A stretch of 34,347 nt of DNA from an uncultured Clostridia bacterium (GTDB lineage: Bacteria; Bacillota; Clostridia; Lachnospirales; CAMZNU01): the NCBI GenBank assembly GCA_947313885.1, contig CAMZNU010000027.1:1-34347 (forward strand). The letters are read 5' to 3'. The translations under genes were made by a program, and so were the position numbers. Shown piece by piece: positions 1 through 34,347 of this stretch. Within the stretch, counting starts at the first letter, position 1, and each line of letters begins with the position of its first letter. The notes beneath the pieces are model-generated. The model saw only the letters and a list, made by a program, of their open reading frames with translations, had not been told where the DNA came from and did no database searches.

Positions 1-117
1 TTTGTTCACATTGCCTGATAAATCCCTATCTAGATTTTCTAATAATTTTTTTATTTCTTCTTTTGCATTATTGCACATCTGCTTATACATTTTATTTTCT
101 ATATCTTTTAATTTCAC
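1..117 (-). CDS. 5' end of a possible ISLre2-type transposase (partial)
   Basis: The gene runs off the left edge, so only 39 codons are visible. I chose the GTG at 117 because an AAGGAGG ribosome site lies 5 nt upstream (123-129). An in-frame ATG at 130-132 would lie on top of that site. The visible peptide begins MKLKDIENKMYKQM and contains KKLLENLDRDL. That resembles my memory of the N-terminus of ISLre2/UPF0236 transposases, which have a charged helix ending in a 'E-LD' motif. This is weak evidence because no catalytic region is in the window. A strong hairpin lies directly upstream. If it is a transposase, an insertion element abuts the TIR gene and this is the edge of an accessory region. 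Any other protein with a charged N-terminal helix remains possible. Confidence 0.35.
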   Translation of the reverse strand, partial: MKLKDIENKMYKQMCNNAKEEIKKLLENLDRDLSGNVNK

Positions 118-139
118 CCTTGCCTCCTTCATAAAAAAA

Positions 140-179
140 AAATATTTACTATAGAGTTTTATCTCTATAATAAATATTT
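140..179 (-). terminator. Strong hairpin with minus-strand T-run, just upstream of the edge gene
   Basis: Two 17-nt arms (140-156 and 163-179) pair with one G-U and a 6-nt loop. Read on the minus strand, the stem is followed by about nine T residues (131-140). The result is an intrinsic terminator ending only a few bases before the ribosome site at 123-129. It would stop transcription entering the edge gene from outside, as is known for several insertion elements. It could instead be an attenuator. Confidence 0.6.
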
Positions 180-287
180 TACACTAACTGAAAATGTTGT
201 TGTTGTTTTCTTTTACTTTTAGTTGATATATTTTATTAATTAGTATTCTTTCTTAATTATCTATTTACTTTTTATTTTGCAATACTG

Positions 288-316
288 TTGTTCTATGGCA
301 TCTTTTGTCGTATTAT
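288..316 (+). promoter_or_regulatory. Candidate sigma-A promoter of the TIR gene
   Basis: TTGTTC (288-293) and TATTAT (311-316) are separated by 17 bases. They lie about 30 bases upstream of the SD and start codon at 347. The -10 matches the consensus at 5 of 6 positions and the -35 at 3 of 6. The assignment rests on sequence only. Confidence 0.45.
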
Positions 317-346
317 GTATATGAATACATTAGAGGAGGTATTTAT

Positions 347-1216
347 ATGTTTTACAATCTTTTAGTATCAGCTAATAGCACGGAATGGGATTCGGGTGTT
401 TCGTGTATATATAGAAATAGATTTTGCGAATATACAGACTGTTATACTTTATCATTCTTCCACGATGAAAAAATTAAAGATTTAATGAATTACCCTTGTA
501 TTTTTGCATATGAAAAAAACATTGAAAAAAATCCTAAATATGGACATATTAAAGAAATGACCTTTTTATCTGACAATATAATAAAGATTACTTATGATAT
601 ATTAAATGTTGACACATTTATATCCCATGAAAACCTTTTAGAGTTTGCAAGCGCTCTAGATATAAAGACAAAGTCTTATGATCATGAACTAAATAGGACG
701 CATTGGGCTATTAAAAACATTGATCTCCATAAATTTTTACTGACTAAAAACATTATAGTACCTTCAAAAATAAGCGCTAAACCAGTAGATATTACAAAAC
801 ATGATTTTGATGTTGCTCTAACATTCCCTGGGGAGGTACGTGACAAAGTAGAACCTATAGCTAAAGCTTTTCGTTTAAAATTTGGCGAAAATACAATATT
901 TTATGATAAGTTCTATGTATCACAATTAGCTCGTCCAAATTGTGATACAGTACTTCAAAATATATACAAATCACATTCTAAACTAATTATTATGTTTCTA
1001 TGTAATGAGTATAAAAAAGAATGGTGCGGACTTGAATTTAGAGCAATTAAAGATATTATAAAATGTAACGACGACCATAAAATAATGTTCATTAAAGTTT
1101 CCGACTTTGATAACATAGCTGGTGTATTTTCAATAGATGGATATATTGATATCCACGAATATACTACTGATAAAATAGTTGAATTTATTGAACAACGTTT
1201 ATCTCTGCTAAAATAG
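347..1216 (+). CDS. Stand-alone TIR-domain protein, probable NAD-degrading defence effector
   Basis: This is a 289-residue soluble protein with no signal peptide or membrane segment. I chose the ATG at 347 because GAGGAGGT lies 7-8 nt upstream; an earlier in-frame start at 305 has no such site. The C-terminal ~140 residues form a TIR domain. It opens with FDVALTFPGEVRDKVEPIA (strand A and BB-loop entry) and contains FYDKF. It also has the motif WCGLEFRAI, whose Glu sits where the catalytic Glu of NAD-cleaving TIR domains is found. The N-terminal ~140 residues (FYNLLVSANSTEW, FAYEK, NRTHWAIKNIDL) are a separate domain I cannot name. I recall similar N-termini on other bacterial effector proteins, so it may sense or bind a partner. 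The gene is solitary and convergent with the rlmD operon, beside a possible insertion element. This pattern fits an acquired anti-phage gene. The TIR call is firm, but the defence role is inferred. Confidence 0.85.
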   Translation: MFYNLLVSANSTEWDSGVSCIYRNRFCEYTDCYTLSFFHDEKIKDLMNYPCIFAYEKNIEKNPKYGHIKEMTFLSDNIIKITYDILNVDTFISHENLLEFASALDIKTKSYDHELNRTHWAIKNIDLHKFLLTKNIIVPSKISAKPVDITKHDFDVALTFPGEVRDKVEPIAKAFRLKFGENTIFYDKFYVSQLARPNCDTVLQNIYKSHSKLIIMFLCNEYKKEWCGLEFRAIKDIIKCNDDHKIMFIKVSDFDNIAGVFSIDGYIDIHEYTTDKIVEFIEQRLSLLK

Positions 1217-1224
1217 TATTAAAT

Positions 1225-1260
1225 AAAAAACTACAAATGTTTTATCATTTGTAGTTTTTT
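1225..1260. terminator. Bidirectional terminator between the TIR gene and rlmD
   Basis: CTACAAATG (1231-1239) pairs with CATTTGTAG (1246-1254) around a 6-nt loop, flanked by A6 on the left and T6 on the right. It serves both the plus-strand TIR gene (stop at 1216) and the minus-strand operon ending at 1295. Confidence 0.9.
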
Positions 1261-1294
1261 ACTTATCTACGTTGTAACTGCATTACAACCTTAC

Positions 1295-2644
1295 CTATCG
1301 TTGCAACTTAACCACACATTCAACATGTCCCGTATGACCAAACATATCTACCGGTGTAACTTCTACTAACTTATATCCTTTTTCTACTAAAATTTTAATA
1401 TCTCTTGCTAATGTACCAGGATCACATGATACATAAATAACTTTATTTATATCGTTTGATGATATTGTATTTAATAATCTTTCATCACATCCATTTCTAG
1501 GTGGATCTACAACTATTGCATGTATCTTTTCATAGTTACACACTTCTGTTATTTTCTCTTCTACTTTCCCTACAACAAAGTCAACATTTTCTATTTCATT
1601 GGCTTCTTTATTTTCATGTGCATTTTCTACTGCTTTTTTTAGTACTTCTATACCGTATACTTTTCCACTTTCTTTAGCTAAAAATAATGATATAGTCCCT
1701 ATTCCACAATAAGCATCTATTACTGTTTCACTTTTTTTCAGATTTGCATATTCTACAACTTTATTATAAAGTTTTTCCGTTTGCATACTGTTTACTTGAT
1801 AAAATGATTCCATAGAAATTTTATAAGCTACATCGCCAATTATGTCATTTATATAGTTATTGCCAAATAGAGGTCTACTATCTTGCCCAAATATTTTACT
1901 ACCTTTTTCTTTATTTGAATTTAACATAACACTTTTAATATTTTCGTTATGTGATACTAATCTTTGTACTAAGTTTTCGCTTTCACTAATTCCAAATCCG
2001 TTTAATACAAGCCCTACCATTATTTCATTACTTTTATTTCCAACTCTAACGAATAAATGTTTTACTAGTCCTTTATTTGTTTTTCTATCATAAGCTTTTA
2101 AACCGTTATCATTTAAAAAGTTTTCTACTATTTCTATAATGTCCTTAACTTCTTCTTTTTGTATTAAACAGTCTGTAACTTTAACTACTTCGTGAGTGCC
2201 TTTTTCAAAGAAGCCGAAAATTACTTTGCCATCTTTTTCTCCTGCCTGAAAAACTCCTTTATTTCTAAATCTAAAAGGCACGTCCATTTTAATAATATCT
2301 TCCATTTTAAAATTTTCTATCCCGCCTATTCTTTGAATCGTATCTTTAACTTTTTGTTGCTTATAATTTAGTTGCTCTTCATATGATTCATGTTGTAAGC
2401 TACATCCTCCGCATCTATCGTAAATTTCACATACTGGTTTTACTCTAAACTTTGATTCGCTTATTATATTTATTAGTTTACCGTAGGCATATCTTTTTTT
2501 AACTTTTGTAATTTCTACTTCTACAACGTCACCTGGTAATGTGTCTTTTACAAACACAACCATGTCCTCTATTCTTCCTAGTCCATCACCTTTATTATCT
2601 TGCCCTGTAATTTTTAGATCATATTTATTGCTTTTTTCTAACAT
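1295..2644 (-). CDS. rlmD: 23S rRNA (uracil-5-)-methyltransferase, RlmD/RlmCD type
   Basis: It transfers a methyl group from S-adenosylmethionine to C5 of uridines in 23S rRNA (U1939 and, in RlmCD enzymes, also U747). The 449 residues are typical of the TrmA/RumA family. An N-terminal TRAM domain spans about residues 5-60. Four cysteines for a [4Fe-4S] cluster are present: C72, C78 and C81 (in CxxxxxCGGC) and C159. The SAM motif DAYCGIG is at 310-316. VDPPRNG is near 379-385 and the catalytic Cys C407 lies in SCDPGTL. The general-base Glu lies in GHVE near 442. An AAGGAG site precedes the ATG at 2644. It is the last gene of the plsX-acpP-rnc run, 20 bases after rnc. One such enzyme is usual in Firmicutes and I cannot tell which uridine it targets. 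Confidence 0.95.
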   Translation of the reverse strand: MLEKSNKYDLKITGQDNKGDGLGRIEDMVVFVKDTLPGDVVEVEITKVKKRYAYGKLINIISESKFRVKPVCEIYDRCGGCSLQHESYEEQLNYKQQKVKDTIQRIGGIENFKMEDIIKMDVPFRFRNKGVFQAGEKDGKVIFGFFEKGTHEVVKVTDCLIQKEEVKDIIEIVENFLNDNGLKAYDRKTNKGLVKHLFVRVGNKSNEIMVGLVLNGFGISESENLVQRLVSHNENIKSVMLNSNKEKGSKIFGQDSRPLFGNNYINDIIGDVAYKISMESFYQVNSMQTEKLYNKVVEYANLKKSETVIDAYCGIGTISLFLAKESGKVYGIEVLKKAVENAHENKEANEIENVDFVVGKVEEKITEVCNYEKIHAIVVDPPRNGCDERLLNTISSNDINKVIYVSCDPGTLARDIKILVEKGYKLVEVTPVDMFGHTGHVECVVKLQR

Positions 2645-2664
2645 ATTTTCTCCTTAGATGTAGA

Positions 2665-3342
2665 CTATAGTCTATTTAATTTTGCTATCCCTTTTTTTGC
2701 TGCCTCTTGCTCCCCTGCTTTTTTTGTAACTCCTTTTCCGACACCTAAAATTATGTCATTATGATAAACTTCTATTTCAAAAGATTTATTATGGTCTGGT
2801 CCTTTTTCAGTTTTAACTTTGTACACTAACGGCACTTGACTTTTTTCTTGAATGATTTCTTGTAACATCGTTTTATAATCCATTTTTTTATAATTGTTTT
2901 TTAAAAAATTCATGTCTTTTTCTAACAAGTTATAAATAAATTCATTTGAATTCTCTATGCCCCCATCTAGATAAATGGCACCTATTAATGATTCTAAGCA
3001 ATCTGATAATATAGAATCTCTATTGTTCCCAGATGCTTTTCTTTCACCCTTACTTAGTTTTATATAACGTCCTAATTCTAAGTTTCTTGCATTTTTAGCT
3101 AATGTTTTTTCACAAACAATACTAGCCCTCAATTTAGTAAGCTCCCCTTCTGGAAACTCTTTAAATTTACTATATAAAAGTGTACTTATTGCAAGTTCCA
3201 GTACAGCATCACCTAAAAATTCTACTCTTTCATTACTATTAACTTTTTTTTCATTAGCATATGATGCGTGAATAAATACATTTTCTAAAATTTTTTTATT
3301 TTTAAATTTATATTTTATTTTTTTTTCTAAATTTTCTAGCAT
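2665..3342 (-). CDS. rnc: Ribonuclease III
   Basis: This endonuclease cuts double-stranded RNA, processing rRNA precursors and structured mRNAs. It has 225 residues, the normal size. The catalytic domain carries the signature ERVEFLGDAVLEL (E41 and D45), and SDCLESLIGAIYLDGG supplies D114 and E117 for metal binding. A C-terminal double-stranded-RNA-binding domain spans about residues 154-224, ending in KKAGEQEAAKKGIAKL. It starts 1 base after acpP stops, so the two are probably translationally coupled. In many Firmicutes rnc is followed by smc and ftsY; here it is followed by rlmD. Confidence 0.97.
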   Translation of the reverse strand: MLENLEKKIKYKFKNKKILENVFIHASYANEKKVNSNERVEFLGDAVLELAISTLLYSKFKEFPEGELTKLRASIVCEKTLAKNARNLELGRYIKLSKGERKASGNNRDSILSDCLESLIGAIYLDGGIENSNEFIYNLLEKDMNFLKNNYKKMDYKTMLQEIIQEKSQVPLVYKVKTEKGPDHNKSFEIEVYHNDIILGVGKGVTKKAGEQEAAKKGIAKLNRL

Positions 3343-3343
3343 G

Positions 3344-3562
3344 CTAACTACCTACCTTACACTCAATGTAATCTATTATGTTTTCCACAGATGTAAATTT
3401 TTTTATACTATCATACTCAAACTCAATATCAAATTCTTCCTCTAGCGACATCCCTATTAGTATAATATCTAGTGAATCTTCTATTATAGACTTAACAGGG
3501 CTTGACTTATTTACTTTCTTGTTGCTATAGCTAACTAATATTTTTAAAACTCTTTCTTCCAT
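3344..3562 (-). CDS. acpP: Acyl carrier protein
   Basis: It carries growing fatty-acid chains on a 4'-phosphopantetheine arm in the cytoplasm. The 72 residues are slightly short for AcpP (usually 75-80). The attachment site is the Ser of EDSLD (S30), followed by the acidic helix LEEEFDIEFEYD that docks partner enzymes. The protein is more divergent than a textbook AcpP: the loop before helix II is shortened and the usual 'LGADSLD' reads 'IIEDSLD'. Its position between plsX and rnc is the standard place for the housekeeping fatty-acid ACP, which supports the call. Confidence 0.9.
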   Translation of the reverse strand: MEERVLKILVSYSNKKVNKSSPVKSIIEDSLDIILIGMSLEEEFDIEFEYDSIKKFTSVENIIDYIECKVGS

Positions 3563-3567
3563 TTACT

Positions 3568-4563
3568 CTAACTCTCCTCTATTTTTTTAATTATTTTATT
3601 AGTAATATCTTTATCTATAAAGGTTTGGCATTGTAAAACTGCACCTTTAATTGCTCTAGCATCAGAATTACCATGACTTTTAACAACTAAGGATTTAAGC
3701 CCTAACATAGGTGCACCACCATGTTCTTTATAGTCCATTTTTTTCTTTAAGTTATTAAATACTGGTTTAGATAACAATGCACCTATTTTATATATACTTT
3801 TTTTCATAAATTCTTCTCTTAACATTTCAAACAAACTCTTAGCAAACCCTTCCGTCAATTTTAATATTACATTACCTGTAAATGCATCACATATTACAAC
3901 GTCGGCATCTCCAAATGGTATATCTCTAGCTTCTATATTTCCCTGAAAATTTATAGGTGTATTTTCCAACAATTCATAAGCTTCTTTAATAACATTTGTA
4001 CCCTTGCTTTTTTCCTCTCCAATATTTACTAATTTTACACTTGGGTTTTTAATATTCAACATTTCTTCTATGTAGATAGAACCTAATATTCCGTATTGTT
4101 TTAAATACTCTGGCTTTGGATCTAAGTTAGCACCGCAATCTAATAACAAATAATATCCTTTTTTATTTGGGATTAATGCACCGAAACCTGGTCTTTTTAT
4201 TCCTTTTATTCTTCCTACTATTAATGTCGCCCCTGCCATTAATGCTCCTGTATTACCACATGATATAAAACATTCACCGTCACCATTTTTAATTAGATTT
4301 AATCCCACTACCATAGATGAATCTTTTTTTTCTTTTAAAACTCTAGTAGGGTTATCACATGCATCTACTATTTCTGTAGCACTTTTTATATACACTCTAC
4401 TTTTATCATAATTTTCATTTTTTAACGTTTTATTTATTTCTTCTTCTTTTCCAACTAGTATGACGTTAATATTATTATTTTCTTTTAATGCATCTAGCAC
4501 TCCTTTTATAATTTCTTTTGGTTTACCGTCTGAACCCATTACATCTATTACTATTTTTTTCAT
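3568..4563 (-). CDS. plsX: Phosphate acyltransferase PlsX
   Basis: It converts acyl-ACP plus phosphate to acyl-phosphate, the donor for PlsY in the first step of phospholipid synthesis. It is a peripheral membrane enzyme. The 331 residues match the family. Recognisable segments are the N-terminal IVIDVMGSDGKPKEII, SCGNTGALMAGA near 100-112, LLDCGANLDPKPEYLKQYG, and DAFTGNVILKLTEG towards the C-terminus. It opens the operon plsX-acpP-rnc-rlmD. AGAGGTG precedes the ATG. A long inverted repeat directly upstream overlaps a TATAAT and probably regulates it. The fapR, rpmF or fab genes often found beside plsX are absent here. Confidence 0.97.
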   Translation of the reverse strand: MKKIVIDVMGSDGKPKEIIKGVLDALKENNNINVILVGKEEEINKTLKNENYDKSRVYIKSATEIVDACDNPTRVLKEKKDSSMVVGLNLIKNGDGECFISCGNTGALMAGATLIVGRIKGIKRPGFGALIPNKKGYYLLLDCGANLDPKPEYLKQYGILGSIYIEEMLNIKNPSVKLVNIGEEKSKGTNVIKEAYELLENTPINFQGNIEARDIPFGDADVVICDAFTGNVILKLTEGFAKSLFEMLREEFMKKSIYKIGALLSKPVFNNLKKKMDYKEHGGAPMLGLKSLVVKSHGNSDARAIKGAVLQCQTFIDKDITNKIIKKIEES

Positions 4564-4574
4564 TATACACCTCT

Positions 4575-4610
4575 TTTAGTTTATATATACTACATTATAT
4601 ATAAACTAAA
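4575..4610 (-). promoter_or_regulatory. Perfect 15-bp inverted repeat over the plsX -10 region (candidate operator)
   Basis: TTTAGTTTATATATA (4575-4589) and its exact reverse complement (4596-4610) are separated by 6 bases. On the minus strand a TATAAT spans the inner edge, and the plsX ribosome site follows within a few bases. The arms start with TTAG and end with CTAA, the outer letters of FapR operators, but the centre differs from the consensus I remember. It may be a repressor site, or a leader hairpin that hides the ribosome site. Confidence 0.55.
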
Positions 4611-4647
4611 CTATTTTTCATACCTTTATTTTATATTTAGGTAAAAT

Positions 4648-4686
4648 AAAAGTGTATTTAAAATATTGCTTTAAATACACTTTTTT
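4648..4686. terminator. Terminator of the spoVA operon
   Basis: AAAAGTGTATTTAAA (4648-4662) pairs perfectly with 4670-4684 around a 7-nt loop. It lies 6-44 bases beyond the spoVAD stop on the minus strand. The T-run is better in the plus direction (T6) than in the minus direction (TTTATTTTA). Confidence 0.8.
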
Positions 4687-4691
4687 AAAAG

Positions 4692-5711
4692 TTACATTTC
4701 AATAGCTACGGCATGAGCAATAGACGGTATACTTTGACCTTGTTGTATAGATGTAGAACTTAACAACGCTCCTGTAGGAATAAATAATACTTTTAATATT
4801 TCACCTTTACACATTTTTTTATATATCATTCCTGTAAATGTCACAGCTGAACAAGCGCACCCACTTCCACCACAATGGGTATCTTGTGTTTTTTTATCAA
4901 ATATTTCTATTCCGCAATCTGTGTAAATATCACTTATATCTAATCCATTTTCTAACAAAATATTATTAGTTAGTTGTCGCCCTACATGACCTAAATCACC
5001 TGTAATTACTAAATCATAATAATTAACATTTAATTCAAAATCTGAAAAATGCGTTAATATCGTATCTGCTGCCGCTGGTGCCATAGCTGCCCCCATATTA
5101 TTTGGATCATTTATTCCCATATCTACAATTTTACCTGTTGTTATTTTTTTTATTTTTGGTAAGCCTTTATTTTCATATTTATTATTAGAGCTTATTACGG
5201 CACTACCATCACCTGTAACTGTCCATGATGCTGTTAGTGGTCTTTGGTTTCCAAGTTCTAAAGGTGTTCTAAACTGTCTCTCAGCTGTGCAAAAATGACT
5301 CGATGCACCTACTAATATATTTTCCCCGCCTCCACCATCTAAAATTATACTACCTAATGATAAACTTTCCCCAAAAGTCGAACATGCACCATACACTCCT
5401 AAAAATGGTCTTCCTAAACTTTTTACTCCGTATGTAGTTCCTATGCTTTGATTTAATAAATCTCCCGCTATAACATAGTCAATATCCTCATTTTTCATAC
5501 CAGCTTTTTTTATAGCTAATTTAAAACTCTCCTCTACTAATTTACTTTCAGCTTTTTCCCAACTATTTTCCCCTAATGACATATCTTTTAGTATAACATC
5601 AAAATATTTACTTATAGGTCCATCACCCTCTTTATTTCCAACTATAGATGATGTTGCAACTATATATATTTTATTTTCAAATATTATTGATTGTTTTCCT
5701 ACGTGTTTCAT
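4692..5711 (-). CDS. spoVAD: Stage V sporulation protein AD
   Basis: This is a thiolase-fold protein of the SpoVA channel that binds and moves Ca-dipicolinate across the inner spore membrane. The 339 residues are the usual length. Diagnostic stretches are the N-terminal GKQSIIFENKIYIVATSSIVG, EGDGPISKYFD, and a thiolase-like GACSTFGESL around C110. Later come GDLGHVGRQLT and a glycine/cysteine-rich CGGSGCACSAV. It is the last gene of spoVAA-AB-AC-AD and is followed by a terminator. In Bacillus the operon is transcribed by sigma-G in the forespore; I could not identify such a promoter here. No spoVAE or spoVAF follows, although spoVAE is usually present. Confidence 0.97.
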   Translation of the reverse strand: MKHVGKQSIIFENKIYIVATSSIVGNKEGDGPISKYFDVILKDMSLGENSWEKAESKLVEESFKLAIKKAGMKNEDIDYVIAGDLLNQSIGTTYGVKSLGRPFLGVYGACSTFGESLSLGSIILDGGGGENILVGASSHFCTAERQFRTPLELGNQRPLTASWTVTGDGSAVISSNNKYENKGLPKIKKITTGKIVDMGINDPNNMGAAMAPAAADTILTHFSDFELNVNYYDLVITGDLGHVGRQLTNNILLENGLDISDIYTDCGIEIFDKKTQDTHCGGSGCACSAVTFTGMIYKKMCKGEILKVLFIPTGALLSSTSIQQGQSIPSIAHAVAIEM

Positions 5712-5722
5712 TACTTCACTCC

Positions 5723-6178
5723 TTATAAAATTCCAACTACTAAATAATATATACCTCCTACAATTATAGATGATATTATTCCATATACAATAACAGGTCC
5801 CGCTAAAATAAACATTTTACTTCCTATCCCAACTATTATGCCTTCTTTTTTAAATTCCATCGCCGATGAGGCCACTGCATTAGCAAAACCCGTAATAGGC
5901 ACTATACTTCCCGCACCTGCATATTTGCCCAATTTTTTATACAATCCTATCCCTGTAAATAAAACCCCTAAAAAAATCAATATTATAGTAGTATAACTAC
6001 CAACTACAGTTATATCTGCACCTAATGTTAACAATACATATTCTATTATTTCGCCTATAAGCGATATTGTCCCGCCTACAACGAATGCAAATATACAATC
6101 TTTATATATCTTACTTTTTGGTGATATATCTCTTACCATTTTTTTATATTTTTCTACATTTACATACCCTTCATCCAT
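5723..6178 (-). CDS. spoVAC: Stage V sporulation protein AC
   Basis: This is an inner-spore-membrane protein of the dipicolinate channel; SpoVAC of Bacillus acts as a mechanosensitive channel. The 151 residues hold about four hydrophobic helices. The N-terminus reads YKKMVRDISPKSKIYKDCIFAFVVGG, the SpoVAC pattern of a short cytoplasmic leader containing 'SP' before the first helix. GSIVPITGFANAVASSAMEFKKEG is the conserved central loop. It lies 11 bases upstream of spoVAD in the same operon. SpoVAC and SpoVAE are related, but the leader and gene order favour AC. Confidence 0.93.
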   Translation of the reverse strand: MDEGYVNVEKYKKMVRDISPKSKIYKDCIFAFVVGGTISLIGEIIEYVLLTLGADITVVGSYTTIILIFLGVLFTGIGLYKKLGKYAGAGSIVPITGFANAVASSAMEFKKEGIIVGIGSKMFILAGPVIVYGIISSIIVGGIYYLVVGIL

Positions 6179-6187
6179 TGTTACCTC

Positions 6188-6631
6188 CTACATATTATAA
6201 AATAAACTTTTTGTCACTGTTAATATTGAACCTACCATTTTCCCTAATCCTAATGCTAAAACTACATAACTAAGCCCTATATTCATTTTAAAACGTCTAA
6301 ATATTACAGGTAAAACATCTAATGTTTCCGCTAAAGATATAGCCAAACACCCAACAAAAATACCCGCACTAAACCCAAAGCTTACTACAAATATTTTTGG
6401 CAATGATAGCCTTATATTTGTAAATTCTATTATTGTCCCTAAAATACCGCTCATGACTATTACGTTTTCATAAAATTTTATATGAGATTTAGTTCTGGTT
6501 TTCGTAATGATAGTCGGTATTACACCTATTATTATTATAAATGCAAATACAGCACCCGCTATTACTACGCCTGTAGAAAACATAAAAAAAATAAAAATTA
6601 TATCCATAATCATTTTACTCACCTTCTTCAT
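6188..6631 (-). CDS. spoVAB: Stage V sporulation protein AB
   Basis: This is a small polytopic membrane protein of the SpoVA complex, 147 residues with about four hydrophobic helices. The diagnostic stretch is GFSAGIFVGCLAISLAETL followed by VIFRRF, close to Bacillus SpoVAB. Its start overlaps the end of spoVAA by 17 bases, so the two are translationally coupled. Its precise role in dipicolinate transport is not known in any species I can recall. Confidence 0.92.
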   Translation of the reverse strand: MKKVSKMIMDIIFIFFMFSTGVVIAGAVFAFIIIIGVIPTIITKTRTKSHIKFYENVIVMSGILGTIIEFTNIRLSLPKIFVVSFGFSAGIFVGCLAISLAETLDVLPVIFRRFKMNIGLSYVVLALGLGKMVGSILTVTKSLFYNM

Positions 6632-7229
6632 TACTCAATTTGTTTAATGTTGTTTGTAATACATTTTCTTCATATTGTGTCATTTCTATCTCTATAGGTG
6701 ATGGATCTTTTGTTAACTTCTTATTGCCTACATGATTAAAAAATATAATAATACCAACTCCTATTCCTATAGAATATGGTATACCTATTAACATTGGGCT
6801 TTGTATCGATTCTCCTGTAAATACTTCATATAAATTTGATAATACTGCTACTAATTCTGTTTCCGTATGAAATGATATTATAGCCGTCATACCACCTGCA
6901 AATAGTACTAAACTAACAATCATTACTTTTAATATTTCTACTATGTTATTTTTCACGTTCTTCTCACGCACTATGTGTTCAACTATACACTCATTAACTC
7001 CTAAACTAACTATTTCAATATCTGGAAATTCACATTTTATTTTTTTAACTATTATAAATAAATCAATATAGAAACTTTTTTTTAGGTTGTCTCCTATTTC
7101 GAAAAAAATGATTTCGCCAATGTTTTTTGTTAATTCATTACTAGCTTCAATTTTTGCAATATGTTTTAATTTAATTTTTTTTTTATTATATACCTTTACT
7201 TTGTTTTGAATATATATATATACGAACAA
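6615..7229 (-). CDS. spoVAA: Stage V sporulation protein AA (TTG start)
   Basis: This is the first gene of the spoVA operon. The 204 residues comprise a soluble N-terminal part (KHIAKIEASNELTKNIGEIIFFE, then an alpha/beta domain to ~90) and two hydrophobic segments (about 101-120 and 146-166). The layout and the ending fit SpoVAA, which is membrane-anchored. Translation starts at TTG (7227-7229), set by AAAGGAGG ending 7 nt upstream; no ATG is available nearby. It begins 68 bases after sigE stops, and a small palindrome lies between them (7247-7268). SpoVAA is the most variable SpoVA protein, so this identification leans on gene order. Confidence 0.85.
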   Translation of the reverse strand: MFVYIYIQNKVKVYNKKKIKLKHIAKIEASNELTKNIGEIIFFEIGDNLKKSFYIDLFIIVKKIKCEFPDIEIVSLGVNECIVEHIVREKNVKNNIVEILKVMIVSLVLFAGGMTAIISFHTETELVAVLSNLYEVFTGESIQSPMLIGIPYSIGIGVGIIIFFNHVGNKKLTKDPSPIEIEMTQYEENVLQTTLNKLSNEEGE

Positions 7230-7246
7230 AAAAAGACCTCCTTTAA

Positions 7247-7268
7247 AATAGTATTTTTAAATACTATT
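7247..7268. promoter_or_regulatory. Short palindrome between sigE and spoVAA
   Basis: Two perfect 10-nt arms, AATAGTATTT and AAATACTATT, flank two bases. It lies 4 bases upstream of the spoVAA ribosome site. It lacks a good T-run, so it may be a weak terminator or a protein-binding site. I could not recognise a sigma-G promoter around it. Confidence 0.4.
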
Positions 7269-7297
7269 CCTCAAAAAGTCTATCTTTATCCAATAAT

Positions 7298-8026
7298 CTA
7301 TACCATCTTACTTACTTCTTTTTTTAATCGTATTACTATTCTTTTTTCTAGTCTTGATATATATGATTGTGATATCCCTAACATATCCGCAACTTCCTTT
7401 TGCGTTAGCTCATCTCCACCTCGATTTATTCCATATCTCAGTTCAACTATTCTTTTTTCCCTTGGGTTTAACTTATCTAATGCAATGCCTAATAAATTAC
7501 GTTCAACTTTGCCTTCTACATCCTTGTATATAATATCTTCATCTGTTCCTAAAATATCTGATAATAACAACTCATTACCTTCCCAATCTACATTTAATGG
7601 TTCATCTATTGATACTTCAGTCTTTATTTTAGAGATTTTTCTCAAATACATTAATATCTCATTTTCAATACATCTAGATGCATAAGTTGCAAGTTTTATA
7701 TTTTTATCTGTTTTAAACGTGTTTATAGCTTTTATTAATCCAATATTACCTATTGATATTAAATCTTCTATATTTACCCCAGTATTTTCGAACCTCCTCG
7801 CTATATATACTACCAACCTTAAATTTCTCTCTATTAATATTATTTTTGCTTTTTCTCTCGTACTTTCATCATTCAACCATTCTAATGTTGTAAATTCCTC
7901 TTCTTTAGATAGTGGTTTAGGTAATGCCGGCCCACTACCAACATATAAAACCCTTTTGGGAGTTTTAATAAAACCCTTTTTTATCTTGTTTAACATTTTA
8001 TAATAACTCTTTAATATAAATTTCAA
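7298..8026 (-). CDS. sigE: Sporulation sigma factor E, pro-form
   Basis: This RNA polymerase sigma factor directs early mother-cell transcription during sporulation. The 242 residues align almost end to end with Bacillus SigE. Residues 1-27 are the inhibitory pro-sequence, a basic amphipathic helix. Processing is expected just before Y28 ([10 protein letters not shown]), where Bacillus pro-SigE is cut. Region 2 is very conserved ([21 protein letters not shown] and [14 protein letters not shown]). The region 4 helix-turn-helix [22 protein letters not shown] lies near the C-terminus. It follows the gene for its protease, spoIIGA, by 10 bases. Unlike the usual spoIIGA-sigE-sigG arrangement, the next genes are spoVA and not sigG. 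Confidence 0.98.
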
Positions 8027-8036
8027 AATATACTCC

Positions 8037-8900
8037 TTATATTACATTTCTATTCAATATCCCTTCATAACTCTCTGTTTCACTAAAACATAAATTACTA
8101 ATCCCTATCATAACATTTTCTATTACTTTGTAATTTCCTTTAATTAATATTTCTACTTTATCAGTTTTAAAACATAATATTTTCCCATTATTGTTTCCTA
8201 AACTTGAAAACTCTACTATCCTATAGTTTAATAATTTTTCTTCATTTTCCATCATGTAAATATCATATAGATTACTATTTTGTTCAAATATTTTAATAAT
8301 CTCATCATCCAATAAAGTTTTTATTGCTTTATATTCCACTATTATTATATTTCTTTTAGATATTTCATCTACTAAATTGTTTCCAGAATCTAAAAAACAG
8401 GTCACAATTTTACTTTTACCTTTATACATTATTTTTGTTTTGTAGGCTATCTGCTTATTAATTAAATACTCTACGCTATAAACTAAAAAATACTTTATAA
8501 ATACATATGTACATATTGTGGACGTTACTAATAAAATTAATGTAGACTTACTGATAAAATTACCCATGTCTAAAAAATATACCCCTAATACTAGCCCACC
8601 CACAGCAAAGGATATAATATGTACTAATGCTACGATTTTGAAAGTATCAATTTTATTCTTTGGAGTAAATGCAAGTACTACGCATATTGTTATTATTACT
8701 AACAATACAATGAAATTATTCGATAAAATTATATTATCATATATTATAGATAATATTATTAATATACCACCTAAATTACTACTTAGAAATATACGCATTT
8801 TGCTTATCTCTTTGTTAATTACCTTAGATGTTATTAATAGTATGAATAGTATCATAAAAACATTTAAAAAATATATAACGTCTAAATAAATCGTAGCTAT
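8037..8900 (-). CDS. spoIIGA: Sigma-E-processing peptidase SpoIIGA (apparent non-ATG start)
   Basis: This membrane aspartic protease removes the pro-sequence of SigE after polar septation. The N-terminal half has five or so hydrophobic segments. The C-terminal soluble domain carries the catalytic Asp in [11 protein letters not shown]. The first ATG (8855) would begin at MILFILL, inside membrane helix 1, with no ribosome site. Upstream in the same open frame, codons 8897-8856 encode [14 protein letters not shown], the conserved SpoIIGA N-terminus (Bacillus: KIYLDVIWLLN). No ATG, GTG or TTG occurs between the upstream stop (8934-8936) and that segment. AGGGGGTG (8913-8906) sits 7 nt before ATA (8900) and 4 nt before ATT (8903), so one of these probably initiates. 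I annotate ATA at 8900, giving 287 residues. Function is near certain; the start is inferred. Confidence 0.93.
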
Positions 8901-8932
8901 AATAACACCCCCTATACTTTTAACTTGTTTAG

Positions 8933-8965
8933 ATTATACTACAGTCCATACTATTAATTTGTCTA
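8933..8965 (-). promoter_or_regulatory. Candidate spoIIGA promoter with long spacer
   Basis: TAGACA (8965-8960) and TATAAT (8938-8933) are separated by 21 bases. Bacillus spoIIG is known for a 22-base spacer that sigma-A uses only with Spo0A-P. An imperfect 0A-box-like TGTCTAT lies over the -35 on the plus strand. The match is suggestive only. Confidence 0.4.
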
Positions 8966-8994
8966 TTTTTGGTAGCAACAAATAAATGAACATA

Positions 8995-9028
8995 CAAAAA
9001 AACCTAAAAGCTTTTACACCATTAGGTT
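8995..9028 (-). terminator. Terminator after the DAC-domain gene
   Basis: AACCTAA (9001-9007) pairs with TTAGGTT (9022-9028), with additional weak pairing in the loop. On the minus strand it is followed by a T-run. It overlaps the stop codon (9027-9029) and separates this unit from spoIIGA. Confidence 0.75.
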
Positions 9029-10523
9029 ATTTATTGTCTATTACATTTATATACCCATCTTCTGATATAGATATGCATATTGTATCTTTAGAATTGTTAT
9101 ATTGGTACAGCATTGCTGAGTTATATCGTGATCCACGCTCTGGGTTGTTCAATTCAATTTCTTCATTTACTTCTAAAGGAACGGTTCCGTCTAGTATCAC
9201 GCCGATACTATGACAAAAACCCATAGTGTCCACTATCATAGCACCATCTATACTTGTTAATGCACTTATCATATCATTACTTAAATATTTAACATGCCTA
9301 ATCTCGGTAACTCTTCCACCTAATCTTTTTAATTCTTTTTTTATTTTCTCTCTATCCTGTATTACTATTATTGTACCTTTTTTCTGTTTACTCGCCTCGG
9401 ATATTATATTATATAGTACCTCTACTTCAACGTTTGATTTGAACTTTTTTAATAAAATTTCTTCAAATATGCTTTTTTCAATTATTCCTCTATGCCTTTT
9501 AGGCTTTCCATTATCAACATCAAAAAGAATTATTGGGTTTTCTTTTCCATTTTCCTTGTAAATAACTTGCCAGAAGTTCTTTTTCATAAATTCAATTATT
9601 ATATAACTACCTTCTTTACAATTTCTATTTTTAATTTCACCTACTCCATTTATTTCGCCTTCTTTAAAAATTAAACTTAGATCATTTCTTGATATTTCTA
9701 ATAATTTTCTAATGTATTTCGTTTGATATAGCTTTATATTGTTCTGAAATGTTATATAACTATGTATATTTACATCAGCCCCTAAAATTATGCTACCGCC
9801 ACTATCGGAGTTCTCATAACTTAAAGAAGCTACTTCTGAAAAACTGTCTATTAATTCATCTGCTGATCTATTTTCTTTACTAAAAGTTATTATTTTTTTT
9901 TCTAATAAAATACAGCATACATTTTTAAATGCTGCTCCTCTTACATATCCAATGCCATTTCCTTGATTTAATGTGTCTAGATGCACTTTTCTTGATAAAA
10001 ACCTTAAATATTCTATGCATTCAAGAAATATTTCTAATTCGCTATAGATTCTGAATTTTTCACTATAATCCGAAAAATCTAGAATAGTTATTAAAAAGCT
10101 ATTGTTCATTTGATATTTATTTATAATAACCACTATTGGCAATGCACAATCCTCATTATCTTTGATAAATACATCATTTATTTCTTTTTCAATTGTTTTA
10201 GTAATTTTTAAAAGCATATTGTCTAAATCACTCTTATTAGTTATTAATTTAAAATTTTTAATTAAACACTCTTCTAGAATGTGTAACTTTTCATTATTGT
10301 TTGTTGTGATATTGTATCCGTCTATTTTAAATTCTCCATCTCTATTGTCTTCTAGAGTATGACCATCTAAAACTTTAAATTCTGAAACATAATAATCTAC
10401 TTTATAAGTTGATATTTTACATTCTACATCAAAATTATTCTGGAATAAATCATTAGATATCGCTTCTATATAGTCACTTTTATTTTTTAACGCATCTTTT
10501 AAAATTTCATCTTCTCTAAACAT
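9027..10523 (-). CDS. Variant diadenylate-cyclase (DisA_N/DAC) domain protein with N-terminal sensor-like region
   Basis: This 498-residue protein has no membrane segment. The C-terminal ~130 residues form a DisA_N/DAC fold. ASKQKKGTIIVI (378-389) is followed by SIDGAMIVDTMGFCHSIGVILDG (core DGA motif 426-428) and ERGSRYNSA (462-470). Classical c-di-AMP synthases carry DGA plus RHR (…RHRTA); here RHR is replaced by RYN. I recall other DAC proteins with GARYNSA preceded by a 'DACNV'-type sensor domain. The middle region fits that: IRKLLEISRNDLSLIF, GVGEI, and W319 ahead of ILFDVDNGKP. Residues 1-190 are unfamiliar. Activity and product are therefore uncertain. It starts at ATG directly after the HD gene's stop (TAAATG), with its ribosome site AGGAGTG inside that gene. 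A terminator follows. A nucleotide-signalling role is inferred. Confidence 0.75.
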   Translation of the reverse strand: MFREDEILKDALKNKSDYIEAISNDLFQNNFDVECKISTYKVDYYVSEFKVLDGHTLEDNRDGEFKIDGYNITTNNNEKLHILEECLIKNFKLITNKSDLDNMLLKITKTIEKEINDVFIKDNEDCALPIVVIINKYQMNNSFLITILDFSDYSEKFRIYSELEIFLECIEYLRFLSRKVHLDTLNQGNGIGYVRGAAFKNVCCILLEKKIITFSKENRSADELIDSFSEVASLSYENSDSGGSIILGADVNIHSYITFQNNIKLYQTKYIRKLLEISRNDLSLIFKEGEINGVGEIKNRNCKEGSYIIIEFMKKNFWQVIYKENGKENPIILFDVDNGKPKRHRGIIEKSIFEEILLKKFKSNVEVEVLYNIISEASKQKKGTIIVIQDREKIKKELKRLGGRVTEIRHVKYLSNDMISALTSIDGAMIVDTMGFCHSIGVILDGTVPLEVNEEIELNNPERGSRYNSAMLYQYNNSKDTICISISEDGYINVIDNK

Positions 10524-11915
10524 TTACACTCCTATGTCATACTCCCTTAATAAATATAATGATGAGTCGTACATCCCTCTTGTTAATGATCGTAGATCAT
10601 CTATCAACAGTTTGATTTCACCGTCATCACCTATAACTGTTAAACCATCTTCAAATCTTTTTATTTTCTCTTCTTCTTTATTTTTACCATCTATAATTGA
10701 TTCTAAAAATTCTTCTTCTAAAACATGTTTTGTTATATGGCATATTCTCAATTGTGGTAGTTTATTATTATCACTCTTGCAACTATTATATATATCACTT
10801 TTATATAATTTATCATAGGCTTTTTTCTTGCTTGTTACTATGTTTACCTCATCACACTTAACGTGACTTAAATGTGAATACTTTATAAGGCTACTTACGT
10901 AGTATTTTATTTCATCGCTAGTATTTCCATCTTTTAATTTATAGACTAATTCCCAAAACTTACTATCCGTAAAGGAATTGTACTCATCGCACTTAGCTAG
11001 TTTTATAAATTCAATTTCATTGTAAAACAACCCCTCTTTAATTCCATAATCCATTATTACTTTTGACATATATGATAAAATCGATACATGCCTGTTATAC
11101 ATGACTTGGCTATACATAAAAAATCTTCCTATTAAAAATTGATCGGCTGATGGAATCCCCTTATTTTTAATGCATATAATCTTTCTTCCTTTGTATTCCT
11201 TTAAGGTTAAATTTTCAAGCAATAAATCTATTCCAAAAAAACCATATGTTGTACCGGCAAATGTAGAATCTCTCATAATATAGTCAATCCTATCTGCATC
11301 TAACTCTGAATGTAATAGTTGAATTTTATCTGACAATTCATTTTTATAACTAAAATCACCTGTAATTATTGCACATATATCTTCTATTTTTAAAAAATCA
11401 CAATTAGACAATTTTATTACATCTTTAATTTCTTTACTGTTCATTATTACTAGTTTACCTATTTCTTCATGATGCATTTTTATACTTTTGTTTTTTACAC
11501 TTTTATTGTTCTCTAAACTGTCTATTTCCTCAACTACTTTTCTCTTTTGCTCGTTTTTATAGTTATTTTTATCTAATTCTATTTTATTCAAATAAACAGA
11601 CTCCCCACAATGTGAAAGAGGGTAGTGTCCTATATCATGTAATAATCCTGCTAATCGTACAAGTTGCCTTTCTTCATCACTATATTTTAATTTTATAGCC
11701 ATTTTGTCTGCAATATGCATCACACCTAAAGAATGGTTATAGCGTGTATGTTCTGCTCCTGGAAATACCCAATTTGCTAATGCAAGTTGTTTTATATCTC
11801 GCAATCGTTTAAATATAGGTAATTCACATATTTCCATTTCTACCTTTGTTAGCCCTATAAATCCGTGTACGTTATCTATTACTTTTTCCACAAAATCAAT
11901 CGTATATTTCCCCAT
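10524..11915 (-). CDS. HD-domain phosphohydrolase (SAMHD1/dGTPase-like, COG1078 type)
   Basis: This is a 463-residue soluble protein. The HD-superfamily metal ligands are visible: H61 in AEHTRYNHSLGV, H93-D94 in LAGLLHDIGHYPLSH, and the distal Asp in LDADRIDYIMRDS (about 206-211). The spacing is that of SAMHD1-like and COG1078 enzymes, which hydrolyse dNTPs or other nucleotides. The insert at 110-150 is lysine-rich. The start ATG at 11915 has a close GGGGGAG site. Its stop codon touches the ATG of the DAC-domain gene, so the two are almost certainly co-translated. That suggests it acts on the same nucleotide pool as the DAC domain, either hydrolysing its product or tuning its substrate. The fold is clear but the substrate is unknown. 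Confidence 0.85.
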   Translation of the reverse strand: MGKYTIDFVEKVIDNVHGFIGLTKVEMEICELPIFKRLRDIKQLALANWVFPGAEHTRYNHSLGVMHIADKMAIKLKYSDEERQLVRLAGLLHDIGHYPLSHCGESVYLNKIELDKNNYKNEQKRKVVEEIDSLENNKSVKNKSIKMHHEEIGKLVIMNSKEIKDVIKLSNCDFLKIEDICAIITGDFSYKNELSDKIQLLHSELDADRIDYIMRDSTFAGTTYGFFGIDLLLENLTLKEYKGRKIICIKNKGIPSADQFLIGRFFMYSQVMYNRHVSILSYMSKVIMDYGIKEGLFYNEIEFIKLAKCDEYNSFTDSKFWELVYKLKDGNTSDEIKYYVSSLIKYSHLSHVKCDEVNIVTSKKKAYDKLYKSDIYNSCKSDNNKLPQLRICHITKHVLEEEFLESIIDGKNKEEEKIKRFEDGLTVIGDDGEIKLLIDDLRSLTRGMYDSSLYLLREYDIGV

Positions 11916-12060
11916 ACTCCCCCTGTCTTTGTTTTATATATAAAAGTTTCACAATAAAACAAAATTCAATTTATATAAAATTAATTTTAATGCTATATAT
12001 TATAATTTTTAAACCCCATAAAAAAAATATAAATTTACTGTATGTTAATTATCATAATTT

Positions 12061-13146
12061 TTATAATATCTTTTTTAAATAGTCAATGTTTTTTTCTGCC
12101 TTCACTTTTAAATCTTTTGAAGTTTCTTTTAACTTTTCAACACATTGATCATAATCTATTTCCAGGTTATTATATTCTTCTAACATTTCTTCTCTTTTTA
12201 ACCCTTCCTCTATATTTCCCAATATAGGCATGCCTAATAAATCTAAATATGCCTTTACCTTAGGGTCATATACTAGACCTAATATAGGTATGTTTTCGGT
12301 AGCTGATATAATCAATCCATGTAATCGCATACATATATTTAATTTTGTGCTTCCTATTATTTTAAATTTTTCTTCTATAGAATAGTTGCCTTTTATAATG
12401 TATATCTTTTCTTTGCTTTTTTTAATTAATTCTTCGCTCACTCTGTTATCTTCTGGGTATTGCATAGGTATAAGAACTATATTTCTCTCTCTCTTCTTAA
12501 CTATTTCATCACAGAAATAACTTAACTCGTCTAAATAATCATTTTCACCCCAATTTCTAATTAAAACACCTACTAAAGGTTTATCGATAGGAATGGATTC
12601 TTTTGCGAAAAGTTCATTTACGTCAATACGTGTTGTAATGTCTATAGTAAATGCTAAATCTGCTGTTACATATACATTTTTATTTTTTATACCGATATTA
12701 CGCATATCATTTAACGCTCTTTCATCTCTTAAAGTTAATAAGTCAACTTTCTCTAACGTTCTTCTTGTAAGAAATTTATTATGCTTTTTTGTTATAGGAC
12801 CAAACCCGTTACTATATAAAACTATTGTTTTATTAAAAATTTTACTAATGTTTATTATACTTAAATAATACAATAAACTTCTTGTACTAGTTTTATCTTG
12901 CAATAAAGTTCCCCCACCAAATATTATTACATCACTTTTTTTAATTTCACTTATAACTTCTTTTAACTTAAATCTATCAATAGCATTAATGTTGTATGTT
13001 AACATTGTTTCTTCTGGTTTATATGAGAGAGCTGTGATTTCTATTTTTTTATTTAAATTTTTTATACTTTTAACTATTGCTAATAACAACGCATCATCGC
13101 CACAATTTTCAAACCCATAATATCCTACAATAAGTATTTTACGCAT
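12061..13146 (-). CDS. csaB: Polysaccharide pyruvyl transferase CsaB
   Basis: It adds ketal-linked pyruvate from phosphoenolpyruvate to a secondary cell-wall polymer, creating the ligand for SLH-type surface proteins. I chose the ATG at 13146, giving 361 residues. It begins MRKILIVGYYGFENCGDDALL, the CsaB N-terminus, and AGAAGG lies 6 nt upstream. The earlier ATG at 13164 would add only MRKKAK. Other family segments are VIIFGGGTLLQDKTS, LYSNGFGPI, GVLIRNW and the C-terminal MRLHGLIISA, GLVYDPKV. The start overlaps the stop of the preceding gene (ATGCGTAA). It is the last gene of the eight-gene surface-polymer operon. CsaB here predicts S-layer proteins with SLH domains elsewhere in the genome. 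Confidence 0.95.
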   Translation of the reverse strand: MRKILIVGYYGFENCGDDALLLAIVKSIKNLNKKIEITALSYKPEETMLTYNINAIDRFKLKEVISEIKKSDVIIFGGGTLLQDKTSTRSLLYYLSIINISKIFNKTIVLYSNGFGPITKKHNKFLTRRTLEKVDLLTLRDERALNDMRNIGIKNKNVYVTADLAFTIDITTRIDVNELFAKESIPIDKPLVGVLIRNWGENDYLDELSYFCDEIVKKRERNIVLIPMQYPEDNRVSEELIKKSKEKIYIIKGNYSIEEKFKIIGSTKLNICMRLHGLIISATENIPILGLVYDPKVKAYLDLLGMPILGNIEEGLKREEMLEEYNNLEIDYDQCVEKLKETSKDLKVKAEKNIDYLKKIL

Positions 13147-14677
13147 TTTTGCCTTCTTTCGCATACGTACCTTTATCTAAAAACCATAAATTAAACATAC
13201 ATGCCACAATAAGATAGTAATATGTAACCATCATAGGAACTTCAAATACATTTTCTACATAATTATGAATAGTTACCGAAAATACACCTACATAACTTGC
13301 TATTAACAACTCTTTATTTTTGTTATTCTTTACTCTATTTATAGCTACCATCCCGAATTTTAAAATTGTAAACATTAAATATTGAAAAAATACAAATCCT
13401 AACAACCCTATTTCTACAGCTGTTTTTAAATAATAATTATCAAGGTAAAAAGTGTTAGGTATTCTAAAGTTATATGCAACAGCACCACCAAAGTGACCTA
13501 ATCCCACACCAAATATTGGTGCTTCTTTTATCATTTCAAGCCCTGTTATCCACCTTATTAATCTGCCACCCTTTAAACTAGACTTAATGTATTCAGGACT
13601 TATCATATATCCAACTCTACTTTGAATAGATGGTACAAAAATTATAACTAATAGTAATCCAATTATCGCTGGTGTTAATAGCCTCTTATCCCTTATTAAA
13701 ATAAATAGAGACATTCCTATAACATATACTATCCATGCACCTCTTGATAATGTGAACACCAAACACGTAATCATTGTTATATATGACATAATATATACTA
13801 ACTTCATTATTACTCTTTTTTCTGTTAATAATAGCCCTAGTGATAGCGGTGAAATTAATACTATTAAACTACCTAAAATATTTGGGCTACCTATTATCGA
13901 AAATGCTCTGGTCTTAACATTTACTTCAACAGAATCTACCCACGATGATTTAGGCATAGGCACTCCTACCACATATTGATACACTCCATATAAAGACACC
14001 ACAAAACCTACAAAAACCAATATTTTAAAAATATTCTCTATACTTTTAATTTCGTCTATCATTTGGAATATTACATAAAACCACAATATGAAAAATGTGT
14101 TAGCTCGTAGCCCAGCTATTACAATATTTTTATCATAAGGCAATATAAATGCTATTAAAACATTTATTAAAATATACCCAAATATCGCAAAGTCTATAGG
14201 TGAATACTTTAAGTTCTTTTTGCTTCGCAAAATTATTGTTACAATTGATATTATTATCAAAAGCATTAAGTACGCATCATCCCATATTCCTGCAATGCTT
14301 GGTAGCGCTTTTCTTAAACTATAATCAACTAAACTATATAATGCTAAAAAATACAAAAATATATTCTCATCTATCTTTAACTTTAATAACAATTTAATGA
14401 TTTTGGAATTTTGGATGGTTTTTAGCATAAATAATCTTAATTTAATAATTTTTTTAGTCATATATGAATATGTCTTGTTAAGACTACTATAGGTTTTTGA
14501 TAAAGAATAATAAGGATTCCTTGTCATATATCTATCTATTTTCTTATGTGTGATACTATTTTTATATACAATATACATTCTATTAAAGCAATCACGTGTG
14601 ACAGATCTTTGGTAAATATTATAAATACTAACTAACACGTATATGCTATAACTATTCTTAATTATCTCTTTAAACAT
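13139..14677 (-). CDS. O-antigen ligase/polymerase family membrane protein
   Basis: This 512-residue polytopic membrane protein has about 11-12 hydrophobic segments. The Wzy/WaaL signature is the large external loop between helices near the C-terminus. It reads SRGAWIVYVIGMSLFIL upstream, then GGRLIRWITGLEMIKEAPIFGVGLGHFGG. Such proteins polymerise oligosaccharide repeats or transfer them to an acceptor outside the membrane. The first ~105 residues are unusual: a basic, tyrosine-rich, mostly non-membrane extension (YYSLSKTYSSLNKTYSYMTKK). It lies between the DUF4330 gene and csaB and overlaps csaB by 8 bases. Polymerase or ligase cannot be decided from sequence. Confidence 0.85.
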   Translation of the reverse strand: MFKEIIKNSYSIYVLVSIYNIYQRSVTRDCFNRMYIVYKNSITHKKIDRYMTRNPYYSLSKTYSSLNKTYSYMTKKIIKLRLFMLKTIQNSKIIKLLLKLKIDENIFLYFLALYSLVDYSLRKALPSIAGIWDDAYLMLLIIISIVTIILRSKKNLKYSPIDFAIFGYILINVLIAFILPYDKNIVIAGLRANTFFILWFYVIFQMIDEIKSIENIFKILVFVGFVVSLYGVYQYVVGVPMPKSSWVDSVEVNVKTRAFSIIGSPNILGSLIVLISPLSLGLLLTEKRVIMKLVYIMSYITMITCLVFTLSRGAWIVYVIGMSLFILIRDKRLLTPAIIGLLLVIIFVPSIQSRVGYMISPEYIKSSLKGGRLIRWITGLEMIKEAPIFGVGLGHFGGAVAYNFRIPNTFYLDNYYLKTAVEIGLLGFVFFQYLMFTILKFGMVAINRVKNNKNKELLIASYVGVFSVTIHNYVENVFEVPMMVTYYYLIVACMFNLWFLDKGTYAKEGKNA

Positions 14678-14688
14678 ATTTTCACCAT

Positions 14689-15198
14689 TTAATCTTTAAA
14701 TTCTATATTAGTAATTCTTCCACTTAACAAAGCTTTTCTTGTTTTGATAAACACCATATTTCCAACTCGTGCTTCTTTACCATTTATTTTCCACTCTACA
14801 TTATTAGGGTTTTGTTTGCCCTTAACTACAACTTCTACCGTTTTTAAATATGGGTGATCGAACAATACAAGTTCCCCATCTGCCGTATGTGTATATTTTT
14901 TAAAAGGTTCTATAGATACTGCTACTACTTCTTCATCGCTCAATAATACATTACCTACTACTAAATTATCTCCCACTATGAAGTTTTCTCCTATTTCACC
15001 TATTACACCTTCACCTTGCACAGTTACATACATTGTTGTAACTTTATTTTCAACACCAGATATTTTACTTGCCTGAGTGCTTTCATACTTTCTAACTCCA
15101 ACTAGTCCAGCAGCTATAATAACTATTGCAATTAATACTACTACAAAAAGATCAATTATATTAATCTTACCAAAAACCTTTCCTTCTTTATTTAACAT
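14689..15198 (-). CDS. DUF4330 family membrane-anchored protein
   Basis: The 169 residues open with a short cytoplasmic leader, NKEGKVFGKINIIDL, and a single hydrophobic segment (about 16-36). An extracytoplasmic beta-rich domain follows. The leader sequence before the helix is the hallmark I associate with DUF4330. The function is unknown. It lies inside the polymer operon, between a glycosyltransferase gene and the ligase/polymerase gene, so it may be an accessory subunit of export or polymerisation. That is inference from position. Confidence 0.8.
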   Translation of the reverse strand: MLNKEGKVFGKINIIDLFVVVLIAIVIIAAGLVGVRKYESTQASKISGVENKVTTMYVTVQGEGVIGEIGENFIVGDNLVVGNVLLSDEEVVAVSIEPFKKYTHTADGELVLFDHPYLKTVEVVVKGKQNPNNVEWKINGKEARVGNMVFIKTRKALLSGRITNIEFKD

Positions 15199-15199
15199 A

Positions 15200-16315
15200 C
15201 TATCTCCTCTTCCAATTATTTAATATATTATTGTAGATTTCCACATGTCTTCGCGACATTCTTGTTGCCGAAAATGATTTTTCTATCTCCTTAAAAAAAT
15301 TATTCCCTAATTCTATCCTTAAGTCACTATCATCCGCTAATCGTTTGATTTCTTTACTTAATTGTACGTAATTATTTTTTTTAACTAAAATACCTGTTTT
15401 GTCGTGTTCTATCATTTCTGGTATTCCACCTACTTCAGTAGCTATTGTTGCTTTCTTGTTCACTCCACCTTCTAATAGTGCATAAGGAAAACTTTCTGAT
15501 AAACTTGTTAACACATTTATATCTAATACATTATAGAAATCATGTATTTTCTCTATATATCCTAAAAAATAAAGATTTTTTAATCCCAACTCTTTAGAAA
15601 GTGACAAGTATTTTTCCTTATGCTCTCCTTCACCAGCAATCATAAATGTTATTTTTTCATCTTCTAGTTCTTTTATCGCTTTTATAAATACGCCTATCCC
15701 CTTTATTGGGTCTAATCGTGCTACCATTCCAACATATACATGATCTTCCTTTTTATCAATACCGTGAAGCTGTAAAAAATTTTGATCTGCATTATTCTCG
15801 CCTAAATATATTCCGTTGTAGATTGTATAAATCTTTCTTTTATCGAAATTTCGTTTCCCTAGCATGTCTTTAAAAGCTTCTGTTACTGTTAAGTAATAGT
15901 CGAAAGTATTTAAAAAATATCTATTAAGTTTTGTATATACAATTCTTTTATATATATTACCTATAAAGTCTATCTTGTAATCACTATGTACAGTCGTTAT
16001 AAATGGCTTTTCAATTTTATTTTTAACAATTCTACAAATATAATTCCCTCTAGCTCCATGTGAATGTATTAGATCAAACTTTTCATTCTTTAAATATTCA
16101 CCTATTCTAAGTATAGTTTTTAAATCATATCTAGCTTTTTGCTTAAATATTTTTATAGGAATTCCTAATTCCAACGCTTCTTTTGTGAAAACACCTTCCA
16201 TTACACAAATTAACTCAACATTTATCCCTTCTTTCATTAACTCTACTAGCAAAGTTAAAACATGTGTCTTTGCTCCACCTGTGTCACCACCACTTATTAT
16301 ATGTGCTATTTTCAT
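15200..16315 (-). CDS. GT4-type glycosyltransferase
   Basis: This 371-residue protein has a GT-B fold. The N-terminal acceptor domain begins MKIAHIISGGDTGGAKTHVLTL. The C-terminal nucleotide-sugar domain contains YVGMVARLDPIKG, FMIAGEGE and the donor-site motif SESFPYALLEGG (the E-x7-E type of GT4 enzymes). It probably adds one sugar of the repeat unit on the cytoplasmic side, using a UDP- or GDP-sugar; which sugar cannot be read from sequence. Its ATG overlaps the stop of the preceding glycosyltransferase by 4 bases (ATGA). Confidence 0.93.
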   Translation of the reverse strand: MKIAHIISGGDTGGAKTHVLTLLVELMKEGINVELICVMEGVFTKEALELGIPIKIFKQKARYDLKTILRIGEYLKNEKFDLIHSHGARGNYICRIVKNKIEKPFITTVHSDYKIDFIGNIYKRIVYTKLNRYFLNTFDYYLTVTEAFKDMLGKRNFDKRKIYTIYNGIYLGENNADQNFLQLHGIDKKEDHVYVGMVARLDPIKGIGVFIKAIKELEDEKITFMIAGEGEHKEKYLSLSKELGLKNLYFLGYIEKIHDFYNVLDINVLTSLSESFPYALLEGGVNKKATIATEVGGIPEMIEHDKTGILVKKNNYVQLSKEIKRLADDSDLRIELGNNFFKEIEKSFSATRMSRRHVEIYNNILNNWKRR

Positions 16316-17571
16316 TTTTCACCTTCCTTACATTTATCAAATATATATGCTAGCTTTTTTGTTAATTCATATCTTGAATACTTTTTTATTTCACTAGCAT
16401 TGCCATCAAAATTAAGTTCATTTGTTTTCCACTGGGTATACAATTTTAAAATTTTATTTTTTATATCTTCTATGTCTCCGTAAAGTGCAACCTCACCAAT
16501 GTTTGTACTTTTAAACATATCCATAGCGCATCCATTTGGCAATATTCCTAGTACTACTTTTTCAATCATCATATATTCAAATATTTTACCAGTATAAAAA
16601 GCATTATCACCTATTCCCGTACCTTCTAGTAATAATAGTACATCTGATTTGCCAAGCATTTGTACAGCATCTTTATGTGCCATGTAGTCATATAACTCTA
16701 CAACACCATCTAACCCGTACTTTTTTATTTCTCTGTTCATTATATCTTTCTTATAATTTCCTATAAATTTTATGTCAAGTTTATCTTTTGGTATTTTACC
16801 TTCATCTATTAACTCTTTTACACTCTCATAAAAACAATTAGGCTTTCTTCTTCCATATAATAGCCCCGTATATGTTATTGTGAACTTTTTTTTATTTTCT
16901 TTTTTTATTTTAACATCCGGCAAATCATCTCTGTCATATCCATTTGGTATCACATAAAAATTATCTTGTATCTCTTCATTTAAATTTTGATGTTCAATAA
17001 AATTTAAACGCATTACTGGGGTATTCGCAATTAAATAGTCACTGTTTTCTAGAACCATTTTCTCCATTTTTTTTTCTATGGAGATTCTGATTTTATTATG
17101 CGGGTTGTCCAGTGTATATGGATTATTGCACCATTCATCTCTAAAATCTGCAACCCATTTTATTGTACTGCCAAGTTTCCTCTTTATATATAGCCCTAAC
17201 AAATGGCTACTATATGGTGCTGACGTAGTATATATTATTTTTATATTTTCTTTTCTTATTATTTCTAATGTCTTTTTATGAATACTTAACTCCCACAATC
17301 GTTCGCTATCTGGTATTAAAATTTTTCTTCCTATTATTTTCCCAATTAAAGAGCTCTCTAAATTATAGTTTGTACTTCTATATATCTTTGTATCCTCTGG
17401 TATATCTTTTTTAAGGCTCTCATCCCTTAGCCCAATATTAGACTCATTTATTGTTATTACTATAGGTTCATAATTAAACTCACCTAAATATTTTATAAAC
17501 TTAGACGTTCTTTGAATACCCGAGCCACCTGCTGGTGGAAATTGATTCGCAATCACTAAAACTTTTTCCAT
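16312..17571 (-). CDS. Glycosyltransferase, GT-B fold (GT4-like)
   Basis: The 419 residues begin MEKVLVIANQFPPAGGSGIQRTSKF, the glycine-rich N-terminal loop of GT4-like enzymes. KWVADFRDEW lies mid-way. The C-terminal domain holds ITYTGLLYGRRKP and NAFYTGKIFEYMM, typical of the donor-sugar site. It is probably the second sugar-adding enzyme of the operon. It is 4 bases from the flippase stop and overlaps the next glycosyltransferase by 4 bases, so translation is coupled. Its substrate is unknown. Confidence 0.9.
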   Translation of the reverse strand: MEKVLVIANQFPPAGGSGIQRTSKFIKYLGEFNYEPIVITINESNIGLRDESLKKDIPEDTKIYRSTNYNLESSLIGKIIGRKILIPDSERLWELSIHKKTLEIIRKENIKIIYTTSAPYSSHLLGLYIKRKLGSTIKWVADFRDEWCNNPYTLDNPHNKIRISIEKKMEKMVLENSDYLIANTPVMRLNFIEHQNLNEEIQDNFYVIPNGYDRDDLPDVKIKKENKKKFTITYTGLLYGRRKPNCFYESVKELIDEGKIPKDKLDIKFIGNYKKDIMNREIKKYGLDGVVELYDYMAHKDAVQMLGKSDVLLLLEGTGIGDNAFYTGKIFEYMMIEKVVLGILPNGCAMDMFKSTNIGEVALYGDIEDIKNKILKLYTQWKTNELNFDGNASEIKKYSRYELTKKLAYIFDKCKEGEK

Positions 17572-17575
17572 TTCT

Positions 17576-19054
17576 TTACCTCTTCACATCACTTAATTTT
17601 ATTTTCAAAATATCATCTATCTCATTTTTTATTAACCCTAAGTAATATATTAAAGTTACATAAATAATACATCCCATGCATACGTAAACTAGCAACAAGA
17701 TTAAATTAATACCAAATATTATTTTAAATGTTTTTATGACTAAAAACATTGCCATGCTTGATATTATAGATTTTCCATAAAATAAAATTCCATAATTAAA
17801 ATTATAAAATTGATTATTTTCTGCATATGAAATTATAAAATAGATAAAATATGATATAAACGTTACAACACCCGCTATTTTATACCCATATATCCTCATT
17901 AAAAAAATATTTAGTACTATATTGCACGCCCCAGCTATCATAGAGTTTCTTAGTATTTTGTTAGTTTTCTTATTTAATTCATACGCCTTATTGGCAAAGT
18001 CTAATAAAAAATTAAAAATATATCCTAAAGTAACCCACACCATTATACTACTAGCTTCTACATAGGATTCCTTAAATAGTATTTTCGAAATATCTGTACT
18101 TAAAGCTAAAACACCAAATACTATAGGTATTACCAATAACAGATAATATTTAACTGTATTATTTATTAATTCATATGATTTTTCTTTTTCATTATTGTTA
18201 TACAATTTCATTATTAAAGGCATGCTAGCACGTGTTATAGAATAATTAATCATTAAAAATGCTGTTGATATTATTGAGTAATTTGCTGTATATATTCCTA
18301 CTGACCTAGCATCGAAAAAATTTAATATTAAGTATCTATCTGAAATATTTAATATCATAGATACTGTTACTGTTCCAAAAAATGCTACTCCATACTTAAA
18401 AAATGTCTTGATCAATTCTTTATCAAAATATTTTAATCTAACAGCTTTATAAATTTTCAAATTAACTACTACTAAACTATTTACTATGACATCTATCATT
18501 AGGTTGATCGTAAATATAATAAAAACATTTACATTATATACTTTAATCGCTATTATAAATAACCCTAATTTTAATACAGATGTAACCAATGAAATTAGAA
18601 TATTTAATTTCACTTTCCTTAAACTTGTAGTCATTGATAAATTTATTTGCAACAGTACATTCATTATATAGGCTAAAACTATTATCATTGCATTACGTGC
18701 ATTTACAAAGTCAATCTGCACTATATAATAGATTGATAAAAATAATATACTTACCGCTAACACCATTACAAAATATGTTATATATATAGTACTTATAAAT
18801 ATTTTACGTTTATTTTTATGCTCATTATTAGATAAAAATCTAAAAATACTACCCGTTATCCACGTAGAGGAAAACCCTACTATAAATATCAATGTCGTAT
18901 TAATTATACTATAAATGCCCATTTCAGATTCGGTAAAAACTTTAGTATATAACGATAATGTTGCTACACCTAATACACCTTCTAATATTTTAAATATTAA
19001 GTACACTAGTGCATCGTAACTTATATTTTCTTTTTTTTTATCCAAAATAACCAC
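17576..19054 (-). CDS. Polysaccharide flippase (Wzx/MATE-like)
   Basis: This 492-residue membrane protein has about 14 hydrophobic helices. The N-terminus (NISYDALVYLIFKILEGVLGVATLSLYTKVF) and the repeat of 'TESEMGIYSIINTTLIFIVGFS' type helices fit the oligosaccharide flippase superfamily. YAENNQFYNFNYG and similar short loops occur near the C-terminus. It should move the lipid-linked repeat unit across the membrane before polymerisation. It is separated by 1 base from the upstream SIS gene and 4 bases from the downstream glycosyltransferase gene. Confidence 0.9.
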   Translation of the reverse strand: MVILDKKKENISYDALVYLIFKILEGVLGVATLSLYTKVFTESEMGIYSIINTTLIFIVGFSSTWITGSIFRFLSNNEHKNKRKIFISTIYITYFVMVLAVSILFLSIYYIVQIDFVNARNAMIIVLAYIMNVLLQINLSMTTSLRKVKLNILISLVTSVLKLGLFIIAIKVYNVNVFIIFTINLMIDVIVNSLVVVNLKIYKAVRLKYFDKELIKTFFKYGVAFFGTVTVSMILNISDRYLILNFFDARSVGIYTANYSIISTAFLMINYSITRASMPLIMKLYNNNEKEKSYELINNTVKYYLLLVIPIVFGVLALSTDISKILFKESYVEASSIMVWVTLGYIFNFLLDFANKAYELNKKTNKILRNSMIAGACNIVLNIFLMRIYGYKIAGVVTFISYFIYFIISYAENNQFYNFNYGILFYGKSIISSMAMFLVIKTFKIIFGINLILLLVYVCMGCIIYVTLIYYLGLIKNEIDDILKIKLSDVKR

Positions 19055-19055
19055 C

Positions 19056-19778
19056 TTATATATGTTTTATTCGTCCTTTGTACATATTACACAACTCCTC
19101 ATTGCTATTTCCACCTACCGAATTATTATTACCGTACACGTTAAACCTTTTTTTATTCTCACTTAATAATTTTATACTTTCTACTACTATTGCATTTCCT
19201 AACGTCATGCCTGATATACTAGATATTGCACCTGTTTTTATTCCATTTACCGTTAACGCACAATCACCACTTACTGTTCCGTTATCTAATACAATATCTA
19301 CTAATTCATATAAATTTTTCCCACATTTATTATTTGATGGTGATGCTTTTGAATGTTCTAATGACGTTATTCCTATTGTTTTTAAATTCATTTTTCTTGC
19401 CAATAATGCCATCTCAATAGGCACATTATTTCTACCGGAATTTGACACTATTATCATAATATCACCTTCACTTATTTTATATTGGCTTAATATTATTTCC
19501 GCTATACCTTTTACTTTTTCCATTGCACTAGCACGCATAGCCCCCGCTGTTGGCATTATACTTCCATCTAACATAGCATTTATATTTAGAAGTCCTCCTG
19601 ATCTTGCATACATATCTACACCTACTAAATGTGAGTGTCCTGTGCCAAAAACATGAACTATATTATCATTTTTGACGCATTCATATATTAACTCACTCGC
19701 TTTTTTAATTTCTGTTTCTTGTACAGTGCAAATATTATCTAATACCGATATAACTTCTTTGAAATATTCTTTATACAT
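19056..19778 (-). CDS. SIS-domain sugar-phosphate isomerase/binding protein
   Basis: The single SIS domain has 240 residues. The phospho-sugar loops are visible: VHVFGTGHSHLVGVDMYARSGG (about 42-63) and IMIIVSNSGRNNVPIEMA (about 107-124), followed by KTIGITSLEHSKA. A conserved DGSIMPTAGAMRASAMEK lies between them. It resembles UPF0309-type proteins thought to handle amino-sugar phosphates. The gene follows the glycosidase gene in the polymer operon, so it may supply a sugar precursor. The substrate and reaction (isomerase, hydrolase or regulator) are unknown. Confidence 0.85.
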   Translation of the reverse strand: MYKEYFKEVISVLDNICTVQETEIKKASELIYECVKNDNIVHVFGTGHSHLVGVDMYARSGGLLNINAMLDGSIMPTAGAMRASAMEKVKGIAEIILSQYKISEGDIMIIVSNSGRNNVPIEMALLARKMNLKTIGITSLEHSKASPSNNKCGKNLYELVDIVLDNGTVSGDCALTVNGIKTGAISSISGMTLGNAIVVESIKLLSENKKRFNVYGNNNSVGGNSNEELCNMYKGRIKHI

Positions 19779-19787
19779 ATTAACCTC

Positions 19788-22484
19788 CTAGTATGTATTA
19801 TATTGCATTACGTTACCCAATAACCTGATTTTTAATATATTCTCTTTTTTTGTCTTTTCTACAACTTTTTCTGTATCCTCTTTATTCTTCTCTAAATTTA
19901 TATAATGAACTCCATCTATTTTTCTATTTAAATATGGTTTTTCATCATTTGATACTACTAATATCTGTTTTCCTTTTTTATCTAGCTCCGATAGTTCATC
20001 ATTTATAAAATTAAATCTCTCTACAGGTTTTATGTTTGGAAGACTCGTATCCATCAAAATTATTATATTACTTTTATCACTAGCTCCTATAATTTCTAAA
20101 AGAACATTTAGTGGCACATCTTTATTAGCATCTGGTAAAAATAAAATAAGTTCATTATTTTTTTCTATAATATCAAAACTACTTGTCCATCTTAATTTCT
20201 CTATATCATTTTCAATAACCGTAGTTATATCATCTTTACTTATTACTAAATCACTATTTTTTATTATATCTATATTCTCTGTTGTTACATCGTTGCTATT
20301 AGCTATGATTGTTATTTCTGTTACTCCTTCTAAATTTACAGCTACATCAACTTTTTTATTATCTACATACTTAATTATTTCAGGAACTACAATATCATCT
20401 GCACTATTTTTGTATAGTGCCGTTATGTTATCAATGAGCACACTACTATTTATAGGAGCTACATTTTTTACACTTACTATATATATTTCTTCTAATACTA
20501 TTGGTTTTTCTATATAAATTGGTATTTTAGCTATTAATCTTTCATTACTGTCAAAATTAATATTTTTTGTGAAATCAATAGTATGGATTTTACCTTTTCG
20601 ATCTTTTATTTTACCTCGTACCCAGTTTCCAGATGAATCGCCTTTAATATCCAAAGCTATACCATATATGCCGTCATTCAATAAATTTTTTTTATTCATT
20701 TTAATATATATAGCTTCGTTATTGTATTTTGACCCTTTAAACTGATAATTTACTTGTAAAATTCTATTATACGTTCCATCTGTTATTAGTACACCATCTC
20801 CTAATGCTGTTTTTGGATATACTTTTGTTTCTACAGATTTTATTAAATCAAAATTTTCTATCGTTTCTTCTGCATATACAGATATCTTTTGGTAACCTAC
20901 TATGCCATTTACTTCACCCTTTATATATCCAACTCCACTTCTTTTGGCTTCAAGAACGCCATCTACAATTTCTCCTATTTCTTTTGGAACTATCGTATAA
21001 CCCACAATACTATTATCAATTTTTCTAGCATATCCATCTTCTGTCAATCCAATAAAAGTTAATTCTTTTTTTTCAGCAATATTTAACTCTAATAATTCGT
21101 TATTTGGGTTTATTTCTACTATTTTTTTGTAATTTAATAAAATATCATTAAACTTAACTATTTCATCGTTACTATAGACAACCTGGTATAAGTTCTCTAC
21201 AGCGGTATTTACTATATTAATATTTTTAGATACATCTATTCTGTTATTATATTGATCAACGCCGTAGGTATTAATTTTTGGCGTTTCGCCTTCAAAATAT
21301 ATATCTTTAGAAGATGTAGATACTATATCTCTTAATTCGCCCTTAGGGTAATTTTCAAATACACCTATCGCATTTACAACTTTCCTCTCATACTTATCAG
21401 AAATTACATTAGCTACTTCTAACTTATTAGAATAGTTATTTTTTTTAACCATAGTGCTTGACCCACCACCATCTAAATTAATGGCATCCACTATCCCTTC
21501 ATCTTTCAATATGTCTATCAATTCTTTTTTAGTAACACCTATGTTATGAGTTCGTCCGTCTACTACAACTAAAATTATATTTTCGCGATCCTTTGTGATG
21601 CCTAATGATGTTCTTGGTTGGCTTCCAAGTGGAAATAACCCACTATTTAGTACTTCTTTGCCATTTGATAAAATTATTCCGCCTCCACCAAATGCCGTTA
21701 CTAAGTTATCTATAACAATATTACTTTCAATTTGAATATTTAAATTTCCTCCTATATAAAAAAATTTGCGATTTTTTTTATAATTATATTCTGTTAATAT
21801 TATTACAAACTCACTTTCTTCTAAGTTTACAACTTCTTTTGGTTTGGCAACTTTTTTAATAGTATTATTTTTATCAACTACCACTTTATATAAGTCCCTA
21901 ACCTCATGTAGTTCCTTAGTGCTTTTTATAACGTTATAATCTAAATACGTTGGATACTGTAACTTATTTATTTTGTTTTGTGACGATAATCTAATAATAG
22001 GGACACTATTTGAATACAATATAATTTCTGATTTTGAATATGCTAAATATGGATATAATTCTTTAGTTAGAAAGAATCCCCCGTATAAATTTTTAGTAGC
22101 ATTTAGGTCGCTATCTAGGCTTATCAAGTTACTATCTCTTACTACTATACTTTTAGAACTTTCTAATTTACTAGAAATTTCAAAAAAATCACCATTGGTT
22201 CCACCTATTGCACCTTCTTGACTTAATAAATTTTTTACAGTATCTTTTACACCAAATAAATCATCAACACCGCTTACTTCTTTAATAGATATATATTCAT
22301 TTTTTAATGGTATTTTTAATATGTGTATTTCTCTTAATCCATTCTCTAATAATTTCACTTTTTTTTTATATTCAACGCCTCTTGTTATAGTTTCAATTTC
22401 AACCTTTTCATATGTTATTGCACCTTTAATACTTGTTGGCATTAATAAAATTAATATCAATATTCCTACCGCTACTTTTTTCAT
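19788..22484 (-). CDS. Secreted phosphodiester glycosidase (NAGPA-domain) protein
   Basis: It has 898 residues with the start at ATG 22484, set by AAGGGG ahead of it. A GTG at 22499 overlaps that site and is rejected. A signal peptide spans residues 1-22 (KKVAVGILILILLMPTSIKGA). The NAGPA domain covers about 45-370, with GGTNGDFFEI near 94-103, QPRTSLGIT, VVVDGRTHN (about 306-314) and INLDGGGSSTM (about 335-345). NAGPA enzymes cleave GlcNAc-1-phosphodiester bonds. Beta-sandwich-like regions follow. The last ~90 residues form an alpha/beta tail that may be a degenerate phosphatase-like domain. It opens the eight-gene operon, so it may trim, cap or attach the polymer outside the cell. The domain call is firm; the role in the pathway is inferred. 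Confidence 0.9.
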   Translation of the reverse strand: MKKVAVGILILILLMPTSIKGAITYEKVEIETITRGVEYKKKVKLLENGLREIHILKIPLKNEYISIKEVSGVDDLFGVKDTVKNLLSQEGAIGGTNGDFFEISSKLESSKSIVVRDSNLISLDSDLNATKNLYGGFFLTKELYPYLAYSKSEIILYSNSVPIIRLSSQNKINKLQYPTYLDYNVIKSTKELHEVRDLYKVVVDKNNTIKKVAKPKEVVNLEESEFVIILTEYNYKKNRKFFYIGGNLNIQIESNIVIDNLVTAFGGGGIILSNGKEVLNSGLFPLGSQPRTSLGITKDRENIILVVVDGRTHNIGVTKKELIDILKDEGIVDAINLDGGGSSTMVKKNNYSNKLEVANVISDKYERKVVNAIGVFENYPKGELRDIVSTSSKDIYFEGETPKINTYGVDQYNNRIDVSKNINIVNTAVENLYQVVYSNDEIVKFNDILLNYKKIVEINPNNELLELNIAEKKELTFIGLTEDGYARKIDNSIVGYTIVPKEIGEIVDGVLEAKRSGVGYIKGEVNGIVGYQKISVYAEETIENFDLIKSVETKVYPKTALGDGVLITDGTYNRILQVNYQFKGSKYNNEAIYIKMNKKNLLNDGIYGIALDIKGDSSGNWVRGKIKDRKGKIHTIDFTKNINFDSNERLIAKIPIYIEKPIVLEEIYIVSVKNVAPINSSVLIDNITALYKNSADDIVVPEIIKYVDNKKVDVAVNLEGVTEITIIANSNDVTTENIDIIKNSDLVISKDDITTVIENDIEKLRWTSSFDIIEKNNELILFLPDANKDVPLNVLLEIIGASDKSNIIILMDTSLPNIKPVERFNFINDELSELDKKGKQILVVSNDEKPYLNRKIDGVHYINLEKNKEDTEKVVEKTKKENILKIRLLGNVMQYNTY

Positions 22485-22500
22485 ATGTATCCCCTTCACA

Positions 22501-22535
22501 AAAAAAAGATAGTATTATTTACATACTATCTTTTT
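22501..22535. terminator. Terminator hairpin in the leader of the polysaccharide operon
   Basis: AAAAAAAGATAGTA (22501-22514) pairs with TACTATCTTTTT (22524-22535) around a 9-nt loop. On the minus strand it ends in T7. It lies beyond the hcp stop, and a TTGAAG/TATAAT promoter lies between that stop and the hairpin. It therefore sits in the 5' leader of the polysaccharide operon, only about 17 bases before the ATG at 22484. Confidence 0.85.
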
Positions 22536-22552
22536 ATATTTAAATATATATT

Positions 22553-22582
22553 ATTATACCATTTTTTTTATACATTCTTCAA
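22553..22582 (-). promoter_or_regulatory. Candidate promoter of the polysaccharide operon
   Basis: TTGAAG (22582-22577) and TATAAT (22558-22553) are separated by 18 bases, and TGG before the -10 makes it an extended -10. The start of transcription should fall near 22546, upstream of the terminator hairpin. Confidence 0.6.
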
Positions 22583-22598
22583 CCATGTTTATTTTATA

Positions 22599-24177
22599 TT
22601 ATCTTATTTTTTTTATATCTTCTTCCACACTTGATATAGTTCCTAAGTTATACGTTTCTATTAAGAAGTTAACAACTGTTGGTGTTAAAAACGCTGGTAG
22701 TGTTGGTCCTATATTTATATTTTTAATTCCTAAGTGCAATAGTGCTAATAGAACTATTACCGCCTTTTGCTCATACCATCCTATATTATATGCTATTGGT
22801 AATTCATTTATTTCACATTCAAATACTTCCGCAAGTTTCATAGCTATTACTACTAATGAATAACTATCGTTACATTGACCTGCATCTAATACTCTTGGTA
22901 TTCCACCTATATCTCCTAAATCTAATTTGATATATCTATATTTAGCACACCCAGCTGTTAATATTATAGTGTCTTTTGGTAAAGCCTTAGCAAATTCTGT
23001 ATAGTATTCTCTTTCTTTGCTTCTGCCATCACATCCTGCCATTACTATGAATTTTTTAATAGCTCTACTTTTAACACCCTCAACAACTTTATCTGCTAAT
23101 TCTAAAACTTGATTATGTGCAAACCCTCCTACTATAGTACCCGTTTCTATCTCATCTGGTGACTTACATTTTTTTGCTTTTTCTATTATATCGCTAAAAT
23201 CTTTCGTTCCATCTTCATTTATTTTTACAGATTTCCAATTTGGCATACCTGTAACTCCTGTTGTATACACTCTATCGTTATACGTAGCTGTAGCCTTTGG
23301 TGGTACTAAGCAGTTCGTAGTAAATATTATAGGCCGTTAAACGTTTCAAATGTTTCTTTTTGGTCATGCCACGCCCCACCATAATTACCTACTAAATTAG
23401 TATATTTTTTCAATTTAGGATAATAATGTGCTGGTAGCATTTCACTATGAGTATATATATCTACCCCGCTATTTTTACTTTGCTCTAATAATTGTTCTAT
23501 ATCATTTAAGTCATGCCCTGTTATTAATATTCCAGGGTTATTTTTAACTCCTAATTGAACTTCTGATATTTCTGGGTTACCAAATTTACCTGTGTTTGCA
23601 CCATCTAACAATTTCATAGCTAAAACACCATGTTTTCCTGTCTCATTTAAAAGCATGACTAATTCCATTAATCCTAAACTACTATCTTCTAATTTTTCTA
23701 ACGCCAATCTTATAAATTGTCTTGTTTCTAAACTATCCGCTCCTAGTGCTTTACTATGATGATTATATGCTGATATTCCCATTAATCCATATAATATAGT
23801 TTCTTGAACTGATCTTAAATCTTCATCTTCTGTATTTTTTTGATTACCTTTTTTTATTTCCTCGGTAAAATTAACTTTTGGCTTTTTGCCAGTTAATTTC
23901 TCTTCTATTAATAAACTTTCTACTTCTAACCTATTTTTTAATACGTCTTCTTTAAAGTTTGCATTTGTTATTAACATAAACAACGAGTCCATTATAAATT
24001 CATCTACAAAATCTACATTCATTCCTTCTGCTTCTTTTACATTTGCTATTTTTGACAATGTTCTTAATCTACTTTTAATTCCGTCCATATAGCTAGATAA
24101 CGTATCACTTTTACCACAAACACCTTTTATTGTACATCCCATATTATTTACTGTTTCTTGACATTGATTAAAAACAT
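22599..24177 (-). pseudogene. hcp: Hybrid cluster protein (hydroxylamine reductase) gene with two frame breaks
   Basis: Hcp is a cytoplasmic Fe-S protein linked to nitric oxide/hydroxylamine detoxification. Restoring two single missing bases would give about 526 residues, close to the family length. The first break is near 24170. The expected start MFCNQCQETVNNMGC reads ATG TTTTT AAT…, so one G is missing and the first cluster Cys codon is lost. The second is near 23333, where ...FNG then P-I-I-F-T-T-N-C requires one more base before CCT. Other ligands are intact: CTIKGVC at the N-terminus, ITGHD, SEMLPAHYYP, and the Cys of TTNCLVPPK in the gap between frames. [21 protein letters not shown] and GWYEQKA complete the set. 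GAGGAT precedes the ATG at 24177. The lesions may be recent decay or assembly errors. Confidence 0.9.
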
Positions 24178-24200
24178 ATTATCCTCTTTTCTCAATTTTA

Positions 24201-24221
24201 AAATAGTTACTATTTATTATA
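24201..24221 (-). promoter_or_regulatory. hcp promoter (extended -10) and adjacent palindrome
   Basis: TATAAT (24221-24216) preceded by TGG forms an extended -10. AAATAGT-T-ACTATTT (24201-24215) is a perfect 7-bp palindrome immediately downstream, covering the expected transcription start. It could be a repressor operator; it does not match the Rex, NsrR or HcpR consensus sites I remember. Confidence 0.4.
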
Positions 24222-24272
24222 CCATTTTTATATATAATAACCTACTTTACATCTTATTATTACTTTAACTTT

Positions 24273-25332
<1,060 letters not shown>

Positions 25333-25356
25333 TTATAATAAATATTTAACAACATA

Positions 25357-25362
25357 ATTATA
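25357..25362 (-). promoter_or_regulatory. Extended -10 element of gapA
   Basis: TATAAT preceded by TGT (extended -10) lies about 40 bases upstream of the gapA ATG. No good -35 is visible, which is common with extended -10 promoters. Confidence 0.5.
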
Positions 25363-25418
25363 ACACATTTTTTACTATATTTGTTACTTTTTTATTTATT
25401 TTTCATATGCTAGTATTG

Positions 25419-26132
25419 TTAAATTTTCATAAGGTATTCTATTTCTTTTTCTGTTAAATATCTGTATTCTCCCCTAGTTAAATCTCCTAATTCCAATTTA
25501 CCTGTTGCAACCCTTTTTAAATTACCAACTTTATGTCCTATTGCTTCACACATTTTTCTAACTTGTCGATTTTTCCCTTCAATAATTGTGATTTTTAATG
25601 TTGTCATTCTTTCCATTTTTTTTATTATGTTAACTTCTGCTTTTGATGTTTTATAACCATCTATAAATAATCCTTCCTTAAAGTTGTCTAATTCTTCTTT
25701 TGTTGGAAGTCCTATAACTTGTGCTATATAAGTTTTACTAACTTCATGTTTTGGATGGGTTAGTTTAAATGTTAATTCCCCATCATTTGTTAATAACAAT
25801 AACCCTGATGTTTCATAGTCTAATCTTCCGACTGGATAAATTCTCTCATCCACATCTTTTATTAAATCCATTACTGTCGGTCTCTCAAATTGATCTTTTA
25901 CCGTTGTTACATACCCCTCTGGTTTATGTAACATTATATATACTTTTTTTTCATCTTTTTTAACAACTACATCATTTACCTTAATAACGTCTACTCCTAT
26001 TATTACCTTACTTCCTAATATGTCTACAACTTCATCATTAACTTTAACTCGACCTGACAATATTATTTCTTCACTTTTCCTTCTAGATGCTACACCACAA
26101 TCTGATAAGTATTTTTGTAATCTAATTTCCAT
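25419..26132 (-). CDS. rluB: rRNA pseudouridine synthase, RsuA/RluB family
   Basis: It isomerises a uridine of rRNA to pseudouridine. It has 237 residues. An S4 RNA-binding domain occupies residues 1-60 (RLQKYLSDCGVASRRKSEEII). The catalytic domain holds GRLDYETSGLLLLTNDGEL with the active-site D105. KLTHPKHEVSKTYIAQV and EGKNRQVRKMCEAIGH are also family signatures. GGAGG precedes the ATG. B. subtilis RluB makes pseudouridine at 23S position 2633, and that is the likely role. RsuA-type 16S activity cannot be ruled out. Confidence 0.92.
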   Translation of the reverse strand: MEIRLQKYLSDCGVASRRKSEEIILSGRVKVNDEVVDILGSKVIIGVDVIKVNDVVVKKDEKKVYIMLHKPEGYVTTVKDQFERPTVMDLIKDVDERIYPVGRLDYETSGLLLLTNDGELTFKLTHPKHEVSKTYIAQVIGLPTKEELDNFKEGLFIDGYKTSKAEVNIIKKMERMTTLKITIIEGKNRQVRKMCEAIGHKVGNLKRVATGKLELGDLTRGEYRYLTEKEIEYLMKI

Positions 26133-26210
26133 TTTTCCTCCGTATTGTTTTTATACTACTTCTATATATATTTATTCTAACATTTATATAAACTTAAATA
26201 AATGTCTATT

Positions 26211-27049
26211 TTAAATATCAAATATTTTCATAGGGTTTATAGCCACACCTTTATACCTAATCTCAAAATGTACATGTGGTCCCGTGCTGTTGCCTGTGCT
26301 TCCAACTATACCTATCACATCCCCCTTTTTAATATGATCCCCTTCTTTTACTAAATTTTTTTTGTTATGACTCATTATTATTTCTACATCCTCTACATAT
26401 TTTATTTTATATATTATTATGTTGCCATAACTTGTATCGTAATATGCTTTTACTACTTCACCATCTGCCATAGCTCTTATTTGTGAACCTTCTTCTAAGC
26501 CTATATCAATTCCCTCATGTTTACTTATTTGAGAACTTGTCGGATTTTTTCTATTGCCAAAGTTAGATGTTATAACTCCATCAACTGGATAAACAAACTC
26601 TATATCCTTTAAAGCTATAATTACTTTTTTTCAATGGCATTATCTCTATTCTCATCTTCTATGTCTTTTAATAAATTTTCATCTACTCTAAAATTTATTT
26701 CATCTATAGTATCTTCTAATTCTTCTTGAAATACAGGTACTGATATATTATCTTCTAAATTATCTCCTAGGGCAAACCTAAAATCTAATAATGCCCTTCC
26801 TACTATGTTACCTTTTAAATTCTCCTCCGTTATATTAGAACTTACTAATTTATTTATTCCATCACTTGCATCCGTTATATTTTCAACTTGAAACACTTTC
26901 CCCACTATTAGCGTTCCCAATATTATTCCGCATACCGTTAGAGATATCATGAAATTGCCATTTTTATTTTCATATCCTCTGCTTTTTATTTTTGTACTTC
27001 TATTATTTTGTCTCCTATACTCTCTTGTCCTTTCTTGTATTTCCATCAT
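26211..27049 (-). CDS. Membrane-anchored M23 (LytM) peptidase, reading frame split by a -1 shift
   Basis: One protein of about 279 residues is encoded in two frames. The first part (27049-26621) has a basic N-terminus (1-31), a membrane helix about 33-53 (FMISLTVCGIILGTLIVGKVF), a charged stalk, and a stop right after GAA AAA AAG. The second part, from GTA at 26624, reads VIIALKDIEFVYPVDGVITSNFG and then KHEGIDIGLEEGS. It continues with ADGEVV and GPHVHFEIRYKG. H of KHEG, D of GID and the H of HVH are the zinc and catalytic residues of M23 peptidases, so the enzyme part is intact. The joint is A_AAA_AAG (26630-26624), the classical -1 slippery heptamer. A SpoIIQ-like sporulation role is possible; a general wall hydrolase is equally possible. 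The start could be either of two adjacent ATG codons (27049 or 27046). Confidence 0.8.
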
Positions 27050-27106
27050 AACACCCCTCTTAAAGTTTAATATTATATATTATGACTTTGTCCTTATTTT
27101 TAGTAC

Positions 27107-27141
27107 AAAAAAAAGATATTATTTAATAATATCTTTTTTTT
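27107..27141. terminator. Bidirectional terminator after pyk
   Basis: Seventeen-base perfect arms (27107-27123 and 27125-27141) flank a single central T, with A8 on one side and T8 on the other. It lies 9 bases beyond the pyk stop on the minus strand. Confidence 0.9.
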
Positions 27142-27149
27142 CTTTGCTA

Positions 27150-28505
27150 TTATGTTAGGATCTTTAAATCTTTAAGCGTTAAAAATATATCATCACTTTT
27201 AAGACTATACATTTTTCTTACTATGTCCTCGCGTACATCAGTTCCGATTATTGCTTTAGTTCCCCATATTATATTGCTTTTTCTTGCTACTTCTTCATTT
27301 TCTGTTATTACTAATATTCTAGCATCTGGTTTAAGTCTTGCTACTATTTTTAATTCTTTTGTACTATTAGAACGTATTACTATAACTTTTACTCTTTCAT
27401 TTTTAGCCATTGCTGATAATCCTTGTGCTACTATCTCAATTTTATTGTTTTTTATTTGATCACTAGCCTTTTTAATTCCAAATTCTTTATAATCTATATT
27501 TAATTCTGTTCTTGCTATAATTTTAGCCATTGTTTTAACAGCTTCTACTGGGTAACTTCCCTTTGCTGTTTCTCCTGACAACATAACAGTATTTGCTCCA
27601 TCTGTTATTGCATTTGATACATCACAAATTTCCGCTCTTGTTGGTCTTGGATTTGTTATCATTGATTCTAACATTTGTGTTGCTACTATACAAAAAACAC
27701 CTGATTCATTACATCTACTTATTAAAGTTTTTTGTGCCTCTGGTATTTCCTCTACAGGTATTTCTATTCCTAAATCTCCTCTAGCTACACAAACACCATC
27801 TGTTTCTTTTATTATTTCATCCATCTTATCAATACCTTCACGGTTTTCGATTTTTGAAATTATTTCTATATTTTTTCCTCCATAGCCATCTAGCACTCTA
27901 CGAATCTCTTTTACATCTTCGGCATTTCTTACAAATGATGCGAATATATAATCAACTTCTTTTTCTACTCCAAATTTAAGATCCGCTTTATCTTTTTCTG
28001 TTAACACAGGTAACTTAACTACTGTATCTGGTAAATTGATACCTTTTCTAGATCCTAACATTCCTGTATTTTCTACTGTACAAATCACTTCTGTTCCCTC
28101 TATTTTTTCTACCTTCATTCCTATAAGCCCATCATCTACAAATACTCTATCTCCTACTGATAAATCTTTTGTTAATCCCTCATAAGTTACTCCAACTCTA
28201 TTAACGTCTCCTTCTACTTCTTCTGTAGTAAATATAAATTTTTGTCCTTTTGTCAATTCAACGTTATCTCCTTTTACTACTAACGTTCTAATCTCTGGAC
28301 CTTTTGTGTCTAATATTATTGGTATGTTTTTTCCTAAATCTTTTGCAACGGCTTTAACATTATCAATTGTTTCGCCATGTGTTGTGTGATCACCGTGTGA
28401 AAAATTGATTCTTGCCCCACCTAAACCTGCTTCAACTAACTCTTTTATTTTTTCCTTTGTATTTGACGCTGGTCCTAATGTACATATTATTGTTGCTTTT
28501 CTCAT
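27150..28505 (-). CDS. pyk: Pyruvate kinase, short form
   Basis: It converts phosphoenolpyruvate and ADP to pyruvate and ATP. It has 451 residues. The barrel motifs are RINFSHG near 32-38, LDTKGPEIRT near 65-74, the catalytic K218 in ISKIENREG and ARGDLGIEIP at 241-250. VATQMLESMITNPRPTRAE completes them. The C-terminal domain is unusually short. After SDDIFLTLKDLKILT it stops, where other bacterial pyruvate kinases continue for about 20 residues with a glycine-rich loop (…GTTNLxKV) that binds the allosteric effector. It also lacks the extra PEP-utiliser-like domain of Bacillus Pyk. A terminator follows at once, so this is the real end. pfkA lies 12 bases upstream in the same operon. Confidence 0.96.
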   Translation of the reverse strand: MRKATIICTLGPASNTKEKIKELVEAGLGGARINFSHGDHTTHGETIDNVKAVAKDLGKNIPIILDTKGPEIRTLVVKGDNVELTKGQKFIFTTEEVEGDVNRVGVTYEGLTKDLSVGDRVFVDDGLIGMKVEKIEGTEVICTVENTGMLGSRKGINLPDTVVKLPVLTEKDKADLKFGVEKEVDYIFASFVRNAEDVKEIRRVLDGYGGKNIEIISKIENREGIDKMDEIIKETDGVCVARGDLGIEIPVEEIPEAQKTLISRCNESGVFCIVATQMLESMITNPRPTRAEICDVSNAITDGANTVMLSGETAKGSYPVEAVKTMAKIIARTELNIDYKEFGIKKASDQIKNNKIEIVAQGLSAMAKNERVKVIVIRSNSTKELKIVARLKPDARILVITENEEVARKSNIIWGTKAIIGTDVREDIVRKMYSLKSDDIFLTLKDLKILT

Positions 28506-28517
28506 AATATTCTCCTT

Positions 28518-29492
28518 TTATAAGCTTAATATTCTAACAGTTTCTGTTAATCTACCTCTGTATTTATTTTCAAAATTTATCCCTTTTTCAAGATCAATAA
28601 AATTTATATTGCCTGACTTATATATCACTATTACATTTTTCTTATCTTCCATAAATAATTCTACTGCTTTACGTCCCATTCTACTAGCTATTACACGGTC
28701 TAGCGCTGTAGGTCGACCACCTCTTTGTAAATGTCCTAATATCGTAGCTCTTGTAACAACGCCTGTTCTCTGTTCTAATTCTTCTGCTAATTTTTGACTA
28801 TCTAGCATTCCTTCACACACTATTATTAAATTATGTTCTTTTCCTTTTAATCTGTTTTTTCTAATTTTTGATGCCAATTCTTCAATATCAACATCTCCTT
28901 CTTCATGGATTATTACATCATCTGCACCACCTGCGACTCCTGACCATACTGCAATGTGTCCAGCACGTCTCCCCATAACTTCTACAATAGAACATCTTTC
29001 ATGTGATGACGATGTATCTCTTAATCTATCTATAGCTTCTACGGCTGTATTTACCGCTGTATCAAATCCAATAGTGTATTCTGAACATTTCAAATCTAAA
29101 TCTATTGTTCCCGGTATTCCTATTATGTTTATACCTTGCTCTTTTAACTTCAATCCGCCTGTTAATGATCCATCTCCTCCTATAACGACTAGTGTGTCGA
29201 TGTCTAAGTCTTTACAAACAGTTGCCGCCTCTATTTGACCTTCCAAAGACATCATCTCCATACATCTTGCCGTTTTTAATATAGTCCCGCCTCGACTTAT
29301 TATATCGCATACACTTTTTGCAGTAAGTGGTTTGAAGTCCTTGTTAAATAAACCTGAATACCCTTTATTAATTCCTATGACTTCTATTCCGTTTGTTGAT
29401 GCCATTCTAACTACTGCCCTTATTACTGCATTCATACCTGGGGCGTCTCCACCACTTGTAAGTACACCTATTTTTTTATACTTTTTTTCCAT
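28518..29492 (-). CDS. pfkA: ATP-dependent 6-phosphofructokinase
   Basis: It phosphorylates fructose-6-phosphate to the 1,6-bisphosphate. The 324 residues match PfkA. SGGDAPGMNAVIR (13-25) and GGDGSLTGG (105-113) form the nucleotide site. Gly in GGDGS and in GIPGTID points to ATP and not pyrophosphate. The catalytic D131 lies in GTIDLD, and EVMGRRAG follows. The usual TIDND reads TIDLD, a change I remember from Lachnospiraceae-type enzymes, so it is not a defect. It precedes pyk by 12 bases and follows dnaE by about 70 bases, the common dnaE-pfkA-pyk order of Clostridia. Confidence 0.97.
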   Translation of the reverse strand: MEKKYKKIGVLTSGGDAPGMNAVIRAVVRMASTNGIEVIGINKGYSGLFNKDFKPLTAKSVCDIISRGGTILKTARCMEMMSLEGQIEAATVCKDLDIDTLVVIGGDGSLTGGLKLKEQGINIIGIPGTIDLDLKCSEYTIGFDTAVNTAVEAIDRLRDTSSSHERCSIVEVMGRRAGHIAVWSGVAGGADDVIIHEEGDVDIEELASKIRKNRLKGKEHNLIIVCEGMLDSQKLAEELEQRTGVVTRATILGHLQRGGRPTALDRVIASRMGRKAVELFMEDKKNVIVIYKSGNINFIDLEKGINFENKYRGRLTETVRILSL

Positions 29493-29560
29493 TATATTCT
29501 CCTTTATGATTCTGTTTATAGTATTCTACTACAAAATTATATAATATACAATGTTAATAT

Positions 29561-32500
29561 CTATTTGTATATTACCGATTTACTACCTAACAATATAATT
29601 AATGATTGTATTAACTTATCATCAACTTTTACATTAAATTCTTTGTTTAACTTAAACTTCTTTTTTGTTATTCCGTTGTATATATTAACTTCGGTAATAC
29701 CTTTGTTGCTTTTTAACAATTTCATTATTTCCCTATTCTGATCGTCGCCATCTATTTTTAACCATAATTTTTTTTCTTTTGCTTCATCACCGTTTTTTAA
29801 CACTTGTATAGTGTCACATAATATTTTACCCTCATCATCATTTAATGAAATTGTCCCGCTTATAAGCACTACTACATCTATTTCTAAAATTTTATTGTAC
29901 CTTGTAAACGTATTAGGAAACACTATTACTTCCATAGAACCTAATAAATCTTCCACTGTTACAAACGCCATTTGTTTATTAGATTTTGTATATATTATTT
30001 TTTTATTCGTTATAATTCCAGCAACTACAACTTTTTGACCATCGTGTATTTTATCACCTTGTTCTTCTTCATCTATAACTAACTCGTTACTTCTTACCGT
30101 TACTTTCTTTTTCATTACATCTTCAAATGCATACAATGGATGCCCTGATAAATACATTCCCAATGCTTCTTTTTCATAATTTAACAACTCTTTTTTTCTG
30201 TACTCTTCTATATTAGGTAAATTATCATCTATACTACTTCCTTCAAAACTATCAAAAACATCAAAAAAACTAACTTGTCCTTCTATATTTTTTTTATTAT
30301 TTAAATTTTTATCATTTATAACATTTTCATATGTCGCCATATACTGGCTTCTATTACCTCCTAACGTATCAAATGCCCCTGACAATATTAAACTCTCTAC
30401 ACTTTTTTTATTTATATATTTACTATCCATTCTATTTATAAAATCTGTCATCGTTTTAAATTTGCCCTTTGATTCTCTTTCTTTCACTAACCCATCTATT
30501 ACTACACGTCCAACACCTTTTAATGACACTAACCCAAATCTTATTTTTCCTTCCTCTACTGTAAAGTCACTTACACTATTATTTATATCTGGCGGCAATA
30601 TGTCTATACCCATAGTTTTACAACTATATATATATTCTGCAACTTTTTCATTCGTACCTATTACAGAACTCAATACCGCCATCATAAATTCAACCTTGTA
30701 GTGGTATTTTAAATATGCCGTTTGATACCCTATTAATGCGTATGCCGCTGCATGAGATTTATTAAATGCGTACTTTGCAAAATCTATCATATCGTCATAT
30801 ATTCTATTTGCCACTTTCGCATCAATTCCATTTTTTACACACCCTACTACTTCATCATTACCATACACAAAGTTTTTTCGTTCTTCTTCCATAACATCAG
30901 CTTTTTTCTTACTCATAGCTCTTCTGAGTATATCGCTTCTGCCTAATGAATATCCCGCTAAATCTCTAACTATTTGCATAACTTGCTCTTGGTACACTAT
31001 ACATCCATACGTATCTTTTAATATTACTTCTAACTCTTTTGCATCATAACTAATATTCTCTTTATTATTTTTACCACCTACATATTTAGGTATAAAATCC
31101 ATAGGTCCTGGTCGATATAACGATATACCTGCTATTATTTCATCAAAGTTTTCTGGCTTTAACTCTTTCATAAATTGTTTAATACCACTACTCTCTAACT
31201 GAAACACACCATCTGTTTTACCTTTTGATAACATCTTATATACATTTTTATCATCTAGGGGTATATTATCAATGTCAATGTCAATGCCTTGACTTCTCTT
31301 AATAGCATCTATCGCAACTTTTATTACCGTTAGTGTTCTTAAGCCTAAAAAATCCATTTTTAATAACCCTAATTCTTCTAACGTATTCATTGTATATTGC
31401 GTTGTTACAACTCCATCTGTTGACTTCAACGGTACATATTCAACTATAGGCTTGTCTGAAATAACAACTCCCGCCGCATGGGTCGATGAATGTCGTGGCA
31501 ACCCTTCTAGTCTTAGTGCCATATCTATCAACTTCTTTGTCTCACTTTCAAGGTCATATGCCATTTTTAAATCACTATTCACTTTCAATGCTTTTCGTAT
31601 CGTAATTCCTAAATCTGTTGGTATCATTTTTGCTATTCTATCTACTGATACATACGGCATAGCTAACGCTCTTCCTACATCTCTTATTGCTCCCCTTGCC
31701 GCCATAGTTCCAAAAGTTATAATTTGTACCACTCTATCTATTCCATATTTATTTATTACGTAATCTATTACCTTTTGCCTATCTTTGTAACAAAAATCTA
31801 TATCTATATCTGGCATTGATACTCTTTCTTTATTTAAAAAACGTTCGAAAATTAAACCATATTTTAATGGGTCAATCGTCGTAATATTTAAGCCATATGA
31901 AACTATACTTCCCGCCGCTGAACCTCTTCCTGGTCCTACTGCTATACCTCTATCTTTCGCATATTTAATAAAATCCCACACTATTAAAAAATAATCTACA
32001 AATCCCATGTCTTTTATAGTTAATAGCTCATATTCTATTCTGTCTTTTATTTCTGGTGTTATTGTTTTATATTTTAATTCTAAATTTTTATATGTAAGCT
32101 CTTTTAAGTACTCATACGCTGTATATCCTTTTGGTGTATCAAATATTGGTAACTTATATTCATTAAAAACAAATTCTACATTGCATTTATTTGCTATTTC
32201 TACAGTATTTGATAAAGCTCTTTTATAATTTACAAATAATTTTTTCATCTCATCTGGTGACTTTAAATAAAACTGTCCACCTTCATATATCATCCTATCC
32301 TCATCTTCTATTGTTTTACCTGTCTGTATACACAACAATATTTCATGGGACTCAACATCTGTATCATATACATAATGTACGTCATTACTACAAACTAATT
32401 CTATATCTAACTCTTCCCCTATTTTTACTAAAAGTGGATTTACTTCTAATTGCTCTCTTATACCATGATTTTGTAACTCTATATAAAAATCTTCTTTAAA

Positions 32501-33001
32501 TATTTCTTTATACTCTTTTGCAACTTCTACGCCCTTTTCATACGAACCTCTCATTATCCCACGACAAATAGGTCCTGCTAAACATGCTGATAATGCTATT
32601 AATCCTTCGCTATGCTCTTTTAACAATTCTATATCTATTCTAGGTCTATAATAAAATCCATCTATATATCCATACGATACTAATTTTATTAAATTTTCAT
32701 ACCCTATATTGTTTTTTGCTAACAAAATCAAATGATTAGCATAATTATCTTTTGATGTAGATTTATCTTTCATATTCGTATTCGCTACGTATACTTCACA
32801 CCCTATTATCGGTTTGATTCCTTCTGATTTAGCTTTTTTGTAAAATTGTACTGCTCCATACATTGAACCGTGGTCTGTTATAGCGATACTACTCATGCCT
32901 AACTCTTTTGTTCTTTTTATTAATTCGCTTATTTTACTAGAGCCATCTAGCAAACTATACTCTGAATGCACATGTAAATGCACAAAATCCAACTCTTTCA
33001 T
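29561..33001 (-). CDS. dnaE: DNA polymerase III alpha subunit, DnaE type
   Basis: This is a replicative polymerase subunit. It has 1146 residues with the start at ATG 33001, where GAAGGAGAT lies 4-9 nt upstream. An ATG at 33043 would add 14 residues unlike the family and has no ribosome site. The PHP domain begins FVHLHVHSEYSLLDG (8-22) with AITDHGS near 41-47. The polymerase core has VGPGRGSAAGS at 355-365 and the catalytic MPDIDIDFC around 396-404. HSSTHAAGVVIS and YQEQVM follow. The C-terminus has a helix-hairpin-helix region and an OB-fold (VVVAGIITNKK). It lacks the inserted exonuclease of PolC. A TTGTTA-17-TATAAT promoter lies directly upstream. Confidence 0.98.
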   Translation of the reverse strand: MKELDFVHLHVHSEYSLLDGSSKISELIKRTKELGMSSIAITDHGSMYGAVQFYKKAKSEGIKPIIGCEVYVANTNMKDKSTSKDNYANHLILLAKNNIGYENLIKLVSYGYIDGFYYRPRIDIELLKEHSEGLIALSACLAGPICRGIMRGSYEKGVEVAKEYKEIFKEDFYIELQNHGIREQLEVNPLLVKIGEELDIELVCSNDVHYVYDTDVESHEILLCIQTGKTIEDEDRMIYEGGQFYLKSPDEMKKLFVNYKRALSNTVEIANKCNVEFVFNEYKLPIFDTPKGYTAYEYLKELTYKNLELKYKTITPEIKDRIEYELLTIKDMGFVDYFLIVWDFIKYAKDRGIAVGPGRGSAAGSIVSYGLNITTIDPLKYGLIFERFLNKERVSMPDIDIDFCYKDRQKVIDYVINKYGIDRVVQIITFGTMAARGAIRDVGRALAMPYVSVDRIAKMIPTDLGITIRKALKVNSDLKMAYDLESETKKLIDMALRLEGLPRHSSTHAAGVVISDKPIVEYVPLKSTDGVVTTQYTMNTLEELGLLKMDFLGLRTLTVIKVAIDAIKRSQGIDIDIDNIPLDDKNVYKMLSKGKTDGVFQLESSGIKQFMKELKPENFDEIIAGISLYRPGPMDFIPKYVGGKNNKENISYDAKELEVILKDTYGCIVYQEQVMQIVRDLAGYSLGRSDILRRAMSKKKADVMEEERKNFVYGNDEVVGCVKNGIDAKVANRIYDDMIDFAKYAFNKSHAAAYALIGYQTAYLKYHYKVEFMMAVLSSVIGTNEKVAEYIYSCKTMGIDILPPDINNSVSDFTVEEGKIRFGLVSLKGVGRVVIDGLVKERESKGKFKTMTDFINRMDSKYINKKSVESLILSGAFDTLGGNRSQYMATYENVINDKNLNNKKNIEGQVSFFDVFDSFEGSSIDDNLPNIEEYRKKELLNYEKEALGMYLSGHPLYAFEDVMKKKVTVRSNELVIDEEEQGDKIHDGQKVVVAGIITNKKIIYTKSNKQMAFVTVEDLLGSMEVIVFPNTFTRYNKILEIDVVVLISGTISLNDDEGKILCDTIQVLKNGDEAKEKKLWLKIDGDDQNREIMKLLKSNKGITEVNIYNGITKKKFKLNKEFNVKVDDKLIQSLIILLGSKSVIYK

Positions 33002-33051
33002 ATATCTCCTTCTTTCACATATTTTATTTCTAATATACATCATTATCTATT

Positions 33052-33080
33052 ATTATATATTATTATTTGTATTTTAACAA
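33052..33080 (-). promoter_or_regulatory. dnaE promoter
   Basis: TTGTTA (33080-33075) and a perfect TATAAT (33057-33052) are separated by 17 bases, about 50 bases upstream of the dnaE start. Confidence 0.7.
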
Positions 33081-33137
33081 ATTACTATATACCTATTTAT
33101 CTACTTTATTTTGAAGTACTTTATTTTATATTATAAC

Positions 33138-33167
33138 TTACTATTTTATTTTTCTTTTTTTTATAAT
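33138..33167 (+). promoter_or_regulatory. Promoter of the queuosine-precursor transporter gene
   Basis: TTACTA (33138-33143) and TATAAT (33162-33167) are separated by 18 bases, 38 bases before the start codon. The leader is about 30 nt and has no room for a preQ1 riboswitch. Confidence 0.5.
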
Positions 33168-33204
33168 ATAATATGTTTTATTTTAGAAAAGGAGATTTTA
33201 CACC

Positions 33205-33885
33205 ATGAACGAACTAATATTTTTCTTAACTATTTTTATATACTTCACCTTAACTTTAACCGCCCATAAGCTTTTTGGTAAAACAGGGTTATATGTTTGG
33301 GTAGCTATTAGTATTCTTTACGCTAATATTGAAGTTCTTCTCCTTGTTAATACTTTTAACGTTCAGATGACCCTTGGTAACGTTATATACGGAAGTACTT
33401 TTTTAGCAACCGATATTTTAAACGAACTCTATGGTTCTAATTCTGCTAAAAAAGCCGTTAAGATCGGATTTTTCACAAGTATATCTATGATTATTTTATC
33501 CCAACTAACTATTTTATACGTACCAGATGTAGATGATTTCGCTAGAGAAAGTTTTAATACTTTATTTAATGTAACCCCACGTATCGTTTTGGCTAGTTCT
33601 ATTACATACGTATCTTCTCAATTTTTTGACATATGGGTTTACCAAAAAATAAAAGATTTCACTAACAGCCGTTACTTATGGTTACGTAACAACTTATCAA
33701 CTTTTTTATCACAATTAATTGATACCGTAGTATTTACACTAATTGCTTTTTATGGCATCTTTGAATTTGATGCTGTTCTAGCATTAATAATTCCAACATT
33801 TTTAATTAAATTAGTAGTATCTATATTTGATACACCATTTTTTTACTTAGCTATTAAAATGAATAAAAAATTAACTGGTAATTAA
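33205..33885 (+). CDS. Queuosine precursor transporter, YhhQ/VUT family
   Basis: This 226-residue membrane protein has about six hydrophobic helices. It carries the family marks FLATDILNELYGSNSAKKAVKIGF (about 72-95) and FLSQLIDTVVFTLIAFYG (about 168-185). Members import preQ0/preQ1 for tRNA queuosine synthesis. AAGGAG lies upstream of the ATG. It is transcribed away from dnaE as a single gene and ends in a bidirectional terminator. No other queuosine gene is in the window. The family is sure, the exact substrate is not. Confidence 0.92.
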   Translation: MNELIFFLTIFIYFTLTLTAHKLFGKTGLYVWVAISILYANIEVLLLVNTFNVQMTLGNVIYGSTFLATDILNELYGSNSAKKAVKIGFFTSISMIILSQLTILYVPDVDDFARESFNTLFNVTPRIVLASSITYVSSQFFDIWVYQKIKDFTNSRYLWLRNNLSTFLSQLIDTVVFTLIAFYGIFEFDAVLALIIPTFLIKLVVSIFDTPFFYLAIKMNKKLTGN

Positions 33886-33920
33886 AAAGAGAACCTGTTT
33901 AAATAACAGGTTCTCTTTTT
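33884..33920. terminator. Bidirectional terminator between the transporter and reductase genes
   Basis: A perfect 16-bp stem (33884-33899 with 33905-33920) encloses a 5-nt loop, with A5 and T5 ends. It serves both convergent genes and overlaps the transporter stop codon. Confidence 0.92.
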
Positions 33921-33923
33921 AAT

Positions 33924-34347
33924 TTATTTATCTTTATTTTCATTATCTAATTCTCTTATTATATGTTGTACGGCAACTAATCCCTCACCTACTGCTTTAC
34001 TCACTTGGAACGGCCACCCTGTACAATCTCCCGCTGCATATATACCGTCAATATTTGTTTTAAACGTTTTGTCTGTTACAATTGTTGAGTTTTCAATTTC
34101 TAGCCCTTCAATTAACGTACTTGTTGGCGTGTTTTCATTAATAAAAAATACTCCATCCCCTCTATATTCTTTGCCATCTACAATTACTCCCTCTGCTTTA
34201 TTATCGCCTATAACTTCTGTCGGTTTACCTTTTACTACTGTTACGTTATCGCCAAAATCTTTATCACTATTATAATTATATATATATATTACTTCTTTAC
34301 ATATTTCACTTAAAAATTTTAAATCTTCTTCTCCTTCTTCACTATCT
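33924..34347 (-). CDS. Thioredoxin-reductase-like FAD/NAD(P) oxidoreductase, C-terminal part
   Basis: The gene runs off the right edge; the last 140 residues are visible. They contain the C-terminal FAD-binding segment TNIDGIYAAGDCTGWPFQVSKA followed by VGEGLVAVQHII, typical of thioredoxin-reductase-like flavoproteins. The upstream part of the visible region (EGVIVDGKEYRGDGVFFINENTPTSTL) is the end of the NAD(P) domain. The redox-active CxxC would lie outside the window, so thioredoxin reductase proper cannot be told from a CxxC-lacking relative. It is convergent with the transporter gene. Confidence 0.85.
   Translation of the reverse strand, partial: DSEEGEEDLKFLSEICKEVIYIYNYNSDKDFGDNVTVVKGKPTEVIGDNKAEGVIVDGKEYRGDGVFFINENTPTSTLIEGLEIENSTIVTDKTFKTNIDGIYAAGDCTGWPFQVSKAVGEGLVAVQHIIRELDNENKDK

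Follow-up and report, generated by a model that had tools for sequence, protein, structure and literature searches.

What could be the function of an HD phosphohydrolase gene whose stop codon touches the start codon of a gene for a DAC-fold protein? Such a pair lies in the window (the whole stretch of 34,347 nucleotides analysed here), which comes from a Clostridia bacterium described as small and spore-forming. An earlier note saw in it two head-to-tail fused genes and proposed an undescribed signalling or defence switch, in which one protein makes or senses a nucleotide and the other removes it or its precursor.

Layout and surroundings of the gene pair

The two genes are present at 9027-11915, as the earlier note had them, on the minus strand. 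They are not fused; HD and DAC are adjacent, separate open reading frames. The features of the locus are as follows:

11916..11935, minus strand: HD ribosome-binding site (GGGGGAG T ATG), read from the sequence
10524..11915, minus strand: HD phosphohydrolase gene, 463 aa, SAMHD1/COG1078-type
10518..10535, minus strand: gene junction AGGAG-TGTAA-ATG, read from the sequence
9027..10523, minus strand: DACNH-DAC gene, 498 aa
8993..9024 (about), minus strand: hairpin and T-run 3' of the DAC gene, likely an intrinsic terminator by fold statistics

The junction reads 5'-GGGAGTATGACATAGGAGTGTAAATG. The TAA of the HD gene abuts the ATG of the DAC gene (TAAATG), and the DAC ribosome site, AGGAG, lies inside the HD gene, 5 nt upstream; both details had been described correctly. 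The terminator proposed to follow the pair was also recovered. Just past the DAC stop, a hairpin (AACCUAA...UUAGGUU) is followed by a U-run, and the MFE is -13.3 kcal/mol, whereas shuffled sequences average -6.5 (z -2.9; 4 of 200 shuffles were as stable). A simple scan for short-loop terminators missed this hairpin because its loop is too long. There is good evidence that HD and DAC share one transcript and that their translation is coupled.

Touching or overlapping genes on the same strand are ordinary in this genome, and the window has three further overlapping pairs (for example 12061-13164/13139-14677). Thus, the HD-DAC junction points to an operon but is unremarkable by itself. The GC content of the pair does not differ from that of its flanks (0.27-0.28), so GC gives no signature of lateral insertion. 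In the window, the DAC gene has CsaB-like, HD, and SpoIIGA genes as neighbours; the flanks of the pair comprise a CsaB-like pyruvyl transferase, cell-surface polysaccharide genes, and spoIIGA-sigma factor-spoVA genes, and this indicates a housekeeping and sporulation neighbourhood, not a defence island.

The sporulation genes are arranged in an uncommon order. At 4692-8855 of the window, spoIIGA and a sigma factor gene are followed directly by spoVAA, AB, AC, and AD, which departs from the usual spoIIA-sigF-spoVA arrangement. The gene preceding spoIIGA is ftsZ-like in five of the 13 relatives' loci, which are short stretches.

The HD hydrolase and its coupled partners

Pfam finds an HD domain (PF01966, 1.2e-11) in the 463-aa protein, and its best solved relatives are 2hek, EF1143 (2o6i), and SAMHD1; dGTPase models give weak matches. 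All of the metal ligands (H61, H93, D94, and D206 or D208, a choice that depends on the alignment) are present, as is the catalytic pair H102/E105, and the catalytic columns, including the HE pair, are invariant among nine relatives (alignment A4). The spacing HD-x7-H-x2-E is the same as that of the active-site residues H117, D118, H126, and E129 of CloA, the dNTPase of the Clover system (PMC12265719). The fact that these residues are kept, with CloA-like spacing, suggests that the window HD protein is most likely an active dNTP triphosphohydrolase, an activity predicted from its relatives EF1143 and SAMHD1. An AlphaFold model made from the single sequence reached a pLDDT of only 31 and was kept out of the argument. 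A genome search found this protein to be the sole one of its kind in the genome, and a search of IMG/VR found no relatives.

Does the hydrolase act on a messenger made by its partner? HD domains of other families, such as those of PgpH-type phosphodiesterases, hydrolyse c-di-AMP. By analogy, the DAC protein would make a (di)nucleotide messenger and the co-translated HD protein would degrade it. However, the HD protein matches the dNTP triphosphohydrolase branch (SAMHD1, EF1143) and carries the HE pair for dNTP hydrolysis, Pfam found no PgpH features in it, and the other DACNH-DAC genes whose loci were read lack a linked hydrolase of the HD kind. Such a division of labour is therefore quite unlikely.

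Which genes accompany the relatives of this HD protein? The closest relative (39% over the full length) is that of genome G009, whose gene shares 14 nt with a gene for a DUF815 AAA ATPase (L120:1101-3753); this pair could be a related module. In G010, the HD gene precedes a PRTase-CE (PF24390) gene with a gap of 20 nt (L129:6796-9557). A second set of HD genes has tightly linked downstream genes encoding proteins of 170-190 aa that are homologous to one another and presumably YwgA-like, judging by their position and size; one of these proteins touches the SocA/Panacea model at 0.0025. In a tree, the window HD protein groups with that of G009 (99/97) and lies outside the YwgA-coupled set. Within the order and the class, no DAC partner was found beside those HD relatives whose flanks were inspected. 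Since the partners differ (DAC, AAA/DUF815, and PRTase-CE), the HD lineage of the window seems to be coupled now to one gene and now to another, a pattern that would suit an effector whose regulators can be exchanged.

The DACNH-DAC family and its neighbourhoods

The second gene had been taken to encode a DAC with a locally variant motif. Its family is already catalogued in Pfam and NCBIfam: the protein matches DACNH (PF21750; 7e-14, 52 bits) and DAC (PF02457; 1e-10, 41.7 bits), with cut-offs of 27. Its parts are:

Residues 1-215: N-terminal region
Residues 224-320: DACNH (Pfam)
Residues 375-497: DAC (Pfam)
Residues 425-428: IDGA motif, from alignments
Residues 437-446: CHSIGVILDG motif, from alignments
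Residues 463-470: RGSRYNSA motif, from alignments
Residues 487-489: SED motif, from alignments

No confident fold or family match was found for the N-terminal 215 aa, and the DACNG region of the protein at L014 fails to align with them. The AlphaFold model covering residues 220-498 is confident over most of its length, and Foldseek matches it to DisA, CdaM, and DacA (E 3e-4 to 1e-2, probability 1.00). The best family model is NCBIfam NF053872 (DS2_3_antiphage), at 5e-54 and with a score of 183.5 bits that is far under the curated cut-off of 630. By BLASTP, the protein matches the E. coli DS-2 DAC at 2e-25 over residues 223-495; the locus of the latter is annotated as anti-phage phospholipase/NTase/protein.

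In alignments of nine and of 33 sequences, IDG[AT]...C....GVILDG...RG[AS]R[YF]NS marks invariant or near-invariant columns, to which the window protein conforms. Among the 96 DACNH-DAC loci that were read, [AS]R[YF]NS occurs in 93, nearly always behind an intact DG[A/T/S]. GSRYNSA in place of GTRHR is, by these alignments, a hallmark of the whole family, so that the window protein does not stand by itself as a variant. Elsewhere, the genome encodes a canonical CdaA-type DAC as well, which serves housekeeping c-di-AMP; the GSRYN of the window protein aligns with the GTRHR of this enzyme.

Is the variant site functional? Of the canonical diadenylate cyclase motifs, DGA is present and RHR is absent, being replaced by RYN, so that one histidine and one arginine of the ATP site are missing. 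This loss would suit a protein that is a nucleotide-binding sensor and no cyclase, which would hold the HD protein by contact, much like an antitoxin holds its toxin, without a diffusible signal. However, the DGA, the first arginine, and the SE[D/E] motif are retained, and the replacement residues are themselves conserved, which speaks for an altered yet functional site. Moreover, in the DS-2 system either of two mutations in predicted catalytic residues of the DAC abolished defence (PMC13092281), and it follows that the RYN subfamily is probably active. Control by contact alone is therefore unlikely.

If the pair were a recurring module, HD genes should be found beside other DACNH-DAC genes, and the earlier note had called for such a tabulation. 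A GTDB genome scan with the single window protein as query gave no matches, while one with an alignment-based profile gave 286 relatives, the best 80 of which were read. Together with six plasmid loci, five viral loci, and five further loci from Bacillota/Clostridia, these make up the 96 readable loci. An HMM of 12 HD proteins, which detected its positive controls at 1e-55 or better, found an HD relative in none of the 96 (1.29 Mb). A phmmer search for HD proteins in an earlier set of the loci and a clustering of neighbours in 87 DAC-bearing loci also found none. Of 391 genomes of the class, four carry a DACNH-DAC at E <= 1e-15, the source genome included, and the other three are without HD neighbours. 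The tabulation thus yielded no recurring HD gene on the one side and, beside the inspected HD relatives, no DAC on the other. A pairing confined to this genome, which the earlier note had named as counting against its idea, is what these searches gave.

With 286 relatives in GTDB genomes, DACNH-DAC genes are common; in the loci read, most stand alone or next to CBASS genes, with CBASS-type NTase genes adjoining in six loci. In Hymenobacter, a recurring neighbour precedes them in 19 loci (L043, L044, and L045 among them), and its product, where sampled, matches TonB_C. None were found in phage records, and only five in IMG/VR.

A number of loci have features of their own. At L135:7046-9757 and L096:6158-8755, of which one belongs to a Clostridia chromosome and the other to a viral contig, the DACNH-DAC proteins measure 903 and 865 aa and carry C-terminal TPR repeats. 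DAC relatives occur in 18 of 5,426 E. coli genomes; in one isolate, a DS-2-like phospholipase/NTase/DAC set stands immediately before a DncV CBASS operon (L160:2069-9746). A similar phospholipase-NTase-DAC set is carried by a conjugative Citrobacter plasmid with IncC and IncP replicons (L013:4373-8047).

Are the two genes neighbours by chance? The DAC gene could be a stand-alone defence or sensor gene behind an HD dNTPase gene, with a common transcript and separate mechanisms. Its relatives are mostly solitary, so it may act alone; genes that touch are nothing unusual in the window, and the empty tabulation from both sides fits such a loose association. On the other hand, HD and DAC are translationally coupled and have a terminator in common, the HD and DACNH-DAC families are both accessory and defence-linked, and the closest HD relatives are likewise found in coupled pairs. 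We regard a chance pairing as a serious, if doubtful, explanation.

A candidate mechanism and its relation to known systems

The reading we favour, tentatively and with slightly less than even confidence, is that the pair is a translationally coupled accessory module of two genes that would work like Clover, most likely in phage defence. The HD protein would be the effector, a dNTP triphosphohydrolase that depletes the dNTP pool once released. The DACNH-DAC protein would be the regulator, which might produce a nucleotide signal, or at least bind it by way of its DAC fold; the signal would either restrain the hydrolase in healthy cells or activate it in infected cells. DACNH and the N-terminal region would serve as the sensor. 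A more specific proposal is a Clover-like defence switch in which a DAC-fold enzyme, by non-canonical RYN chemistry, makes the nucleotide signal that gates a SAMHD1-type dNTPase; it is possible but somewhat doubtful.

Of the switch in the earlier note, an operon that joins an intact HD hydrolase to a cyclase-like protein has held up, while recurrence has not. A defence role is plausible by analogy because the window DAC falls in one family with the DAC of DS-2, which depends on its predicted catalytic residues to defend against phage, and because the analogous dNTPase and signal-synthase pair of Clover is proven. Against a Clover-like function, the pairing was found in a single genome and housekeeping and sporulation genes surround it. 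In addition, the HD protein is no more than a distant relative of the CloA-type dGTPases, CloB is an unrelated Pol-beta NTase, and the DS2_3 score lies far under the curated cut-off.

What would such a module mean? HD-DAC would join two known defence parts in a new way. If the proposal is true, the principle of Clover, a nucleotide signal gating a dNTPase, extends to a signal synthase of unrelated origin; DAC enzymes, which have until now been linked with c-di-AMP housekeeping and with CBASS, have also been recruited to control dNTP depletion; and an HD effector swaps its regulators (DAC, AAA, and PRTase-CE). The RYN-type DAC family poses a more general question than the HD-DAC pairing: hundreds of genomes carry a member, DS-2 needs its own for defence, and we found no product or activity described in the literature for any DACNH-DAC. 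A DAC wired straight to one hydrolase would offer a simple two-protein setting for finding the product and its effect.

How does the pair compare with known systems? The HD protein is homologous to the YwfO/COG1078 hydrolases, which are often translationally coupled to a downstream gene; the partner in the window is a DAC, whereas the YwgA-coupled HDs have a protein of 170-190 aa. The window DAC has the DAC fold and the DGA and SE[D/E] motifs of DisA, CdaA/DacA, and CdaM, but it has GSRYN for GTRHR and is preceded by DACNH.

DS-2, a DefensePredictor system that acts against phage in E. coli, consists of a phospholipase, a cGAS-like CD-NTase, and a DAC (PMC13092281). Its DAC and that of the window share the DACNH + DAC architecture of one family and the RG[AS]RYNS motif. 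In contrast to DS-2, the window gene adjoins an HD enzyme and neither a phospholipase nor a CD-NTase, and its NF053872 score is 183 against the cut-off of 630. By sequence, the window DAC belongs to a DS2_3-like family; the locus itself is not DS-2.

The closest parallel in design is Clover, a proven pair of a dNTPase, CloA, and a nucleotidyltransferase, CloB (PMC12265719). CloA is a dGTPase that is activated by dTTP and restrained by p3diT from CloB, and loss of CloB activity leads to toxicity (PMC12265719). Like Clover, the window pair sets a predicted dNTP hydrolase with an HD domain beside an enzyme of the nucleotide-signal type in a module of two genes, and its HD protein has the H...HD...H..E...D active-site layout of CloA. 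However, CloB is a Pol-beta NTase that makes p3diT, whereas the partner in the window is a DAC-fold DACNH-DAC; the window HD protein belongs to the SAMHD1/COG1078 branch and is only distant kin to the dGTPase branch of CloA. If the model holds, the window pair works like Clover without being a member of it.
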